The notes beneath the pieces were generated by a model. That model searched no databases. It was not told where the DNA came from and saw only the letters and a list, made by a program, of their open reading frames with translations. From Rhabdothermincola sediminis (lineage in GTDB: Bacteria > Actinomycetota > Acidimicrobiia > Acidimicrobiales > Acidimicrobilacustridaceae): a stretch of DNA of 64,000 nucleotides. Both the position numbers and the translations under genes were made by a program. Shown in pieces: positions 1 to 64,000 of this stretch. Position 1 is the stretch's first letter, and every line of letters begins with the position of its first letter. The stretch spans positions 62,001-126,000 of the forward strand of contig NZ_JACFSZ010000003.1 of NCBI RefSeq assembly GCF_014805525.1, read 5' to 3'.

Positions 1-1
1 C

Positions 2-1189
2 GTGGAACCGACCGTCTCGATGACCGGCGGCGCGCTCGAGGCCGTGGCCGGCGTCCCGGGCATGTCGCTCGACACGGCGAGCTTGGAGCGCGCGCTCATC
101 GAGCAGGCCGCAGCGCCGGACGGCCCCATCACCGTCGAGCTGGCGACGGTGGAGGTGGCACCGGCGTATCCCGACCGCGCCGCGGAAGCGGTGGCTGACG
201 AAGGGCGCCGGCTCGCCGCCCGGCCGCTGACCGTCCGGGTCGGTGGCAGGTCGACCTCCGTCCAACCCGCCGTCCTGCTGACCTGGATGCGAGCCGTCCC
301 GGCGCCTGACGGCTCCACCCTCGTACTCGGCATGGACGAGCAGCAGATCAACCACGACGTCGCCGCGGCGGTGGGCACCGTCGGAACACCCCCCGTCGAG
401 CTGACCTGGCACGTCGATGCCACGGGCAACGTGTCGTTCACCGAGGGCACACCTGGCACCGGATGCTGCGCTGCGGACTCGCCCCAGCGGGTCGTCGACG
501 CACTCCGGAGCGGGCGTGGCGAGGTGGACCTCGACCTGGCGACCGAGCAGCCCGAGCACGACGCCGCCTGGGCGCGCCGCATGGGGATCACGACCGTGGT
601 GGGCACCTTCACCACCAACCACGCCGCCGGCGAGAGCCGGGTCACCAACATCCACCGCATCGCCGATCTCATCCGCGGCGTGGTCATCGAGCCCGGCGAG
701 ACGTTCTCGGTCAACGAGTACGTCGGGCAGCGCACCCGAGCCAAGGGCTTCGTCGAGGCCGGCGTGATCTATGCCGGCAAGTTCACCACCGACATCGGCG
801 GCGGGGTGTCGCAGTTCGCCACCACCATGTTCAACGCCGCGTTCTTCGCCGGGCTCGACCTGGTCGAGTACCAGGCCCACACGATCTACATCTCCCGCTA
901 CCCGTACGGCCGCGAGGCCACGCTGAGCTACCCGAAACCGGATCTGAAGATCCGCAACAACACCCCCTACGGCGTGTTGATCTGGCCGACGTACACGAAC
1001 AGCTCCATCACCGTGACCCTGTACTCGACCCCGTGGGTGCGAGGCGAGCAGACCGGCCAGACCCGCACGCCCGCGGGGGCGTGCACCAAGGTCACCACCG
1101 AGCGCACCCGCACCTACCTCACCGACGGGCATCGCGAGGTCGACACCGTCACCGCGCTTTATCAGCCGGCGGAGGGCGTCCTGTGCTGA
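2..1189 (+). CDS. VanW family protein, 5' end outside window
   Basis: C-terminal part of a cell-envelope protein of the VanW family; the frame is open to the left edge, so the real start and any membrane anchor are missing. Residues 1-180 resemble the putative peptidoglycan-binding repeats that precede VanW in actinobacteria. From about residue 195 the VanW domain is clear: VGTFTTNHA, the GETFSVNEYVG block, the GGGVSQFATTMFNAAF core and a C-terminal beta-rich part (RNNTPYGVLIWPTY). The biochemical role of VanW is not established; despite its name the domain is common outside vancomycin-resistance clusters. It faces the thiolase-like gene tail to tail with only 15 nt between. Confidence 0.85.
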   Translation: MEPTVSMTGGALEAVAGVPGMSLDTASLERALIEQAAAPDGPITVELATVEVAPAYPDRAAEAVADEGRRLAARPLTVRVGGRSTSVQPAVLLTWMRAVPAPDGSTLVLGMDEQQINHDVAAAVGTVGTPPVELTWHVDATGNVSFTEGTPGTGCCAADSPQRVVDALRSGRGEVDLDLATEQPEHDAAWARRMGITTVVGTFTTNHAAGESRVTNIHRIADLIRGVVIEPGETFSVNEYVGQRTRAKGFVEAGVIYAGKFTTDIGGGVSQFATTMFNAAFFAGLDLVEYQAHTIYISRYPYGREATLSYPKPDLKIRNNTPYGVLIWPTYTNSSITVTLYSTPWVRGEQTGQTRTPAGACTKVTTERTRTYLTDGHREVDTVTALYQPAEGVLC

Positions 1190-1204
1190 GCGCCGGTCGT
1201 CGGT

Positions 1205-2704
1205 CTAGGCCCGGGCGAGGTTGACGTCGCCCTCGGTGGTCTCGAGCTCGACCACCCTCCCCACCCACTCCTCCACCTCGAGCGCCACCAGCAGGTCAGG
1301 ATCGGTGGCCCGGGCGTAGCAGCGCGCTCCCCCGTCGAACTCGCAGACCAGCAGCGCCCAGCCCGGTTCGCCGTCCCGACCGTGCGCCACGCTGTACGCC
1401 GCGACCGTGGCCGGACCGCGATGGGTGTCCACGATCGGGGCCGGACCCTCGGCGTCGAGCCGCCGCTGGACCCGTTCCACTTCCGGCAGCATGACCGGCC
1501 CGGGACTGGTGGAGTAGAGGCCGAAGGCGTGCTTCGTCATGTGCATGCCGACCCCGCTGACCAGGCCGAACGAGCCCGGGTCCTCGCGCAGGACAACGGC
1601 CATGCTCGCGATCGAGTGCGCCAGGTAGCCGCTGCCGGCACCACCGGCGAAGGGCAACCCACCCGTGACCGTGAGCCCCCTCGGGTCGTCGGGCGCGAGG
1701 CCGAGGGCGTCACGGGCGAAGTCCACCGAGCTGGCGAAGCAGCTGTAGAGGTCGAGGTGGGCCACGTCGTCGACACCGACGCCCGCCACCCGGAGGGCCT
1801 CGGCGCTGGCGGCGGCCATGGCGGGCGAGCGCGACAGGTCGCGGTGCTCAGCGACGTAGAGCGGGTCAGTGGCGTAGCACCACCCCCGCAGGTACACCCG
1901 GCGCTCTGCGGGCACCCCGAGCGAGTCGGCCCGGGCGTGGCTGGCGACGATGACCGCGGCGGCCATGTCGACGTCCATCACCGAGACCATGTACTTCGTG
2001 TACGGGTAGCCGACCATGCGGTTCTGGGCGGAAGGCGTGATCAGCTCCTCGACCGAGCGCTCGACCGGGAACCAAGCGAAGGGGTTCCGGGCCGCCACCC
2101 GGGTGAACGGCGCGAGCAGCTCACCCAGCCGGCGGCGATGCTCCTCGGGGCTCGTGCCCAGGCGGGCCCGGCGACCGATGTCGAACACCGCGAAGGTCAG
2201 CCAGGCCTGGAAGACCTCGTGTGCCACCTCCGCCGGGTGGAACGGCGCTTCGAACGGGAAGGGTTTGCGCTCCGGGTCCTTGAAGCGCCAGGCCGGCTTG
2301 CGCCCGTCCTTGCGGAGACGGCGCCTGGTGTCGAGTGCTTCGGCACCGGTGACGAGGGCGACATCGAGCTCGCCCCGGATGATCGCCTCGGCCGCGGCGT
2401 CGACGAGCTGCTGGGGCACGGTGCCGCCGATGCCCGAGTAGGCCCGGCGGCGGGGGTCGATCGCGAGGGCCTCCGCCAGCCGACCCGGCGGGTCGTCGTA
2501 GGCCCAGCTCTGGCAGTACACGACGTCGAGGGAGTCGACGGCTGCGAGCACCGCGGGGGCGCCGCGGGCCGCGCCGGCGTCGTCGGCGGCCTGGCGGCAC
2601 ACCTGCTCCCACATGGCGAGCGGCTCCGGAGCCTCGCCGCCGCCCGGTCGCCAGACCTGCTGGCCGACCCCGATGATGCAGGGGGCGCGGGGGTCGACGC
2701 TCAC
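1205..2704 (-). CDS. Thiolase-like protein (TLP1/SCP-x type), 499 aa
   Basis: Thiolase-superfamily protein likely acting on acyl-CoA, with an extra C-terminal domain (about residues 415-499) as in the TLP1 group. The GTG start at 2704 overlaps the stop of the upstream enoyl-CoA hydratase (GTGA), so the two are translationally coupled; the open frame runs further upstream only as a shadow of that gene. The region where classical thiolases have the nucleophilic Cys reads SGIGGTVPQ (residues 90-98) with no Cys, and the C-terminal loop is GMHMTKH instead of a CxG motif. Family identity is solid; a true thiolytic activity is doubtful, and a CoA-binding or condensing role is possible. Confidence 0.85.
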   Translation of the reverse strand: MSVDPRAPCIIGVGQQVWRPGGGEAPEPLAMWEQVCRQAADDAGAARGAPAVLAAVDSLDVVYCQSWAYDDPPGRLAEALAIDPRRRAYSGIGGTVPQQLVDAAAEAIIRGELDVALVTGAEALDTRRRLRKDGRKPAWRFKDPERKPFPFEAPFHPAEVAHEVFQAWLTFAVFDIGRRARLGTSPEEHRRRLGELLAPFTRVAARNPFAWFPVERSVEELITPSAQNRMVGYPYTKYMVSVMDVDMAAAVIVASHARADSLGVPAERRVYLRGWCYATDPLYVAEHRDLSRSPAMAAASAEALRVAGVGVDDVAHLDLYSCFASSVDFARDALGLAPDDPRGLTVTGGLPFAGGAGSGYLAHSIASMAVVLREDPGSFGLVSGVGMHMTKHAFGLYSTSPGPVMLPEVERVQRRLDAEGPAPIVDTHRGPATVAAYSVAHGRDGEPGWALLVCEFDGGARCYARATDPDLLVALEVEEWVGRVVELETTEGDVNLARA

Positions 2705-3567
2705 CGGCCCTTCCAGACGGGATCGCGCTTCTCGGCGAACGCCCTCGGTCCTTCCTTGGCGTCCTCGGTCTGGAACACCTCCTGGGAGAGCTGCTGCTCG
2801 ATGGCGTAGGCCTCCTCCAGGGTGGTCGACAGGCCGCGCAGCACGCTCTCCTTGGTGGCCTGCACCGCGAGCGGCGCGTTGGCCGTGATGCGAGCCGCCC
2901 ACTCGAACGCCCGGTCGAGCAGCTCCTCCTCGGGCACGATCTCGTTCAGCAGGCCCATCTGCAACGCCCGCTCGGCCGGGAACCTCTCGGCGGTGAGAAG
3001 GAACTCCATCGCCGCCGGGAAGGGGATCTGGCGGGGCAGGCGGGCGGTGGTGCCACCACCGGCGAACAGGCCCCGCTTGGGCTCCATCACCCCGAAGCTG
3101 GCATTGGAGGTGGCGATGCGGATGTCGATGCCACCCAGCATCTCCATGCCGCCGGCCACACACGGCCCGTTGATGGCGGCGATGATCGGCTTGTAGATCT
3201 TCGTGTCCCGCAGGACCGCCCGGGTGCCGTCGGACAGCTTGCACCCGTCGACCTCGGTGACCTCGCCCTTGCTGATCTCTTCGGCGAGCTCCGTGATCTG
3301 CGGGATGTAGGTCTTGAGGTCCGCGCCGGCCATGAAGTTGCGGCCCACACCGGTCACGATCGCCACCCACGCGTCGTCGTCGTAGCGGAAGTCCTTCCAG
3401 GCCCGGGCCAGGTCTCGGAAGTGGTACATGTCGAGCGCATTGCGGGCTTCCGGCCGGTCGATGGTGATGAGCACCACGTGCTCGGCGCCCGGGCGCGCGC
3501 CCTTCTCGTAGTGGATCGGCATCTGCGGCGAGACCCCCTGCTCACGACCCTTCCGGAAACCTGACAT
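2701..3567 (-). CDS. Enoyl-CoA hydratase/isomerase (crotonase) family
   Basis: Cytoplasmic crotonase-fold enzyme, 288 aa, expected to hydrate or isomerise an enoyl-CoA in acyl-CoA catabolism. The oxyanion-hole segments are visible (MAGADLKTY near residue 80 and GPCVAGGMEM near 135), as are the C-terminal EKRDPVWKGR-type residues. The first 15 residues are not family-like, and an internal ATG at 3522 (MPIHYEKG) is a plausible alternative start. It forms a two-gene unit with the thiolase-like gene. A TGAC-N6-GTCA palindrome overlaps the annotated start codon. Substrate cannot be told from sequence. Confidence 0.88.
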   Translation of the reverse strand: MSGFRKGREQGVSPQMPIHYEKGARPGAEHVVLITIDRPEARNALDMYHFRDLARAWKDFRYDDDAWVAIVTGVGRNFMAGADLKTYIPQITELAEEISKGEVTEVDGCKLSDGTRAVLRDTKIYKPIIAAINGPCVAGGMEMLGGIDIRIATSNASFGVMEPKRGLFAGGGTTARLPRQIPFPAAMEFLLTAERFPAERALQMGLLNEIVPEEELLDRAFEWAARITANAPLAVQATKESVLRGLSTTLEEAYAIEQQLSQEVFQTEDAKEGPRAFAEKRDPVWKGR

Positions 3568-3575
3568 GGTAGTCA
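3562..3575. promoter_or_regulatory. Palindrome TGAC-ATGGTA-GTCA over hydratase start
   Basis: Inverted repeat with 4-bp arms (5-bp if flanking C/G are counted, 3561-3576) and a 6-bp spacer. It covers the start codon of the crotonase gene and lies about 100 bp before the divergent DMT gene. The same TGAC-N6-GTCA layout recurs at 11723 and 17616 before other acyl-CoA genes, so a shared TetR-type repressor is suggested by inference. Confidence 0.4.
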
Positions 3576-3668
3576 GCTTTCGGGCTGCGTCTTCTCCCGG
3601 ACCGTCGCGCCGGCGAGGCTCGGAAAAGCGCTCATGCCGGTCTGGTGAAGCCGTAACCTGCGCGGAGC

Positions 3669-4628
3669 ATGTCCGAGGTCGCCACCACGATCGAGCTGAC
3701 CCCTCGCCCCGGTGTGGGCGCCCTCGCCCAGCGCAGCCCCGTCGCGGTGGTCGTGATCGGCGTGGTGCTGTTCAGCACCGGCCCGGTCATGGTCGGCGCG
3801 GCGTCCGTCTCCGGGCCGGTGTTCTCCTTCTGGCGGCTGTGGATCGGTGTCGCGACCCTGGCGGTGGCGACCCTGGTGCACGGCCGGGTCGTCGACCGCT
3901 GGCCCTCGCGTGAGGGGTGGCGGCGGGCCCTGGTGTGCGGCGCGCTGTTCGGGACCCACTAACTCGCGTTCATGACCGCGCTGCGCCTGACCTCGGTGGT
4001 CGACGTGACGCTCATGAACACCCTCGCACCGGTGGTGGTGGCCGTGCTCGCCGTGCCGATGTTCGGAGAGCGACCGGGCCCCTCGTTCCGCCTGTGGTCC
4101 GCGGTGGCCATCGCCGGCGCGGCGTTGGTCGCGCTGGCGGGCGCCTCGGGCCCGGAGGGCGACGCCCTCGGGATGGCGCTGGCCACGCTGAACGTGCTCG
4201 GTTACTCCGTGTACTTCGTGTGGTCGAAGCAAGCCCGCGACCACATCGACACGGTCCCTTTCCTGTTCGGCGCGTCGGTCGCCGCCGCCGTCACGGTCTC
4301 CGCGTTCGTCGTGGTCACCGGCGAGCCTGTGGGGATGATCGGCCTGCACGACCTCCTCCTGTGCGCCGCGGTGGCCCTGTTCCCCGGGGCGCTGGGGCAC
4401 TTCTCGGTCACCTGGTCACTGCGATGGGTGCCCGCCAACCTCCCCCCGGTGCTGATGCTGGCCATCCCGGTGCTCTCCGGTGCGATGGCCTGGGTGCTGC
4501 TCGGCCAGGCCGTGACCACGGTGCAGGTGATGGCGGGCGCGCTCACCATCGTCGGGGTGGCCGGGGCCGTGCGATCCGCACCCGATCCCATGCCCGCCGA
4601 GGCGTTGGCGACCGCCGAGGAGACCTGA
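3669..4628 (+). pseudogene. EamA/DMT-family transporter with in-frame stop
   Basis: About 319 codons of a drug/metabolite transporter (EamA, roughly ten membrane helices) in a single reading frame, interrupted by TAA at 3960-3962. The upstream part (97 codons) ends in ALVCGALFGTH; the downstream part continues in the same frame with LAFMTALRLTSVVDVTLMNT, the expected start of the next EamA helix. Both halves look otherwise intact, so the lesion is one base (for example CAA or TAC to TAA). A TAACCT box at 3654-3659 lies 9 nt before the ATG. It is a recent pseudogene, a sequencing error, or less likely a recoded codon; an internal start at 3972 would give only half a transporter. Confidence 0.8.
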
Positions 4629-4674
4629 CGCCATCGCCCGCGCCCCCCACCCGCACACCGGAGGCGGGCCCGGC

Positions 4675-5451
4675 TCACCCCGACGACCCGTGCCGTTCGA
4701 CGATCGACGCCGCCAGCAGGTCGAGATCCTCCGGCGGGTCCTCGGCGGCCATCCAGTGGACCATCCGCTCCGCCACCCACTCGGGCTCCACCGGCTCACG
4801 GTCGAGGTAGCCGATCGAGTGCCACCACTCGAACATCGTCGCTGCCAGATCGGGATCCCAGCCATCGGCCATGCCGGTCAGGGTGGGGCCGACCACCACT
4901 CGGGTGAAGGTCACCTCGCTGACCTCCGTGCGCCAGGCGGCGACGAGGGTCTCGAGCCCGGCCTTGCTGGCCGCATAGGCCCCGAGCCCGGGAAAGGGGC
5001 GGTCGACCGAGTCCGACGACAGGAACGCCACCCGCCCTCCGGCCGCCACCAGCGCGGGCAGCGCGGACCTGGTCACCAGCGCGGCGCCCACGAGGTTGGT
5101 CTCCAGCAGCTCGCGCCAGGTGTCGACGTCGGTCTCCGCCAGCAGCGCCAGGCGGTTGACACCAGTGGAGTATACGAGGGTGTCGAGGCCACCGAGCTCC
5201 TGCTCCACCGCCCGGGCAACCAGATCACACGCCACGGGCACCCGGACGTCACACTGGACGGGCCAGACAGCCTCGCTCGCTTCGTCCGCCACCTCCCGCA
5301 GGCGGTCCAGCCGGCGGGCCGCGATCGCGACCCTGGCGCCGGCGTGGGCCGCCGCGAGGGCGATCGCCCGGCCGATGCCCGAGGACGCCCCGACGACCAG
5401 GACCCGCCGCCCCTCGAGCGACACCCCGTGACCATCCACGTTCACTATCAT
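4675..5451 (-). CDS. Short-chain dehydrogenase/reductase, 258 aa
   Basis: Classical SDR oxidoreductase using NAD(P). The cofactor motif GASSGIG is at residues 21-27, the catalytic Ser in LSSDS near 145, and the active-site pair in YAASK at 159-163. The Asn of the usual NNAG motif is replaced (YSTGVN). The ATG at 5451 is chosen because the longer open frame upstream reads through the divergent PQQ-type gene. The substrate is unknown. It converges on the broken DMT transporter gene with a 46-nt gap. Confidence 0.88.
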   Translation of the reverse strand: MIVNVDGHGVSLEGRRVLVVGASSGIGRAIALAAAHAGARVAIAARRLDRLREVADEASEAVWPVQCDVRVPVACDLVARAVEQELGGLDTLVYSTGVNRLALLAETDVDTWRELLETNLVGAALVTRSALPALVAAGGRVAFLSSDSVDRPFPGLGAYAASKAGLETLVAAWRTEVSEVTFTRVVVGPTLTGMADGWDPDLAATMFEWWHSIGYLDREPVEPEWVAERMVHWMAAEDPPEDLDLLAASIVERHGSSG

Positions 5452-5550
5452 GACGCTCGCGTCAGGTTTGTGCTCGGGGGTCAGCGTGGCCGGCGCGGGC
5501 GGCGAACGGCCCGGCACCGGCCACCCGGAACGGGGGGACGAGGGGGCACC

Positions 5551-7473
5551 GTGCAGTCGAGGAGAGCGATCGCCGGCCTGCTCGCCGCCAGCCTCGCGCT
5601 CGCGGCGTGCCGGGCCGACCCGCCGGCGTTCCCGGCTGCCGACCCGGGCCCGGTCGCCGGGGCCGGTGAGTGTGACTGGCCGATGTGGGGGCACAACCTC
5701 GCCCGCACCTTCGCCTACCCCTGCGAGACCGCCCTGTCGACGGCCACGGTGGCCGACCTCGAGCTGGCCTGGTTCTTCAACACCTATGACGTGGTGACCG
5801 CGACCCCCGCGATCGTCGACGGCACCGCGTACGTCGGTGACTGGTCGGGGCGCTTCTACGCGGTCGACGTGACCACCGGTGAGGCCCGCTGGACCTTCCA
5901 GGCCGCCACGGAGCCGAACGTGTACGCCGGTCAGATCGTCTCGAGCGCCGCGGTGGCCGACATCGACGGGGTGCGTACGGTGGTGTTCGGGAGCGGCCGC
6001 ACGGTGCACGCATTGCGGGCCGACACCGGTGAGGAACGCTGGTCCCACGCGGTGGGCACCGACGACCCCCAGGACTTCACCGAGATCGAGTCCTCACCGG
6101 CGATCGCCGACGGCAAGGTTCTGGTGGGCACCGACGTGCACAATCGGCCCGGCCAGCAGGCGGGGCTGCTGGCGCTCGACGCCGGGACGGGCCAGCGACT
6201 GTGGTTCTTCGACCCTGACCAAGGCCAGCCACCACAAGGCTGTGCCGACGTGTGGGGGTCCCCCAGCGTGGACCTGGAGCGCCGGACGGTGTTCGTCGGG
6301 ACCGCCAACTGCCCCCGCTCGCCCGACGGATGGGGTCCTTACACCGAGGCCCTCGTCGCCGTCGACCTCGACACCGGCGAGCCGCGCTGGGCCTTCCAAC
6401 CCCACGAGCCGAACAACGACGACCTCGACTTCGCCGGGGCACCCAACCTCTTCCGGGCGAGAGGGCGCGACCTGGTGGGCCTCGGCAACAAGGACGGCAC
6501 CTACTACGCCGTCGACCGTGACACCGGGAAGCTGGTCTGGAAGGCCAAGGCCACCGAGCCCGGCATCGAGGAGCCCGGCGCCAACTTCTCGACCGGCGGG
6601 TTCATCGGTGGCACCGCCTACGCCGAAGGCATCATCGCCGGGGGCACCGCGGTCGGTCCGCCGCCCTTCGTGCACGCCATCGACGCGGCCAACGGGAAGA
6701 TCCTCTGGCAGGACGCCGGGGTGCAGGCGATCTACGGCTCGGCTGCGGTGGCCAACGGCGTGCTGTTCATCGGTGGAAACGACTTCACCCTGCGGGCCTA
6801 CGACCTGCGCACCGGCGAGGTGCTCTGGTCCCACGAGATGCGCGGTGTGGTGGCGGGTGGCCCAGTCGTGGTCGGCGACAGCCTCTACGCGGTGGCCGGC
6901 ATCCGCGAGCCCGGCCTGGACGCCCGCAGCGAGACCAGCGGCCTGTACCGCTTCGTGCTCCGGGGGCGCACGCCTGGCATGACCCAGCCGGCGCCGACCA
7001 CCTCCACCACGGCAGAACGAGCGACCGGGGTGGTGCTGGCGCCCAACGTCCAGCCCTGCATGGGCAGCCCCTGCGACATGTTCCGGGCGGGTATCACCCT
7101 GCGGCGCCCGCCAGGGCTGAGTCCCACCGCCACCCTCGAGGTCCAGACCGATCCGTTCCGGGTCACCTTCCAGGGTGAAGGGCTGGGACGGCCCGAGGAG
7201 TGGTTGCAGCCGGGCAGCCCTGCCGCCCAGGCAGGTGCGACGATGTTCGGCCTGTTCATCTCCGAGCGCGACGACAACCCGGTCGGCGGTGTCCTGTGCA
7301 TCCTCGACGAGGACTACCGCTGCAGCACCGACTCCCTGCCGGCACGCACGTCCTACAACCGCATCACCCTGCTCGCGTTGGCGAGCGCCGACACGATGCC
7401 CACCCCAGCCGACGGAGCGGCCCGCCTGCTGGTGACGGTGTCGTTCGATCCACCGCTGACCCCCGTCAACTGA
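5551..7473 (+). CDS. PQQ-type beta-propeller lipoprotein, 640 aa
   Basis: Exported propeller protein. The N-terminus has a signal peptide ending in the lipobox LALAAC (Cys near residue 19), so it should be lipid-anchored on the cell surface. Residues 40-470 carry repeated PQQ-enzyme blades (DGTAYVGDWSGRFYAVDV, KDGTYYAVDRDTGKLVW, NGVLFIGGNDFTLRAYD), as in quinoprotein dehydrogenases and BamB. After a Thr-rich linker near 490 there is a separate C-terminal domain of about 140 residues with paired Cys that I do not recognise. The start GTG at 5551 follows a G-rich stretch. The next lipoprotein gene follows after 17 nt. Whether it binds PQQ cannot be told. Confidence 0.82.
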   Translation: MQSRRAIAGLLAASLALAACRADPPAFPAADPGPVAGAGECDWPMWGHNLARTFAYPCETALSTATVADLELAWFFNTYDVVTATPAIVDGTAYVGDWSGRFYAVDVTTGEARWTFQAATEPNVYAGQIVSSAAVADIDGVRTVVFGSGRTVHALRADTGEERWSHAVGTDDPQDFTEIESSPAIADGKVLVGTDVHNRPGQQAGLLALDAGTGQRLWFFDPDQGQPPQGCADVWGSPSVDLERRTVFVGTANCPRSPDGWGPYTEALVAVDLDTGEPRWAFQPHEPNNDDLDFAGAPNLFRARGRDLVGLGNKDGTYYAVDRDTGKLVWKAKATEPGIEEPGANFSTGGFIGGTAYAEGIIAGGTAVGPPPFVHAIDAANGKILWQDAGVQAIYGSAAVANGVLFIGGNDFTLRAYDLRTGEVLWSHEMRGVVAGGPVVVGDSLYAVAGIREPGLDARSETSGLYRFVLRGRTPGMTQPAPTTSTTAERATGVVLAPNVQPCMGSPCDMFRAGITLRRPPGLSPTATLEVQTDPFRVTFQGEGLGRPEEWLQPGSPAAQAGATMFGLFISERDDNPVGGVLCILDEDYRCSTDSLPARTSYNRITLLALASADTMPTPADGAARLLVTVSFDPPLTPVN

Positions 7474-7490
7474 CCCAGGGAGGCAACCCG

Positions 7491-8732
7491 ATGGCGAACG
7501 TGCGCAGACGCGGGCTCGGGATCGTGGCGGTCCTGGCCGTGCCGATCCTGCTGGCAGCCTGCAGCTCCGGGGGCGGCGGTCAGACCGCCACGACCACCTC
7601 CACCGCGGCCCGCCAACCGAGCGCCACCACCGCCCCGCCACCTTCGGAGCCGGCCGGGGTGATCGTGTTCAACGGGCAGGGCAACCACCTCGACGCCTAC
7701 GCCGCCGAACCACCCTTCGAGCACCAGCGGGTGATCACCAGCCGCTCGGAGGACCCCGAGGGCCTCGACATCAACGGCCAGATCTGCTTCTTCCCCGACG
7801 GATCGGGGCGGTTCATCGCGGGTGAGGACACGGGCCAGACGGCCGGTGACACCCAGGGATGGGGCATCTTCGAGCTGACCGGCGACCGCATCGGCGACCT
7901 CCGGGCCCGGGAGATCGGCAAGCTGGTGCCGACCTTCCAGGGCAGCGCGGACAACGCGGAGAACTACGGGTGCGGCTTCCTCTCCGACGGCCGCATCGTG
8001 ACCACCGACGTCGGCAACCAGGCGGCAGGCCCCGGTGACGGGCAGCTGATCGTATGGTTCCCGCCCTTCGACAGCCACGAGGTGGCCTACTGCAAGGTCG
8101 ACGTGGAGATCGCCACCGCGCAGAGCATCTGGGTCGACGACCAGGACCGGGTGCTGGTGGCCTCGGCCCGGCCACCGTCGTTCGGTGGCCAGACCTCGGG
8201 GGTGTGGCGCTACCACGACCTGCCCACCGGCCCCGACGCGGCGGGCGGGTGCGGGCGCACCGACGCCACCGGTGCGCCCCTGGCCGACGAGGTCCGCAAG
8301 GAGATGTTCATCCCCTCCGGAGAGCACGACCTCATCGCTCCCACCGGCGTGACCGGCGGGCCCGACGGTCACCTGTTCGTCTCCAGTGTGATCAACGGGG
8401 TGATCAACGAGTACGACGCCAACGGCGTGTACCTGCGGACGATCCTGCGCCCGCCCGCCGGCGAGCAGTTCGGGGCGCAGCCGTTCTCGACCGGCACCCC
8501 GCTCGGCATCGCGGCCGGACCCGACGGCACGCTCTACTACGCGGACATCGGCCTGGTGCTCAAGCCCGACGGTGGCATCGGCCCGGGCGACAAGACCGGC
8601 AGCGTGCGCCGGATCGTGTTCGTGGCCGGCGAGCCGCAACCACCCGAGACCATGGCCAGCGGGCTCGCGTTCCCCGACGGGATCGGCCTGCTGGTACCCG
8701 GGGCCGGAGGCGGCGGAGCTTCCCGGCTCTAG
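7491..8732 (+). CDS. NHL/SMP-30-like beta-propeller lipoprotein, 413 aa
   Basis: Exported lipoprotein: signal sequence with lipobox ILLAAC (Cys near residue 24), then a Gly/Ser/Thr-rich linker and a globular part with propeller-like repeats (DGRIVTTDVGNQ, GPDGHLFVSSVINGVINEYD, GPDGTLYYADIGLV), reminiscent of SMP-30/gluconolactonase or NHL proteins. The ATG at 7491 has a strong AGGGAGG ribosome-binding site. It is 17 nt behind the PQQ-type gene and almost certainly co-transcribed, so both probably act together at the cell surface. No catalytic residue could be assigned with certainty. Confidence 0.78.
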   Translation: MANVRRRGLGIVAVLAVPILLAACSSGGGGQTATTTSTAARQPSATTAPPPSEPAGVIVFNGQGNHLDAYAAEPPFEHQRVITSRSEDPEGLDINGQICFFPDGSGRFIAGEDTGQTAGDTQGWGIFELTGDRIGDLRAREIGKLVPTFQGSADNAENYGCGFLSDGRIVTTDVGNQAAGPGDGQLIVWFPPFDSHEVAYCKVDVEIATAQSIWVDDQDRVLVASARPPSFGGQTSGVWRYHDLPTGPDAAGGCGRTDATGAPLADEVRKEMFIPSGEHDLIAPTGVTGGPDGHLFVSSVINGVINEYDANGVYLRTILRPPAGEQFGAQPFSTGTPLGIAAGPDGTLYYADIGLVLKPDGGIGPGDKTGSVRRIVFVAGEPQPPETMASGLAFPDGIGLLVPGAGGGGASRL

Positions 8733-8746
8733 CGAGGACGGGCTCG

Positions 8747-8760
8747 GGCCGGCGCCGGCC
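8747..8760. terminator. GC palindrome between convergent genes
   Basis: A perfect 14-bp palindrome of only G and C (GGCCGGCGCCGGCC) fills the 36-nt gap between the NHL-like lipoprotein and the aldehyde dehydrogenase, whose 3' ends face each other. There is no T-run. It could fold as a short stem in either transcript, but simple GC composition could also produce it. Confidence 0.3.
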
Positions 8761-8768
8761 GGTCGCGA

Positions 8769-10280
8769 TCAGAACGCCGCGTCGCTCAGGCCGATGTTGA
8801 CGGTCTTCGTCTCGAGGAAGGCGTCGATGCCCTCTCGCCCGCCCTCGCGACCCAGGCCGGAGGTCTTGTAGCCGCCGAACGGCGCGTTGGGCATGACCGT
8901 GAAGCCGTTGATACCGAAGGTGCCGCTGCGCACGGCCTTGGCGATCCGCAGCGCGCGCTTCACGTCGGAAGTCTGCACCGACGCGCCGAGCCCGTAGTCG
9001 GTGTCGTTGGCCAGGCGGATGGCCTCCTCCTCGTCCTTGAACGGGATGGCGGCCAGCACCGGGCCGAAGATCTCCTCCCGGGCGATGGTCATGCGGTTGT
9101 CGACGTCGGCGAACAGGGTCGGATTCACGAAGTTGCCCTGCGCCAACTCACCGTCGGGACGGTCGCCACCGACCACCAGCCGGGCCCCCTCCTCGCGGCC
9201 CTGCTCGATGTAGCCGGTCACCCGCTCGAGTTGGCGGGTGTTGATCAGCGGGCCGGAGGTGGTGGCCGGGTCGAAGGGGTCGCCGAGCACGCACATCCCC
9301 GCCATGGTGGCCAGCTTGTCGATCATCTCGTCATAGATGTCCTGGTGGATCAGCGCCCGGGTGTGGCAGACGCAGCCCTGGCCCGACAGGCCCATCGACA
9401 CCATACCCATCATCGCCGCGGCGGTGAGATCCGGGTCCGCGATGTCGGGGAAGACGATGTTGGGGCTCTTGCCCCCGAGCTCGAGTGACACCCGCTTGAT
9501 GCCGTCGGCCGCGGCAGCGAGGATGCGCCGCCCGACAGCCCGGCTGCCGGTGAAGGTGATCTTGTCGATCAGCGGGTGGGTGATCAGCGCCTCCCCGGTG
9601 ACCGAGCCCTCCCCCGCCACCAGGTTGAACACCCCCGGAGGGAGACCGGCCTGCTCGAGCAGCTCGGTGAGGCGGAACGCGGTGAGCGACGCGTACTCCG
9701 ACGGCTTGAGCACCACCGTGCATCCCGCAGCCAGCGCTGGTGCGGCCTTCTGGGCGAAGAGCAGCAGCGGGGCGTTCCACGGGATGATGGCGGCCACCAC
9801 CCCCACCGGCTCGCGGAGGGTCATGGTGAACATGTCCGATCCCGTGTACTGGGGGATGGTCTCGCCGGCGATCCGGTCCACCCACCCGGCGTGGTAGTCG
9901 AACACGTCGGCGGCGATGTGGCTCGACACCTGGTAGATGGACGAGAACGACACGGGCATGCCGTTGTCGAGGGTCTGCAGGCGGTCGAGCTCGTCCGCGT
10001 GATCGGCGATGAGCTGGGCGACGCGCTGGAGCAGCCGCTTGCGGTCCTTGGCCTTCAGTGACGTCCAGCGGCCGTCGTCGAAGGCTCGACGGGCGGCCTG
10101 CACGGCGGCGTCGACGTCGGCCCCCGAGGCGGTGGCGAAGGTGGTGACCTCTTCATTGGACGCCGGGTGGATGTGGGTCCAGACAGCGCCCTCGGAGCCC
10201 TCGCGCCAGGAGCCGTCGATGAACAGCCGGCCCTGCCCCACCCCGAGCTCGTCCCGATGAGCCAACACTGACAGCGCCAT
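8769..10280 (-). CDS. Aldehyde dehydrogenase family protein, 503 aa
   Basis: NAD(P)-dependent aldehyde dehydrogenase of usual family length. The general base lies in LELGGKS (Glu267) and the nucleophile in SGQGCVCHTR (Cys303); the cofactor-site TFTGS motif is near 242-246. The ATG at 10280 is preceded by AGAGGGGGG, a good ribosome-binding site, so the 18-codon longer frame is rejected. A TAGAACGTGTTCT-type palindrome about 50 bp upstream may control it. The aldehyde substrate is not evident; many close relatives serve alcohol, terpene or steroid side-chain breakdown. Confidence 0.92.
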   Translation of the reverse strand: MALSVLAHRDELGVGQGRLFIDGSWREGSEGAVWTHIHPASNEEVTTFATASGADVDAAVQAARRAFDDGRWTSLKAKDRKRLLQRVAQLIADHADELDRLQTLDNGMPVSFSSIYQVSSHIAADVFDYHAGWVDRIAGETIPQYTGSDMFTMTLREPVGVVAAIIPWNAPLLLFAQKAAPALAAGCTVVLKPSEYASLTAFRLTELLEQAGLPPGVFNLVAGEGSVTGEALITHPLIDKITFTGSRAVGRRILAAAADGIKRVSLELGGKSPNIVFPDIADPDLTAAAMMGMVSMGLSGQGCVCHTRALIHQDIYDEMIDKLATMAGMCVLGDPFDPATTSGPLINTRQLERVTGYIEQGREEGARLVVGGDRPDGELAQGNFVNPTLFADVDNRMTIAREEIFGPVLAAIPFKDEEEAIRLANDTDYGLGASVQTSDVKRALRIAKAVRSGTFGINGFTVMPNAPFGGYKTSGLGREGGREGIDAFLETKTVNIGLSDAAF

Positions 10281-10326
10281 GGTCCCCCCTCTGCCGGTCC
10301 GCGGGCCGCTCAGCGTACTGCCGGCC

Positions 10327-10340
10327 GAGAACACGTTCTA
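10327..10340. promoter_or_regulatory. KstR-like palindrome upstream of aldehyde dehydrogenase
   Basis: The minus strand reads TAGAACGTGTTCTC, matching 13 of 14 positions of the published mycobacterial KstR consensus TNNAACNNGTTNNA (only the last A differs). It lies 47-60 bp before the aldehyde dehydrogenase ATG, a sensible operator position. The match is seen directly; control by a KstR-like TetR protein is inference. Confidence 0.4.
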
Positions 10341-10452
10341 CTGCTCCCCCGCTGGGGGCCGGTATCCCTGCGCGTCAACGTGCCGGCACCTACCGTGGTG
10401 ACCTAGGTTGAGCGTCGCACGGGGGCGCGAGGGTGGAAGAGCCGGACCACGA

Positions 10453-11202
10453 ATGACGTACGGCGGGGACGACGGGGTGACGCTGCGGGGCGCCGCGGGG
10501 CTCGGAGCCCGCGGCGCATCGGTCGAGGTGGACGACGACGGGATCGTCGTGCACGCCCGCTCGTACACCGCACAACCGATCCGGATCCGCCTCGAGGCGC
10601 TCACCGCGGTCGTCGACCTGCGGGATCGTCGAGCCCGGCGCTTGCCGACCCCGCTGAGTCTCGGCCGCACCGCCACGGTCGCCGGTGTGGGCACCGCCTC
10701 GCCGCAATCTCCGCTGCACCGGGCCACGATCGGGCTGGTCTTCACCGAGCCCACCGCGCTCCCCGAGGTGCTCCCCGGCGCCAGGTGGGATCACGCCGCG
10801 GCACCCGGCGACGAGAGCCCGCCCCCGGTCTGGGACGCGCTGGCGCTGAACGCGGGCAAGCACACCGACCAGCTCCTCGCCATCCTGGCCCGCCGCGGCA
10901 CGCGACGGGTGCCGTCGCTCGCGTCCGGCATCACCCTGGCGGCCAGCGGCCGCGCCGGCGGGTCGGCGGCGGACGGGCTCGCTCGTCGTGAGCAGAGCGC
11001 GCAGGTGCTGGCGCTGGCAACCATCTGCCTGGCGTTGGTGGCCATCCTGGCCCTCGTGCTGATGATGTCCACGGACTCGCCGTCATGGCTGGGGCTGCTG
11101 GTGCTCGCGGTACCCGCCTACCTCTACGGCACCTCGCGGCTCGTCCAGCCCCGGCGCCGCGGTCCGCGCCGCGGCATCCACCCGTCGTCAGCCCCGCCGT
11201 GA
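10453..11202 (+). CDS. Hypothetical membrane protein, 249 aa
   Basis: I do not recognise this family. Residues 1-170 are soluble and moderately charged, followed by two membrane helices near the C-terminus (about residues 183-203 and 209-229) and a short Arg-rich cytoplasmic tail ending in Pro/Ser. The N-terminal part reads like a small beta-rich PH-like fold (ASVEVDDDGIVVHARSYTAQPIRIRLEAL), which is inference. The start is uncertain: ATG at 10453 is used; an in-frame TTG at 10408 would add 15 residues. It stands alone, divergent from the aldehyde dehydrogenase. Confidence 0.6.
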   Translation: MTYGGDDGVTLRGAAGLGARGASVEVDDDGIVVHARSYTAQPIRIRLEALTAVVDLRDRRARRLPTPLSLGRTATVAGVGTASPQSPLHRATIGLVFTEPTALPEVLPGARWDHAAAPGDESPPPVWDALALNAGKHTDQLLAILARRGTRRVPSLASGITLAASGRAGGSAADGLARREQSAQVLALATICLALVAILALVLMMSTDSPSWLGLLVLAVPAYLYGTSRLVQPRRRGPRRGIHPSSAPP

Positions 11203-11206
11203 GCCT

Positions 11207-11238
11207 CCGCCGGTGCGTCCCGACCGGCTCACCGGCGG
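11207..11238. terminator. Hairpin between convergent genes
   Basis: Perfect 9-bp inverted repeat CCGCCGGTG / CACCGGCGG with a 14-nt loop fills the gap between the hypothetical membrane protein and the MaoC gene, which converge here. No U-tract follows on either strand; such I-shaped stems are accepted as terminators in actinobacteria. Confidence 0.5.
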
Positions 11239-11239
11239 C

Positions 11240-11662
11240 TCAGCCCGCCAGGGCGACGGCCTCGCCGGCGACCTTGACCTCACCGTCCTGATTGGCGAGG
11301 GTCACCTCGAGGTCGATCAGCTTCCGGCCGCCATCCTCACGCTTGCCGGTGACGACCACGCTGCTCGTGAGCGTCTCGCCGGGCCAGGTCTGCTTGGTGA
11401 AGCGCACCTTGTAGCGAGTCAGGTTGCCGATGCCGACGTAGTCGGTGATCGCCTTGCCGAGCAGCCCCATCGAGAACATGCCGTGCCCGAACACACTGGG
11501 CAGGCCCGCGGCCTGCGCGGCCACCTCGTCATGGTGCATGGGATTGAAGTCGCCGGAGGCGCCGGCATACATGACGAGGTCGGTTCGCGTCAGCTCGTGA
11601 CTCAACGGCGGGGCCTGATCGCCGACGTTGACGTCGTCGAAGCTCAGCTTGGGCTCGGCCAT
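11240..11662 (-). CDS. MaoC-like (R)-hydratase, 140 aa
   Basis: Single hot-dog-fold protein of the MaoC dehydratase family, likely hydrating enoyl-CoA to (R)-3-hydroxyacyl-CoA or working on a related thioester. The hydratase motif is present as DFNPMHHD (Asp and His), followed by FGHGMFSMG. The ATG at 11662 is chosen because MAEPKLSF begins the conserved part; the frame is open 25 codons further. The gene diverges from the adenylate cyclase, and a perfect palindrome sits between the two promoters. Confidence 0.85.
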   Translation of the reverse strand: MAEPKLSFDDVNVGDQAPPLSHELTRTDLVMYAGASGDFNPMHHDEVAAQAAGLPSVFGHGMFSMGLLGKAITDYVGIGNLTRYKVRFTKQTWPGETLTSSVVVTGKREDGGRKLIDLEVTLANQDGEVKVAGEAVALAG

Positions 11663-11722
11663 CGATGCTGCCTCCCGGATCACTCGGCCGGATCGCTCGG
11701 CGGGGGGATTCTTCGCGTTTGC

Positions 11723-11736
11723 TGACACGCGTGTCA
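11723..11736. promoter_or_regulatory. Perfect palindrome TGACACGCGTGTCA, divergent promoter
   Basis: A fully symmetric 14-bp palindrome between the MaoC gene (starts 60 bp to the left) and the adenylate cyclase (starts 43 bp to the right). For the cyclase, whose TAGACT box is at 11766-11771, it lies just upstream of the expected -35 region. It fits TGAC-N6-GTCA, also found at 3562 and 17616. Confidence 0.5.
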
Positions 11737-11778
11737 AGTTTCGCGGGCGGAGGCGGGTCCGTCCGTAGACTCGAGGGC

Positions 11779-13299
11779 ATGCTCCGGCGGCCCTCGGTGC
11801 GCTACCGCCGACCTCTCCAGGCCCTGGCCACGGTCCGGGGGGTCATCGTCCTGCAGGTCCTTGCGAACGGGGCCGGAGCGCTGCTGGTCTTCCTGTACCT
11901 GCAGTACCTCTTCCCGGTGCGCACCCCGGAGCAGTCCCAGCGGGTCGGCCTCAATCTCACCGTCTTCGGCGCCTACCTCCTCGTCACCCTCTTCGTCGCC
12001 TTCCCGCTCAACCGGTACTTCCTCTCCCGGGCGGTGGCCTGGGTGCGCGACGGGCGCGAGCCGACGGACAAGGAGCGCCTGGCCACCCTAACCCAGCCCT
12101 TCCAGCAGACCGCGTCGGCCTTCCTGGGGTGGGTCGGCGCGGCGGTGATCTTCGGCATCCTCAACGAGGACGCCACCCGCGTCTCCCTCGGGATCGTGCT
12201 CGCGGGGCTGGTGACCTGCGCGTTGCTGTACCTGCTGCTCGAGCGCCACTTCCGCCCGGTGTTCGCGCTGGCCCTCCAGGACGCGAACCTCCCCCGACCG
12301 CACCGGGAGATCCTGCCGCGGATCATGATGGCCTGGCTGCTCGGCTCCGCGGTCCCGATCGTGGCCCTGGGCCTCGCTCCACTCGGGGTGCCGGCCGAGC
12401 AGCGGGGCGAGCTCAGCGCCCGCATCGGCGTGCTGGTGGTGGCCAGCGTGGTGGCCGGTGGGCTGATCATGCGAGCCGCGGCGCGCGGGGTGGCGGATCC
12501 GATCGAAGCCGTGCGCCGGGCGATGGCCCGGGTCGAGGAGGGTGATCTCGACGTCGAGGTCCTGGTCGACCACGCGGGGGAGATCGGGCGGCTGCAAGCC
12601 GGCTTCAACGACATGGTGGAGGGCCTGCGGGAACGGCGCCTCCTCCATGACCTCTACGGGCGCCAGGTAGGCGTCGACGTGGCCCGTGCCGCGCTCGACC
12701 AGGGCCCACAACTCGGTGGTGAGGAGCGATCGGTCACCGCGCTGTTCGTCGACCTCGACGACTTCACGGGTTTCAGCGAGACCCACGAGCCCGCCGAGGT
12801 GGTCGAGGAGCTCAACGCGTTCTTCTCGGTGGTGGTGGAGGTGGTGATGGCGGAGGGTGGCTTCGTGAACAAGTTCGAAGGCGACGCCGCCCTGTGCATC
12901 TTCGGCGCGCCGACCGATCAACCGGACCATGCCGATCGTGCGCTGCGGGCCGCGGCCCGGCTCCCGGAAGTGGTCGGTCGTCTGCCCGCGAACCCGAGCG
13001 TGGGCGTCGGGGTGGCGAGCGGGCGGGCCATCGCCGGCCACATCGGCACACCGGAACGCTTCGAGTACACGGTGATCGGCGACCCGGTGAACGTGGCTGC
13101 CCGGCTCACGGTGCTGGCCAAGCGTCAGAGGGCGCAGGTCCTGGCCGCCGGCGACACCCTGGCCTGTGCGAGTGCGGAGACCGCGGCAATGTGGCGCCCG
13201 GTGGGTGAGGAGCGGCTCCGCGGCCGTCGTGCGCCAACCGTCCTGTGGGCGCCGGCAGCCCTTTACTCGGCAGATAAACAGTGTTTACCTTTCGCATGA
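11779..13299 (+). CDS. Membrane-bound class III adenylate cyclase, HAMP
   Basis: Makes cAMP from ATP at the inner face of the membrane. Residues 20-235 contain about six membrane helices, residues 228-285 a HAMP linker (ADPIEAVRRAMARVEEGDLDVEV), and 315-450 the cyclase homology domain. Catalytic residues are complete: metal ligands Asp325 and Asp369, adenine-selecting Lys365 and Asp435, transition-state pair Asn438 and Arg442 (VNVAAR). The layout matches the mycobacterial Rv1318c-Rv1320c type. TAGACT lies 7 nt before the ATG and no ribosome-binding site is seen, so the mRNA is probably leaderless. Its coding end overlaps an AT-rich palindrome. Confidence 0.93.
   Translation: MLRRPSVRYRRPLQALATVRGVIVLQVLANGAGALLVFLYLQYLFPVRTPEQSQRVGLNLTVFGAYLLVTLFVAFPLNRYFLSRAVAWVRDGREPTDKERLATLTQPFQQTASAFLGWVGAAVIFGILNEDATRVSLGIVLAGLVTCALLYLLLERHFRPVFALALQDANLPRPHREILPRIMMAWLLGSAVPIVALGLAPLGVPAEQRGELSARIGVLVVASVVAGGLIMRAAARGVADPIEAVRRAMARVEEGDLDVEVLVDHAGEIGRLQAGFNDMVEGLRERRLLHDLYGRQVGVDVARAALDQGPQLGGEERSVTALFVDLDDFTGFSETHEPAEVVEELNAFFSVVVEVVMAEGGFVNKFEGDAALCIFGAPTDQPDHADRALRAAARLPEVVGRLPANPSVGVGVASGRAIAGHIGTPERFEYTVIGDPVNVAARLTVLAKRQRAQVLAAGDTLACASAETAAMWRPVGEERLRGRRAPTVLWAPAALYSADKQCLPFA
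13275..13287. promoter_or_regulatory. AT-rich palindrome TAAACAGTGTTTA
   Basis: Perfect 6-bp arms around a single central G, within the last codons of the adenylate cyclase gene and about 95 bp before the secreted hydrolase ATG. It stands out as an AT-rich island in GC-rich sequence and is a candidate operator for the hydrolase gene. Confidence 0.4.
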
Positions 13300-13381
13300 G
13301 CCCACGGCGGGCGAAGCGGTGACGACCCGTACCCAATCGGGCGAACGGGCGCCACCAGGATCTCGGAGGGAGTCAATCAAG

Positions 13382-14392
13382 ATGTCAGCACGATCGTTCC
13401 GGCGAGCCCTGCTCGCCCTCGTCGCGACCGCAGCGATGCTGACGGTCGCATCACCAGCGAGCGCCGGCGCACCGAGCCAGCCCGGCCAGGCGGCCACGGG
13501 CTTTGGATCGAGCCAGGGCTACATCGCCACCGGTGCGACCAAGTACGAAACGGGCAGCGGGAGCGCCGGCACCCGCGTGTGGTGGTACGTCCCCAACCGG
13601 CTGCGCAACGGGACCTCCGCCCCCGTGGTCGTCTTCCTTCACGGGTTCATGCTGCTCGCGCCCGAGATCTACCAGGGCCACATCGACCACCTGACCCGCC
13701 AGGGCTACATCGTGATCTTCCCGCAGTTCAACAAGGGTGGGCTGCTCGGGCTCATGACCGACACCGATCAGAACCAGATGTTGAAGCGAGCCATCGACGC
13801 CACCAACGTGGCCCTCGCCCGACTCGGGAGCGCAGCCGACCGATCGAAGATCCATCTCTACGGCCACTCACTGGGCGGGCTCATGGGGGCCAGCTGGCTG
13901 GCCCGAGGAGGAGTGCCCATCCGGAGCGCGACCCTGGCCAACCCGTCGCTCGACGCCGGCGCAGCCATCCCGTCGTTCGTCCGCAGCCTGGTGCGGATCA
14001 CGCCGATCGACATCGCGAGCACTGCGCGCTCCCACACGGTCCGCACGATCATCATCACCGGCGACCGCGACACCATCGCCAAACCTGCGGAGTCACTAAC
14101 CCTGGCGGGCCTGATGACCGCCGCTCCTGAGAAGGTCGTCTACCAGGCGCTCTCGGACAGCACCGGCTCGCCCGCCATCCAGGCCGATCACATGGCCCCG
14201 ATCCAGGACGACGGCTGGCTCCCGAGCTTCCTGGCCGAGCTCTTCGGCGGCACGGGCGAGCAGGACACGCTCGACTGGAGGGTGTACTACGCCGCGCTCG
14301 ACGCCAACATCGCAGGACACGACACTGTGCCGTTCGAGATGGGCACCTGGTCGAACGGAGTGCCAGTGGCGGCGCCGGTCCGGCTGCTCTGA
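13382..14392 (+). CDS. Secreted alpha/beta hydrolase, 336 aa
   Basis: Exported serine hydrolase. A Sec signal peptide ends in SPASAGA (cleavage near residue 28). The mature part has the oxyanion segment FLHGFM (residues 85-90) and the nucleophile elbow GHSLGG with Ser163; an Asp (ITGDRD) and a late His (ADHMAP) complete the likely triad. It resembles chlorophyllase/PHB-depolymerase/cutinase-like lipases, so an ester substrate is expected. ATG at 13382 has TCGGAGGGAG upstream. It ends at a strong shared terminator with the convergent acyl-CoA dehydrogenase operon. Confidence 0.85.
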   Translation: MSARSFRRALLALVATAAMLTVASPASAGAPSQPGQAATGFGSSQGYIATGATKYETGSGSAGTRVWWYVPNRLRNGTSAPVVVFLHGFMLLAPEIYQGHIDHLTRQGYIVIFPQFNKGGLLGLMTDTDQNQMLKRAIDATNVALARLGSAADRSKIHLYGHSLGGLMGASWLARGGVPIRSATLANPSLDAGAAIPSFVRSLVRITPIDIASTARSHTVRTIIITGDRDTIAKPAESLTLAGLMTAAPEKVVYQALSDSTGSPAIQADHMAPIQDDGWLPSFLAELFGGTGEQDTLDWRVYYAALDANIAGHDTVPFEMGTWSNGVPVAAPVRLL

Positions 14393-14399
14393 GGTTCCC

Positions 14400-14432
14400 G
14401 ATGGCGGGGGTCGCCCACCGACCCCCGCCATC
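14400..14432. terminator. Strong bidirectional hairpin
   Basis: Perfect 14-bp inverted repeat (GATGGCGGGGGTCG, loop CCCAC, then the complement), starting 8 nt after the hydrolase stop and 20 nt from the stop of the convergent acyl-CoA dehydrogenase. No U-tract on either side. The stem strength and position make a bidirectional terminator likely. Confidence 0.75.
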
Positions 14433-14451
14433 GACCGGTCGGGCGGCGTCG

Positions 14452-15471
14452 CTAGCGCAGCGAGGACCCGCCGAGGAGCAGATCCGCCAGGCGATCGTGG
14501 TGCCAGTCCGACGGGCCGAGGAGGTACTCGCTGGCGTAGGCCCGTCGCAGGAACAGGTGCACGTCGGACTCCCACGTGTAGCCGATGCCCCCGTGGATCT
14601 GGACCGCGTCCTTGGCGGCCCTCTTGGCCGCTGTGCCGGCCGCGGCCTTGGCCACGTGCGCGGCGCGTTGGCGGTCGGGGTCCCCGGCGTCGAACGTCAT
14701 GGCCGCGTAGTACACCGCGGCCGCGGCCCGCTCGTGATCGAGGGACATGTCGACCATCTTGAACTGCAGGCCCTGGAAGGAGCCGATGGGCCGGTCGAAC
14801 TGCACCCGCTCCTTCGAGTACTGCACGCTGGTGCTCACCAGCCACCGGGTGGTCCCCACCATCTCCGCGGCCAGCGCGACTGTGGCCCGATCCAGCACCG
14901 CGGCCAGCGCCTCAGGCGAGATGGGCTGCGGGTCCACATCCGCCGGGACCTCGACCTCGAACAGCCGTCGGGTGGAGTCCAGCGTCTCCATGGGGCGTGC
15001 GGTGAGCGACGACGCGGGCAGCACCGCCACCGCCGGTCCCGGCAGGACGAGGGCCACCTGATCGACCCGATCGGCCTCCGGAACGAACCGCCGGACGGGA
15101 TCGGGCGAGGGCTCGGTGGTCCACAGCCCGTCGAGCCCGGCGAGGGCCACGGTGCCGGAGAGCCCACCGGCGGCGACCACATCCGCGCTCGGGTGCCCCA
15201 GTGCTCGCAGGAGTGGCAGGAACAGCGCCGAGGTGGCGAAGTAGGGCCCGGGCAGCAGGACGTGACCCGCTTCTTCGAGGAAGAGGCAGTGGTCCACGAG
15301 GGGGCCGTCTCCCAGCGCCACCCACTCCCGCAGGTGCGTCTCCCACAGCGGCTCGACCACCGACGGGTCCTCCCAGTGGGCACGCACCAGCGTCGAAGGG
15401 CACTCGTTGCCGAGCAACGATCGGGCGGTGGCCCGCAGCAGCTCCTGCTCGTCGGTCAGGGTGAAGTCCAT
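14452..15471 (-). CDS. Acyl-CoA dehydrogenase, small subunit type, 339 aa
   Basis: FAD-dependent acyl-CoA dehydrogenase fold: QYSKERVQFDRPIGSFQGLQ and the AVQIHGGIGYTWESDVH segment are clear. It is short, its middle beta-domain is divergent, and I see no obvious catalytic Glu, as in the partner subunits of heteromeric acyl-CoA dehydrogenases such as the actinobacterial FadE alpha2-beta2 pairs. It starts at ATG 15471 (MDFTLTDEQ), 7 nt after the stop of the full-length partner, which supports a heteromeric enzyme. Last gene of a three-gene minus-strand operon. Confidence 0.85.
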   Translation of the reverse strand: MDFTLTDEQELLRATARSLLGNECPSTLVRAHWEDPSVVEPLWETHLREWVALGDGPLVDHCLFLEEAGHVLLPGPYFATSALFLPLLRALGHPSADVVAAGGLSGTVALAGLDGLWTTEPSPDPVRRFVPEADRVDQVALVLPGPAVAVLPASSLTARPMETLDSTRRLFEVEVPADVDPQPISPEALAAVLDRATVALAAEMVGTTRWLVSTSVQYSKERVQFDRPIGSFQGLQFKMVDMSLDHERAAAAVYYAAMTFDAGDPDRQRAAHVAKAAAGTAAKRAAKDAVQIHGGIGYTWESDVHLFLRRAYASEYLLGPSDWHHDRLADLLLGGSSLR

Positions 15472-15478
15472 CGGCTGC

Positions 15479-16648
15479 CTACCCCTTCGGCAGCCCGAGC
15501 ACCCGGGTCGCGACCGTGTTGCGCTGGATCTCCGACGTACCGCCACCGATGTTGGCTGCCAGGCCTACGAAAAACCCCTGCTGCCAGCGAGCGCGCTCCT
15601 CGGTGAAGGCCGGCTCGACCACCGCCCCGAACGGACCCTGCAGGTCCATCCCCAGCTCGAACAGCTCACGCCGCAACTCGGCGGTGGCCAGCTTCATGTA
15701 GCTGTGCTCGGGCGCCGAGCTGCCCTGGGCGAAGCCGGCGAAGCCCTTGTAGCCGAGGGCCTTCAGGGTGGCCACCCGCTCGTACGCGGCCGCCAGGCGA
15801 CGGCGCACGGCCGGATCGCCCGCCAGCCCCCGCCGCTCGGCCAGCGCCACCAGCCCCTCGACCGCCCGCTGGCAGCCGAACACCCCCTCCACCCACAGGC
15901 CGCCGCGCTCGTGCGCCAGCGAGCCCATGGTGATGCGCCAGCCGTTGTCGAGCTCACCCACCAGGTTCGACGCCGGCACCACCACGTCGGTGAAGAACAC
16001 CTCCGCGAACTCCGACCCGCCGCTGATCTGGCGGAGCGGGCGGACGTCGACACCCGGCGTGTCGAGGTCGATGATCAGCACGCTGATGCCCTTGTGCTTG
16101 GGCACGTTCGGGTTGGTGCGCACGTAGCAGAAGCACTTCTGCGCCACGGTGGCGTAGGAGGTCCAGACCTTCTGGCCGTTCACGATGAACGAGTCACCGT
16201 CGAGCACGGCCCGGGTCTGCAGGTTGGCGAGGTCCGAGCCGGCGTCGGGCTCGCTCATGCCCACGCACCACACCGTGTCACCCCTGATCGCCGCGGGGGC
16301 CATCGCCTTCTGCTCGTCGTTGCCGAACTCGAGCAGGCTCGGACCGACGATGGCGTAGCCGCCGAAGTGCACGGAGCGGGGGATGCCCTGGCGGGCCAGC
16401 TCCTCGAGGTAGATGAGGGTCTGGACCGGGGTGGCGTTGCGGCCGCCGAGCTCGGGTGGGTAGCCGGGGATCATCCAGCCGTGGTCGAACAACGTGGCCT
16501 GCCACTCCCGGGCCCAATCGGGGATGATCTCGTCGTCCCCACCGAGGAAGTCCTTGCCGACCCGCGCCTGCGGCGGGCAGTGGGCGTCGATGAAGGCTCG
16601 CAGCTCCTCACGGAATGCCTCATCGGTCGGATCCCATGCCAGGCGCAC
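15479..16648 (-). CDS. Acyl-CoA dehydrogenase, 389 aa
   Basis: Full-length FAD acyl-CoA dehydrogenase that introduces the 2,3-double bond into an acyl-CoA. Visible signatures are CVGMSEPDAGSDLA (FAD/substrate site) and the C-terminal GGTSEIQRNTVATRVLGLP that binds FAD. It lies between an SDR gene (27 nt upstream) and a second, shorter acyl-CoA dehydrogenase (7 nt downstream). The pair probably forms one heteromeric enzyme, as known for cholesterol side-chain FadEs; the substrate here is unknown. Confidence 0.92.
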   Translation of the reverse strand: MRLAWDPTDEAFREELRAFIDAHCPPQARVGKDFLGGDDEIIPDWAREWQATLFDHGWMIPGYPPELGGRNATPVQTLIYLEELARQGIPRSVHFGGYAIVGPSLLEFGNDEQKAMAPAAIRGDTVWCVGMSEPDAGSDLANLQTRAVLDGDSFIVNGQKVWTSYATVAQKCFCYVRTNPNVPKHKGISVLIIDLDTPGVDVRPLRQISGGSEFAEVFFTDVVVPASNLVGELDNGWRITMGSLAHERGGLWVEGVFGCQRAVEGLVALAERRGLAGDPAVRRRLAAAYERVATLKALGYKGFAGFAQGSSAPEHSYMKLATAELRRELFELGMDLQGPFGAVVEPAFTEERARWQQGFFVGLAANIGGGTSEIQRNTVATRVLGLPKG

Positions 16649-16675
16649 CGGTTGCGCTCCTGCCTGCTGCCCGGC

Positions 16676-17596
16676 CTACCGACCCGGGCTCGGGAAGAAG
16701 AACGGTGGGATGCTGCCGTCGCTGTCCGCGAACAGCTCGTCGCGCACCGCTTCCACCCCGTCGATGGTCCAGGGCTTCTCGGCCGTGGCCTCGGTGCGTG
16801 GGCGCCAACCCTCGAGGAGCTGCACCACCCCGCCTTGCACCTTCACCACCTGACCCGAGACGCCCCGCGCCAGCGGGCTCGCCAGCCAGCAGGCGACCGC
16901 GGCGACGTTCTCCGGCGCGAAGCGGTCGAAGTCGCCTTCCTGCACCGTCATGTACTCCCCCGCGACCGCCTCGGTGAGCCGAGTGCGAGCCACGGGGGCG
17001 ATGGCGTTCACCCGCACGCCGTAGCGCTCGAGCTCGCGGGCCACGACGATGGTCATCGACGCGATACCGGCCTTGGCGGCCGCGTAGTTCACCTGCCCCG
17101 CGTTGCCGTACAGCCCGGACTCCGAGGTGGTGTTGACGATCGTCGCCTCGACCGGCTGACCGGTCTGCTTCGAGCGCTCCCGCCAGTGGGCGCCCGCGAA
17201 GTGCGAGGTGCAGAAGTGGCCCTTGAGGTGGACGTTGACGACGAGATCCCACTCGTCCTCGTTCATCGAGAAGCTCATCTTGTCCCGCAGGATCCCCGCG
17301 TTGTTGACGAGCACGTCGAGCCCGCCCAGCTCGTCGACCGCTTGACCGATGAGGTTCTCGGCCCCCGCCCAGGACGCGACATCGTCATAGTTGGCCACCG
17401 CCGTGCCGCCCGCGGCCACGATCTCATCCACCACCTGCTGCGCCGGGGTCTGGTCGCGGCCCTCCCCCGACGCCGCCCCCCCGAGGTCGTTGACCACCAC
17501 CTTCGCGCCCTCGGCTGCGAGCAGCAGCGCTTCGGCCCGGCCGATCCCCCGGCCTGCGCCGGTGACCACCGCGACCTTGCCGTCGAAGAGCCCCAT
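16676..17596 (-). CDS. SDR, 3-hydroxyacyl-CoA dehydrogenase-like, 306 aa
   Basis: SDR of the multifunctional-enzyme/HSD17B4 type: TGAGRGIGRAEAL at the N-terminus, LVNNAGILRD, and the catalytic NYAAAKAG. It has a 50-residue C-terminal extension with ETATAEKPWTIDG-like character typical of (3R)-hydroxyacyl-CoA dehydrogenases. It leads the operon with two acyl-CoA dehydrogenases, so it probably oxidises a 3-hydroxyacyl-CoA in the same pathway. A TGAC-N6-GTCA palindrome lies 20 bp before its ATG, between it and the divergent enoyl-CoA hydratase. Confidence 0.9.
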   Translation of the reverse strand: MGLFDGKVAVVTGAGRGIGRAEALLLAAEGAKVVVNDLGGAASGEGRDQTPAQQVVDEIVAAGGTAVANYDDVASWAGAENLIGQAVDELGGLDVLVNNAGILRDKMSFSMNEDEWDLVVNVHLKGHFCTSHFAGAHWRERSKQTGQPVEATIVNTTSESGLYGNAGQVNYAAAKAGIASMTIVVARELERYGVRVNAIAPVARTRLTEAVAGEYMTVQEGDFDRFAPENVAAVACWLASPLARGVSGQVVKVQGGVVQLLEGWRPRTEATAEKPWTIDGVEAVRDELFADSDGSIPPFFFPSPGR

Positions 17597-17615
17597 GTCC
17601 GCGTCCCCCGTTTCC

Positions 17616-17629
17616 TGACGTTCATGTCA
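17616..17629. promoter_or_regulatory. TGAC-GTTCAT-GTCA operator candidate
   Basis: Inverted repeat in the 76-bp gap between the SDR operon (minus) and an enoyl-CoA hydratase (plus). A TACGCT box just to its right (about 17632) could be the -10 of the hydratase promoter. One bound repressor here could control both directions. Same layout as the sites at 3562 and 11723. Confidence 0.45.
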
Positions 17630-17672
17630 CGTTACGCTCTCGCCCCGGAACCCGGCAACGGAGGGAGCGCAG

Positions 17673-18509
17673 ATGGCGGCGGACGAGGCACCGCTCGAGG
17701 AGCAGGTCACCTACGACGAGTCCGGCGGCGTGGCGTGGATCACGATCAACGCGCCGGACCAGGGCAACGCCCTGACCATGCCCCGGCGGGACCGGCTCAC
17801 CGAGCTGTTCCAGCAGGCGTCCGCGTCGTTGGCGGTGCGGGCCGTGGTGCTCACCGCCGCGGGCGACCGGCACTTCTGCACCGGCGCGGCGCTCGGCGGC
17901 CCCCGCACGGCCCCGCCCGATCGGCCCGAAGGCGCGCCCGAGCGGGCGGTCGGCGACGCGGCCCGGCTCATCCGGGAGGGCTGGCAGCGCCTCGTGAGCT
18001 CGATCCTGGACTGTGAGAAGCCCGTCGTGGCTGCCGTGAACGGCACCGCCGCCGGCGGCGGCGCGCAGCTCGTGCTGGCCTGCGACCTGGTGGTGATGGC
18101 CGACACGGCCCGGTTCATCGAGGTGTTCGTGCGGCGGGGGATCATGCCCGATGCCGGCGGCGCCTACCTGCTCCCCCGGCTGGTCGGGCTGCACAAGGCC
18201 AAAGAGCTGATGTTCCTCGGCGATGACGTGCCCGCCGGGGAGGCCCTGCGCATCGGCATCGCCAACCGGGTGGTGCCCACGGCCGAGCTCATCGCCGAGG
18301 TGGAGGCGCTGGCGTCGCGGCTGGCCGAAGCCCCCACCCGCGCCCTGGCGATGACCAAGTGGCTCCTGAACCGCTCCTTCGAGTCCGACCGCCGGACCGC
18401 GTTCGACGAGGAGGCGTTCGCCCAGGAGCTGGTGAACGGCACCGACGACGCCCGCGAGGGGATGACCGCCTTCGTGGAGCGGCGCGCGCCGGCCTTCCGT
18501 GGCTGGTGA
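17673..18509 (+). CDS. Enoyl-CoA hydratase/isomerase family, 278 aa
   Basis: Crotonase-fold enzyme. The first oxyanion-hole segment is RHFCTGAALGG near residue 70 and the second is VNGTAAGGGAQLVLACD near 125; the usual active-site position carries VRRGIMPDAGG. It starts at ATG 17673 with GGAGGGAG upstream. It is divergent from the SDR/acyl-CoA dehydrogenase operon and shares its palindrome, so these four genes plausibly form one beta-oxidation-like module. Confidence 0.9.
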   Translation: MAADEAPLEEQVTYDESGGVAWITINAPDQGNALTMPRRDRLTELFQQASASLAVRAVVLTAAGDRHFCTGAALGGPRTAPPDRPEGAPERAVGDAARLIREGWQRLVSSILDCEKPVVAAVNGTAAGGGAQLVLACDLVVMADTARFIEVFVRRGIMPDAGGAYLLPRLVGLHKAKELMFLGDDVPAGEALRIGIANRVVPTAELIAEVEALASRLAEAPTRALAMTKWLLNRSFESDRRTAFDEEAFAQELVNGTDDAREGMTAFVERRAPAFRGW

Positions 18510-18548
18510 CGGCCCCGGCGCGGACGAGCCCCGCGAGGCCAGCCGGTA

Positions 18549-19034
18549 TCAGCTGCTCTCGTTCGCGCTGAGCGCGGGGGGACCCTCCGGGCCCCAGTCG
18601 TAGCCCAGCTCCACCAGCCACGGCCGGGGGTCGGGAACCCGCCACGACGCCGTGGCCTGGCCGTGCTCGGGATGGGTGAACGTGACGATGACCGTCGCCT
18701 TGGCCTCCGAGCGGGGATCACCCGAGGTGTCGACCTTGGTGATGGCGGACCGCTGGATACGGAGCATCTTGTGACCCGCGGTGGTGACGAACACCAGCTC
18801 GGTGGCGCTCGCGCCGAGACAGCCCTGGCCGCGCAGGCCCCCGACCTCCTCCGGGTCGCTGGCGAAGCCCACCGCTCTCGAGTCCAGGACCCGCACCTGG
18901 TCCGCGCCGCCCAGCTCGGCCCGGCACTGGTCGACCGCCTCCTGGCTCTTGCGGGCGATGACCGGGTTGAGCGCCAGCAGCGCCACCACACCGGCGGCCA
19001 GCACCACGACCAGGATGATCACCACGGCAGTCAT
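18549..19034 (-). CDS. Membrane-anchored GRAM/PH-like protein, 161 aa
   Basis: One N-terminal membrane helix (about residues 2-25) followed by a soluble domain of about 120 residues. The pattern LGASATELVFVTTAGHKMLRI then ITKVDTS and VIVTFTHPEHGQATASW resembles GRAM/PH-like domains; this is fold-level inference. The N-terminal ATG at 19034 places the helix right at the start. It overlaps no neighbour and diverges from the Tat amidohydrolase, with only 40 nt between. Function unknown. Confidence 0.6.
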   Translation of the reverse strand: MTAVVIILVVVLAAGVVALLALNPVIARKSQEAVDQCRAELGGADQVRVLDSRAVGFASDPEEVGGLRGQGCLGASATELVFVTTAGHKMLRIQRSAITKVDTSGDPRSEAKATVIVTFTHPEHGQATASWRVPDPRPWLVELGYDWGPEGPPALSANESS

Positions 19035-19074
19035 GACCAGGCACGCTACCAACCGGCATGGGAGAATGCCGTGG

Positions 19075-20505
19075 ATGGCCGCCGACGACGTCGACCCGGG
19101 CCTGCCGATCAAGCTGCACCCCTGCTCCAACGGGGAGTACCTGCCCCCACCGGCGTCCCCGCTGGTGCGCGAGGTGGCCCGCCGCACCCGGGAGCGGGCC
19201 GCGAGCAACGCGCACGCCGTCGGCATGTCACGCCGGCAGTTCCTGCTCTCCTCGATGGGTGCGGCGACGATGCTCACCGTGCTCGCGGCCTGCAGCAGGG
19301 AGGCCGAGGAGGGCGAGCCGGGTGGCACCTTCGTCACCTCGCCGGAAGCCGAGCGGGACCCGGACGCGGCCCGCGACGCGCTGGGCGGCGACGACTTCGT
19401 GTTCGACGTGCAGGGGCACTTCCTCGACTACAGCCACGACTACGGAGGCCCGGTGCCGGCGTTCCCGCAATCGAACTGCGGATCAGCCGACCCGAAGGAG
19501 TGCTACTCGGTCGAGCGGTTCCTCGACCTGATCTTCAACAAGAGCGACACGAACATGATCGTGCTGTCCGCGCTGCCCTTCGCGGGCAACCCGCTCAGCC
19601 CGGAGGTCATGGCCCGCACCATCGCCCTGGCCGACGAGGTGTGCGGTGACCAGCGGGTCCTCATGCAGGGCGAGGCCCACCCGAGCGACGGCCCGCTCGA
19701 CGTCGCGCTGGCGGCGATGGCCGACCTGCGAGACCGCTACGGGATCGGTGCGTGGAAGGTGTACACGCACGCCGGTGGGCCGGGCTGGTACCTCGACGAC
19801 CACGACCCCCGAGCGGCGCAGGTGGGCGAGCGGTTCCTGTCCCAGGTGGCGACCCTCGGTCCACCGATCGTGGCCGTGCACAAGGGGTTCTCCTCCGGGA
19901 GCCCCTTCGCCAGCCCCGTCGATGTCGGCCCAGCGGCGCTGAACCACCCCGAGCTCTCCTTCGTGGTGTATCACTCGGGCTACGAAGCCGAGCACACCGA
20001 GGGCCCCTACGACGCCGACGCACCTCAGGGCATCGACCGCCTGATCGCCTCGGTGCGAGCCGCCGACATCGGACCGGGGGGCAACGTCTACGCCGAGCTG
20101 GGCTCGACGTGGAAGTCGGTGATGGGGCGACCGACCGAAGCAGCGCACGTGCTGGGCAAGCTGCTTGCGGCCTTCGGCGAGGACAACGTGGTGTGGGGGA
20201 CGGACTCCATCTGGTACGGCTCACCGCAGGACCAGATCCAGGCCTTCCGCGCCTTCCAGATCAGCGAGCAGTTCCAGGAGCGGTTCGGCTACCCGGCGTT
20301 GACCCCACAGATCAAGGCCAAGATCTTGGGACTCAACTCGGCCAGGCTCTACGGGGTGGAGCCGATCACCAGCCGCTGCCGGATCGACCGCGGCGAGATC
20401 GAGCAGGCGCGTCAGGCGTCCACCGACGGGAACCAGACCTTCGGACCCACCACCGCGGCCGGTGCCCTGGCCCTGATGCGCGCCCACCGCATCGCGACTG
20501 CCTGA
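19075..20505 (+). CDS. Tat-exported amidohydrolase-2 family lipoprotein
   Basis: 476 aa metal-dependent hydrolase related to the ACMSD/amidohydrolase-2 group: FDVQGHF at the start of the barrel, VVYHSGYE in the middle and VVWGTDSIWYG near the C-terminal Asp. A twin-arginine signal with lipobox (SRRQFLLSS then VLAAC) begins about 50 residues in, so either the start is at ATG 19225 or the protein has a long soluble leader; the leader (PIKLHPCSNGEYLPPP) looks protein-like, so ATG 19075 is kept. Natural substrate unknown. It ends facing the gamma-carbonic-anhydrase-like gene. Confidence 0.82.
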   Translation: MAADDVDPGLPIKLHPCSNGEYLPPPASPLVREVARRTRERAASNAHAVGMSRRQFLLSSMGAATMLTVLAACSREAEEGEPGGTFVTSPEAERDPDAARDALGGDDFVFDVQGHFLDYSHDYGGPVPAFPQSNCGSADPKECYSVERFLDLIFNKSDTNMIVLSALPFAGNPLSPEVMARTIALADEVCGDQRVLMQGEAHPSDGPLDVALAAMADLRDRYGIGAWKVYTHAGGPGWYLDDHDPRAAQVGERFLSQVATLGPPIVAVHKGFSSGSPFASPVDVGPAALNHPELSFVVYHSGYEAEHTEGPYDADAPQGIDRLIASVRAADIGPGGNVYAELGSTWKSVMGRPTEAAHVLGKLLAAFGEDNVVWGTDSIWYGSPQDQIQAFRAFQISEQFQERFGYPALTPQIKAKILGLNSARLYGVEPITSRCRIDRGEIEQARQASTDGNQTFGPTTAAGALALMRAHRIATA

Positions 20506-20589
20506 ACACGAACCCGGTCCGAGCCGGTCGCTCGCTCCCGGGGTCCCGGCGACGTGGAGCCCGGTGACTCCGGCGCCGCCGGCCGCCGA

Positions 20590-21114
20590 TCAAGGCAACT
20601 GCTCGACGCGGCGCAGCTCCCGCCGGTAGCGGGCTGCTCGTTGCACGTAGGACCACGCGGGCCCGGAGATCATCTCCGGGGTCACCGAGTTCTCCCGGAT
20701 CCTGGCGGGGACGCCGAGGGCCATCGCCCCCGAGGGCACCTCCATGCCAGCCGGCACCACGGCGTTGGACCCCACGAGGGCGCCGGAGCGCACGACGGCA
20801 CGATGCAGGACCACCGCGCCGTTGCCCACCAGGGCTCGGTCCTCCACCGTGCAGCCCTCCAGGTGGACGATGTGGCCGATCACGCAGTCGTCGCCCACGA
20901 TCGTGGGCAGCTCGGCCGTGCAGTGCAGCACCGAGCCGTCCTGCACCGAGGTGCGGGCCCCGATGTGGATCCACCCGTCGTCGCCGCGCAGCACCGCACC
21001 CGGCCACACCGAGGCCTCCGGGCCGAGCACCACGTTGCCGATCACCACGGCATCGGGATGCACGTAGGCCTCGGGGTGGATCTCGGGGACCTGGTCGCCC
21101 AGCGCGTAGATCAT
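20590..21114 (-). CDS. Gamma-carbonic-anhydrase-like hexapeptide protein
   Basis: 174 aa left-handed beta-helix protein with isoleucine-patch hexapeptide repeats (residues 15-135). Two zinc His positions match the family (His64 in VLHC, His81 in IGHIVHLEGC), but the third, expected two residues before the GC, is Glu86, with an extra His at 84. It may therefore bind metal differently or not be a carbonic anhydrase. Its ATG overlaps the flavin reductase stop (TGATGA), so the two are translationally coupled. Confidence 0.82.
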   Translation of the reverse strand: MIYALGDQVPEIHPEAYVHPDAVVIGNVVLGPEASVWPGAVLRGDDGWIHIGARTSVQDGSVLHCTAELPTIVGDDCVIGHIVHLEGCTVEDRALVGNGAVVLHRAVVRSGALVGSNAVVPAGMEVPSGAMALGVPARIRENSVTPEMISGPAWSYVQRAARYRRELRRVEQLP

Positions 21115-21614
21115 CAGACCGTGAACCGGCCGTACCCGCCGCGATAGAAGATCAGCGGACCGCCCTCGTGCAGCACGTCGAGGTCCTGCACGGCGCCGAT
21201 CACGATGTCGTGGTCACCGGATGCGACGACGTCGCCGATCGTGCAGTCGATGTAGGCCAGGGCTCCCTCCAGCAGGGGCGACCCGTTACCCGAGCGCTTC
21301 CAGCCGATCTCGGCGAACTTGTCGGGAGCCTTGCTGGCGAACACCCGGCACACGTCCTCTTGGTCGTCGGCGAGCACGTTCACGCAGAACGCACCAGCGG
21401 CGCGGATCTTGGGCCAGCTCGAGGACTGCTTCCCGGCGCAGAACAGCACTTGCGGCGGTTCCAGCGACAGCGAAGCGAAGGAGCCGACGGCCAAGCCGAC
21501 CGCCGTGCCCTCGCTCATCGCCGTGATCACGGTGACCCCGGTCGGGAAGTGGCCGAGGACCTGTCGGAACTTGGCCGCGTCGAAGGTGGTGCTGTCGTCG
21601 GTGATGTCGCTCAC
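21114..21614 (-). CDS. Flavin reductase domain protein, 166 aa
   Basis: NAD(P)H:flavin oxidoreductase of the flavin-reductase-like (HsaB/HpaC) family, which supplies reduced flavin to two-component monooxygenases. The FMN-binding core is seen as FPTGVTVITA, GLAVGSFASLSLEPPQVLFC and AFCVNVLAD. The GTG at 21614 is chosen because a TAGTGT box (21623-21628) lies 8 nt before it; the longest frame (to 21650) would run into a hairpin repeat. No oxygenase component is adjacent; the coupled downstream gene is a carbonic-anhydrase-like protein. The promoter region holds four GAAC-N-GTTC sites. Confidence 0.85.
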   Translation of the reverse strand: MSDITDDSTTFDAAKFRQVLGHFPTGVTVITAMSEGTAVGLAVGSFASLSLEPPQVLFCAGKQSSSWPKIRAAGAFCVNVLADDQEDVCRVFASKAPDKFAEIGWKRSGNGSPLLEGALAYIDCTIGDVVASGDHDIVIGAVQDLDVLHEGGPLIFYRGGYGRFTV

Positions 21615-21632
21615 GGCCGCGGACACTACCCC

Positions 21633-21754
21633 CGAACTGTTCACCGGCACGCGGTCACGAACCGCGCCGGGCTGAACGGTTCGCTCACACCCATCACCCC
21701 CGGCGAACTGTTCACCGATACGCGGCCCACGACCGCGGCGGGCTGAACGGTTCG
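21633..21754. repeat. Two tandem 51-bp hairpin repeats with GAAC-N-GTTC ends
   Basis: Units at 21633-21683 and 21704-21754 match at 43 of 51 positions. Each begins CGAACTGTTCA and ends TGAACGGTTCG, which pair with one mismatch (U-G wobble on the plus-strand RNA), and has an inner stem CGCGG / CCGCG. Five of the eight differences fall in the central loop, the rest at bulges. The four GAAC-N-GTTC cores are centred at 21638, 21678, 21709 and 21749, spacing 40, 31 and 40 bp. The block lies between the MBL hydrolase stop and the flavin reductase start. Confidence 0.85.
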
Positions 21755-21791
21755 TTGGCGAAGGTGCTCGGGGGCTCCGACACCGAGCAGG

Positions 21792-22715
21792 TCACCGAGC
21801 GGCGGCGGTGACCCGCCCCAGCGTGATGGTGAGACCCTCCCAGGCCGCGAGGACCTCCTCGATCCCGAGGCGATCGGCCTGTTCACGCACCACGGGCATG
21901 AACCCGTCGATCACCTCGTCGGAGTGCGCGGGGTCGTGGTGGAAGAGGGCCAGGCGCCGCACACCCGCTTCGCGGGCCACGTGGAGCGCGTAGTCGACGG
22001 TGCAGTGGCCCCAGTGGGACTTCAGCGCCCACTCCTCGTCGGTGTACTGGGCATCGTGGATGAGCAGGTCGACCCCGTCGGCCAGCTCCAGCACCTCCGG
22101 CGCGACCTCGAAGCTGCCGTCGAGCGGCTGCTGGTGGTCACTGAGATAGGCGACGGTCGCTCCGGCCAGCTCCACCCGGTAACCGAACGTGGGACCGATG
22201 TGCGGCACGTAGCGCGCCCGCACCTTGGCGTCGCCGATCGCCAGGTCGTCGGCGTCGATGGTGTGGAACTCGATGTCGCCGATGAGGTCCCCGACCCGCA
22301 CGGGGAAGTACGGCGGCCGCATGAACTCCTCGAAGGCCTCGGCGACGGAGATACCGTCCTGCGGAGGACCGTAGACGTCGAGCCGGGCTCCGGAGCGGTT
22401 GAGGGGGACGCAGAACGGCAGCCCCTGCACGTGGTCCCAGTGGAGGTGGGTGACGAGGGCGTGCGCTCGGAACGAGCCGTCATCCGTCTGAGTCTCACCG
22501 AAAAAGCGGAAGCCGGTACCCAGGTCGAAGACGATGGGGTCGCTGTCGGCGGTCTCCAGCGCGACGCACGCCGTGTTGCCCCCGTGGCGCCTGTTCGCCT
22601 CACACGAGCACGGTGTCGAACCACGCACGCCGTGGAACGTCACGTTCAACGACGGTTCACCCCCCGGTACCGACGCAGCGAAGACCCCTCTGAAAGTGCC
22701 ATCCACGCTAGTCAT
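21792..22715 (-). CDS. MBL-fold metallo-hydrolase, 307 aa
   Basis: Metallo-beta-lactamase-fold hydrolase of the RNase Z/PhnP-like group. The metal motif is THLHWDHVQGLPF near residue 90, with further ligands in SDHQ, HDAQYTDEE and FHHDPAHSD. The N-terminal FHGVRGSTPCSC segment is typical of this branch, which includes cyclic-phosphodiester hydrolases; the substrate cannot be fixed. It stands alone before the hairpin repeats and is divergent from the epoxide-hydrolase-like gene. ATG at 22715 begins MTSVDGTF. Confidence 0.85.
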   Translation of the reverse strand: MTSVDGTFRGVFAASVPGGEPSLNVTFHGVRGSTPCSCEANRRHGGNTACVALETADSDPIVFDLGTGFRFFGETQTDDGSFRAHALVTHLHWDHVQGLPFCVPLNRSGARLDVYGPPQDGISVAEAFEEFMRPPYFPVRVGDLIGDIEFHTIDADDLAIGDAKVRARYVPHIGPTFGYRVELAGATVAYLSDHQQPLDGSFEVAPEVLELADGVDLLIHDAQYTDEEWALKSHWGHCTVDYALHVAREAGVRRLALFHHDPAHSDEVIDGFMPVVREQADRLGIEEVLAAWEGLTITLGRVTAAAR

Positions 22716-22773
22716 CGACCCCGCCGGCTGTCCCGAAAAGTGACATGTTTCTCAACACGGTCTGAATGGCCGG

Positions 22774-22779
22774 TAGGGT
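22774..22779 (+). promoter_or_regulatory. TAGGGT -10 box, 9 nt before ATG 22789
   Basis: In the 73-bp divergent region between the MBL gene and the alpha/beta hydrolase. With no ribosome-binding site before ATG 22789, a leaderless mRNA is likely. A short inverted repeat TGTT-TCTC-AACA (22746-22757) lies near the expected -35 position. Confidence 0.45.
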
Positions 22780-22788
22780 CACCAGGTC

Positions 22789-23667
22789 ATGACCGAGATC
22801 ATCCAGGGACGGGTCCGGGCCAACGGCATCGACTTCGTCCATCTCGAAGCCGGGGATGGGCCGCTCGCCCTGTGCCTGCACGGCTTCCCGGACACCGCCT
22901 GGGGGTGGGAGCCGCTGCTCACGGACCTGGCCGCGGCCGGCTTCCGGGCCGTGGCGCCGTTCATGCGTGGGTACGCGCCCAGCTCCGTCGCGGCCGACGG
23001 CCGCTACCAGACGGGTGTGCTGGCCCTCGACGCCATCGCCCTGCACGAGGCCCTCGGCGGTGACGACACGGCCGTGCTCATCGGGCACGACTGGGGGGCA
23101 CTGGCCACCTACGGGGCCACCGTTCACGAGCCTGGCCGATGGCGGCGGGCCGTCGCGGCGAGCGTGCCGCCCGCCTCGGTCATGGGCCCCGCCCTGCTCG
23201 ACTACGACAACCTCAAGCACCGGTTCTGGTACCAGTTCTTCTTCTGCAACCCCCTGTCGGACGTGGCGGTGGCCATGAACGACCTGGCCTTCATCGAGCG
23301 CCTGTGGGCGGACTGGTCGCCCGGACTGGACGCCGGGCCGCACCTGACACGAGTGAAGGACGCGCTGCGAGATCCGGCCAATCTCACCGCCGCGCTCTCC
23401 TACTACCGCCAGACGCTCGGCGGTATCGGTCAGGACCCGGCCATCGCCGACGTCCAGGCCGCCAGCTTCCAGACCCCGAGCATCCCGGTGCTGTACCTGC
23501 ACGGCACCGACGACGGCTGCATGCCCTGCCCTGACGTCTCGACCCTCGCCGCCGCGCTTCCCGGGGAGGGTTCCCGGGTGGAGCTGGTGGAAGGCGCCGG
23601 CCACTTCCTCCAGTACGAGGCGCCCCAGCGGGTCAACCGGTCGATCGTGGACTTCCTCACCGCGTAG
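22789..23667 (+). CDS. Epoxide-hydrolase-like alpha/beta hydrolase, 292 aa
   Basis: Cytoplasmic alpha/beta hydrolase. HGFPD at residues 31-35 and the nucleophile motif GHDWGA with Asp101 indicate the epoxide hydrolase/haloalkane dehalogenase group rather than an esterase; late acid and base are in HGTDDGC and EGAGHFLQYE. Whether it opens epoxides or removes halides depends on cap residues I cannot judge. Its 3' end overlaps the convergent mutY gene by 11 nt. Confidence 0.87.
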   Translation: MTEIIQGRVRANGIDFVHLEAGDGPLALCLHGFPDTAWGWEPLLTDLAAAGFRAVAPFMRGYAPSSVAADGRYQTGVLALDAIALHEALGGDDTAVLIGHDWGALATYGATVHEPGRWRRAVAASVPPASVMGPALLDYDNLKHRFWYQFFFCNPLSDVAVAMNDLAFIERLWADWSPGLDAGPHLTRVKDALRDPANLTAALSYYRQTLGGIGQDPAIADVQAASFQTPSIPVLYLHGTDDGCMPCPDVSTLAAALPGEGSRVELVEGAGHFLQYEAPQRVNRSIVDFLTA

Positions 23668-24589
23668 GCCTGCCGGTCACGGGCGGGACGGTCGGCAGCC
23701 GCACGCGACCCGCGGAGTCCACCAGCGCCAGCCCGTCGCGCACGAGCGACGCCACCACCCGCGCCGCGCGCTGATGGTCACCGGGCCACCCCGCGACCGC
23801 GGCGATATCGGACGGCTCCACCACCCCCTGCTCGCGCAGCGCGTGGACCAGCCGGCCGCGGCCTTGACGATCCGAGCCCTCGAAGCGGGACTGCGGCACC
23901 GAAACCCCGGCGGACCCCCTCGCCGGGTCGGGCGAAGTGCCTCCACGACCCTGCCAGCAACAGGTGGCTCGAACCGGGCAGGCGTCGCAGCGAGGGCGGC
24001 GGCTGGTGCACACGGTGGCACCGAGGTCGAGCATCGCCTGGTTCCATCGCCACCCCGCCCCGCGCGGCACCGCCCGGTCCGCGAGGTTCTGGACCTCGGC
24101 TCGGTCGAGCGGCCGACCGGCCAGCCGGGCCAGGACCCGGGCCACGTTCGTGTCCACCACGCCGACGTCACGTTCGAACGCGAACGCCATCACCGCCCTG
24201 GCGGTGTAGGGGCCGACACCGGGCAGCCCGAGAAGGGCCTCGACGCGGTCGGGAACCTCACCGCCGTGCTCGTGCTCAACGATGGTGGCGGCGCGATGCA
24301 AGCTGACCGCTCGGCGGTTGTACCCGAGCCCGGCCCACGCCCGCACGACCTCACCCACCTCGGCTGCCGCGCACGCCTTAGCCGTGGGGAACCGAGACAG
24401 GAACGCCGCATAGCGGGGGATGACACGGGACACCTGCGTCTGCTGCAGCATCAGCTCCGATACCAGGACCGCCCACGGATCGCGGGTGCGACGCCAGGGC
24501 AGATCACGGCGCCACCGATCACCCCAGCGCAGCAGGCGCCGGCGCGCCGGCGCGGGGAGCGGGCTCGCGGTCAACTCCGGGTGCGCCAC
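23657..24589 (-). CDS. mutY: A/G-specific adenine glycosylase MutY
   Basis: DNA repair enzyme that removes adenine mispaired with 8-oxoguanine. The catalytic Glu45 is in SELMLQQTQ, the helix-hairpin-helix in LLGLPGVGPYTA, the catalytic Asp146 in VVDTNVAR, and the 4Fe-4S cluster ligands are Cys194, Cys201, Cys204 and Cys210 with the standard spacing. At 310 aa it lacks the C-terminal NUDIX-like 8-oxoG recognition domain; instead there is a 70-residue winged-helix-like tail (EPSDIAAVAGWP...). Short MutY forms are usual in actinobacteria. Confidence 0.95.
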   Translation of the reverse strand: MAHPELTASPLPAPARRRLLRWGDRWRRDLPWRRTRDPWAVLVSELMLQQTQVSRVIPRYAAFLSRFPTAKACAAAEVGEVVRAWAGLGYNRRAVSLHRAATIVEHEHGGEVPDRVEALLGLPGVGPYTARAVMAFAFERDVGVVDTNVARVLARLAGRPLDRAEVQNLADRAVPRGAGWRWNQAMLDLGATVCTSRRPRCDACPVRATCCWQGRGGTSPDPARGSAGVSVPQSRFEGSDRQGRGRLVHALREQGVVEPSDIAAVAGWPGDHQRAARVVASLVRDGLALVDSAGRVRLPTVPPVTGRPTR

Positions 24590-24602
24590 CCGATGCGCGG
24601 TG

Positions 24603-25112
24603 TCACTCGAAGACGGTGTCGTCGTAGGGCAGCTTCCGGGGAGGTGCGAATGCCTGCTTCCAGACCATCACCTTGCGGATGAAGTAGCAGACCTCTTCAC
24701 CACGCTGGTTGATGCCCTTGGTCTCCACCTTGACCACACCACGCTTGCCGTCCGAGGTCTCCTTCTTCTCGAGGACCCGGGTCACCGCGTAGATGGTGTC
24801 ACCGTGGAACGTCGGCTTGGCATGCTTCAGGGTCTCGATCTCGAGGTTCGCCACCGCTGACCCGCTCACGTCCGGGACGCTCATCCCGAGCACCAGGGAG
24901 TAGACGAGGTTGCCCACCACCACGTTGCGCCCGTGCACCGTCTCGTGCTCGGCGAACCACTCGTTGGTGTGCAGTGGGTGGTGGTTCATCGTGAGCATGC
25001 AGAAGAGGTGGTCGTCGTACTCGGTGATCGTCTTGCCGGGCCAGTGCCGGTAGACGTCACCGACCTCGAACTCCTCGAAGTAGCGGCCGAATGGGCGATC
25101 GAGCACGGTCAC
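24603..25112 (-). CDS. MaoC family dehydratase, 169 aa
   Basis: Hot-dog-fold enoyl-CoA hydratase-like protein. FGRYFEEFEVGDVYRHWPG opens the domain, and MNHHPLHTNEWFA contains the region of the catalytic residues; GNLVYSLVLGMSV follows. The best relatives are mesaconyl-CoA/MaoC hydratases of CoA-ester pathways, but the substrate is not clear. The GTG at 25112 is preferred since GAGGTGA lies 5 nt upstream; GTG 25121 in frame is an alternative. It sits behind mutY and is divergent from the c-di-GMP gene. Confidence 0.83.
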   Translation of the reverse strand: MTVLDRPFGRYFEEFEVGDVYRHWPGKTITEYDDHLFCMLTMNHHPLHTNEWFAEHETVHGRNVVVGNLVYSLVLGMSVPDVSGSAVANLEIETLKHAKPTFHGDTIYAVTRVLEKKETSDGKRGVVKVETKGINQRGEEVCYFIRKVMVWKQAFAPPRKLPYDDTVFE

Positions 25113-25245
25113 GGATGTCACCTCGGCGGATCGGACGGTCGGTTCGGGACGCCCGAGCGTAAGGCACGTCTCCGGCCGCGGGCCATTGCGGCTCGTGACC
25201 CTCGTCTCCTCTCCCATTTCGTTCAGCAGCCTGCTGGTCGTGCCG

Positions 25246-27897
25246 ATGAGAAGGAGGATGGGCGGAGCGGCGAGCGAGGAGGGATGGTCGTCCGACACGG
25301 CCTTCTTCGAGGCCCGTGACCGCCAGATCGAGCTGTGGCGCATGGTGATCCGTGCCCGCTACGCGGCGGTCGCCGCCGCCGCGCTGCTGGCGACCACCCC
25401 GGCCGCGGGCCCCAAGCACTGGTGGCTGGCCGCCATCGCCATCTTCCTGGTCATCCCGTACAACGCCGTGTACGACGTGCTCCTCCGGCGCCGCGGTGTG
25501 CTGCCGAACACCGTCGCCTACACCGACCAGGTCGTCGCCGTCGGCATCATCGCCTTCGCCCCCGAGCTCACGGTCCCCCTGCTCGTGGTCATGCTGGCGG
25601 TGGCCGCCACCAGCGCCGTGGCCTTCGGCCGGCGGGTGGCCGCCCAGGCGGCGCTCGTCGGTGCCATCGGCACCGGCGTGGTGATGACCATCGCGCAGCC
25701 CGAGGACGCGGTGCCCGTCTACCTCATCTACCTCGTCGCCGGCGCCTTCATCATCATCGTCGTCGGCAGCGTGTCGGAGGTCGAGCGACGGGTGCGCCAC
25801 CGGTACGCGGAGCTCATGGGGGGCATCGACGCGGTGGTCTGGGAGCAGGTCAGCCGGAACCCCTCCAGGCTGTACGTGAACCGCCGGGCAGAGGAGATCT
25901 TCGGCTACCCGGTCAGCGACTGGCGGCGCCCCGGGTTCTGGGGCCGGACGGTCCATCCCGACGACCGCTTCGAGGCCGCCAAGGCCTACCGGGAGGCCAT
26001 CCGCAAGGGCCAGAACCGCGAACTGGAATACCGGATGATCGCGGCCGACGGCCGGGTGGTCCACGTCCACGACCGCATGCGGGTCGAGACCGACGGTGAG
26101 GGGCGCGCGGTGCACGTGCGCGGGGTGCTGCTGGACGTCACCGATCGGAAGGAGGCCCAGGAGCAGGTCGATCAGCTCATGAACCTTGTGGAGCGCATCC
26201 GGCTGGCGCTGTTCGTGTTCCGGCTGGCGGACCCTGATGACGATGAGTCGCTCACCCTGATCGCCGTGAACCCCGAGGCCTCGATGATCACCGGGGTCCA
26301 CCCGACAGCATCCGTAGGTCGGCGGTTCCGCGAGGTGATCCGGCTGCCGGACGCCGACGTGCTGATGGACAACCTGCTCGACGTGATCCGCCTCGACGAA
26401 GGTTGGATGGTGGACGACTTCAAGCTCGGCACCTCCAAGAAGGTGTACGCGGCCCACGCCTTCCCCCTGCCGGGCCATGCGGTCGGTCTGACCCTGCAGG
26501 ACGTGACCGAGCGGGCGATGGCCGCCGAGGTGCTTCGCCGCCAGGCGCTCCACGACGGCCTGACCGGGCTGCCGAACCGCACGTTGCTCAACGACCGCCT
26601 CCGCCAGGCGCTCCAGCACGCCGAGGTGAGTGGTGAGCCCGTCGCTCTGCTCATGATGGACCTCGACCAGTTCAAGGAGGTCAACGACGCCCTCGGGCAC
26701 GACCACGGGGACCGGCTGCTCATCGAGATGAGCCGGCGACTCCAAGGGGTGCTGCGCGACGTCGACACGATCGCCCGGCTCGGCGGGGACGAGTTCGCGG
26801 TGCTGATGACGTTCGGCGCCAGCGAGCAGGGCGCCGTCGATGTCGCGCAGCGCATCCGGGAGGCGCTCGAGCGCCCCTTCCGGCTCGGCGGGATCAGCGT
26901 GCAGACCAGCGCGAGCATCGGGATCGCGCTGGCGCCCGCCCACGGCACCGACGCCGAGACGCTCGCGCAGCGGGCCGACGTGGCGATGTACACCGCCAAA
27001 CGGGGAGGCGGTGGCATCGCCATGTACGCACCCGAGCACGACCAGTCGAGCATCCGGCGCCTCGCGCTGCTCGGCGAGCTGCGCCGGGCGATCGACGACG
27101 ACGAGCTGGTCCTCCACTACCAACCGGTCGTCGATCTGTGCACGGGAGAGGTGCGCAGTGCCGAGGCACTCGTGCGCTGGCAGCACCCGGAGTTCGGCCT
27201 CATGCCCCCCGGCGAGTTCATCGAGCTGGCCGAGGTGTCAGGCACCATCCACGCACTCACCCGCTGGGTGCTCGAGCACGCCGTGCGCCAGGCACAGTCC
27301 TGGGCCGGCGCGGGTCTCGAGCTGTCCGTGGCGGTCAACCTGTCGGTGCGCAACCTCTACGACCCCGATCTGGTGCCGTGGCTGTCGGATCTGCTCACCG
27401 CCTCCGGCCTCGCCGCCGACCGACTCCAGCTGGAGATCACCGAGAGCGAGCTCATGGACGATCCGCTGTTGGCCATGGAGGTGCTGGGGCGGATCAAGGC
27501 GCTCGGCTCCACCACCAGCATCGACGACTTCGGCACGGGGTACTCATCGCTCGCCTACCTGAAGAACCTGCCGATCGACCAGCTCAAGATCGACCGCTCG
27601 TTCGTGGGCACCATGGCTCGCGACGAGAGCGATCTCACCATCGTCCGCTCGACGATCGACCTCAGCCACAACCTGGGCCTGATGGTGGTGGCCGAAGGGG
27701 TGGAGGACCGCACCGCGTTGAGGATGCTGGCCGATCTCGGTTGCGATCGGGCTCAGGGCTACGTCGTGAGCCGCCCGATCCCAGCCGACGAGCTCGAGCG
27801 TTGGCTGCGTGATCCGGCGGCGCGCCGGGATCTGCAAGCCCAGCTACGCAGCTCGCTCGTGCCCGACGACCTGCCGCCGAGCGGCGTCAAGCGCTGA
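25246..27897 (+). CDS. PAS-GGDEF-EAL cyclic-di-GMP turnover protein, 883 aa
   Basis: Membrane sensor that can make and degrade cyclic di-GMP. About five helices at residues 38-175 form the N-terminal module, PAS domains follow at about 188-310 and 315-425, then GGDEF (430-595) and EAL (605-865). GGDEF at 513-517 is intact with an RxxD inhibitory site (Arg504-Asp507) five residues before it. The EAL half keeps EALVR (640-644), NLSVRN, EITES, the DDFGTG loop with its Lys, and the VVAEGVE Glu, so both activities are possible. The start is uncertain: ATG 25246, ATG 25258 or an upstream GTG. Confidence 0.92.
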   Translation: MRRRMGGAASEEGWSSDTAFFEARDRQIELWRMVIRARYAAVAAAALLATTPAAGPKHWWLAAIAIFLVIPYNAVYDVLLRRRGVLPNTVAYTDQVVAVGIIAFAPELTVPLLVVMLAVAATSAVAFGRRVAAQAALVGAIGTGVVMTIAQPEDAVPVYLIYLVAGAFIIIVVGSVSEVERRVRHRYAELMGGIDAVVWEQVSRNPSRLYVNRRAEEIFGYPVSDWRRPGFWGRTVHPDDRFEAAKAYREAIRKGQNRELEYRMIAADGRVVHVHDRMRVETDGEGRAVHVRGVLLDVTDRKEAQEQVDQLMNLVERIRLALFVFRLADPDDDESLTLIAVNPEASMITGVHPTASVGRRFREVIRLPDADVLMDNLLDVIRLDEGWMVDDFKLGTSKKVYAAHAFPLPGHAVGLTLQDVTERAMAAEVLRRQALHDGLTGLPNRTLLNDRLRQALQHAEVSGEPVALLMMDLDQFKEVNDALGHDHGDRLLIEMSRRLQGVLRDVDTIARLGGDEFAVLMTFGASEQGAVDVAQRIREALERPFRLGGISVQTSASIGIALAPAHGTDAETLAQRADVAMYTAKRGGGGIAMYAPEHDQSSIRRLALLGELRRAIDDDELVLHYQPVVDLCTGEVRSAEALVRWQHPEFGLMPPGEFIELAEVSGTIHALTRWVLEHAVRQAQSWAGAGLELSVAVNLSVRNLYDPDLVPWLSDLLTASGLAADRLQLEITESELMDDPLLAMEVLGRIKALGSTTSIDDFGTGYSSLAYLKNLPIDQLKIDRSFVGTMARDESDLTIVRSTIDLSHNLGLMVVAEGVEDRTALRMLADLGCDRAQGYVVSRPIPADELERWLRDPAARRDLQAQLRSSLVPDDLPPSGVKR

Positions 27898-28087
27898 GCG
27901 CGCTGGGCTGGCCGGGATCGTGCGGGGACCCATCCGCAGCGGCGGCCGCGCTCAGGGCGCAGCGGACGCAGAACGGGGCCTTGGATCCGCCGTAGCTGTA
28001 GACCAGGCAGACCCCGCAGAACTCACCCAGGCACGACCGGCACGTGCCGGTGCTGTACGCCCCCGGGTGGGTAGGGCACACCCCCAT
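27887..28087 (-). CDS. Cys-rich zinc-binding microprotein, 66 aa
   Basis: Small protein with one Cys-His array: CPTHPG, TCRSC, CGVC and CVRC within residues 4-46, spaced like a B-box-type double zinc site, then an Ala-rich tail. It has a good ribosome-binding site (GAGGAGG, 6 nt before ATG 28087), which argues for a real gene. It lies tail to tail with the GGDEF-EAL gene, overlapping its last 11 nt, and diverges from the long acyl-CoA dehydrogenase. Function unknown. Confidence 0.7.
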   Translation of the reverse strand: MGVCPTHPGAYSTGTCRSCLGEFCGVCLVYSYGGSKAPFCVRCALSAAAAADGSPHDPGQPSALSA

Positions 28088-28202
28088 CCTGCCCTCCTCG
28101 ATCGCCGACAGCCTTCGGAACGTCTCCCCGCTCGAGCTATCGCCCGGCGCCCCGCGTCCGACACCGGTCTCCGGGTACCGGGATCGGAATGGGAGGGCCG
28201 AC

Positions 28203-28219
28203 TTACCCACGGGTAACCT
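28203..28219. promoter_or_regulatory. TTACCC-AC-GGGTAA operator on TAACCT -10 box
   Basis: Perfect 6-bp inverted repeat at 28203-28216 that overlaps a TAACCT -10 box (28214-28219), which is 6 nt before the acyl-CoA dehydrogenase ATG. A protein bound here would block the promoter, so TetR-like repression of this gene is the simplest reading. Confidence 0.55.
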
Positions 28220-28225
28220 GCGCTC

Positions 28226-29821
28226 ATGACCGCAGCTGCTGACCTCACCGCGGCCAAGGCCGTGATCGACGCCGCTGGCGACCTGGTCGAGCAGGCCACC
28301 CGCCACCTGGCCATCAGCTCGATCGACGACCACCAGGTCGTCGCCTACGACCTGGCGCACGCCGCCGCGGCCGTCGAGACCGGTCGGGCCATGCTCGACT
28401 ACGGCGCCCGGGGTGATGCGGAGGCCCGCCTGGCCTGCGCGTACATCGCCGACGCGGTGGCCGAGATCGGGGCGAAGGTCCTCGGCCGGGAGGGCGAATG
28501 GGGGATCTCGCCGGCGGCCCTCGACGACACCCGGGACTTCCTGCGCGCCTACCGGGACCCGGCGTTCGTGGCGTCCCTGGCGGAGGAGCCCGGGCCGCGC
28601 CACCTCGATCCCGACTTCGAGCTGGTCCAGGACACGTTCCGGCGCTTCGCGGAGGACAAGCTGCGCCCCATCGCCGAGCACATCCACCGGCAGAACGCGG
28701 ACATCCCCGAGGAGATCATCGAGGGCCTGGCCGAGATGGGCGGCTTCGGCCTGTCGATCCCCGAGGAGTACGGCGGCTACTCGATGGGCGGCGAGAGCGA
28801 GTACATCGGGATGGTGGTGGCGACCGAGGAGCTCTCGCGCGGTTCGCTTGGCGCCGGCGGGTCGCTGATCACCCGGCCGGAGATCCTCACCCGCGCCCTG
28901 CTCGCCGGCGGCACCGAGGAGCAGAAGCGCGAGTGGCTGCCCAAGCTGGCCACGGCCGAGGCGATGGCGGCGGTGGCGGTGACCGAGCCCGACTATGGCT
29001 CCGACGTGGCCGGCATCAAGGTGACCGCCACCCGGGTCAACGATGGCCCCGATCGCGACGGGTGGCTCATCAACGGGGTGAAGACCTGGTGCACGTTCGG
29101 GGCCCGGGCCAACGTGCTGATGCTGCTGGCCCGCACCGATCCGGACCGCTCCAAGACCCACCGGGGCCTGTCGATGTTCGTGGTGCCCAAACCGGTCGGC
29201 GACGGGCACGGCTTCGTGTTCGAGCAGGAGGGCGGCGGCAAGATGGAGGGCCGCCCCATCGACACCATCGGCTACCGAGGGATGCACTCCTACGAGATCG
29301 CTTTCGACGGCTGGTTCGTCGAGGCCCGCAACCAGGTCGGGCTGGAGGCCGGGCTCGGCAAGGGCTTCTACTACCAGATGGCCGGCTTCGAGAACGGGCG
29401 CCTGCAGACCGCGGCCCGCGCCGTCGGGGTGATGCAAGCCGCCTATGAGGCCGCTTTGCAGTACGCGAAGGACCGGGTGGTCTTCGGCCAGCCCATCGTC
29501 GACTACCAGCTCACCCGGGCCAAGCTCGGCCGCATGGCGTTCATGATCCAAGCCGGCCGCCAGTTCGCCTACCAGGTGGCCAGGCTGATGGCCCGGGGCG
29601 AGGGCCAGCTCGAGGCGTCGATGGTGAAGGCCTACGTGTGCAAGGCCGCCGAGTGGGTGACCCGGGAGGCGATGCAGATCCACGGCGGGTTCGGCTACGC
29701 GGAGGAATACGACGTGAGCCGCTACTTCGTCGATGCCCGGGTGCTGTCGATCTTCGAAGGGGCGGACGAGACGCTCTGCCTGAAGGTCATCGCCCGCCGC
29801 CTGGTCGATGCCGCCTCGTGA
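28226..29821 (+). CDS. Acyl-CoA dehydrogenase with N-terminal extension, 531 aa
   Basis: FAD acyl-CoA dehydrogenase with about 125 extra N-terminal helical residues before the core, which starts near PDFELVQDTFRRFAEDKLRPIAEH. Core motifs: VAVTEPDYGSDVAG, DRVVFGQPIVDYQLTRAK, MQIHGGFGYAEEYDVSRY and the late FEGADETLCLKVIARR, where the catalytic Glu is expected. This long form occurs in several actinobacteria and proteobacteria; the substrate is not known to me. The mRNA is predicted leaderless, and its -10 box overlaps a palindromic operator. Confidence 0.9.
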   Translation: MTAAADLTAAKAVIDAAGDLVEQATRHLAISSIDDHQVVAYDLAHAAAAVETGRAMLDYGARGDAEARLACAYIADAVAEIGAKVLGREGEWGISPAALDDTRDFLRAYRDPAFVASLAEEPGPRHLDPDFELVQDTFRRFAEDKLRPIAEHIHRQNADIPEEIIEGLAEMGGFGLSIPEEYGGYSMGGESEYIGMVVATEELSRGSLGAGGSLITRPEILTRALLAGGTEEQKREWLPKLATAEAMAAVAVTEPDYGSDVAGIKVTATRVNDGPDRDGWLINGVKTWCTFGARANVLMLLARTDPDRSKTHRGLSMFVVPKPVGDGHGFVFEQEGGGKMEGRPIDTIGYRGMHSYEIAFDGWFVEARNQVGLEAGLGKGFYYQMAGFENGRLQTAARAVGVMQAAYEAALQYAKDRVVFGQPIVDYQLTRAKLGRMAFMIQAGRQFAYQVARLMARGEGQLEASMVKAYVCKAAEWVTREAMQIHGGFGYAEEYDVSRYFVDARVLSIFEGADETLCLKVIARRLVDAAS

Positions 29822-29877
29822 GGGATCACCCGTGAGGGATCACACCTGAACCACGACCGGCGGGTCCGGCCATCGTT

Positions 29878-29900
29878 CATGCAGACTTGCATGTTATGAT
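29878..29900. promoter_or_regulatory. vapBC promoter with CATGCA-GACT-TGCATG operator
   Basis: Perfect 6-bp inverted repeat (29878-29893) directly followed by a TATGAT -10 box (29895-29900). The GTG at 29907 is where transcription should start. VapB-type antitoxins usually bind such palindromes to repress their own operon; binding here is inference. Confidence 0.6.
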
Positions 29901-29906
29901 GCGATG

Positions 29907-30152
29907 GTGCCTCGAACGGTGCAGATACGGGACCTCGACGACGAGGTCTATGCGGCGCTGAGCCGGCGGGCCGCCGAAGCGGGTACCAGCGTGCCCGAGC
30001 TGCTCCGGCGGGAGGCCACCAGGCTGGCAGCGCGCCCCACGGTCTCGGAGTGGTTGGCCCGCAGCCATCGCCGGCCGAACGAGGTGACCGCAGACGACAT
30101 CATCGAGGCTCTCGACGAGACGCGCGGCTCCTGGCCGGATGATCGTCGTTGA
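29907..30152 (+). CDS. vapB: VapB/FitA-type antitoxin, 81 aa
   Basis: Ribbon-helix-helix DNA-binding antitoxin: the N-terminal PRTVQIRDLDDEVYAAL strand-helix is typical of FitA/VapB, and the acidic C-terminal DDIIEALDETRGSW wraps the toxin in known complexes. GTG 29907 is preferred to ATG 29904 because it lies 6 nt after the TATGAT box and gives the usual family N-terminus. It overlaps the toxin gene by 14 nt. The local base composition is slightly more AT-rich only in the promoter. Confidence 0.88.
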   Translation: MPRTVQIRDLDDEVYAALSRRAAEAGTSVPELLRREATRLAARPTVSEWLARSHRRPNEVTADDIIEALDETRGSWPDDRR

Positions 30153-30549
30153 CGCCTCCTGCCTCTACGCCGTCGTCGCCGCCACCGCAGCGGCCGGGCC
30201 GGTGCGAGCGCGGCTGGCAGCCGACGAAGAGCATGCTGCGCCCCATGTGATCGACGTGGAGGTACTCGGCATCATCCGCCGTGACCACCTCCGCGGCGCG
30301 CTGGACCCGACTGCCGCCTCGCTGGCGGTCGACGCGCTGCGCACCTGGCCGGGCGAGCGCTACGGGCACCGCAGCCTGCTGGACCGGGCGTGGGACCTGC
30401 GAGCCAACGTGCGAGGCTGGGACGCGATGTACGTCGCGCTGGCCGAGGTGCTCGGCGCCACCCTGGTCACGCTCGACCGTCGACTGGCAAGCGCCACCGG
30501 CATCGACTGCCGGGTCGACGTGATCAGGACCCGAGGGGTCTCGGCCTGA
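30139..30549 (+). CDS. vapC: VapC-type PIN-domain toxin, 136 aa
   Basis: PIN-domain ribonuclease, the toxin of the VapBC pair; family members cleave tRNA or rRNA. The acidic active-site residues are present: Asp5 (MIVVDAS), Glu41 (DVEVLGIIR), Asp95 (GWDAMYVALAE) and Asp113 (TLDRRL). It starts inside the vapB gene, the usual arrangement for balanced expression. It ends 4 nt before the stop of the convergent CoA-ester lyase gene. Chromosomal role (stress response or selfish maintenance) is open. Confidence 0.9.
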   Translation: MIVVDASCLYAVVAATAAAGPVRARLAADEEHAAPHVIDVEVLGIIRRDHLRGALDPTAASLAVDALRTWPGERYGHRSLLDRAWDLRANVRGWDAMYVALAEVLGATLVTLDRRLASATGIDCRVDVIRTRGVSA

Positions 30550-30553
30550 GGGA

Positions 30554-31426
30554 TCAGCCCATGGCGGCGATGGCGTCCGCCACCGCCAAGGTCCGGCGGG
30601 CCTGCTCCACGTGGAGGTTCTCCACCATGCGACCGTTCACGGTCACCACCCCGCGCCCCTCACGCTCGGCTTCCTCGAACGCGGCGATGATCGCTCGAGC
30701 CGCGGCGATCTCGTCCTCGCTCGGGGCGAAGATCCGGTTGCAGGGCTCGAGCTGCGACGGGTGGATGAGGGTCTTGCCGTCGAAGCCCATCTGGCGCCCC
30801 TGTCGGCACTCGGCCGCGAAGCCCTCCTCGTTGCCGATGTCGTTGTAGACACCGTCGAGGATGGCCTTGCCCGCCGCCCGGGCCGCGAGCAGGCACAGCC
30901 CGAGGCCGGTCAGCAACGGTTGACGCCCGGGCACGTGCTCGGCGTGCAGCTCCTTGGCTAGGTCGTTGGTGCCCATCACCAACACGGCCAAGCGCTCCGA
31001 GGCGGTCGCGATCTCCTCCGCATGGAGCATGGCCACGGGCGTCTCAACCATGGCCCAGATCCTGGTGCGGTCGGGTGCACCAGCGGCCTCGAGCGCCTTT
31101 TCGACCGCGGCCACGTCGGCGGCGGAGTTGATCTTCGGCACCACCACCGCGTCCGGGCCCGCCTGCGCAGCCGCCCGCACGTCGTCGGCATGCCAGCGCG
31201 TGTCGAGCCCGTTGACCCGAATCGTGATCTCGCGCGAGCCGTACTCGCCGGAAGCCGCCGCCGCGCACACCCGATCACGGGCCTCGGCTTTCGCGTCAGG
31301 CGCGACCGCATCCTCCAGATCGAGGATCAACGCGTCGGCAGGAAGGGTCTTGGCCTTCTCCAGGGCGCGTTCGTTGGCCCCGGGCATGTAGAGCACGGAA
31401 CGGCGGGGGCGCAGGTCGTCGGACAT
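30554..31426 (-). CDS. HpcH/HpaI-family CoA-ester lyase, 290 aa
   Basis: Citrate-lyase-beta-like aldolase. RRSVLYMPGANERALEKA, DALILDLEDAVAPDAK (metal-binding Glu/Asp) and VVPKI are diagnostic; MVETP and MGTNDLAKEL complete the barrel. Length and the GKTLIHPSQLEPCN C-terminus fit (3S)-malyl-CoA thioesterase or malyl-CoA lyase of the Mcl2 type. ATG 31426 has GAGAGGTGA upstream; GTG 31435 is an alternative. It follows a second, larger family member after 12 nt, so the two probably act on the same C4/C5 CoA esters. Confidence 0.86.
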   Translation of the reverse strand: MSDDLRPRRSVLYMPGANERALEKAKTLPADALILDLEDAVAPDAKAEARDRVCAAAASGEYGSREITIRVNGLDTRWHADDVRAAAQAGPDAVVVPKINSAADVAAVEKALEAAGAPDRTRIWAMVETPVAMLHAEEIATASERLAVLVMGTNDLAKELHAEHVPGRQPLLTGLGLCLLAARAAGKAILDGVYNDIGNEEGFAAECRQGRQMGFDGKTLIHPSQLEPCNRIFAPSEDEIAAARAIIAAFEEAEREGRGVVTVNGRMVENLHVEQARRTLAVADAIAAMG

Positions 31427-31438
31427 CGCGGTCACCTC

Positions 31439-32488
31439 TCAGAGCTCGTAGGCGGCGGCCAGCTCGGGGTCCCGTGCTGCGAGGGCGGTCGCCAGGTCGA
31501 CCATCACCCGGCACTGCTTGACGGTGGCATCGTCCTGCATCTTGCCGTCGATCATGACCGCCCCCGTGCCGTCGCCCATCGCCTCGATGACCCGCTTGGC
31601 CCAGGCCACGTCGGCCGGGTCCGGGGAGAACACCCTCTTGGCGATGTCGATCTGCACCGGGTGCAGGCTCCAGGCCCCCACGCAGCCGAGCAGAAAAGCG
31701 TTGCGGAACTGGTCCTCACAGGCGACGGTGTCGCGAATGTCGCCGAACGGGCCGTAGTAGGGGTAGATCCCGTTCGTCACGCAGGCGTCCACCATCCGGG
31801 CCACGGTGTAGTGCCACAGGTCCTGCTGGAAGGTGGCCCGTGGCGCCTCCGGGTCCTCGGGGTCCGGGTCCTCGCGCACCAGGTACCCGGGGTGGCCGCC
31901 ACCCACCCGGGTGGTCTTCATCCGCCGGTCTGCGGCGAGGTCGGCCGGCCCGAGCGAAAGCCCTTGCATCCGGGGGCTGGCGGCGCAGATCTCCTCGACG
32001 TTGGCCACCCCCCGGGCGGTCTCGAGGATGGCGTGCAACAGCAGCGGGCGGTCGAGGCCCGCCTTCGCCTCGAGCTGGGCGAGGAGCCGATCGGCGTAGT
32101 GGATGTCCTCGGCACCCTCCACCTTCGGGATCATGATGACATCCAGGCGGTCACCGATCTCGGGCACGATCCTGAGCAGGTCGTCGAGCACCCAGGGCGA
32201 GTCGAGGCTGTTGATGCGGGTCCAGAACTGGGTCTCGCCGAAGTCGATCTCCTTTCCGACCCGCACCAGGCCCTCCCGGGCGGCTTCCTTGCGGTCGGCG
32301 GCGATGGCGTCCTCGAGGTTGCCGAGCAGCACGTCGGCCTTGCCCACCATGTCGGGCAGCTTGGCGACCATCTTGTCGTTGCTCGGGTCGAAGAAGTGGA
32401 TCATCCGCGACGGCCGGAACGGGATCTCCCGCGGGGGGGCCGGGGCGCCGACGGCCAGCGGCCGGAAGAAGTCCTTGGGGTTGCGCAT
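31439..32488 (-). CDS. Malyl-CoA/beta-methylmalyl-CoA lyase-like, 349 aa
   Basis: Larger HpcH/HpaI enzyme resembling L-malyl-CoA lyase, which splits malyl-CoA to glyoxylate and acetyl-CoA (and methylmalyl-CoA to glyoxylate and propionyl-CoA). Key segments: [32 protein letters not shown] with the metal-binding acidic pair, [33 protein letters not shown] and [10 protein letters not shown]. With the downstream smaller homologue this is the Mcl1/Mcl2 arrangement known from ethylmalonyl-CoA or 3-hydroxypropionate pathways; neither pathway's other genes are in the window. Confidence 0.87.
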
Positions 32489-32525
32489 CGGGTTGCCTCC
32501 CGGACGACTCGGGGCGAAAACGGTG

Positions 32526-32559
32526 CGTGCCGCCCGACCCTAGAGGGGTGGGCGGCACG
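32526..32559 (-). terminator. Rho-independent terminator of surface-protein gene
   Basis: CGTGCCGCCC / GGGCGGCACG with an inner ACCC / GGGT extension (one bulged base) and a TAGAG loop, 14 bp of stem in total. On the minus strand it is followed by CACCGTTTTC, a short U-tract. It lies 26 nt after the stop of the small surface protein and before the malyl-CoA lyase gene on the same strand, so it separates the two units. Confidence 0.75.
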
Positions 32560-32585
32560 CGACGAAATCGTCGGGACAGGCCGGA

Positions 32586-33077
32586 TCAGCCGGTGAACCG
32601 GGGAGCAGTGGTGACCCAGGTGGCAGCAGCCGACGTGGTGGTGGTGGTGGCGAGCGTCGTCGTGGTCGTCGTGGGCTGCTCGCCGAACACGTTCGTGACC
32701 GTGACCGTCCGGTCCACGAGCTGGTCGATCACGATCGTCTGGTTCCCCCCGATCACCTGGTCGGCGCCGCCGTCGTCGACCTCGACGATCGTGCACTCCA
32801 CCGGTCCCAGGATCGGCAGGTCCCCCTCACCACCCTCCGGCCCGAACTCAAAGAGGATGCCAATGGGATCGACCTCGCCCTGCGGACGGCCCGCCGGCCC
32901 GTTGGCCAACAAGGTGCAGTCGACCACGATCTCGAACACGGCGTCGGCCGGGGCGGTGCCCTGCACCTCCTTCACGACGGTGAGCACGGCACTCTGGGCG
33001 CCGGCCGTGGCGGGGCTCACGACCAATGAACTCGCGACGACGAAGGCCGCGCCGCCAAATAGCAAGAACTTGCGCAC
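32586..33077 (-). CDS. Small secreted Thr-rich surface protein, 163 aa
   Basis: Signal peptide at residues 1-28 (VVASSLVVSPATAGA), then one beta-sandwich-like domain (LTVVKEVQGTAPADAVFEIVVDC ... VTVTNVF) resembling the DUF5979 repeats of actinobacterial surface proteins, and a Thr-rich tail (TTTTTTLATTTTTS). It ends in APRFTG with no membrane helix or sorting signal, and the terminator follows at once, so it is probably released, or a stump of a longer LPxTG protein. GTG 33077 has GAGGAG upstream. Confidence 0.7.
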   Translation of the reverse strand: MRKFLLFGGAAFVVASSLVVSPATAGAQSAVLTVVKEVQGTAPADAVFEIVVDCTLLANGPAGRPQGEVDPIGILFEFGPEGGEGDLPILGPVECTIVEVDDGGADQVIGGNQTIVIDQLVDRTVTVTNVFGEQPTTTTTTLATTTTTSAAATWVTTAPRFTG

Positions 33078-33166
33078 TAGTTGTTTCTCCTCGGGTTGGT
33101 TGACGACCCGAGCGGGCCGCTCGACCACGAGATCATAGGGGGCCTGCGCCCTCCCCCGCCGGACCG

Positions 33167-34396
33167 TCACGTGACGAGGTCGGACGGGAGCAACTGCTCG
33201 GTCAGCAGGCGCTCGAAGCGGGCCGGGTCCCCGCCGACGAAGGCACGGCACCGGGGCAGGCCCTCCACGTAGCAGGAGACGTAGGCCCGCCAGGTGGGGT
33301 CCGTGAGGAACTCGACCGCCTTGGCCGCCCGGGCCCGCGGCAGCAGTGCCCAGCGTTCGAGGTAGGCGACGACCTCCTCGGGGTCCCGACGCAGCTCGTG
33401 GAGCAACCAGGCGGCGTTGCCCCGGACCGCCCCGAGGACCTCGGTGGCCTCCGCGACGGCGGCGACCACCTCGGCGTCGTAGCGGATGCCGAGCACCCGA
33501 AAGTGCTCGGCCAGCACCGGCTCGGGGTGCTCCCCCAGCAGCACCTCGAGACCCAGGTCCGCCAGGCCCTCGGCGAGCAAGCACTGGGGGGTCCCGACCA
33601 GGAAGATCGTCTCTTCCAGGTGACCACGGCGACGTACCAGCCCCACCTCCTTGCGGGTGTGCTCGGTGTGATGCCCCGGATAGGCCTCGTGGGCGACGAG
33701 CTGCCCGAGCGAGAGCGACAGCACCGGCAAGTCGGTGTTGATCGCCACCCTGCTCCGCAGCCCACCGAGGTAGTGGTTGAAGCCGGACCAGGGCCGGTCG
33801 GTCACCAACTCCCAGTCGACGTGCTCACCCTCGGGGAGGCCGAACAGCCGCTCGGTGCGCTCCCGGAAGTCCTCAGCGAGGGAGCGCACCGCGGGCTCGA
33901 TCATCCCGGGGTCGATGGCGTGGCCCTCCCGCCAGGCGATGAAACGCTCGGCGAGGGAACCGGTGCCGGGCAGCAACTCCTCCACGCGAGCGTGGGCCGC
34001 AGCCAGCTCGTCCTCGGGTCGCGGGGTGGGTCGCACGCCGTAGCAGCGTTCGACCTCCTCGGCATAGGGGATGATCTCGCCGGCCAACCTCCGGGCGGTG
34101 GTGTGCAGGCCCTCGAGCTGGGCTCGCAACCAGCGGCGCCGGGTGGGGTCGAGGTCCTCGCCGCCCGCCCCACCGTCGAGGGCGGCGATGAGCGTGCCGG
34201 CGCGCTCCGCCAGTGCCGCCGGGGGGCGGAGGGGTTCCGCGGCGACGCGCGCCGAGAGCTCGGCTGGCCCGTAGTAGGCATCCACGAGGCCGTCCACGTG
34301 GCGGCCGAGCCGCAGGCCCAGCTCCAGGTAGCCGGTTACGGGATCGGGCTGGTTCAGCGGATCGTCTCGCGGAAGAACGAGATGGTCGCCCGCCAC
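33167..34396 (-). CDS. DUF885-family zinc metallopeptidase-like, 409 aa
   Basis: Soluble mostly helical protein with the zinc motif HEAYPGHH (about residues 235-242) and a downstream Glu in EGLADLGLEVLLGE, features of DUF885 (M32/thermolysin-like gluzincins). It is shorter than many DUF885 proteins (about 550 aa) and has no signal peptide, so it should act in the cytoplasm. GTG 34396 is the only sensible start and overlaps the end of the dienelactone hydrolase gene by 43 nt. Peptidase activity is inferred from the motif only. Confidence 0.8.
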   Translation of the reverse strand: MAGDHLVLPRDDPLNQPDPVTGYLELGLRLGRHVDGLVDAYYGPAELSARVAAEPLRPPAALAERAGTLIAALDGGAGGEDLDPTRRRWLRAQLEGLHTTARRLAGEIIPYAEEVERCYGVRPTPRPEDELAAAHARVEELLPGTGSLAERFIAWREGHAIDPGMIEPAVRSLAEDFRERTERLFGLPEGEHVDWELVTDRPWSGFNHYLGGLRSRVAINTDLPVLSLSLGQLVAHEAYPGHHTEHTRKEVGLVRRRGHLEETIFLVGTPQCLLAEGLADLGLEVLLGEHPEPVLAEHFRVLGIRYDAEVVAAVAEATEVLGAVRGNAAWLLHELRRDPEEVVAYLERWALLPRARAAKAVEFLTDPTWRAYVSCYVEGLPRCRAFVGGDPARFERLLTEQLLPSDLVT

Positions 34397-35040
34397 GCCT
34401 CGGCGGCGGTCTCCGGGTGGTACACCTCAGGCCGAGTGTCGTTGAAGAACGCGTGATCCACGCCCGGATGCACCACCAGCTCGACATCCTTGCCCAGCTC
34501 GATCAACTGCTCTTCGAGGGCCTTCACCTTGTCCGGCGGGAAGAAGCCATCCTCGGCCGCGAAGTGGCCCCGCACCTTGGCGGTGAGCTTGGACCAGTCC
34601 GGCTCGACTGCCTCCCAGGGGATCACCCCGTAGAACGGGGCGATGGCCACCACCGCGTCGGGCCGCATGGTGCCCACCAGCATGGCGAGCCCACCACCCA
34701 TGCAGAACCCGATGACCCCGACCCCGTCGCTGGTGACGGCCTCGAGCGACCGCAGGTGGTCGATGGCCCCGGAGAGGTCCCTGCCGGCCTGCTCGAGGTT
34801 GAGGGCCATCATCAGCTTGCCGGCCTCGTCGGGCTCGGTGGTCTGCCGGCCGTGATAGAGGTCGGGGGCCAGAGCCACGAAGCCTTCGGCCGCGAAGCGG
34901 CCGCACACGTCGGTGATGTGGGGCACGAGTCCCCACCATTCCTGGATCACGATCACCCCCGGCCCACTCCCGCTGGCGGGGACCGCCAGGTAGCCGGAAC
35001 AGGTGTGGCCGTTGCTCGGGAAGTCGATGAGCTCACCCAT
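34354..35040 (-). CDS. Dienelactone hydrolase family protein, 228 aa
   Basis: Alpha/beta hydrolase of the dienelactone hydrolase family: VIVIQEWWGL near residue 30, the cysteine nucleophile in GFCMGGG, Asp in AAEDGFFP and His in VDHAFF. In aromatic degradation such enzymes open dienelactones; here no catechol genes are near, so the substrate is unknown. ATG 35040 lies 8 nt after a TAGGGT box (35049-35054) with no ribosome-binding site, which predicts a leaderless transcript. Overlaps the DUF885 gene start. Confidence 0.88.
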   Translation of the reverse strand: MGELIDFPSNGHTCSGYLAVPASGSGPGVIVIQEWWGLVPHITDVCGRFAAEGFVALAPDLYHGRQTTEPDEAGKLMMALNLEQAGRDLSGAIDHLRSLEAVTSDGVGVIGFCMGGGLAMLVGTMRPDAVVAIAPFYGVIPWEAVEPDWSKLTAKVRGHFAAEDGFFPPDKVKALEEQLIELGKDVELVVHPGVDHAFFNDTRPEVYHPETAAEAWRATISFFRETIR

Positions 35041-35211
35041 GGGCGCGCACCCTACCTCCCGGAACACTCGGGAACGGTCCGGCGACACCGGTTTCGGACC
35101 ATCGCCGTGGGAGGCCTCGCCAAACGGCAAGCTGGTTGCCGGCGGGTGGAAGTTCGATCGCTCGCCCAGGTCGTGTCTCACCGACCGACGGCCCCAGCGA
35201 AAGGACACTCC

Positions 35212-35844
35212 ATGAACGCTCTGGCTCTCCGGCACATCCCACTCGCGCTCATCGCCGGCGCGCTGCTCGCCTTCTCAGCAGCCTGCAGCTCGTCAGGCTC
35301 CGAGGACGGCGCGTCGCGGCAGATGGCAGGGTCCACGACCGCCACGCCCGGTCCGCAGGGAGGCGACGGCGACGAGGGAGCGACTGAACGCGGCTGCCCC
35401 AGCGAGACCGAGCTGGTGATCCACACAGGCTCGAAGGACCTGCCACTCGTTGCCACGAGCGCGAAGGCAACGGTGACCCTCGGCTCGAGCATGGAGCTCG
35501 GGTTCGGCAACTTCGATGTGCCGGACGAGCAGATCGGCGCCATCGCCGCCCCCACCCTCACCGGCGATCAGCTCTTTGCCTCCCTGTACTTGAGCGCGTC
35601 CCAGGGAGCGACGCTTGAGCCCGGGACCTACGTCTCCACCTCCAGCGCCACCGGCCCGCTCCAGCTCAACTCCGAATCGGCCTACGACCGCAGCGGGAGG
35701 TTGTTCTTCACGGGTTTCTCCCCCGTGGAGGCGGACACGGTCGAGATCACCACGCTGGACCAGGATCGAAAGCTCGTGTGCGGGACGATCGCCACCTCGC
35801 TGCTCGAGGGTTCATTCCGAGCCGAGATCATCTCCTCGTCGTGA
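35212..35844 (+). CDS. Hypothetical lipoprotein, 210 aa
   Basis: Exported lipoprotein: signal peptide with lipobox FSAAC (Cys near residue 25) and a Ser/Gly/Asp-rich linker up to about residue 60. The following 150 residues are a beta-rich domain with two Cys (RGCPSE and KLVCGT) that could form a disulfide. I do not recognise the family. AAAGGA lies 7-8 nt before the ATG. Lower GC and a single-gene unit between divergent and convergent neighbours. Confidence 0.7.
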   Translation: MNALALRHIPLALIAGALLAFSAACSSSGSEDGASRQMAGSTTATPGPQGGDGDEGATERGCPSETELVIHTGSKDLPLVATSAKATVTLGSSMELGFGNFDVPDEQIGAIAAPTLTGDQLFASLYLSASQGATLEPGTYVSTSSATGPLQLNSESAYDRSGRLFFTGFSPVEADTVEITTLDQDRKLVCGTIATSLLEGSFRAEIISSS

Positions 35845-36061
35845 CTGCTCCGGCCACGGCCCTCGCGAGTTCCGATAACGCCGGAGTTCGGGGTCCCCCT
35901 TGGCCACGAAACACCAGAGGCCGCCGATGCTGTCGCGCCGGATGGAGCCGTGAGGACGTCATCCCCTGACCCGACACCGAACGCGCTGGCGTTCCCCGCG
36001 CACCCTGTCGCTCGTGGAGCTGGCAAAGCCTGACCTCCCGGGTTCGCGCACCGATTCAGGC
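35845..36061. other. Intergenic region, nothing recognised
   Basis: 217 nt between the convergent lipoprotein and PPOX-family genes. I see no convincing ORF, tRNA, repeat or strong hairpin; its base composition is somewhat less GC-rich than the genes. Confidence 0.5.
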
Positions 36062-36526
36062 TCAATACGTGCCGCCGAGCTTGCTGTGGTCCCACGAGAC
36101 GATCTTCTCAGGCACGATCTCGACGGCCACCCGCTTGTTCGCCAGCGCCTGCGCCATCATCTCCGCCTCCTCTTCGGTGGCTGGCGTCCAGTAGCGCATC
36201 ACCACGTCCTTGGCCACCCGCATCAGGGTCTCGGCATCGTCGTGGATGACCGCCTTGCCGACGATCTCCACCCCGCGGAGGTTCTCGTACTGGTCGCCGT
36301 CCTCCACCAGCGCGGTGATCCGCGGGTCGCGCCGGAGGTTGAGCACCTTCTGGCTCTTGGCGAAGGTCTCGAACGCCGGGTTCCCGTCGAGGAACCCGTA
36401 CCACATGGCCACGAGGTGGATGTTGCCGTCCGGACCGATGGTGGCGATGTTCATCGTCTGGCGCTCGTGCAGGAACGCTCGCACCTCCTCGTCGGTCATC
36501 CTGATCGCGTCACGCCGCTTCGGCAT
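36062..36526 (-). CDS. PPOX-class F420/flavin-dependent protein, 154 aa
   Basis: Split beta-barrel protein of the pyridoxamine-5'-phosphate-oxidase-like superfamily. MTDEEVRAFLHERQTMNIATIGPDG, VAMWYGFLDG and NLRRDPRITALVEDG are typical of the F420-binding FDOR-B branch in actinobacteria. Such proteins reduce a variety of substrates with F420H2; the presence of several LLM proteins in the window suggests the host makes F420. It is a single gene, 53 nt behind the IF2B-like gene on the same strand. Confidence 0.82.
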   Translation of the reverse strand: MPKRRDAIRMTDEEVRAFLHERQTMNIATIGPDGNIHLVAMWYGFLDGNPAFETFAKSQKVLNLRRDPRITALVEDGDQYENLRGVEIVGKAVIHDDAETLMRVAKDVVMRYWTPATEEEAEMMAQALANKRVAVEIVPEKIVSWDHSKLGGTY

Positions 36527-36578
36527 CGGCTTCTCCCATCTCGTCGTCTCGATCCACTCGCCCGGCGGTCGGCCGCCG

Positions 36579-37382
36579 TCAGAACACGTCGCCCTTGAAC
36601 AGCTCAGGTGCCACCGGGCAGTCGGTGCGCCGCAGCCCCTGCTCGACGGGCTCCGGCCCGCAGGGTCCCACGAGGCGATCGACCAGCTCCAAGGGAAGCA
36701 CCTCGTCGTCCGCGTCCCAGGGCTCGGCCGCGCTCACCGCCCTGGCCCGCAGGCCCTCCCACATCCGCTGGGGGAGCAACCGGCCCACGCCGCCGACCAG
36801 CCACACCGGCACACCCAAGTGGTGGGCGACAGCAGCGGCTGCCAGCGAGCCGCTGACCGCCAGCGCTTCGCTCGGACCGATCGCGCTGGCCTCCAGCACG
36901 ACCAGATCACCGACCGCGACCGCCGCGCCCAGGCCGGCTTGGGGCACGTCCACCGCCTCGACGTCCGCGCTGAGCAACCGACGCACGAGCCCCGAACCCT
37001 CGCCAAGCGCGTCGACCACCAACACCTCCAGGTCCCCCCGGCGGGCCAGCGCGTCGTCTGTTGTGCTCGGCCAGCCCAGCACCACCACCGTGGCGCTGTC
37101 GGGCAGGGCATGCGCCAGCTCCGCGGCCGTCGGGTCCGCCGCGACCGCTCCGGCCGCTTCCCAGATCTCCGACCGTGGATCGCTGGCGGTGAGCACCCTC
37201 GCCGCGAACCACACCAGGGGGCCCGACGCGGGCTGGCGGGACACGATCCTGCGGCAGGCGGTGACCAACCCCTGCGGGTCGCCATCGAACGACGCCAGCG
37301 CCCGGGCCGTCTCCTGCACCAGCACCTCGGCAGGCGCGCCCGACGCCCGGGCCACGTAGCGGAGCCGCTCGATCGGGTGCAC
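36579..37382 (-). CDS. IF2B/ribose-bisphosphate-isomerase-like protein, 267 aa
   Basis: Rossmann-like protein related to the eIF2B alpha/beta/delta superfamily (which also includes MtnA and ribose-1,5-bisphosphate isomerase). The C-terminal half shows the family pattern: VLVVDALGEGSGLVRRL, a short strand, AVAVGDLVVLEASAIGP, then AAAVAHHLGVPVWLVGGVGRLLP. The N-terminal helical half is divergent. The catalytic Cys/Asp pair of MtnA is not obvious. GTG 37382 is 6 nt after a TAGAAA box (37389-37394), so leaderless. Function unknown. Confidence 0.65.
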   Translation of the reverse strand: MHPIERLRYVARASGAPAEVLVQETARALASFDGDPQGLVTACRRIVSRQPASGPLVWFAARVLTASDPRSEIWEAAGAVAADPTAAELAHALPDSATVVVLGWPSTTDDALARRGDLEVLVVDALGEGSGLVRRLLSADVEAVDVPQAGLGAAVAVGDLVVLEASAIGPSEALAVSGSLAAAAVAHHLGVPVWLVGGVGRLLPQRMWEGLRARAVSAAEPWDADDEVLPLELVDRLVGPCGPEPVEQGLRRTDCPVAPELFKGDVF

Positions 37383-37401
37383 GGCCCCTTTCTACCGGTT
37401 C

Positions 37402-37914
37402 CTACGTCCCGGGCTTCCAGATCATGTCGATCATCAGCAGCAGGAACAGCAGGTGCAGGATGCCGCCGTACATGCGGGCCCGCTTGCCCCGGGCCTGCAG
37501 CTCCGCCACCTCGGCGGGAGGACCGCCGGGGCCCGGGGTGACCTCACCCGACACGAGCTTCTCCTGCAGCGCGAGCATCGCCCGGAGGTTCGGGACGTGC
37601 ACGAACAGCGAGAACAGCGCGGCGGCGAAGAACAACAGGAACGCGATCGAGATCCAGGTGTCGGAGAACTTCCAGGCCTCGTCCGACAGCACGATGAGCG
37701 CGACACCGAACCCGCCCGCAGCCCAGATGAACGGGGTGGTGAGCACCTTGGCGGCCTGGAACCCCGCATTGCTCATCGCGTACGCCACCGGTGGCTCCTG
37801 CTGGCGGGCCATGGCCGCCAGCACCGGCCAGACGAACGACGAGCCGAAGCCCACGATCACCGCCAGCAGGTGCAGCAGGAAGAACAACTGATACGCGAAC
37901 GAACCGGTGCCCAT
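37402..37914 (-). CDS. DUF2269-like integral membrane protein, 170 aa
   Basis: Four predicted membrane helices (about residues 8-32, 55-77, 85-107 and 148-166) with a polar loop before the last one. The FFLLHLLAVIVGFGSSFVWPVLAA opening and FSLFVHVPNLRAML segment resemble the DUF2269 family of predicted membrane proteins. No catalytic motif is visible. It lies directly upstream of the IF2B-like gene on the same strand (19 nt), although the latter seems to have its own promoter box. Confidence 0.75.
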   Translation of the reverse strand: MGTGSFAYQLFFLLHLLAVIVGFGSSFVWPVLAAMARQQEPPVAYAMSNAGFQAAKVLTTPFIWAAGGFGVALIVLSDEAWKFSDTWISIAFLLFFAAALFSLFVHVPNLRAMLALQEKLVSGEVTPGPGGPPAEVAELQARGKRARMYGGILHLLFLLLMIDMIWKPGT

Positions 37915-37990
37915 GGCCCACGCTCCTCTCTCCGATCGGCGACGCTAGCCGAGTGGTCGGCGTGGGGCGCGAACGCTACGTTCTTCCGCC

Positions 37991-38479
37991 GTGCCCATCG
38001 ACGTTCCGCCGGACACCCCGCTCAAGCGGCTCGGAGGAGACAGCCGGCCGCTGGAGGAGTGGACCACCACCTTCCACCTGGCCCTCGTGGTGCTCGACCC
38101 TTACACCTACGAGAGCGCCTGGCTGCTGGACACGGCCGGGCGGATCCTGCGGAACTTCGCCGAGGCCGACTGCCGCACGGCCTTCGTCGTGACCTGCGAC
38201 GACGACGACGCGTCGGCGTTCCTCGGCCCGTGGGGCAGGGAGTTCCTGGTGTTCACCGACCCCGACCGGTTGGCGGTCAAGAACATCGGGCTCGAACGCC
38301 TGCCGGCCTTCGTGCACATCAACCAGGCCAACCAGATCGAGGCGAAGGCCGAGGGCTGGCACCCTGACGAGTGGCGGGCGGTGGCCGAGAACCTGGCCGA
38401 GCGCATGAGCTGGCGCCGCCCGACGATCCCGGAGGCGGGCGATCCGGCGCCCTACGCGGGCACGCCGGCGCTGGGCTGA
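37991..38479 (+). CDS. Redoxin-like protein without active Cys, 162 aa
   Basis: Probably a thioredoxin fold: WTTTFHLALVVLDPYTYESAWLLDTAGRI, then a strand (RTAFVVTCD), FTDPDRLAVKNIGLERLPAFVHI with the cis-Pro region, as in redoxins. No CxxC is present, so redox activity is unlikely. I know similar uncharacterised proteins from actinobacteria only vaguely. GTG 37991 lies 8 nt after TACGTT (37977-37982), which suggests a leaderless message. Divergent from the DUF2269 gene and convergent on the decayed FAD oxidoreductase. Confidence 0.65.
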   Translation: MPIDVPPDTPLKRLGGDSRPLEEWTTTFHLALVVLDPYTYESAWLLDTAGRILRNFAEADCRTAFVVTCDDDDASAFLGPWGREFLVFTDPDRLAVKNIGLERLPAFVHINQANQIEAKAEGWHPDEWRAVAENLAERMSWRRPTIPEAGDPAPYAGTPALG

Positions 38480-38489
38480 CGGTACAGCG

Positions 38490-39533
38490 TCACGGTCGCA
38501 CGTCGAGGATCGCGCCGGAGGCCACCAGCTCGTCGCGCAACGCCGTGATGTCGACGGTGGAGACGTCGACCGCGGTGAGCATCGCCGCCGCACCGGCGTC
38601 GCCCGCGGTCAGCATCGCGGCCGTCGCGCCGGTCGCCTCCCCCGAGGCGAAGCACGGGGCCATCACCCGGCACGAAGCCAGCGCGTGGTGGTCGGCGGAG
38701 AGGCACCGGCCGGCAACAAGCAGGTTGGAGGGGCCGGCGGACGGCACCAGCGACCGGTACGGGAGCTGGTAGGCCACGCCGTCGGGCAGGAACCGGTACT
38801 CGGTGCCGTGTACGGACACGTGGTACTCCTGCGCCCAGGCCGCCGCGAGCACCGCGTCGGGGAACCGAGCCCCACCCATGACCTCGTCGCCGGTGAGGGT
38901 GTGCTGCCCGAGCACATGGCGGGTCTCGCGCACCCCCTGCTGGGTGGCGGTGTCCGAGAGGAACGCGCCCGCGAAGCCCGGCACGTGAGCCTGCACGAAG
39001 GCGGCTGCTTCCTCCGCCCGGCGCCGGCCTTCCAGCTCCCCCCAGGTGGGATCGAACAGGCGGCCATGCCGCCGGACATGGCCGCCTCGATGTCCGCGTG
39101 CTGCAGGAAGAACTGCATGGAGCCGAACTGCCGCTGCCCGGGGCCTCCCATCTCCCAGGGCACACCGGAGGCCACGGCGACGTCGGCGTCGCCGGTGGCA
39201 TCGACGAAGACCCGCCCCGCGATCGCCCGGGGGCCCTGCTTGGACGCCACCACCACCGCCTCCAGCGCGCCGGTGCCGGGGGCGTGCACCACCTCCGAGA
39301 CCAGCGCGTGCAGCAGCAGGGTGATGCGCTCCGACCCCGGTCCTTCGGTGACCAGGTGGTCGGCGAGGCGCTTCGCCGCCCAGGGCACGTACAGCAGCAC
39401 CGCGGTGTCCTTGAACGGGTACGGCCCCAGCCCGGCCCCCCGGGCGACCAGCTCGCCGGCGAACTCCCGGGCCAGGCCGCCAGTGACGTGCTCGAACCGA
39501 CCCGGCGCCTCGCGCACGTACAGCCCGCGCCAT
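38490..39533 (-). pseudogene. FAD-dependent oxidoreductase remnant
   Basis: Decayed gene of the FAD_oxidored type. One frame encodes the middle (LYVREAPGRFEHVTGGLARE ... FVDATGDADVAVASGVPWEMGG, about 39525-39065); another frame encodes the C-terminal part (RLFDPTWGELEGRRRAEEAA ... NLLVAGRCLSADHHALASCR, about 39067-38490). So there is a frameshift near 39058-39068. In addition the N-terminal FAD-binding GxGxxG region is absent: homology starts right after the fumC stop. Two independent lesions make this a true pseudogene rather than a read error. Confidence 0.85.
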
Positions 39534-39534
39534 G

Positions 39535-40956
39535 TCAGATGATCCCCCCTCTGGTCATGGCCATGACATCGAGCGCCCGGTCGAGCTCCTCGTCGGTCAT
39601 CAAGCCTCGCTCACGCACGATCTCCCGGATGCTGCGTCCCGTGCGCACCGACTCCTTGATGACCTCCGCGGCCCGCTCGTAGCCGATGTAGGGGTTGAGC
39701 GCGGTGCCGATGGAGGGTGAGGCCTCCGCGTACTGCCGGAGCCGATCGCCGTTGGCACGGATGCCCTCGATGCAGCGCTTGGCGAACAGCTCGCTCACGT
39801 TGGCGAGCAGGCGGATCGACTCGATCAGGTTGCGGGCCATCATCGGCATGTAGACGTTCAGCTCGAAGTTGCCCTGCGAACCGGCGAACGCCACCGCGGC
39901 GTCGTTGCCGATCACCTGCACGGCCACCTGGGTCACCGCCTCGGGGATCACCGGGTTGACCTTGCCCGGCATGATCGACGAGCCGGGCTGCAGATCGGGA
40001 AGGAAGATCTCCGCCAGCCCGGCACGCGGGCCGCTGCCCATCCAGCGCAGGTCGTTGGCGATCTTGATCAGCGCGACCGCCAGGGTGCGCATCTCGCCTG
40101 ACATCTCCACCAGCGGGTCGCGGGATCCCTGGGCGGCGAAGTGGTTGCGGGCCTCGGTCAGCGGAAGGGCGAGACGCTCGGCCAACGCGGCGATGACCTT
40201 GGGGGCGAACTGCTTCGGCGAGTTGATGCCGGTGCCCACCGCGGTGCCACCCAGGGGCAGCTCACCGCAGCGCGGCAACGCCTCCTGCAGCCGCACGATC
40301 GACGCGTGCACCTGCGCGGCGTACCCACCGAACTCCTGGCCCAGCGTGACCGGGGTGGCGTCCATGAGATGGGTCCGCCCGGCCTTGACCACGTCGCGGA
40401 ACTCCTTCTCCTTCCGTCGCAGCGCGAAGTAGAGGACCTCCAGTGCGGGCACCAGGTCGCGCAGCACCCCCTCGACCACCGCGATGTGGATCGCGCTGGG
40501 GAACACGTCGTTGGAGGATTGCGAGGCGTTGACATGGTCGTTCGGGTGGACCGCCCTGGGCTCGCCGAGCCGCTCCGAGGCCAGGTTCGCCAGCACCTCG
40601 TTCATGTTCATGTTGGAGGAGGTTCCTGATCCGGTCTGGAACACGTCGACCGGGAACTGGTCGTCCCAGAACCCCTCCGCCACCTCCTCGGCGGCGTCGA
40701 AGATCGCCCGGCCGATCCGGCGGTCGACCTGGGGGACGGACTTCAGCGACGCGTTGACCAGCGCGGCCTGCCCCTTCACCAGCGCGAGAGCGCGTATCAG
40801 CCGGGGCTCGAGCCGCTGGCCGGAGATCGGGAAGTTCTCCACCGCCCGCTGGGTCTGGGCGCCCCACCTGGCCTCGGCGGGCACCCGGACCTCCCCCATC
40901 GAGTCGTGCTCGACGCGGTGCGGCAGCTCTGCAGGGAGGTGTTCGGACTCGCTCAC
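39535..40956 (-). CDS. fumC: Class II fumarate hydratase FumC
   Basis: Iron-independent fumarase of the aspartase/fumarase superfamily, 473 aa, interconverting fumarate and malate in the TCA cycle. Hallmarks: [44 protein letters not shown], and the signature [11 protein letters not shown] that carries the catalytic Ser loop. Full length and intact. It is 16 nt downstream of the class I fumarase gene, an unusual pairing that gives both an oxygen-stable and an Fe-S enzyme. Its stop directly abuts the decayed FAD oxidoreductase. Confidence 0.96.
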
Positions 40957-40972
40957 CCCCCGATTCTCGCAG

Positions 40973-42607
40973 TCAGCGGCGCAAGGTGACGGGCCGGGAG
41001 ACCTCCGCGAAGAAGTCGTTGCCCTTGTCGTCGACCACCACGAACGCCGGGAAGTCCTCCACCTCGATCATCCACACCGCCTCCATGCCGAGCTCGGGGT
41101 ACTCGAGGACCTCGACCTTGCGGATGCAGTCCTGGGCCAGGCGCGCTGCCGGGCCGCCGATGGAGCCCAGGTAGAACCCACCATGGCGCTTGCACGCCTC
41201 GGTCACCTGGTTGGAGCGGTTGCCCTTGGCCACCATCACGTGGCTGCCACCGGCGGCCATGAACTCGTCGACGTAGGCATCCATCCGGCCCGCGGTGGTG
41301 GGGCCGAACGATCCCGATGCGTACCCCTCCGGGGTCTTCGCCGGCCCGGCGTAGTAGACGGGGTGATCCCGCAGGTAGTCGGGCAACGGCTCACCCGAGT
41401 CGAGGCGTTCCTTGATCTTCGAGTGGGCGATGTCGCGGGCCACCACCATCGGGCCGGTGAGCATCACCCGGGTCTTGACCGGCAGCTTCGACAGCTCGGC
41501 CCGGATCTCATCCATCGGCCGGGTCAGGTCGATGCGCACCACCTCCCCGGACAGCTCGTCCTCGTCGACCTCGGGCAGGTACGCGGCGGGGTCGGTCTCG
41601 AGCTGCTCGAGGAACACGCCCTCGGCGGTGATCTTGCCCAGCGCCTGCCGGTCCGCCGAGCACGACACCGCCAGCGCCACCGGGCAGGACGCGCCGTGAC
41701 GGGGAAGCCGGACGACCCGCACGTCGTGGCAGAAGTATTTGCCACCGAACTGCGCGCCGATGCCGAAGCTCTGGGTGAGCGCGAGCACCTGGGCTTCGAG
41801 CTCGAGATCGCGGAACGCCCGACCCTGCTCGTTGCCCGTGGTGGGCAGGGTGTCCAGGTACCGGGCGGAGGCCAACTTGGCGGTCTCGAGCGCCATCTCC
41901 GCCGACGTCCCACCGACCACGACCGCCAGGTGGTACGGAGGGCAGGCCGCAGTACCCAGGGCGCGCAGCTTCTCGTCCAGGAACGACATGAGCCGCGAGG
42001 GGCTGAGCAGCGCCTTGGTCTCCTGGAACAGCAGGCTCTTGTTGGCCGAACCCCCACCCTTGGCCATGAACAGGAACTTGTAGGTGTCACCGTCGACCGC
42101 GGCGATCTTGATCTCCGCGGGGAGGTTGGTCTTCGTGTTGACCTCCTCCCACATGTTCAACGGGGCCATCTGTGAGTACCGGAGGTTCGCGTCCCGGTAG
42201 GTCTCGTAGACACCTCGGGCGATGGCCGCCTCGTCACCGCCCCCGGTGAGCACGAACTGCCCCTTGCGGGCCTTCACGATGGCCGTGCCCGTGTCCTGGC
42301 ACATGGGCAGTACGCCTCCCGCCGAGATGCACGCGTTCTTGAGCAGGTCCAAGGCCACGAACCGGTCATTGCCGGATGCCTCGGGGTCCTCGAGGATCGC
42401 GACGAGCTGCGCCAGGTGTCCGGGGCGGAGGTAGTGCGCGATGTCCCACATCGCCTCCCGGGTCAGCCGGGTGAGCACGGACGGCTCGACCCGCACGAAG
42501 CGGTGACCCTCCACCTCGACCTCCGACACCCCCTCGGTGGTGATCAGCCGGTACGGGGTGGGGTCAGGGCCGAGCTGGAACAGCTCCTCGTACGCGAACT
42601 CGCTCAT
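40973..42607 (-). CDS. Class I fumarate hydratase (4Fe-4S), 544 aa
   Basis: Iron-sulfur fumarase related to E. coli FumA/FumB. The N-terminal catalytic part includes [12 protein letters not shown] with a cluster Cys, [11 protein letters not shown], and [20 protein letters not shown]; a third Cys is in [12 protein letters not shown]. The C-terminal beta-domain (residues 370-544) has [12 protein letters not shown] and [18 protein letters not shown] 42607 begins [15 protein letters not shown]; the longer frame is non-coding. Intact full length. Probably co-transcribed with fumC, letting the cell switch fumarase type with iron or oxygen supply. Confidence 0.94.
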
Positions 42608-42666
42608 GGCGCCAGCGTCCCACACGGTCCGCCCGGCAGAGCAAACGGCGCGCTCCCGTGCAGGTC

Positions 42667-44319
42667 CTACTCGGTGTCGCGCGCCTCGCGATCCAGCCAC
42701 ACCTGGGTGAGCGACACCGTCCCCTGCTCCATGCCCAGGCCGGGTGAACCCCGCGGGGTGGTCCGCTGCGTCAGGTCCCGCACGTCGGGGCCGGCCACCA
42801 GGCCCTGCGGCAGGCGCACCAGGAAGAGGTAGGCAGCGCCGGTGACCACGTCGTTCTGGATGGCCCGGTAGGCGTCCACCTGCCGGGCCAGCTCGGTGGT
42901 GGCTCGTGCGCTGTCGAACGAGCCGTCGATCCCCGGTGACCCGAGGCGGGCCAGGTTCGGACCCGGCGCACCCACCGGGGTCAGCTCCGACAGGTGCAGC
43001 TGTGGGTACCACAGGTCCGGGTGCCAGGATCCGAACAGCGGCAGGACGGCCGCGTCGAACCCTCCGACGGCGGCGGCCTGCCGCACCTCGGCGAGGGGCA
43101 CGACCCGGAAGCGAGCGCTGATGCCCGCATCACGCAGCTGCTGGCCCCACCGGGTGGTGAACCGGCGGATCACCGGGTCGTCGGGCACCAGTACCTCGAA
43201 CGTCAGCGACGTCCCGTAGCGGTCGGTGAAGCGCTCCAGCTCGGTCTCGGTGGCCGCCAGGCTGTGGGGCAGGACCGGCGGGTCGTTGTACCACAGAGAG
43301 GTGTCGACCACCGGCCCCCTCGCCCACTTGACGAAGCCTCGGTCCCCGTCGCCGACGATCTCGGCTCGATCCGTGGCGTAGCCCAGCGCCTGGCGGGCGC
43401 TGAAGTCGCTGAAGGGCATCCGGCCGGCGTTCAGCACCACGGTGAGCTTCGGGGCCTCGCCTTCGAGGTCGGCGAGGACCTGCGTCCGGCGCGCGGCACG
43501 GCGCGCCGATGCGAGTGCCAGCAGCACCGGATCGTCGACGAGGGCGACATCCACCTTGCCCTCCTCCACCGCCCGGACCCGAGCGGCACCCTCGGGGAAC
43601 ACCCGCACAACGATCTCGTCGAGGCGGGGTAGACCGTCCCTCCAGTAGGTGGGGCTCTTGCCGAGCACGAACGACCCGTCCGTGCCCCGGGCGCGCACCC
43701 GGAACGGACCGCTGCCCACGGGCCGGGCCCCACCGTCGACCGCCATCAGGCTCGCCGGCGACGCGACGAAGCCCACCTGGGTGGTCAGCACGTGAGGGAA
43801 CGTGGACCACGGAGCGCGGAGCCGCACGTTGACGGTCCGCGGTCCGGTGACGAACACCGCTCGCACCGGTCGCAGCAGCGCTTCCGCCGCCGGACTGGTC
43901 CGCTGCGCCTCGAGGTTGGCCCGCAGCGCTTCGGCATCCAGCGGTGTGCCGTCGTGGAAGACGAGATCCGCTCGCAGGGTGATGGCCCACTCGGTGAAGT
44001 CCACGTTGGGGGTGAAGGACTCGGCCAGTGCCGGCTCGAGCTGGTAGGTGTCGCTGTAGTCGGCCAACCGGTCGAACACCGCCCGGCCCACCTGCAGGGC
44101 GCTCGAATCCCACGGACCCGCCGTGGGGCGCAGGTCGCCGGGGTCGCTCTCGACGGCCATCACCAGCCGACCGCCGTTCCGGGGGCCGCTCGCCGCGGGC
44201 TGCTCGGCCTGCTCGGGCGGGTTGGTCTGTGGTTCGGGTGGGTCGGCACAGGCGACGCCGACCACCACCAGGGCGGCGAGCACGACCATCGACAGGTGCA
44301 TCCGGCGCGCCATCGACAT
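42667..44319 (-). CDS. ABC-type solute-binding lipoprotein, family 5
   Basis: 550 aa periplasmic-type binding protein of the peptide/nickel (DppA/OppA) cluster. The signal peptide ends with lipobox VGVAC (Cys near residue 24). SBP_5 features: [59 protein letters not shown], and GSGPFRV. No permease or ATPase genes are near, so its transporter is elsewhere or it acts as a lone receptor. The ligand cannot be predicted. Neighbours are the class I fumarase downstream and an SDR upstream on the same strand. Confidence 0.88.
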
Positions 44320-44373
44320 GGAGGCAGGAGCCTAGCGAGCGGTGTTCAGCGCCGGTCTTCGCCCGGGCCCCGA

Positions 44374-45144
44374 TCAGCGGGCCGTCCACCCGCCGTCGAC
44401 CACCAGCACCTGGCCGGTCACGTAGGAGGACGCCTCGCTGGCGAGATACAGGAGTGCCCCGTCCAGCTCGTGCTCCGCGCCGCCACGGGCCATCGGCGCG
44501 TTGCGACGGAGGTACGCCATCGACGCGTCGTCAGTGAACATCTCGGCCGTCATCTCGCTCAGGAACCATCCCGGCGCGATGGCGTTCACCCGTACCCCTC
44601 GCCGCGCCCACTGCACGGCGAGCTCCCGGGTCAGGTTCACCACCGCGCCCTTCGAGGCCGCGTAGCTCGCCTGCTTGATGGGTGCGGAAGCGACGAGGCC
44701 GAGGATGGACGTGATGTTGACGATCGAGCCGTGACCCTGCTCGATCATCTGCCGGCCGGCGAGCTGGCTGAGGGCGAACACCGCGGTGACGTTCACGTCC
44801 ATGACCTGCGCGAACTGCTCGACCGGTTCGTCCTCCGCCGGCACCGGCGCGCCGATCCCCGCGTTGTTCACGAGCACGTCGACCCGCCCGAAGGTCTCGA
44901 TGGTGCATGCCATCAACCGTTCGCGGTCAGCCGGACGGCTGACGTCCGTCGGCACCGCGACCGCCCCCCGGAGCTCGGCCGCGAGATCCTCGATGCGGGC
45001 GCGGCGCCGAGCCGCGAGCACGACCGACGCGCCAGCAGCGTGGAGCACCCGCGCGAACCGGGCGCCGAGACCGCTCGACGCCCCGGTCACGACGGCCACA
45101 CGCCCGTCGAGCCGGAACAGCTCGTCGACCCGCACCTCGGCCAT
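44374..45144 (-). CDS. Short-chain dehydrogenase/reductase, 256 aa
   Basis: Classical NAD(P)-dependent SDR: VVTGASSGLGARFARV, LVNNAGIGAP, the Ser of SIVNITSI, and YAASKGAVVNLT. The C-terminus ends in the usual YVTGQVLVVDGGWTAR. It resembles 3-oxoacyl-ACP reductase-like or gluconate-5-dehydrogenase-like SDRs, but the substrate is unknown. It is divergent from the LLM oxidoreductase at 45195, with an inverted repeat in between. Confidence 0.92.
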   Translation of the reverse strand: MAEVRVDELFRLDGRVAVVTGASSGLGARFARVLHAAGASVVLAARRRARIEDLAAELRGAVAVPTDVSRPADRERLMACTIETFGRVDVLVNNAGIGAPVPAEDEPVEQFAQVMDVNVTAVFALSQLAGRQMIEQGHGSIVNITSILGLVASAPIKQASYAASKGAVVNLTRELAVQWARRGVRVNAIAPGWFLSEMTAEMFTDDASMAYLRRNAPMARGGAEHELDGALLYLASEASSYVTGQVLVVDGGWTAR

Positions 45145-45166
45145 GGCCGGGCAGCCTAGGACGGGC

Positions 45167-45189
45167 GCGACCGCAGCCGGTACGGTCGC
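45167..45189. promoter_or_regulatory. GCGACCG-N9-CGGTCGC inverted repeat
   Basis: Perfect 7-bp arms with 9-bp spacer between the SDR (minus) and LLM (plus) starts. It overlaps the TACGGT box (45181-45186) of the LLM gene, so it could be an operator, though GC-rich repeats of this size also arise by chance. Confidence 0.3.
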
Positions 45190-45194
45190 CGGTG

Positions 45195-46088
45195 ATGAAG
45201 GTGCGCATCGGCTTCGGCCTTGGCACCCGGACCGTGGCGAACGACGCCGAGCGGTTCGGGCTGGTGGTGGACGAGCTGGAGCGCCTCGGGTTCGACTCGC
45301 TGTGGCTGAGCGAGCGGATCTCCGGCGAGGGTCCCGACCCGATCGCCGGGCTGGCGTTCGCCGCGGGCCGCAGCACCAGGCTGAAGCTGGGCACGAGTGT
45401 CCTGGTGGTGCCCGGGCGCAACCCCGTGGTGCTGGCCAAGGAGCTGGCCAGCTTGGATCGCCTCTCCGGCGGTCGGCTGCTGCCGGCGTTCGGGCTCGGG
45501 GTGGCGGAGCCGACCGAGCAGGCCGCCTTCGGGGTCCGCCGGGAGGAGCGGGCCCGGCGCTTCGACGAGGCGCTACCGCTCCTGCGCCGGCTGTGGACCG
45601 AGGAGGTCGTCAACCACGACGGCGTGTTCTATCCGTGCGAGGGGGTGTCGGTCCGCCCCCGACCGATCCAGGACCCGATCGACCTTTGGATGGGAGGCAT
45701 CGCTCCGTCAGAGCTGCGGCGGGTCGGCCGCCTCGGCGACGGGTGGCTGCCGTCGTTCTGCACCGTGGAGGAGGTGCAGGCCGGCATCGCCGCCATCACC
45801 GAGCACGCCGCGGCCCATGGCCGGGCCGTCGACCCCGAGCACTTCGGGGCGCTCGTCGCCTATCGCCGCGGCCCGCTGCCCGAGCTCGTGGCCCGTTTCG
45901 TGCGCCAGCGGCGACCCGGGGCGAACCCCGAGGAGCTGATCCCCGAGCGCGCCGAGCTGCCCGAGCACCTCGAGCGGTTCGTGCAGATCGGGGCGTCCAA
46001 GTTCGTCGTGCTGCCCGTCGTGGAGCCCGCCGACTGGCACGACGAGCTGGGCTGGCTGGCCGAACGGCTGCTGCCCCTCCAGAGCTGA
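45195..46088 (+). CDS. LLM-class F420-dependent oxidoreductase, 297 aa
   Basis: Luciferase-like TIM-barrel enzyme. IGFGLGTRTVANDAERFG, LGFDSLWLSERI, the LKLGTSVLVVPGRNPVVLAKELASLDRLSGGRL core and LWMGGIAPSELRRVGRLGDGW are typical of F420-dependent family members (TIGR03854/03619-like). The reaction is hydride transfer to an unknown substrate. TACGGT lies 8 nt before ATG 45195, consistent with a leaderless message; GTG 45192 is 3 nt upstream. It converges on the TetR gene. Confidence 0.88.
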   Translation: MKVRIGFGLGTRTVANDAERFGLVVDELERLGFDSLWLSERISGEGPDPIAGLAFAAGRSTRLKLGTSVLVVPGRNPVVLAKELASLDRLSGGRLLPAFGLGVAEPTEQAAFGVRREERARRFDEALPLLRRLWTEEVVNHDGVFYPCEGVSVRPRPIQDPIDLWMGGIAPSELRRVGRLGDGWLPSFCTVEEVQAGIAAITEHAAAHGRAVDPEHFGALVAYRRGPLPELVARFVRQRRPGANPEELIPERAELPEHLERFVQIGASKFVVLPVVEPADWHDELGWLAERLLPLQS

Positions 46089-46104
46089 CCGGCACCCTCG
46101 CCGG

Positions 46105-46692
46105 CTACCGGACCATCGCCCCGTACATCGCCACGAGGCCGGCGGTGGCCCGGCGGAGGAACTCACCGTCGTAGGCCTCGTCGCCGTGATCGAGCCAGGC
46201 CAGCACGCTGTCGTAGAGGTAGGCGACGATGGTGTGGGTGATCCAACCGCGCAGGGCGGGGTCGCGGATCGTGTTGCCGATCAGCTCGTCGGCAGCCTGC
46301 ACCGCCTGCTCGCGCAGCTCGGCCGCCACACTCGCGAACCGCGGCTCGCGTGCGGCGTGCACCACCAGGAGCCGGAAGCCGTCGGGGTCCTCGCGGGCCA
46401 CGGTGAGCAGGGCCCGGGTGGTGAACCCCTCCGGGTCGGCGGCCTGCACCCCGGCCAGGAACTCCTCCCGCAGCCGATCGCTCACCCGATCGAGCACCGC
46501 CCGGTACAGCTCCTCCTTCGAGGCGAAGTGCCGGTAGACGATGATGCGGCTCACCCCCGCCTCGGCGGCCACGTCATCCATCGAGGTGTCGGCGAAGCCC
46601 CCTCTGGCGAAGGCCGTCGCCGCCGCCCGCAGGATCGACGCCTGACGCTCGGGCTTCGGGAGGAGTTGACGGGCCTGGCCTCGGTCGCCCAT
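46105..46692 (-). CDS. TetR-family transcriptional regulator, 195 aa
   Basis: N-terminal TetR DNA-binding domain at residues 15-65: ASILRAAATAFARGGFADTSMDDVAAEAGVS, then IIVYRHFASKEELYRAVLD. The ligand domain (70-195) ends in a helix GLVAMYGAMVR and is not diagnostic. The gene is divergent from the di-iron/LLM operon, and a perfect inverted repeat lies between them with a TATACA-type -10 sequence inside, so it very likely represses that operon and itself. ATG 46692 is preceded by a tiny ORF (MEAV) ending one base before it. Confidence 0.9.
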   Translation of the reverse strand: MGDRGQARQLLPKPERQASILRAAATAFARGGFADTSMDDVAAEAGVSRIIVYRHFASKEELYRAVLDRVSDRLREEFLAGVQAADPEGFTTRALLTVAREDPDGFRLLVVHAAREPRFASVAAELREQAVQAADELIGNTIRDPALRGWITHTIVAYLYDSVLAWLDHGDEAYDGEFLRRATAGLVAMYGAMVR

Positions 46693-46717
46693 GTCACACA
46701 GCTTCCATCTTGCCCGG

Positions 46718-46737
46718 TGTATACAGACGAGTATACA
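46718..46737. promoter_or_regulatory. TetR operator TGTATAC-AGACGA-GTATACA
   Basis: Perfect 7-bp arms with a 6-bp spacer in the 129-bp divergent gap between the TetR gene and the putative di-iron gene. The AT-rich arms contain -10-like TATACA/TATACT sequences, so binding would block promoters. Placement and symmetry are those of an autoregulated TetR operator. Confidence 0.7.
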
Positions 46738-46821
46738 GTTGAGGTACCGGGACGATCCCCGGTCGCGCCGGCTGGCATTGCCGCTGGCGCCCGATGCCGA
46801 TGGCCCAGGGGGGAGCGAACC

Positions 46822-47916
46822 ATGACCACGGCACAGGTGGAGTACACGGAGTCCGAGCTCCTGCTCTCGCATGACTACGCGGAGCCGCTCGTCGCCGGTG
46901 GGGTTCGCTGCCACGGCGGCTTCGACGACGAGGGCCGGTACGTCTCACCCCGTACCCGCCTCCGAGGGCCGGCCATCGAGGCCTGGGAGCACCAGCGCGC
47001 GGAGCAGTTCGGCACCCCGGTGCTCGACGTGCCGATCGACTCGTGGCCCGAGCACTTCCCCAACGTCGAGCAGTCGAAGCTGCTGATCCGGCGGGGGGCG
47101 CCCGAGCCGATCATCGCCACCCTCACCCGCATCGGCACCGTCGAGGGATTCGGCGGGATGCTGCGGCTGGTGCCGGTACCCGACATGCGACCACTGTTCG
47201 AGGAGGACATCAGCGGCACCGCGATCGCTCACCTCGACCGCGGTCTCATCGAGGCCCACGCCCGCGACGAAGCCGGCTTCGAGGAGGAGGCCGGCCACGA
47301 CGTGATGTGGTTCGTGGCCCGCGACATCGCCTTCGAGAACCCGGTCACCGCCGACGAGACCGAGCTCATGCTCGAGCGGATGGGCATCAGGGGCGGCCCC
47401 GGCAAGCCGGCGCCGCTGGTCGACGTCGCCCGGGTGCTCCCCGAGGAGATCGACCCCACGCTCGAGTTCCTGGTCGGTCGGATGATCAACCTGCTGTTCA
47501 TCGAGATCGCGGCGTTCCACACCTTCCGCTGGGCGGAGAGCGTGCTCGCCGACACCGACCTGGTGGCCGGGGACGGCGAAGCAGCACGGCTGGTGTCCTA
47601 CATCCGAGCCGACGAGACGCCCCACGTGTCGTACCTGCGCACCGCCCTCTCGGAGATGCGTGACCGCACCTGGATCGGCCAGCGGGGCAACCGCTACGCG
47701 GGCGAGGAGATGATCGGGTTGCTGTGGGACAAGGCACTCCAGGACTCCCTGCTGCTGCGGCGTGCCGACAACCTGCGAATCACCATGAACGAGATCGAGC
47801 ACGCCCTCGCCGGCCGTCCCGACGCGGCGGACCTGCTCGACGAGATGCTCTCACTGGGGACGGTACGGCGGCTGCCCGACGGCACGGTGATCGACATCGA
47901 GGAGCCGGTCGCGTGA
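46822..47916 (+). CDS. Putative ferritin-like di-iron protein, 364 aa
   Basis: I do not recognise the family. The middle is highly helical and carries metal-binding patterns of carboxylate-bridged di-iron proteins: Glu144/Glu150, Glu156-x-x-His159 (EAGH), Glu228 (FIEIAAFHTF), Glu265-x-x-His268 (ETPH) and perhaps Glu324-x-x-His327. The E / ExxH / E / ExxH order fits ferritin-like oxygenases or oxidases; this is inference from motifs. The N-terminal 110 residues are a separate region. It starts at ATG 46822 with GGGGGGAG upstream, follows a TetR operator, and overlaps the luciferase-like gene (GTGA), so the two proteins probably work together. Confidence 0.6.
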   Translation: MTTAQVEYTESELLLSHDYAEPLVAGGVRCHGGFDDEGRYVSPRTRLRGPAIEAWEHQRAEQFGTPVLDVPIDSWPEHFPNVEQSKLLIRRGAPEPIIATLTRIGTVEGFGGMLRLVPVPDMRPLFEEDISGTAIAHLDRGLIEAHARDEAGFEEEAGHDVMWFVARDIAFENPVTADETELMLERMGIRGGPGKPAPLVDVARVLPEEIDPTLEFLVGRMINLLFIEIAAFHTFRWAESVLADTDLVAGDGEAARLVSYIRADETPHVSYLRTALSEMRDRTWIGQRGNRYAGEEMIGLLWDKALQDSLLLRRADNLRITMNEIEHALAGRPDAADLLDEMLSLGTVRRLPDGTVIDIEEPVA

Positions 47917-49277
47917 AGTTCGGCCTGTTCTACGAGCACCAGCTACCCCGACCCTGGGCGGAGGACGCCGAGCGCCAGCTCATCCAGGACGCTCTCGACC
48001 AAGTCGAGCTCGCGGACCGGGTGGGCTTCGACTACGTCTGGGAGGTCGAGCACCACTTCCTGGAGGAGTACTCGCACTCGAGCGCCCCGGAGGTCTTCCT
48101 CGCCGCGGCCAGCCAGCGCACGTCGCGGATCCGCTTGGGGCACGGCATCATCCAGACCGCGCCTTACTACAACCACCCCGCCCGCACCGCCGAGCGGGTG
48201 GCCACCTTGGACCTGGTTTCCAACGGACGGGTCGACTTCGGCTCCGGCGAGTCGTCGTCGGAAGCCGAGCTGGGCGGGTTCGGCATCGCCTATGACGAGA
48301 AGCGCGACCAGTGGCTCGAAGGCCTCGAGGTCGCCATCCGCTGCATGACCGAGATGCCGTTCGCCGGGGTGGAGGGCAGGTACGTCTCGATGCCGCCGCG
48401 CAACGTGGTCCCCAAGCCGGTACAGAAGCCACATCCCCCGCTCTGGCTGGCGTGCTCCCGGCGAGACACGATCCTGCTCGCCGCCGAGAAGGGGATGGGT
48501 GCGCTGGCCTTCGCCTTCATCGACCCTGAGGACGCCAAGCACTGGGTGAGCGACTACGAGGCCACGCTGGCCGAACGCTGCGTGCCCGTCGGGCTGACCG
48601 TCAACCCGGCCATCGCGTGCGTCACCCCGATGATGTGCCATCCCGACGAGGAGACCGCCATCGCCCGAGGGCTCGAGGGCGGCAACTTCTTCGGCTACTC
48701 CCTCGCCCACTTCTACGTCTTCGGCGAACACGTCCCGGGCAGGACCAACGTGTGGGAGGAGTTCCAGGAGCGGCGCCACGCGCACGGCTACTCCCCCGAA
48801 GCGGCGCTGGCCCAGAAACAGGAGACGCTCGGGGCCAAGGTGGCGGCAGGCGACACCACCGGTCTGCGGGGGGCGGTCGGGACCCCCGATCAGATCCGCG
48901 ACTTCCTCCGCCGGTACGAGGAAGCCGGCGTGGACCAGGTGATCTTCGTGCTGCAGGCGGGTCGCAACCGCCACGAGCACATCATGGAGAGCATCGAGCT
49001 GTTCGGGCGGGACGTCCTCCCCGAGTTCGCCGAGCGCGACGAGCGGCTCAGCGCCGAGAAGGCCGCACGCCTCGCCCCGATCATCGACGCAGCCCTGGCC
49101 CGCCGGCCCGCCCCGCCGCCCCCGATGCCCGACGACTACGTCATGAAGGCCATTCCCAAGCGGATGGTCGACGAGGCGCAGTTCGACGCGGGCAAGGAGT
49201 GGATGGAAGACCTCGCCAACAAGCAGGCCGTCGGCGAGCAGGACGAGACCTTCGTCCGGGGGATCCTCGGCGGCTGA
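47913..49277 (+). CDS. Luciferase-like flavin monooxygenase, 454 aa
   Basis: Flavin-dependent LLM-class oxygenase closer to bacterial luciferase than to the F420 enzymes: MKFGLFYEHQLPRPW start, ADRVGFDYVWEVEHHFLEEYSHSSAPEVFLAAASQRT, IRLGHGIIQTAPYYNHPARTAERVATLDLVSNGRV and GSGESSSEAELGGF. A C-terminal extension (about 390-454) is additional. Its GTG start overlaps the stop of the putative di-iron gene, and both follow a TetR operator, so this is an inducible operon. The substrate is unknown; reduced flavin would have to come from an unlinked reductase. Confidence 0.88.
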   Translation: MKFGLFYEHQLPRPWAEDAERQLIQDALDQVELADRVGFDYVWEVEHHFLEEYSHSSAPEVFLAAASQRTSRIRLGHGIIQTAPYYNHPARTAERVATLDLVSNGRVDFGSGESSSEAELGGFGIAYDEKRDQWLEGLEVAIRCMTEMPFAGVEGRYVSMPPRNVVPKPVQKPHPPLWLACSRRDTILLAAEKGMGALAFAFIDPEDAKHWVSDYEATLAERCVPVGLTVNPAIACVTPMMCHPDEETAIARGLEGGNFFGYSLAHFYVFGEHVPGRTNVWEEFQERRHAHGYSPEAALAQKQETLGAKVAAGDTTGLRGAVGTPDQIRDFLRRYEEAGVDQVIFVLQAGRNRHEHIMESIELFGRDVLPEFAERDERLSAEKAARLAPIIDAALARRPAPPPPMPDDYVMKAIPKRMVDEAQFDAGKEWMEDLANKQAVGEQDETFVRGILGG

Positions 49278-49458
49278 CCGGAGCCGCACCCCTCCCGCCG
49301 GAGTGGATCTCGCCGTGAGGGCGTAGGGCTTCACGGCGCTCGAACGATCGGACGGGTGGTGAGCGCCACCGGACCGCATCAGCCACGGTGCCATTGCTTC
49401 CGCCTGTTGGTGCCGGGGCCGACCGCCTGCCCCACGCCCGCCCGGCGAACTCCCCGGG
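49278..49458. other. No intact gene; degraded sequence before VOC remnant
   Basis: Between the luciferase-like gene and the VOC debris no frame gives a convincing protein. It may hold the lost N-terminal part of the first VOC domain. No strong hairpin seen. Confidence 0.5.
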
Positions 49459-49850
49459 ATGGGCGTGCGAGCGCCCGCGAGCCTCGGAAGCACCGCCGTC
49501 ACGCTGGAGGTGACCGTCGCCGATCTCGACGGGCTGTACGCCCGGGCGGTGGCAGCCGGCGCCACTGGTCTGGCCGAACCAGCCGATCCGCGCGACGGGA
49601 GCCGGCGGGCCACTCTCGCCGATCGGTTCGGTCATCGGTGGATCCTCTCGCAGCCCGCCGCCCCGACGGCCGCAGCGTGGTGCACAGCCAGCTCCGCTGG
49701 CCGGAAGGAGGGGTGGTCCAGGTCGGCACCTACGACCCCGACAACGTGTACAGCCTCCGCCCGGGGGAGCCCGGGGAGCAGTCCCTGTAGGTGATCACCG
49801 CCGACCCGGACTCGGTCTGGCAGCGGTGCGCCGGTGCCGGTCTCGAGGTG
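49459..49850 (+). pseudogene. Decayed VOC (glyoxalase-like) gene
   Basis: Two VOC-domain pieces in different frames. Piece one (about 49489-49664) encodes the end of a domain (LEVTVADLDGLYARAVAAGA ... ATLADRFGHRWILSQP). Piece two (about 49660-49850, another frame) encodes the start of a second domain (VVHSQLRWPEGGVVQVGTYD ... ADPDSVWQRCAGAGLEVIRPP) but has TAG at 49788-49790 where Tyr is expected, and stops before the domain ends. So a two-domain or two-gene VOC locus has been broken by frameshift, nonsense and truncation. It sits between two LLM genes. Confidence 0.75.
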
Positions 49851-49922
49851 ATCCGCCCGCCCGCTCGCTGCACACCGCGGCCGCCGGGCGGCCGGTGCAG
49901 CCCGACGGCCTACGCTGCACCC

Positions 49923-50801
49923 ATGAAGTTCGGGGTGATGTTCGCCAACACCGGGCCCTTCGCCACGCCTGAGGGTGCGGCGGCCATCGCGCAAGCCGCG
50001 GAGCAGGCCGGGTTCGACTCGATCTGGACCGTCGAGCACGTCGTCGTACCGGTCGGCTACCAATCCGAGTACCCCTACGACAAGAGCGGCCGGATGCCCG
50101 GCGGTGAGCACACCGACATCCCGGACCCGCTCGTGTGGCTGGCGTACGTGGCCGCCCACACCACCACCTTGAAGCTCGGCACGGGGATCGTGATCGCCAA
50201 CCAGCGCAACCCGCTCGTGCTGGCCAAGGAGGTGGCCACCCTCGACGTGCTCTCGGGTGGGCGGCTGCTGTTCGGCGTCGGGGTGGGCTGGCTGCGAGAG
50301 GAGTTCGACGCACTGGGCGTGCCCTTCGAGGGGCGCGGCAAGCGACTCGACGAGTGCATCGAGGTCATGCGGGCCCTGTGGAGCCAGGACGAAGCGAGCT
50401 TCGAGGGGGAGCTCACCTCGTTCCGCCGCGCCGTGTCTCGACCCAAGCCGGTCGCCGGGACGGTTCCGGTCATCGTCGGCGGCCACTCGAATGCCGCCGC
50501 TCGGCGTGCCGGCCGCCTCGGCGACGGCTTCTTCCCCGGCAAGGGCTCGAACGAACGCCTGCGGGAGCTGTTCGGCATCATGCGCGACGCGGCGCTGGAA
50601 GCCGGCCGTGATCCCGAGGCCATCGAGCTGACCACGGGCGGCGCGGCCGCGTTCGCCCCGGATCCGGTGGCGGCGCTGCGCGAGCTCGAGGAAGACCTGG
50701 GTGTGCACCGGGTGGTGATCCCGCCGCTGGCCTTCGACCCGGAGGAGGTGGGCCCCGCCCTGGCCAGGTTCGGCGACGACGTGATCGCCAAGGTGGCGTG
50801 A
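49923..50801 (+). CDS. LLM-class F420-dependent oxidoreductase, 292 aa
   Basis: TIM-barrel luciferase-like enzyme: MKFGVMFANTGPFATPEGA, AGFDSIWTVEHVVVPVGYQS, LKLGTGIVIANQRNPLVLAKE, LLFGVGVGWLREEFDALGVPFEGRGKRLDE and PVIVGGHSNAAARRAGRLGDGFFPGK, all as in the TIGR03619 F420 group. TACGCT (49911-49916) lies 6 nt before the ATG, so leaderless. Its stop overlaps the start of the TIGR00725-like gene (GTGA). Substrate unknown. Confidence 0.9.
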   Translation: MKFGVMFANTGPFATPEGAAAIAQAAEQAGFDSIWTVEHVVVPVGYQSEYPYDKSGRMPGGEHTDIPDPLVWLAYVAAHTTTLKLGTGIVIANQRNPLVLAKEVATLDVLSGGRLLFGVGVGWLREEFDALGVPFEGRGKRLDECIEVMRALWSQDEASFEGELTSFRRAVSRPKPVAGTVPVIVGGHSNAAARRAGRLGDGFFPGKGSNERLRELFGIMRDAALEAGRDPEAIELTTGGAAAFAPDPVAALRELEEDLGVHRVVIPPLAFDPEEVGPALARFGDDVIAKVA

Positions 50802-51307
50802 GCGCCAGCGGCGGGCACGAGCCGCTCTACGTCTCGGTCATCGGCGGCTCCGATGCCGACCAGCCCACCATGGCCGCCGCGCAGGAGGTGGGGCGGCTGC
50901 TCGCCGAGCACGGCGCGGTGGTGGTCACCGGGGGGCGCAGCGGGGTGGCGGAGGCCGCGTCGAAGGGTGCGGTGCTCGCCGGCGGGGTGGCCGTCGGCAT
51001 CCTTCCCGGGCCGGACCGAGCCGAGGCCAACCCCTGGGTGTCCGTCGCGGTGTGCACCGGCATGGGCGAGACCCGCAACGCGCTCGTGGTCATGAACGGC
51101 GACGCGGTCATCGCCCTCGACGGGGGGTTCGGTACCCTGTCGGAGATCGGCCACGCGCTGGTCGCCGGCCGGACCGTCGTCGGGCTGGGGGCGTGGGAGC
51201 TGCGCCGTGGAGGGACGGCTGAAGGCTCGATCGTGCGGGCCGCGAGCCCGGCGGCAGCGGTGGAGGCCGCGCTGGGGGCGGCGTTCAGGAGACGTCGAGG
51301 CGGCTGA
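50798..51307 (+). CDS. TIGR00725/LOG-like Rossmann protein, 169 aa
   Basis: Rossmann-fold protein related to the lysine-decarboxylase-like/LOG and molybdenum-cofactor-carrier group. VSVIGGSDAD opens the nucleotide site, VTGGRSGVAEAASKGA and DGGFGTLSEIGHAL are the family signatures; the PGGxGTxxE motif of true LOG cytokinin-activating enzymes appears as LDGGFGTLSE, so the first Pro-Gly is altered. The role of TIGR00725 proteins is uncertain. It is translationally coupled to the LLM gene by a GTGA overlap and ends 23 nt inside the SHOCT gene on the other strand. Confidence 0.8.
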   Translation: MSASGGHEPLYVSVIGGSDADQPTMAAAQEVGRLLAEHGAVVVTGGRSGVAEAASKGAVLAGGVAVGILPGPDRAEANPWVSVAVCTGMGETRNALVVMNGDAVIALDGGFGTLSEIGHALVAGRTVVGLGAWELRRGGTAEGSIVRAASPAAAVEAALGAAFRRRRGG

Positions 51308-51557
51308 GCAGTTCCGCTCGCTGCTCCTCGAAGTCCTCGAAGGTCACCCGGCCGTCGTCGTAGGCGGTGTGCAGCGCGGCCAGCGCATCGAGCACCGCCT
51401 GCTGGTCACCGGCGACCGGGGTCGCCGGTGACACACCAGACTGCTCGGCGGAGGCCGCGCCGCTGCGGTCCTGGCGCCGCTCGCGCTTGGCGGCGGCCCG
51501 GGCCTTCTTGTTCTTGTCGCGTTCGCGCTTCTCGAAGCTGCTGCGACGGGTCGCCAC
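51285..51557 (-). CDS. Small basic protein with SHOCT domain, 90 aa
   Basis: N-terminal basic helix (RRSSFEKRERDKNKKARAAA) that could bind nucleic acid, a linker, and a C-terminal SHOCT domain (about residues 52-88: VLDALAALHTAYDDGRVTFEDFEEQRAELL). It follows the cold-shock gene after 19 nt on the same strand, so the two are probably co-transcribed. The start is taken as GTG 51557, with no clear ribosome-binding site; no in-frame ATG exists. Function unknown. Confidence 0.6.
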   Translation of the reverse strand: MATRRSSFEKRERDKNKKARAAAKRERRQDRSGAASAEQSGVSPATPVAGDQQAVLDALAALHTAYDDGRVTFEDFEEQRAELLSRLDVS

Positions 51558-51576
51558 CAGGGCGTCCAGACCCGGG

Positions 51577-51777
51577 TCAGACGACCCGGACGTTGCGGGC
51601 TTCCTCGCCCTTGCGGCCGGGGCCGACCTCGAACTCGACGGTCTGCCCCTGCTCGAGGGTCCGGTACCCCTGCCCCTCGATGTTCGAGTAGTGGACGAAG
51701 ACGTCGTCGCCCTGCTCGCGGGAGATGAAGCCGTAGCCCTTCTCCGCGTTGAAGAACTTGACGGTGCCAGTGGCCAT
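51577..51777 (-). CDS. Cold-shock protein (CspA family), 66 aa
   Basis: Single OB-fold RNA chaperone. RNP1 is KGYGFI and RNP2 is VFVHYS; the [14 protein letters not shown] start is standard. Family members bind single-stranded RNA/DNA and melt secondary structure. ATG 51777 has AAGGAG 12 nt upstream, part of which lies in a 9-bp leader hairpin, so translation may respond to RNA folding. The SHOCT protein gene follows. Confidence 0.96.
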
Positions 51778-51783
51778 GATGCT

Positions 51784-51824
51784 GATCTGCTCCTTGCAAA
51801 CGCCTGTATGAACTCGAGCAGATC
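51784..51824 (-). promoter_or_regulatory. Cold-shock leader hairpin capturing the SD
   Basis: On the minus-strand RNA, GAUCUGCUC (51824-51816) is the perfect complement of GAGCAGAUC (51792-51784), with a 23-nt loop. The SD of the cold-shock gene, AAGGAG (51795-51790), has its GAG inside the 3' arm. The helix ends 6 nt before the ATG. It could therefore limit ribosome access and act as a temperature- or Csp-sensitive switch; this is inference. Confidence 0.5.
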
Positions 51825-51921
51825 GGTACTGACCTCCTCGCTGCGGGGCAGTCTAGGACCGAACGGGGCGGGTGCCGTGCACCGGAGGGAGAAACCTTCC
51901 CACCAGCCCGACCGCACCCGA

Positions 51922-54393
51922 TCAGGCAGCGGCCTCTGCCGCTCCCGTGAGCGCTCGAAGCGACGCCAAGGCCCCCACGTACACCACGAAGGCCAGCACG
52001 AGCACCAGGTCGAACCCGAACATCATCCCCAGGATCGTGGTGAGCACCGCGCCGGCCACGGATGCGAAGCCGTTCACCGCCCAGCCCCACGCCACGTACT
52101 CACGCGGGTGGTCGGTCATGCCCGCCACTGCTCGTAGACCGAGGGGCATGAACATGCCGAGGCACAAGCCGAGCGGGGCGAGCAGTGCCAGCGCCACCAG
52201 CACCCGGCCGACCAACGGCCAACCCAGCAACGCGTCGGTGATCGCCGGCAGACCGACCAGGTAGAACGCGGTGAGCACGCCGAGGGCGACGAGCAGCGGC
52301 ACGATCATCCGCTGCGCCCGACCCGCCACCCGCTCACTGAGCAAGGCCCCGACGCCGGTCGACAGCAGGATCGACGCCAGCGTGACCGTGAGCGAGTAGG
52401 TGGGGAAGCCGAGGAAGAGCACCAGCCGCTGGATGAGCGAGACCTCGAAGAACATGAACCCCATGCCGAGCGCGAGGAAGTACACGGCCGAGGTGGCCTT
52501 GCGAGGCAGGGTGGACCAGATCCGCCGCACGGTGACGAACGGCAGCAGGAGGAACACCGCCCCGAGCACCACCGCTATCGCGAGCAGCAGCAGCAGCACC
52601 CGCTCACCGACCGAGTCCTCCGTGTCGTAGGGGTTGATGGGATCGCCGAAGTGCTTCAACACCGTCGAGAACGGCGTGAAGTGCCAGAAGAACGGCCCGT
52701 TGTCGGTGATGGGGCGCATGTCGTACGGGTAGCTCGCGTACCAAGCCTCGAGCTCGGCGGGACTCGCGGTGGCCACGATCGTGGCCGTCTCGCCCTCGAC
52801 GGGATGGCCCGGCGCGTACCGCAGCACCGCACCCGGCACCGCGTCCATGGACGCGAGGATGTCGGCGACCTCCTGGTCACTGAACGGCTCCCGCTTCACG
52901 AGGATGGTGGAGAGGGCGCCCGGGCCCTCCGTCGGCGAGGTGATGACGAGGAGGTGCCGGCCGGGATCGTCGACACCGCTGTTCTCGAGCGCTCGCCGGG
53001 CCGTGCTCACGTACCGGGTGGTGCGGTTCGGCTTGGCCTCGAAGTTGATCTCGCCGAACTGCGCCGCCACGACGCCATCCGGCGTGAGGTGCGCGAGCGA
53101 CTCCTCGATGGTCTCGGTGGTGTACAGGTAGCTCTCGGACAGCACGAACGCGCCCGAGGAGGCGGCGTTGGTGGCGGCGTAGCTGTCGGGGGCCGGGTAC
53201 CAGATGAGGTCGTAGTCACCCGAGGATCGCTTGAGGAAGGACCGACCGTCGCCGTTGACGTAGTTGACCTTCGGGTTCTCCGCCAGGTGGCCGCTGTAGT
53301 CCGCGAACTCGTCGGTGACCAGCGAGTAGGTGACGGGGTTGAGCTCGATGGCGTCGATCTGCTCGGCCCCGAAGTGCAGCGAGGCCAGGACCTCGTTGCC
53401 TCCGGCGGCCCCGATGATCATGACGTTGTCACGGGTGGTGCCACTGGTCGCGAAGGGGAACCGCCGGGGGTCGCGGTCGAAGCGACCGAGCGTGGACGGG
53501 TCGCCGTCCCAGCGGTGGACCGCCGAGCCGAGCATGCCGTCGTGCAGCAGGAGACGGGCGTCGGGGCTGACCTCGTAGGCGTCGACCCGGAAGATCGCGC
53601 CCCACCGGCTGAACAGGTCCGACTCGTAGTGGTGGGCCTTGGTGGAATCCGCACGCACCTTCGGCACCAGCGACGGCGCCAGCACACCGAGCGCGAACAC
53701 CCCCGACAGCGTCATGCCGGCCATCCGCAGTGCCAGCCCCCGCCGCCACGCGAGGCGCAGCCCGGTGAGCGAGAGGATCAACCCGGCAAGCAGGATGGTG
53801 GTGACCGGCCCGATCCACAACAGCAGGAACACCACCGACGCGCAGGCCAGGCCCGCGCCGAGGAGGTCCGCGAAGTACAACCGACCGACGTCGCTCGCTC
53901 GGCGGCCGAAGAGGGTGGAGATCATCACCCCGATGGCCACGAACGAGGCGAACAGCGCGAGGCAGATCACGATCAGCAGTGCGAGGTTGCCGACGGAGGC
54001 GCGGGTGCCGTAGTCCCAGATGATGAGGCTGTCGATGGGAGTGCGGGCCACCACGACGAAGCCCACGAGCACGCTCAGCCCGGCGACCAGGAGCCCACCG
54101 GTCATCACGGTGTCGGTGGGGGTTCGCCGCAGGCGGCGAGAGATGGCGACGATGACCCCGCCGGTGCCGAGACCGAGCAGCGAGAGCCCGATCACGAGGA
54201 ACGTGTAGTAGTAGTAGAGCTTGAACGAGACGATGCGGGTGTAGCTCACCTCGAGCAGCAGCGAGGCGAAGCACATGAGCAGGATCTCGGCGTAGTAGCG
54301 CCGGCCGCCCCGGCTCTCGTCGTCTTCGGGGAAGTCGTCCAGGTCGTCCTCGACATGCGTCGAGCGGTCCGGGGCGTCGATGGTCTCGGTCAT
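51922..54393 (-). CDS. Spermidine-synthase-like polytopic membrane protein
   Basis: 823 aa. About six helices at residues 37-245, a soluble SpeE/methyltransferase-like domain (about 250-570: VMIIGAAGGNEVLASLHFGAEQIDAIELNP, YVNGDGRSFLKRSSGDYDLIWYP), then about seven helices to the C-terminus. Such fused spermidine-synthase-like proteins occur in many bacteria; polyamine synthesis has not been shown for them. The Gly-rich loop and acidic residue (IELNP) suggest a bound nucleotide or thioether ligand. ATG 54393 begins MTETIDAPD; a TAGGCT box (54466-54461) may be its -10. Confidence 0.85.
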   Translation of the reverse strand: MTETIDAPDRSTHVEDDLDDFPEDDESRGGRRYYAEILLMCFASLLLEVSYTRIVSFKLYYYYTFLVIGLSLLGLGTGGVIVAISRRLRRTPTDTVMTGGLLVAGLSVLVGFVVVARTPIDSLIIWDYGTRASVGNLALLIVICLALFASFVAIGVMISTLFGRRASDVGRLYFADLLGAGLACASVVFLLLWIGPVTTILLAGLILSLTGLRLAWRRGLALRMAGMTLSGVFALGVLAPSLVPKVRADSTKAHHYESDLFSRWGAIFRVDAYEVSPDARLLLHDGMLGSAVHRWDGDPSTLGRFDRDPRRFPFATSGTTRDNVMIIGAAGGNEVLASLHFGAEQIDAIELNPVTYSLVTDEFADYSGHLAENPKVNYVNGDGRSFLKRSSGDYDLIWYPAPDSYAATNAASSGAFVLSESYLYTTETIEESLAHLTPDGVVAAQFGEINFEAKPNRTTRYVSTARRALENSGVDDPGRHLLVITSPTEGPGALSTILVKREPFSDQEVADILASMDAVPGAVLRYAPGHPVEGETATIVATASPAELEAWYASYPYDMRPITDNGPFFWHFTPFSTVLKHFGDPINPYDTEDSVGERVLLLLLAIAVVLGAVFLLLPFVTVRRIWSTLPRKATSAVYFLALGMGFMFFEVSLIQRLVLFLGFPTYSLTVTLASILLSTGVGALLSERVAGRAQRMIVPLLVALGVLTAFYLVGLPAITDALLGWPLVGRVLVALALLAPLGLCLGMFMPLGLRAVAGMTDHPREYVAWGWAVNGFASVAGAVLTTILGMMFGFDLVLVLAFVVYVGALASLRALTGAAEAAA

Positions 54394-54457
54394 GGGGGAG
54401 GGCGCAGCTCTCTGGTGTGGCCGTCCCCGGCGCGCAGGGCCCGGGGCAGGGAACCCA

Positions 54458-54473
54458 CCGAGCCTAACCTCGG
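54458..54473 (-). terminator. Small hairpin after tRNA-Leu
   Basis: CCGAG-CCTAAC-CTCGG inverted repeat, 39 nt beyond the 3' end of tRNA-Leu on the minus strand. It is weak and also contains the possible -10 box TAGGCT of the following gene, so its role is uncertain. Confidence 0.25.
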
Positions 54474-54511
54474 CCTCGTGCCCGCCTGGACCCGCCGAAG
54501 CCTCACCGCCG

Positions 54512-54599
54512 TGGTGCCCGGGGTGGGAGTCGAACCCACACGGTGGTAGCCACCTGGCGGGTTTAAGCCGCCTGCGTCTGCCGATTTCGCCACCCGGGC
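54512..54599 (-). tRNA. tRNA-Leu(UAA)
   Basis: Class II tRNA of 88 nt including an encoded CCA end. The acceptor stem GCCCGGG pairs with CCCGGGC, the anticodon stem GGCGG / CCGCC encloses the loop CTTAAAC with anticodon UAA (54565-54563), the long variable arm GGTGGCTACCACC fits Leu, and GGGTTCGACTCCC forms the T arm. It reads UUA and UUG, rare codons in this GC-rich DNA. It lies between a hypothetical gene that reads into it and the spermidine-synthase-like gene. Confidence 0.97.
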
Positions 54600-54955
54600 C
54601 CGATGGCCACCGTAGCCCCGGCGGGATCGGCGAGATCGGGGCAGCGCTCGACCGCTCCCCACAGCACGGTGCGGCACCGGTCGGCATCGGCACCCGACAA
54701 CCTGTTGGCGACCACGACCCCCTCGATCATGTCAGCCAGGACGGCGAGCCACGGCCGACCCCTGACGCGCACCGACACCGTCGCCGCGCCGCCGGGCCGT
54801 CGGCACAACGAGCGCTCGACCCCCGGCAGCCGGGGAGGGCTGCGGAAACCCGGCACCATCAGACCATCGGCGCGGGCCGCGTGCCCGAGCACCCGGGCGG
54901 CAGCGGCGAACCGGAGGCTGGTGGCTTCCATCTCCACCATCTTGCCGATGCCCAC
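54563..54955 (-). CDS. Hypothetical protein reading into tRNA-Leu, 130 aa
   Basis: I do not recognise it, but composition is protein-like: FAAAARVLGHAARADGLMVPGFRSPP, then ATVSVRVRGRPWLAVLADMIEGVVVANRL. The last 12 residues are encoded by the 5' half of tRNA-Leu, and the stop TAA is the tRNA anticodon. A natural protein end before the tRNA is not available in this frame. If expressed, its mRNA would overlap the tRNA precursor. A palindrome overlaps its start codon region. Real but uncharacterised, or a lucky open frame. Confidence 0.45.
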   Translation of the reverse strand: MGIGKMVEMEATSLRFAAAARVLGHAARADGLMVPGFRSPPRLPGVERSLCRRPGGAATVSVRVRGRPWLAVLADMIEGVVVANRLSGADADRCRTVLWGAVERCPDLADPAGATVAIGPGWRNRQTQAA

Positions 54956-54971
54956 TGACAGTCAGTACCCT
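54954..54971. promoter_or_regulatory. ACTGAC-A-GTCAGT operator next to TACCCT -10 box
   Basis: Perfect 13-bp palindrome (54954-54966) sharing its last T with a TACCCT -10 box (54966-54971) for the plus-strand membrane-protein operon starting at GTG 54983. On the other strand it covers the start of the hypothetical gene. A repressor here could control both directions. Confidence 0.5.
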
Positions 54972-54982
54972 CGACCGCCGGC

Positions 54983-56509
54983 GTGGTCTCCCCCAGCGAT
55001 CCCGGCTCCACCGGGAGCTCCGACGAGCAGCCCACGAGGCTCCCCGCCGTCAGCCGGCTGCGCACCCTCGCCGCCCACCCTGCTGCCCCGTTCGTGGTCA
55101 TCGCCGCCCTCTGGGCTGCGCTGCGCATCGCGGCGGCCTGGGGCGTGCAGCCCATGACCTTCCCCGACTCCGCCACCTACCGGGCCGCCGAGCCCCCTGA
55201 GCCGTACCCGGTGCTCAGCTTCACCGGTGGCGCTCCCCGGTCGTGGGTCGTGCCGGCGTTCTACGCGCTGTTCCCGAGCGACCAAGCCAGGGTGGCGGCC
55301 CAGGTGGTGGTGTCCATCGGGGCGTGGCTGGTGCTGGCCTGGGTACTGGCCGGCGCGATGCGATCCCCGATCGGCCGGTACGGGGCGTTCGGGGCCGTGC
55401 TCCTGCTGGGCAGCACCCCCCAGGTCGCGGGCTGGGACCAGGCCATCCTGTCGGAGTCCCTGACGCTGTCGATCGTGGCGGTGGCCGTCGCCGCGTGGAT
55501 CCGGGTCGCCACCCGACCGGCGCTCGTGCCGGCGATCCTGGCCCTCGCCGCCAGCACGCTGTGGGTCATCAGCCGGCCGTTCCAGTACACCGTGGCCCTC
55601 GGGCTCGCTGCGGTCTGCGGGCTGTGGGCCCTGCGGCGCGACCACCGGCGACTCAAGCTCGGCCTGGTCGCAGGCCTGCTGGTGGTGGCAGGATGGTCGG
55701 CGCTCGTCTCGCCTCGGATCAACGACGCCTACCGGGCCCGCGACGGCTACGGCGTCTCGTACTTCCAGGAAGCGTTCGGCCAGAACTTCTACAAGCGCTA
55801 CCTGGGTGACCCCGAGGCCGAGTCGTGGTTCGCCGAACGGGGCATGCCCGACTGGGAGGGCATGAGCGCCCCTAGCTCGTACACGGGCACCACGATCGAC
55901 GACTACTGGGCATGGCAGGAGTTCTTCGCCGAGCTGCGCCAGCGGCCGGACTGGCTCGACTGGCTCGAGCACCGGGGGCAGGGCGAGATCATCCGCTACA
56001 CCCTCACCCATCCGACGCGGGTGCTCGGGCAATACCTCGACCAAGCGCCGGTGATGCTGGCCTCGCCGTGGAACCCCGTCTACGGCGAGGAGCTCGACGT
56101 CCTGCCCGGACCCTTCGATCGGCTGTGGTTCCGGGGCTCCACCTCGTCGGTCCTGCGAACCGACGTCACCGCCTGGGTGCTGGCCACCGCCGTGCTGGCA
56201 CTGGTCGCCCTCGCCCGCCGGGCCCGCCCCTCCTGGCCGCTGGTGGCCACCGGGGCGGTCATCGTGGTCGCCAGCGGCGCGTTCCTGTTCCAGGTGTGGT
56301 TGGCCTCGGCCTACGAGATCGCCCGCCATGCGGTGCCGGCCACGCACCTGCTGCGGATCGGCCTGCTGGTCATCGCCGCCGCCCTGCTCGACGCGCTCCT
56401 GGTGCGCGACCGGGGTCCAGGCCAGGCCTCGAGCGTCGAGGATCGGCGATCATCCCGCCGGGATCTACCATCGGTGGCGCCGGGCGGCAGGATGGAGCCT
56501 TCACCATGA
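54983..56509 (+). CDS. GT-C-like polytopic membrane protein, 508 aa
   Basis: About ten membrane helices with a large outward-facing loop near residues 225-340. The first loop carries TFPDSATYRAAEPPEPYPVL, where Asp may be the acidic residue that GT-C glycosyltransferases (ArnT/PMT-like) use with lipid-linked sugars. No closer family is recognised. GTG 54983 is chosen from the -10 box; no ribosome-binding site. Its stop overlaps the next start (ATGA), and that gene encodes a DPM-synthase-like enzyme, which would make the lipid-linked sugar donor. Confidence 0.72.
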   Translation: MVSPSDPGSTGSSDEQPTRLPAVSRLRTLAAHPAAPFVVIAALWAALRIAAAWGVQPMTFPDSATYRAAEPPEPYPVLSFTGGAPRSWVVPAFYALFPSDQARVAAQVVVSIGAWLVLAWVLAGAMRSPIGRYGAFGAVLLLGSTPQVAGWDQAILSESLTLSIVAVAVAAWIRVATRPALVPAILALAASTLWVISRPFQYTVALGLAAVCGLWALRRDHRRLKLGLVAGLLVVAGWSALVSPRINDAYRARDGYGVSYFQEAFGQNFYKRYLGDPEAESWFAERGMPDWEGMSAPSSYTGTTIDDYWAWQEFFAELRQRPDWLDWLEHRGQGEIIRYTLTHPTRVLGQYLDQAPVMLASPWNPVYGEELDVLPGPFDRLWFRGSTSSVLRTDVTAWVLATAVLALVALARRARPSWPLVATGAVIVVASGAFLFQVWLASAYEIARHAVPATHLLRIGLLVIAAALLDALLVRDRGPGQASSVEDRRSSRRDLPSVAPGGRMEPSP

Positions 56510-57939
56510 CCAAGAAGATCGGCATCCTCGTCGTCGCGTACAACGCGGCGTCCACCCTCCACGAAGTCCTCGATCGGATCCCGGCGGACTTCGCCCGAAG
56601 GGTCGAGCACGTGCTGGTCTGCGACGACGCCAGCCAGGACGCCACCTACCTCGTCGGGCTCGGCTACCAGACCCTCACCGACCTCCCGCTGACCGTGATC
56701 CGCCATGCTCGCAACCTGGGCTACGGCGGCAACCAGAAGGCCGGCTACCGCTGGGCCATCGACCACGGGCTCGACATCGTGGTGCTGCTCCATGGCGACG
56801 GCCAGTACGCGCCGGAGATGCTCCCCGAGATGGTGGCGCCTCTGGAGGCGGACGAGTGCGACGCCGTTTTCGGCTCTCGCATGATGGTCAAAGGCGCCGC
56901 CAGGCGGGGTGGTATGCCGCTCTACAAATACGTGGGCAACCGGATCCTCACCAGGGTCGAGAACGCCCTCGTGGGCACGGAGCTCAGCGAATGGCACAGC
57001 GGCTACCGGGCCTACAGCGTGGGCGCGCTGCGGGACATCCCCTTCGAGCGGAACTCGGACGGCTTCGACTTCGACACCGAGATCATCATCCAGCTCCACG
57101 AGGCCGGGAAGTCGATCCGAGAGATCCCGATCCCCACCTACTACGGCGACGAGATCTGCCACGTCAACGGCCTCGGTTACGCCCGGGATGTCACGGTCGA
57201 CGCGCTGCGCTACCGGCTACACCGCATGGGGTTCGGCACCGGCGAGTCGGCGTTCGCGCACACCGACTACGAGATGAAGCCGGGTCCCGGCTCCTCGCAC
57301 GATCGGATCCTGTCCTGGATGGCGAACCGGCCACCCGCCAGGGTGCTGGACCTCGGCTGCGCCGCCGGCCACCTGGCGGAGGCGCTGCGCCTGGCGGGCC
57401 ACCAGGTGATCGGCGTGGACGTCGAGAAGTGCGAGGGCGTCGGTGAGCGCCTCGACGAGTTCCACCAGGCCGACCTGGCCGGGGGCATCCCTCCCGAGGT
57501 GGGTGACGGCTTCGACGTGGTCATCGCCGCCGACGTCCTCGAGCACCTGCCGGAGCCCAAGCGCCTCCTCACCCAGATCCGGGACCTGCTCAGCCCTCGT
57601 GGGGTGCTCATCGCCAGCGTGCCCAACTTCGGGCACTGGTACCCGCGCCTGCGCGTGCTGTCGGGGCGATTCGACTACGACCGCCGCGGCATCCTCGACC
57701 GCGGCCACCTGCGGTTCTTCACCCGGGCGAGCTTCGAACGGCTCGTAACGGGATGCGGCTACCGGATCCGGCGCCGTACCGCCACCGGCATCCCTTTCGA
57801 GGTCACCGCGCGGGGCAGCTCGGACGGCCGGACGTCCGGCGCGGGGGGCGGTGCGCTCCCGACGCTGGACCGGGCCGCGGTGGCGTTGTGGCCGACGCTG
57901 TTCGGCTACCAGTTCGTCTACGAGCTGGAACCAGCCTGA
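56506..57939 (+). CDS. GT2 glycosyltransferase-methyltransferase fusion, 477 aa
   Basis: N-terminal domain (1-240) is a family 2 glycosyltransferase of the dolichol-phosphate-mannose-synthase type: ILVVAYNAASTL, VCDDASQD, LLHGDGQY with the metal-binding Asp98, and WHSGYRAYS. C-terminal domain (about 262-477) is a SAM methyltransferase with LDLGCAAGHL (281-290) and DVVIAADVLEHLPEP. The fusion suggests that a polyprenyl-linked sugar is made and then methylated, or that both act on one glycan. Coupled to the GT-C-like protein gene by ATGA overlap. Confidence 0.9.
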   Translation: MTKKIGILVVAYNAASTLHEVLDRIPADFARRVEHVLVCDDASQDATYLVGLGYQTLTDLPLTVIRHARNLGYGGNQKAGYRWAIDHGLDIVVLLHGDGQYAPEMLPEMVAPLEADECDAVFGSRMMVKGAARRGGMPLYKYVGNRILTRVENALVGTELSEWHSGYRAYSVGALRDIPFERNSDGFDFDTEIIIQLHEAGKSIREIPIPTYYGDEICHVNGLGYARDVTVDALRYRLHRMGFGTGESAFAHTDYEMKPGPGSSHDRILSWMANRPPARVLDLGCAAGHLAEALRLAGHQVIGVDVEKCEGVGERLDEFHQADLAGGIPPEVGDGFDVVIAADVLEHLPEPKRLLTQIRDLLSPRGVLIASVPNFGHWYPRLRVLSGRFDYDRRGILDRGHLRFFTRASFERLVTGCGYRIRRRTATGIPFEVTARGSSDGRTSGAGGGALPTLDRAAVALWPTLFGYQFVYELEPA

Positions 57940-57952
57940 CCGGTGGCGGCGG

Positions 57953-58921
57953 GTGTCCCCGCTCCTGCGTACGCTCGAACGCGTGGCGGCCGACGACCCC
58001 GACCTGAACCCCGCCCAGCGGGAGGTGTTGGCCCTGCTGGGCGCGACGCGGGCCGAGCGGCCGGTGTTCGAGTCGTCGCTGGCAGCCGAGCTACTGCAGG
58101 CCCTCGTCGACGAGCTGGCCCCGGTCGCCGCCCTGGTGCCCGACGGTGACCCGCTGTTCGTCTCCAAGCACCACCTCACCCAGATCCACGCCTGTGAGGC
58201 GCATGCCCTGGCAGAGCGTGCCGAGCCGTTCGCCTGGTCGGTGCCCCGGGCCCGGGGCAAGGTGGCTCACAAGGCGATCGAACTCCTGCTCAACTGGCAG
58301 GGCAAGCCGAACCCGGCCGACCTGGTCGACGAGGCGATCGCCCGCCTCACCGAAGGGGTCGACGGGCTGGCCGGCTGGCTCCAGACCCGACCCGAAGCCG
58401 ATGTCGCCGAGTTGCGGAGCGAGGCCTCCCAGCGGGTCACGACGTTCATGGAGTGCTTCCCGCCGCTCAAGTCTGACTGGTGCCCGGTCCTCGAGCCCCG
58501 ATGGCGTGTGGAACTCGCCGATGGGCGGATCGTGCTCTCCGGGCAGGTCGACCTCACCCTCGGCCGACCTCGCGGCTCGCAGGCGAGCAAGGTGCTGGTC
58601 GATTTCAAGACCGGGGGCGCCCACCCCAGCCACGTCGACGACCTGCGCTTCTACGCCCTGCTCGACACGATCCGGCTCGGCGTCCCCCCTCGGCTGCTCG
58701 CCTCCTACTACCTCGACAGCGGTCGAGCGCACGTCGAGCCGGTCTCCACGGACGTGCTGCACGCAGCCGTCCGACGCACCGCTGACGGGGTACGGCGACT
58801 CGTGGAGCTTCTCCACGGGCACGCGGTAGCGAACCGCCAGCCCGGGTCACGGTGCCGGTGGTGCGCCGCGCTCGAGGAGTGTGCCGAAGGCCGGGCCCAC
58901 CTCGACGAGGACCGCGGCTGA
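57953..58921 (+). CDS. RecB-like PD-(D/E)XK nuclease with Fe-S site, 322 aa
   Basis: Cas4/RecB-type nuclease. Active site: His106 and Glu110 (VAHKAIE), Asp200 (SGQVDLTLG), Asp217 and Lys219 (VLVDFKTGG). Cys81 plus Cys301, Cys304 and Cys310 (CRWCAALEEC) give the C ... CxxCx5C pattern of the 4Fe-4S clusters in AddB and Cas4. It stands apart from any helicase or CRISPR genes, so its pathway is unclear. GTG 57953 is 13 nt after the preceding gene; GTG 57983 is an alternative start. Its stop touches that of the MFS gene. Confidence 0.85.
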   Translation: MSPLLRTLERVAADDPDLNPAQREVLALLGATRAERPVFESSLAAELLQALVDELAPVAALVPDGDPLFVSKHHLTQIHACEAHALAERAEPFAWSVPRARGKVAHKAIELLLNWQGKPNPADLVDEAIARLTEGVDGLAGWLQTRPEADVAELRSEASQRVTTFMECFPPLKSDWCPVLEPRWRVELADGRIVLSGQVDLTLGRPRGSQASKVLVDFKTGGAHPSHVDDLRFYALLDTIRLGVPPRLLASYYLDSGRAHVEPVSTDVLHAAVRRTADGVRRLVELLHGHAVANRQPGSRCRWCAALEECAEGRAHLDEDRG

Positions 58922-60199
58922 TCAGGAATCCCGCCCCGCCTGCGGGGAGGCAGCAGCTTCGTCATCCATCCGCGCCACCCACCCGGTACCGGCGCGCAAC
59001 CAGCCGCAGATCAGCAGGAACGCGATCCCGGCCGCCGCCACGGTGAGGCGCGGGCCGACCAGGTGGGCCAACGACCCCTGCACGAGTGCACCGACCGGCA
59101 ACGAGGCAGTGAGCAACATGATGTAGAGGGCGAGCACCTTGCCCCGCATGTCCTCGTCCACCTGAACCTGGATGGTGGTGTTGAGGGTCGAGGCCAGCGC
59201 GAGATAGCCGCCGCCGGCCACGAGTAGCGCGAGCAACCCGAGCAGGTACACCGGAGCCAGCGCGAACGCAGTGATGGCGGTGCCGTAGACCACCACGGCG
59301 GCAGTCACCAGCACCGACCGGGCGATCCCCGAACCTGGCCCCGCGACGAGCGGTGCAGCCAGCACCGACCCCACCCCGAGCGAGGCGGCGAGCAGGCCGT
59401 AGGCGACACCGCCCACCCCGAAGACGTCGTCGGCGAACACGACGAGGAGCTGGAAGACGGGGCTGCCCAGCGCGCCGAGCGCGCTCACGATGACCAGGCA
59501 GGCCAGGATGCCCGGGCAGCCGCGGACGTACCGCAGGGTCCGGGCGAACTCGCGCCGCACACCGGCACCGCCGACCCGTTCGCGCCCGGGGCGGGGCACG
59601 TCGATGGCCAGGAGCGCCCCGATCACCGCCAGGAACGACGCCGCATTGGCGAGGAACGCCCATCCGGGTCCTGCGGTGCCCAGCACCAGGCCACCCAGCG
59701 CCGGGCCGAACGCCCGGGCGGCGTTGAACTGGGTGGAGTTGAGGGTCACCGCGTTGAGCAGCGCCTCCCTGGGGACCAGCTCGCTGACGAACGCCTGCCA
59801 CGAGGGGATGTTGATGCCGCCGATCAGCCCGTTCAGCGCCACCAGCCCGACGATCACCCACACCTGGCGCACCCCCGCCGCCCACACGGCCGCCAGCACC
59901 GCTGCGGCCGCGGCCTGGGCGCTCTGGGTGACGAGCAGGACGCTGCGTCGATGGAAGCGATCGGCGATGGAGCCGCCGATCGGTCCCACCACCACGACGG
60001 GTAGGAACTGCACGAACCCCGCGAACCCCACCCAGAACGCCGATCCGGTGAGGTGGAACACCACGTACGGGACAGTGACGTTCTGGATCCAGCTCCCCGA
60101 GTTCGACAGGAGGGCTCCCACCCAGAACAGCGTGTAGTTGCGGTACCGGAACGCGGCGAGCGCCTCGCGCAGCCCCGGACGGGTCGGAGGGCCCGGCAC
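58922..60199 (-). CDS. MFS transporter (EntS/MFS_3-like exporter), 425 aa
   Basis: Twelve-helix major facilitator protein: FRYRNYTLFWVGALLSNSGSW, GSIADRFHRRSVLLVTQ (the loop 2-3 motif), ALLNAVTLNSTQFNAARAFGPALGGL, and the usual second half. Close to the MFS_3/EntS group that exports siderophores or drugs; no siderophore genes are near. GTG 60199 is used, since the long upstream frame reads antisense to the divergent acyltransferase gene. It shares a 39-nt divergent gap with that gene. Confidence 0.88.
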   Translation of the reverse strand: MPGPPTRPGLREALAAFRYRNYTLFWVGALLSNSGSWIQNVTVPYVVFHLTGSAFWVGFAGFVQFLPVVVVGPIGGSIADRFHRRSVLLVTQSAQAAAAAVLAAVWAAGVRQVWVIVGLVALNGLIGGINIPSWQAFVSELVPREALLNAVTLNSTQFNAARAFGPALGGLVLGTAGPGWAFLANAASFLAVIGALLAIDVPRPGRERVGGAGVRREFARTLRYVRGCPGILACLVIVSALGALGSPVFQLLVVFADDVFGVGGVAYGLLAASLGVGSVLAAPLVAGPGSGIARSVLVTAAVVVYGTAITAFALAPVYLLGLLALLVAGGGYLALASTLNTTIQVQVDEDMRGKVLALYIMLLTASLPVGALVQGSLAHLVGPRLTVAAAGIAFLLICGWLRAGTGWVARMDDEAAASPQAGRDS

Positions 60200-60226
60200 C
60201 TGGTGAGCGTACCGCCGGGACTCCCC

Positions 60227-60232
60227 TACGAT
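60227..60232 (+). promoter_or_regulatory. TACGAT -10 box of acyltransferase operon
   Basis: TACGAT ends 6 nt before GTG 60239, supporting a leaderless start there. It lies in the loop of a CCCCT / AGGGG inverted repeat between the MFS and acyltransferase genes. Confidence 0.5.
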
Positions 60233-60238
60233 GAGGGG

Positions 60239-61228
60239 GTGGCGCCCGGCGAACCGATGAACGACGAACAGCGCATCGCCGCGGCCGAGCAGCGCCTGGA
60301 GGCCACCTTGGCGGAGACGCTCGAGACCTTGCAGGAGACGGCCGAGCTCGCCGGGGACGTGGGGAGAGTCGACCCGTCGAGCGGCAGCACGCTGGTCCCG
60401 GTCCCTGCGGCCGACCACGCCCGGGAGCGCCTCGAGGACCCCCGGCGCAGCGACGTCGACGAATGGGGCCGCTCCGAGCACATGCGGGAGCTGGCACGCA
60501 AGCTCTACGAGCCCGTCTACTCGAAGTGGTTCCGAGCAGAGTGGGAAGGCCTCGAGCACATCCCGACCGAGGGCGGCGCACTGCTCGTCGCCAACCACGC
60601 GGCGGCGATCCCGAGCGATGCGCCCGTGATCATGCACGGCATCGAGACCGAACTGGGCCGTCCCGTCTACGGCCTCGCCGACCACCTGTTCAAGAGCCTT
60701 CCAGTGATCGGGGTGTACTGGTCGCGGCTAGGTGGCGTGGTGGCCCATCCCGACAACGCCTACCGGCTCCTGCGGGAACAGCAGCAACTCGTTCTGGTCT
60801 TCCCCGAGGGCAGCAAAGGCCCGGCGAAGCACTACAGCCAGCGCTACCGCCTGCGGCGTTTCGGGCGCGGCGGCTTCGTCGAGATCGCGATGCGAGCCGG
60901 CGTTCCGGTGGTGCCGATCGCGGTGGTCGGAGCCGAGGAGTCGATGCCGATCGTCTGGAAGTCCGCCACGCTGGCCAAGGCGCTCGGCATCCCCTACTTC
61001 CCGATCACCGCCAACCAACTGCTCCTCGGGCCGCTGCTCGGTACCGTCGGCTACTTCCCCGCCAAGTTCCGGCTCCGGGTCCTACCGCCGGTGCACTTCG
61101 ACGTTCCCCCCGACCAGGACCGCTACTCCCGCAGCCGGGTGATGGAGGAGAGCGAGCAGATCCGCGAGCTCATCCAGGCCGCGCTCTACGACATGCTCCG
61201 CAAGCGCCGATCGGTGTGGTTCGGATGA
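60239..61228 (+). CDS. PlsC-family acyltransferase, 329 aa
   Basis: 1-acylglycerol-phosphate-acyltransferase fold. The catalytic block reads VANHAAAIPSD, an HX6D spacing typical of a mycobacterial-type branch rather than the standard HX4D; FPEGSKG is motif III and VPIAVVGAEE is the last motif. A charged 60-residue N-terminal coiled region precedes it. GTG 60239 (after TACGAT) is preferred; ATG 60257 would remove six residues. It is coupled by ATGA to an epimerase-like gene and a hydratase gene, suggesting a lipid-related operon. Confidence 0.85.
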   Translation: MAPGEPMNDEQRIAAAEQRLEATLAETLETLQETAELAGDVGRVDPSSGSTLVPVPAADHARERLEDPRRSDVDEWGRSEHMRELARKLYEPVYSKWFRAEWEGLEHIPTEGGALLVANHAAAIPSDAPVIMHGIETELGRPVYGLADHLFKSLPVIGVYWSRLGGVVAHPDNAYRLLREQQQLVLVFPEGSKGPAKHYSQRYRLRRFGRGGFVEIAMRAGVPVVPIAVVGAEESMPIVWKSATLAKALGIPYFPITANQLLLGPLLGTVGYFPAKFRLRVLPPVHFDVPPDQDRYSRSRVMEESEQIRELIQAALYDMLRKRRSVWFG

Positions 61229-62274
61229 GCGGGCGGCGGGTGCTCATCACCGGGCTGGCCACCTTCTGGGGTGGGTTGGTCGCCAAACACCTGGAGGGCG
61301 ACCCCTCCGTCGACGTGCTGATCGGACTCGACACCCGAGAGCCCTCGGTCGAACTCGAGCGCACCGAGTACGTGCGCACCGACGAGAACTACTCGATCCT
61401 GGCCCGCATCGTGCGAGCCGCCCGGATCGACACCATCGTGCACACCTTCCTCGTCGTGGACTCCACGCAGATGAGCCGGCGCACGATGCACGAGATCAAC
61501 GTCATCGGCACGATGAACCTGTTCGCCGCCGCGTCGACCCCGGGGAGCACCGTGCGGGACGTGGTCGTGAAGTCCTCCGGCTGGGTGTACGGCACGGCCA
61601 TCGAGGATCCCGTCTGGTTCACGGAGGAGACACCCCGCAGCCACCCGCCGCGCACCGCGATCGAGCAGAGTCTCGAGGCCGTCGAGGGCTACGTGAGGGA
61701 CTTCGCCGAGGACAACCCACACGTCAACGTGACCCTCCTGCGGTTCTCGAACGTCCTCGGTCCCGACATCGAGACCCCGATCACCCGAGCCCTCGAGCTG
61801 CCGGTGGTTCCCTCGGTGTTCGGCTTCGACCCCCGCATCCAGTTCGTGCACGAGGACGACGTGATCCGCTCGATCCTGTTCGTGCTCGAGCGCCGCCTGC
61901 CCGGCATCTACAACGTCGCCGGTGACGGGCTGATCCCTTGGAGCGAGGTGGCCGCGATCTGCGGCAAGCGCACCTGCCCCCTCCCCCCCGTCGGCACCGA
62001 GCTGGCCACTTGGCCGCTGAGGCGCATCGGGGTGCCGCTGCCCGAGGAGCTGCTCGACCTGCTGCGCTACGGCCGAGGCATGGACAACCGGCGCCTCAAG
62101 CGGGCCGGCTTCGAGTACCTGTACACCTCGGCCGGAGCCGTGGAGGCCTTCGTGGAGGCGCTGCGGTTGCGCCAGACCGTCGGGGGCACCGAGCCCGCCT
62201 ACCGCTACGAGCGCGACGTCGAGCAGTTCTTCCGCCACTCGCCGGCCATCGTGCGCGACACCGGAGTGGGCTGA
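61225..62274 (+). CDS. NAD-dependent epimerase-like protein, atypical active site
   Basis: 349 aa extended SDR: VLITGLATFWGGLVAKHLE (degenerate GxxGxxG), GLDTRE, a middle with VVKSSGWVYG and FSNVLGPD, then the C-terminal helices. Where the catalytic YxxxK is expected the sequence reads PPRTAIEQSLEAVEGYV, so the Tyr-Lys pair is missing. It may have lost enzymatic function and act as an NAD-sensing or binding protein. It lies between an acyltransferase and an enoyl-CoA hydratase gene in one operon (ATGA overlap and 3 nt gap). Confidence 0.82.
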   Translation: MSGRRVLITGLATFWGGLVAKHLEGDPSVDVLIGLDTREPSVELERTEYVRTDENYSILARIVRAARIDTIVHTFLVVDSTQMSRRTMHEINVIGTMNLFAAASTPGSTVRDVVVKSSGWVYGTAIEDPVWFTEETPRSHPPRTAIEQSLEAVEGYVRDFAEDNPHVNVTLLRFSNVLGPDIETPITRALELPVVPSVFGFDPRIQFVHEDDVIRSILFVLERRLPGIYNVAGDGLIPWSEVAAICGKRTCPLPPVGTELATWPLRRIGVPLPEELLDLLRYGRGMDNRRLKRAGFEYLYTSAGAVEAFVEALRLRQTVGGTEPAYRYERDVEQFFRHSPAIVRDTGVG

Positions 62275-62277
62275 GCG

Positions 62278-63036
62278 ATGCCGGTGGTTCACCTACGTGT
62301 CGACGATGGCGTGGCGGTGGTCACCCTCGACGACCCCGAGCGGCGGAACGCGCTGTCGACCACGCTCGTCGGAGAGCTGGTGGCGACCCTCGACGCGCTG
62401 GACGCCTCCGAGGAGGTCGGGGCGGTGGTGGTGACCGGTGCGCCACCGGCGTTCTGTGCCGGCGCCGACCTGTCCGAGCTCGGGAGCTCTCGCGAGAGCG
62501 GCCTGCGGGGAATCTACGAGGGGTTCCTCCGGGTGGCCCGCATGACGGTGCCGACCATCGCCGCGGTGAACGGTCCCGCCGTCGGCGCAGGGATGAACCT
62601 GGCTCTGGCCTGCGACGTGCGCATCGCCGCCCGGTCGGCGCGCTTCGACACCCGGTTTTTGCAGCTCGGGGTCCATCCCGGCGGCGGGCACACCTGGATG
62701 CTCCGCCGCTTGGTTGGTGAGCAGGTCGCGACGGCGATGGTGCTGTGCGGCGAGGTCCTCGACGGCGACGGGGCGGCGCGACGCGGTCTTGCGTGGCGCT
62801 GCGTCGACGATGGCGAGCTCCTCGACGAAGCCGAGGCGCTGGCCGGCCGGGCTGCCGCCGTACCACGGGAGCTCGCCCGGCGCACCAAGCAGACCCTGCG
62901 CGACGTGGCAGGCATCGCCGACCACGACACGGCCGTCGAGCGTGAACTCGGCCCGCAGCTGTGGTCGATGGACCAGCCCGAGTTCGCCACCCGGCTCGCC
63001 GAGCTGACGCTGCGGATCAGTCGACCCACGCGCTGA
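62278..63036 (+). CDS. Enoyl-CoA hydratase/isomerase family, 252 aa
   Basis: Crotonase-fold enzyme. APPAFCAGADLSELGSS holds the first oxyanion segment, AAVNGPAVGAGMNLALACDVRIAA the second; the position after LQLGVHPGGGHTWML suggests a hydratase or isomerase with a non-Glu residue, so it may not be a standard crotonase. ATG 62278 is 3 nt after the epimerase stop. Convergent overlap of 20 nt with the GNAT gene. Confidence 0.88.
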   Translation: MPVVHLRVDDGVAVVTLDDPERRNALSTTLVGELVATLDALDASEEVGAVVVTGAPPAFCAGADLSELGSSRESGLRGIYEGFLRVARMTVPTIAAVNGPAVGAGMNLALACDVRIAARSARFDTRFLQLGVHPGGGHTWMLRRLVGEQVATAMVLCGEVLDGDGAARRGLAWRCVDDGELLDEAEALAGRAAAVPRELARRTKQTLRDVAGIADHDTAVERELGPQLWSMDQPEFATRLAELTLRISRPTR

Positions 63037-63607
63037 GCAGCTCTTCGCGCCGCTCCGCCCACTCCTCGGCCGTCATGGCGTAGCGGACGTGGTCCTCCCA
63101 CACCCCGTTGATCTCGAGGTAGCGCAGCGCGGTGCCCTCCTCTCGGATCGCCAGCTTCTCCACCACCCGCCGGCTGGCGGCGTTGCGAGGGATGATGGCG
63201 ATCTGCACCCGGTGCAGGTGCAGCTCCTCGAACACGAAGCGCAGCAGCACCACCAGCGCCTCGGGCACGTAGCCGTTGCCGGCCCGCTTCTCGTCGATCC
63301 AGTAACCGATGTACGCGCTCTGGAACGGGCCCCGCTGCACCGACGAGAGGTTGATCTCCCCCGCCAGCTCGCCATCGACGAAGATCCCGAAGCCGTAGCC
63401 GGTGCCGAGCTGGCGCTCGCGCTGGCGAGCGCTGCAGCGCACGGCGAACGCCTCCCGATCCTCGACCACGTCGGGTTGGCCGGGCACCCGCGCCGGCTCC
63501 CACTTGGTGAGCCAGTCGACGTTGCGCCGCCGGACCTCCTGCCAGGAGGGGAAATCCGCGACGGTCAACGGCCGCAACAGGACCCTGCGCCCGAACAGCG
63601 TGGTCAT
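63017..63607 (-). CDS. GNAT N-acetyltransferase (RimJ/RimL type), 196 aa
   Basis: Acetyl-CoA-dependent acyltransferase: [21 protein letters not shown] start, [43 protein letters not shown] (the A motif region for acetyl-CoA) and [21 protein letters not shown]. Close to RimJ/RimL ribosomal-protein acetyltransferases, but many relatives modify other amines. ATG 63607 overlaps the stop of the upstream aminotransferase gene (ATGA), so the two are coupled. Confidence 0.9.
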
Positions 63608-64000
63608 CGGCCCAGCAGCTCCTCGAGTGCCCCGAGCAGGAGGGTGACGTTGCGCATGCTGGCGGTGTGGCCCATGCAACCGATCCGCCACACCTTCCCG
63701 GCGAACGGGCCGAGGCCACCACCGATCTCGATCCCGTAACGTTCCAGCAGGAGTCGCCGGGCCGCGGGCTCGTCGATGCCGGCCGGGAGCCGGTCGAGGG
63801 GCACCCACACGGCGGTGAGCTGGGGTAGGCGGTGGCCCTCCTGCGCGAAGAGCTCCAGCCCGAGCGCCTCCAGGCCCTCCTGCAACGCCTGGCCGCAGCT
63901 GCGGTGACGTGCCCAAGCCGCGTCCAGACCCTCATCGAGGAGCGCGCCGAGCGCAGCGTGCAGCGCGAAGACCATCGAGATGGGTGCCGTGTGGTGGTAG
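63604..64000 (-). CDS. Alanine-glyoxylate aminotransferase-like, 3' part
   Basis: C-terminal part of a class V PLP aminotransferase; the 5' end lies beyond the right edge. [24 protein letters not shown] at the window edge and [15 protein letters not shown] near the end are typical of alanine-glyoxylate or serine-glyoxylate aminotransferases. It would convert glyoxylate to glycine, which fits with the malyl-CoA lyases in the window that can produce glyoxylate, though the genes are 30 kb apart. Coupled to the GNAT gene. Confidence 0.85.

What the first reader, a model, noticed from the sequence alone, without database searches (positions are those of the whole stretch)
21633..21754. Tandem 51-bp hairpin repeats with helically phased GAAC-N-GTTC sites
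Two 51-bp units, 43/51 identical, 71 bp apart start to start. Outer arms and inner stems are conserved while the central loop has diverged, the pattern expected when symmetry is selected. The four GAAC-N-GTTC cores are spaced 40, 31 and 40 bp, close to whole helical turns, and at about -24, -64, -95 and -135 from the predicted start of the flavin reductase. This could be a cooperative operator array for an unknown regulator, or two copies of a REP/MITE-like palindrome. It does not fit the actinobacterial SOS box, which has four bases between GAAC and GTTC.
Basis: partly seen in the sequence, partly recalled or inferred. Interest (0 to 1): 0.8.

Follow-up and report, generated by a model that had tools for sequence, protein, structure and literature searches.

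The report
REP-like palindrome pair in an operon
The two hairpin repeats are copies of a short palindrome scattered about 47 times through this bacterium's genome, just after gene ends; they sit as extra DNA in a gene cluster that relatives keep tightly packed, so they look like a REP-type genomic repeat and not like a switch for the flavin reductase gene.

Summary
In detail: two 51-bp imperfect palindromes (43/51 identical) lie at 21633-21683 and 21704-21754, with the stated core spacings. The operator reading fails. A covariance model finds 47 copies at about 37 places in the same 3.3-Mb genome, one clear copy in another genus of the family, and a pattern search finds none convincing in 394 other genomes of the class. 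Copies are intergenic; 40 of 45 gene ends that face a copy lie within about 70 bp of it. One of 34 placed loci is divergent, against 35% of long gaps. The cluster MBL-fold hydrolase, flavin reductase, gamma-carbonic-anhydrase-like is conserved across the family with a typical 12-bp first gap; here that gap is 177 bp and holds the repeats. A second array splits cdsA and dxr in the same way. Consensus: CGAACTGTTCA-N6-CGCGG-N7-CCGCG-N6-TGAACAGTTCG. Blocks are 89% identical between loci; spacers and loop 37%. Half-sites were not seen alone. This is the anatomy of REPINs, but there is no Y1 (RAYT) transposase, no GTAG or CGTC tag and no target duplication. Best reading: a lineage-specific REP-like family kept by recognition of its blocks, with an unknown mobiliser.

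The parts
21633..21683 (.). Palindrome copy 1 (51 bp): CGAACTGTTCA-N6-CGCGG-N7-CCGCG-N6-TGAACGGTTCG
   Evidence: RNA fold z -5.0 on + strand
21704..21754 (.). Palindrome copy 2 (51 bp), 43/51 identical to copy 1, 71 bp downstream start to start
   Evidence: RNA fold z -4.3 on + strand
21684..21703 (.). 20-bp spacer between the copies; the four other arrays have 10-11 bp
21615..21791 (.). 177-bp gap between the MBL stop codon and the flavin reductase start; 12 bp in most relatives, so about 165 bp is extra DNA carrying the two palindromes
21792..22715 (-). MBL-fold hydrolase (Lactamase_B_2), first gene of the conserved cluster
21114..21614 (-). Flavin reductase (Flavin_Reduct); start set to GTG at 21614 by comparison with orthologues
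20590..21114 (-). Hexapeptide-repeat, gamma-carbonic-anhydrase-like protein, third gene of the conserved cluster

Best explanation
The two units are copies of a lineage-specific, REP/REPIN-like repeat that inserted as extra DNA between two genes of a conserved operon; the two copies probably arose from one by tandem duplication. Shown: about 47 copies at about 37 places in one genome, a fixed 51-bp length, intergenic positions close behind stop codons, whole palindromes only, near absence from relatives, and about 165 bp of extra DNA in this operon compared with relatives. Inferred: the 11-bp arms and 5-bp core blocks are kept because a protein recognises them as an inverted pair, most likely the enzyme that copies or moves the element, or else a host DNA-binding protein. 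The N6 spacers and the loop drift freely. Positions behind stop codons are where such inserts are tolerated. There the transcript forms a strong hairpin that may protect mRNA 3' ends or assist Rho-dependent termination, as reported for E. coli REPs.
For: Copy number: 46 forward matches at up to 3 mismatches against 0 for the reversed pattern; 47 places scoring at least 37.9 bits with a covariance model. Restriction: one strong copy in 36 other family genomes and no good match in 394 class genomes. Position: 12 convergent, 21 tandem and 1 divergent locus, against 35% divergent among gaps of 80 bp or more, P about 5e-6. Empty sites: MBL-to-flavin-reductase gap 177 bp here against a typical 12 bp; cdsA stop to dxr residue 10 is 287 bp here against 45-180 bp in 23 of 24 relatives. 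Block against spacer identity between loci 0.89 against 0.37. At up to 1 mismatch there are 35 forward and 35 reverse half-sites, and those listed pair into palindromes. The REPIN anatomy described in PMC3116915 is the same: two conserved inverted blocks around a poorly conserved spacer.
Against: No Y1/IS200-type transposase in a genome rated 100% complete, so the known mobiliser of REPINs is missing. No target-site duplication longer than 2 bp stands out. No two loci share more than 14 of 19 spacer and loop positions, so recent dispersal is not seen; only tandem copies are near-identical. Block conservation could also reflect a host function. No same-genus genome was available, so insertion is inferred across genera.
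Confidence: 0.8

Rival explanations
1. A genome-wide set of functional sites: a host DNA-binding protein (nucleoid, supercoiling or termination factor) reads the arms and the CGCGG cores, and selection keeps the sites at gene ends.
For: Blocks 89% identical while spacers and loop are near saturation; fixed 51-bp length; strong 3'-end bias; uneven distribution over contigs, P about 0.02 with some contig lengths estimated.
Against: Nearly absent from 36 family genomes, which would have to lack the protein or use another site. REPIN theory explains the same conservation by mobility (PMC3116915).
Confidence: 0.25
2. Transcription-terminator or mRNA 3'-end hairpins: the RNA hairpin stops RNA polymerase or protects the upstream message.
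For: 40 of 45 facing stop codons lie within about 70 bp; strong hairpins; C-rich flanks that could help Rho load; REPs are reported to aid Rho-dependent termination (PMC2817692).
Against: No U-tract and no terminator-like site found. Arms vary little by compensatory change, and G-U pairs are not preferred over A-C mismatches in the sense strand: 4 against 9 in tandem loci. In the window the array sits inside a cluster that relatives keep as a tight operon. Other 3' ends sampled have unrelated hairpins.
Confidence: 0.2
3. A cooperative operator array controlling flavin reductase, as first proposed.
For: Position 18 bp upstream of the start codon and repeated dyads at 40, 31 and 40 bp.
Against: Not found upstream of orthologues; 47 copies beside unrelated genes; dyad lost in variant copies; copies lie at gene ends and almost never between divergent genes.
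Confidence: 0.03
4. MITE ends of a DDE transposon, with 11-bp terminal inverted repeats.
For: Perfect 11-bp inverted ends in many copies; MITE-like AT-rich elements with GAACTGTTCA ends occur in Lachnospiraceae and Treponema.
Against: No target-site duplication; half-sites were not seen apart from palindromes, so no longer parent element was found; inner CGCGG blocks are as conserved as the ends.
Confidence: 0.1

Closest known systems
REPINs (inverted REP doublets, e.g. Pseudomonas fluorescens SBW25; PMC3116915)
   Same: Two conserved inverted blocks at fixed distance around a poorly conserved spacer; intergenic; tens of copies or more; occurs as a pair; some tandem clusters.
   Different: No RAYT/Y1 transposase in the genome; no GTAG-type head; half-units do not form hairpins of their own; solo half-units not seen; compensatory change is limited.
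CGTC-tagged REPs (PMC3733652)
   Same: Palindromic repeats with no dedicated transposase.
   Different: No CGTC tag; longer (51 bp) and symmetric.
Stem-loop repeat families at 3' ends of genes, e.g. Ype, Efa and Bor (PMC1590033)
   Same: Lineage-specific stem-loop repeats concentrated behind stop codons.
   Different: Different sequence, length and host group.
Integron attC sites
   Same: Folded outline (outer stem, unpaired internal loop, inner stem, terminal loop) and position behind stop codons; comparison from memory.
   Different: No R-box consensus, symmetric, scattered beside unrelated genes; no integron integrase above the curated cut-off.

Membership tests
REP-like repeat (broad sense) | Short palindrome, about 20-60 bp | tested here: met
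   51 bp, RNA fold z -2.9 to -5.0
REP-like repeat (broad sense) | Many dispersed extragenic copies in one genome | tested here: met
   47 copies, about 37 places, nearly all intergenic
REPIN with RAYT | Inverted pair of conserved blocks with less conserved spacer | tested here: met
   0.89 against 0.37 identity
REPIN with RAYT | RAYT (Y1_Tnp, PF01797) encoded in the genome | tested here: not met
   No match at E<=1 in a genome rated 100% complete; the control search matched 10 of 14 genomes
GTAG / CGTC REP super-families | Unpaired GTAG or CGTC tag at one end | tested here: not met
   Flanks are only C-rich on the left and G-rich on the right, no conserved tetranucleotide
MITE | Target-site duplication | tested here: not met
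   Flank match for k=3 to 9 is near the shuffled mean; k=2 about 2 sd above it
MITE | Parent transposon with the same ends | tested here: inconclusive
   Half-sites found only as palindromes; transposase families other than Y1 not searched
Operator of flavin reductase | Conserved upstream of orthologues | tested here: not met
   Absent in 23 relatives with the same gene pair
Intrinsic terminator | Hairpin followed by a U-tract | tested here: not met
   0 sites found; G-rich flank instead
Integron attC | Integron integrase in the genome | tested here: not met
   Only weak tyrosine-recombinase matches, best 65.7 bits against a cut-off of 265

The most novel reading that the evidence does not exclude
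A REPIN-like population of palindromes that is copied by a mobilising enzyme other than a Y1/RAYT transposase, recognising the paired TGTTCA-N6-CGCGG blocks, in an actinobacterial lineage.
Probability: 0.25. Interest if true: 0.6.

Novelty: new member of a known kind. Interest (0 to 1): 0.35.

Why it matters
It turns a suspected operator into a repeat family with a measurable anatomy, and adds an example of REPIN-like architecture in a genome without the enzyme thought to maintain REPINs. If the blocks are read by another enzyme or a host protein, that factor is unknown and could be sought directly with the 51-bp unit.

Tried and rejected
Rfam: only a tRNA in the window. RAYT: none. Integron: none above cut-off. 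RNA selection: no G-U preference and limited covariation in the arms; near-perfect N6 pairing is nevertheless enriched (8 loci against 2.0 expected, P 0.0006). Flank pairing: own flanks only slightly better than swapped ones (35 of 500 shuffles as good). A gene bracketed by two copies (C2, 92115-92725) is a decayed AbiEi/nuclease-like ORF and not a general mobiliser; DUF559 occurs once in the genome, far from the known copies. Viral contigs: no match.

Full report
Observation. Core spacings of 40, 31 and 40 bp and the distances to the flavin reductase start are correct if the start is GTG at 21614, which orthologues support. The motif is far above chance in the window, and three of the four folds beat every shuffle, the fourth all but one.

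Copies. A search of the window's own genome with the region gave dozens of further matches. The paired arms at up to 3 mismatches gave 46 forward matches against 0 for the reversed pattern, including a few that lack the core and are probably chance. A covariance model from 33 copies scored 47 places at 37.9 bits or more; I count about 37 separate loci, five of them arrays of 2 to 4 copies with periods of 61, 62 or 71 bp.

Anatomy. The consensus is CGAACTGTTCA-N6-CGCGG-N7-CCGCG-N6-TGAACAGTTCG, with C-rich sequence on the left and G-rich sequence on the right for about 20 bp. Between loci the blocks are 89% identical and the core 91%, although the core was not part of the pattern that found the copies; spacers and loop are 37%. 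The N6 spacers do not pair in most copies, but near-perfect pairing is enriched (8 loci against 2.0, P 0.0006). Some outer arms read CGTTC or TGATC, so the GAAC-N-GTTC dyad is not essential.

Position. Using a gene finder I trained on the fetched regions, 34 loci could be placed: 12 between convergent genes, 21 between tandem genes and 1 between divergent genes. Divergent gaps make up 35% of gaps of 80 bp or more in the same regions; the binomial P of at most 1 in 35 is about 5e-6. Forty of 45 facing gene ends lie within about 70 bp. Three copies overlap the edge of a called ORF.

Relatives. In 36 other genomes of the family the model gives one strong copy (G007, 60.7 bits) and weak matches of at most 31.7 bits. 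In 394 other genomes of the class a core pattern gives four matches at 3 mismatches, which look like chance. No genome of the same genus was held.

Empty sites. The cluster MBL-fold hydrolase, flavin reductase, gamma-carbonic-anhydrase-like is conserved in the family. Of 23 relatives in which the first pair was measured, most have a gap of 7 to 20 bp, typically 12; three have longer gaps (76 to 158 bp) and one overlaps; none shows the palindromes, while this genome has 177 bp. In a second place, a three-copy array, the cdsA stop to dxr residue 10 is 287 bp here; 23 of 24 relatives have 45 to 180 bp, and one reads 475 bp with no gap sequence recovered.

Interpretation. An operator specific to flavin reductase is contradicted. 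The anatomy matches REPINs as described in PMC3116915, but the genome has no Y1 transposase, there is no GTAG or CGTC tag, and no target duplication. PMC3733652 describes CGTC repeats that also lack a dedicated transposase, and PMC1590033 describes stem-loop repeat families at gene 3' ends. I therefore file this as a new REP-like family in the broad sense and not as a RAYT-linked REPIN. What keeps the blocks is not shown; recognition by an unknown mobiliser or by a host protein are both open.

Limits. Gene calls are my own and not curated. The background for gap types comes from regions chosen around copies. Some contig lengths in the distribution test are estimates. The mobiliser search covered one transposase family and integron integrases.

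Noticed in passing
L086-L151 (Lachnospiraceae, Treponema and other MAG contigs; many loci in this range): AT-rich palindromes of the form TTAG-GAACTGTTCAGAAATAA...TTATTTCTGAACAGTTC-CTTA recur in many contigs and look like a MITE-like family with similar ends.
   Followed up: partly
L115, L118, L152 (Bacteroidetes HyVt-532): GAACTGTTCACGTT...AACGTGAACAGTTC elements flanked by long inverted repeats that differ between copies, up to 15/15 in L152.
   Followed up: no
L051:5116-5726 (G000:C2:92115-92725): Two copies of the element bracket a decayed AbiEi/REase_MTES_1575-like ORF.
   Followed up: partly
G000 contigs C2 against C5, C6, C10, C12, C14, C16, C17: Copies are unevenly spread: 10 loci on C2 where 3.0 are expected, none on several large contigs; P about 0.02 with some lengths estimated.
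   Followed up: partly
21755-21791: A small separate hairpin (tgctcggtg...ccccgagca) lies between the MBL stop codon and copy 2, also within the extra DNA.
   Followed up: no
L162 (G005:C136:4158-4208): A 51-bp hairpin with arms CGAACTGTTGAGTGCC and GGCACTCAACAGTTCG close to what looks like a tRNA gene; possibly a distant relative, possibly chance.
   Followed up: no
L159:1930-1980 (G007): The one strong copy outside this genome, overlapping the end of an ORF whose C-terminus (PPPP...SELFIDPRPTTANP) is read from the element and its C-rich flank.
   Followed up: partly
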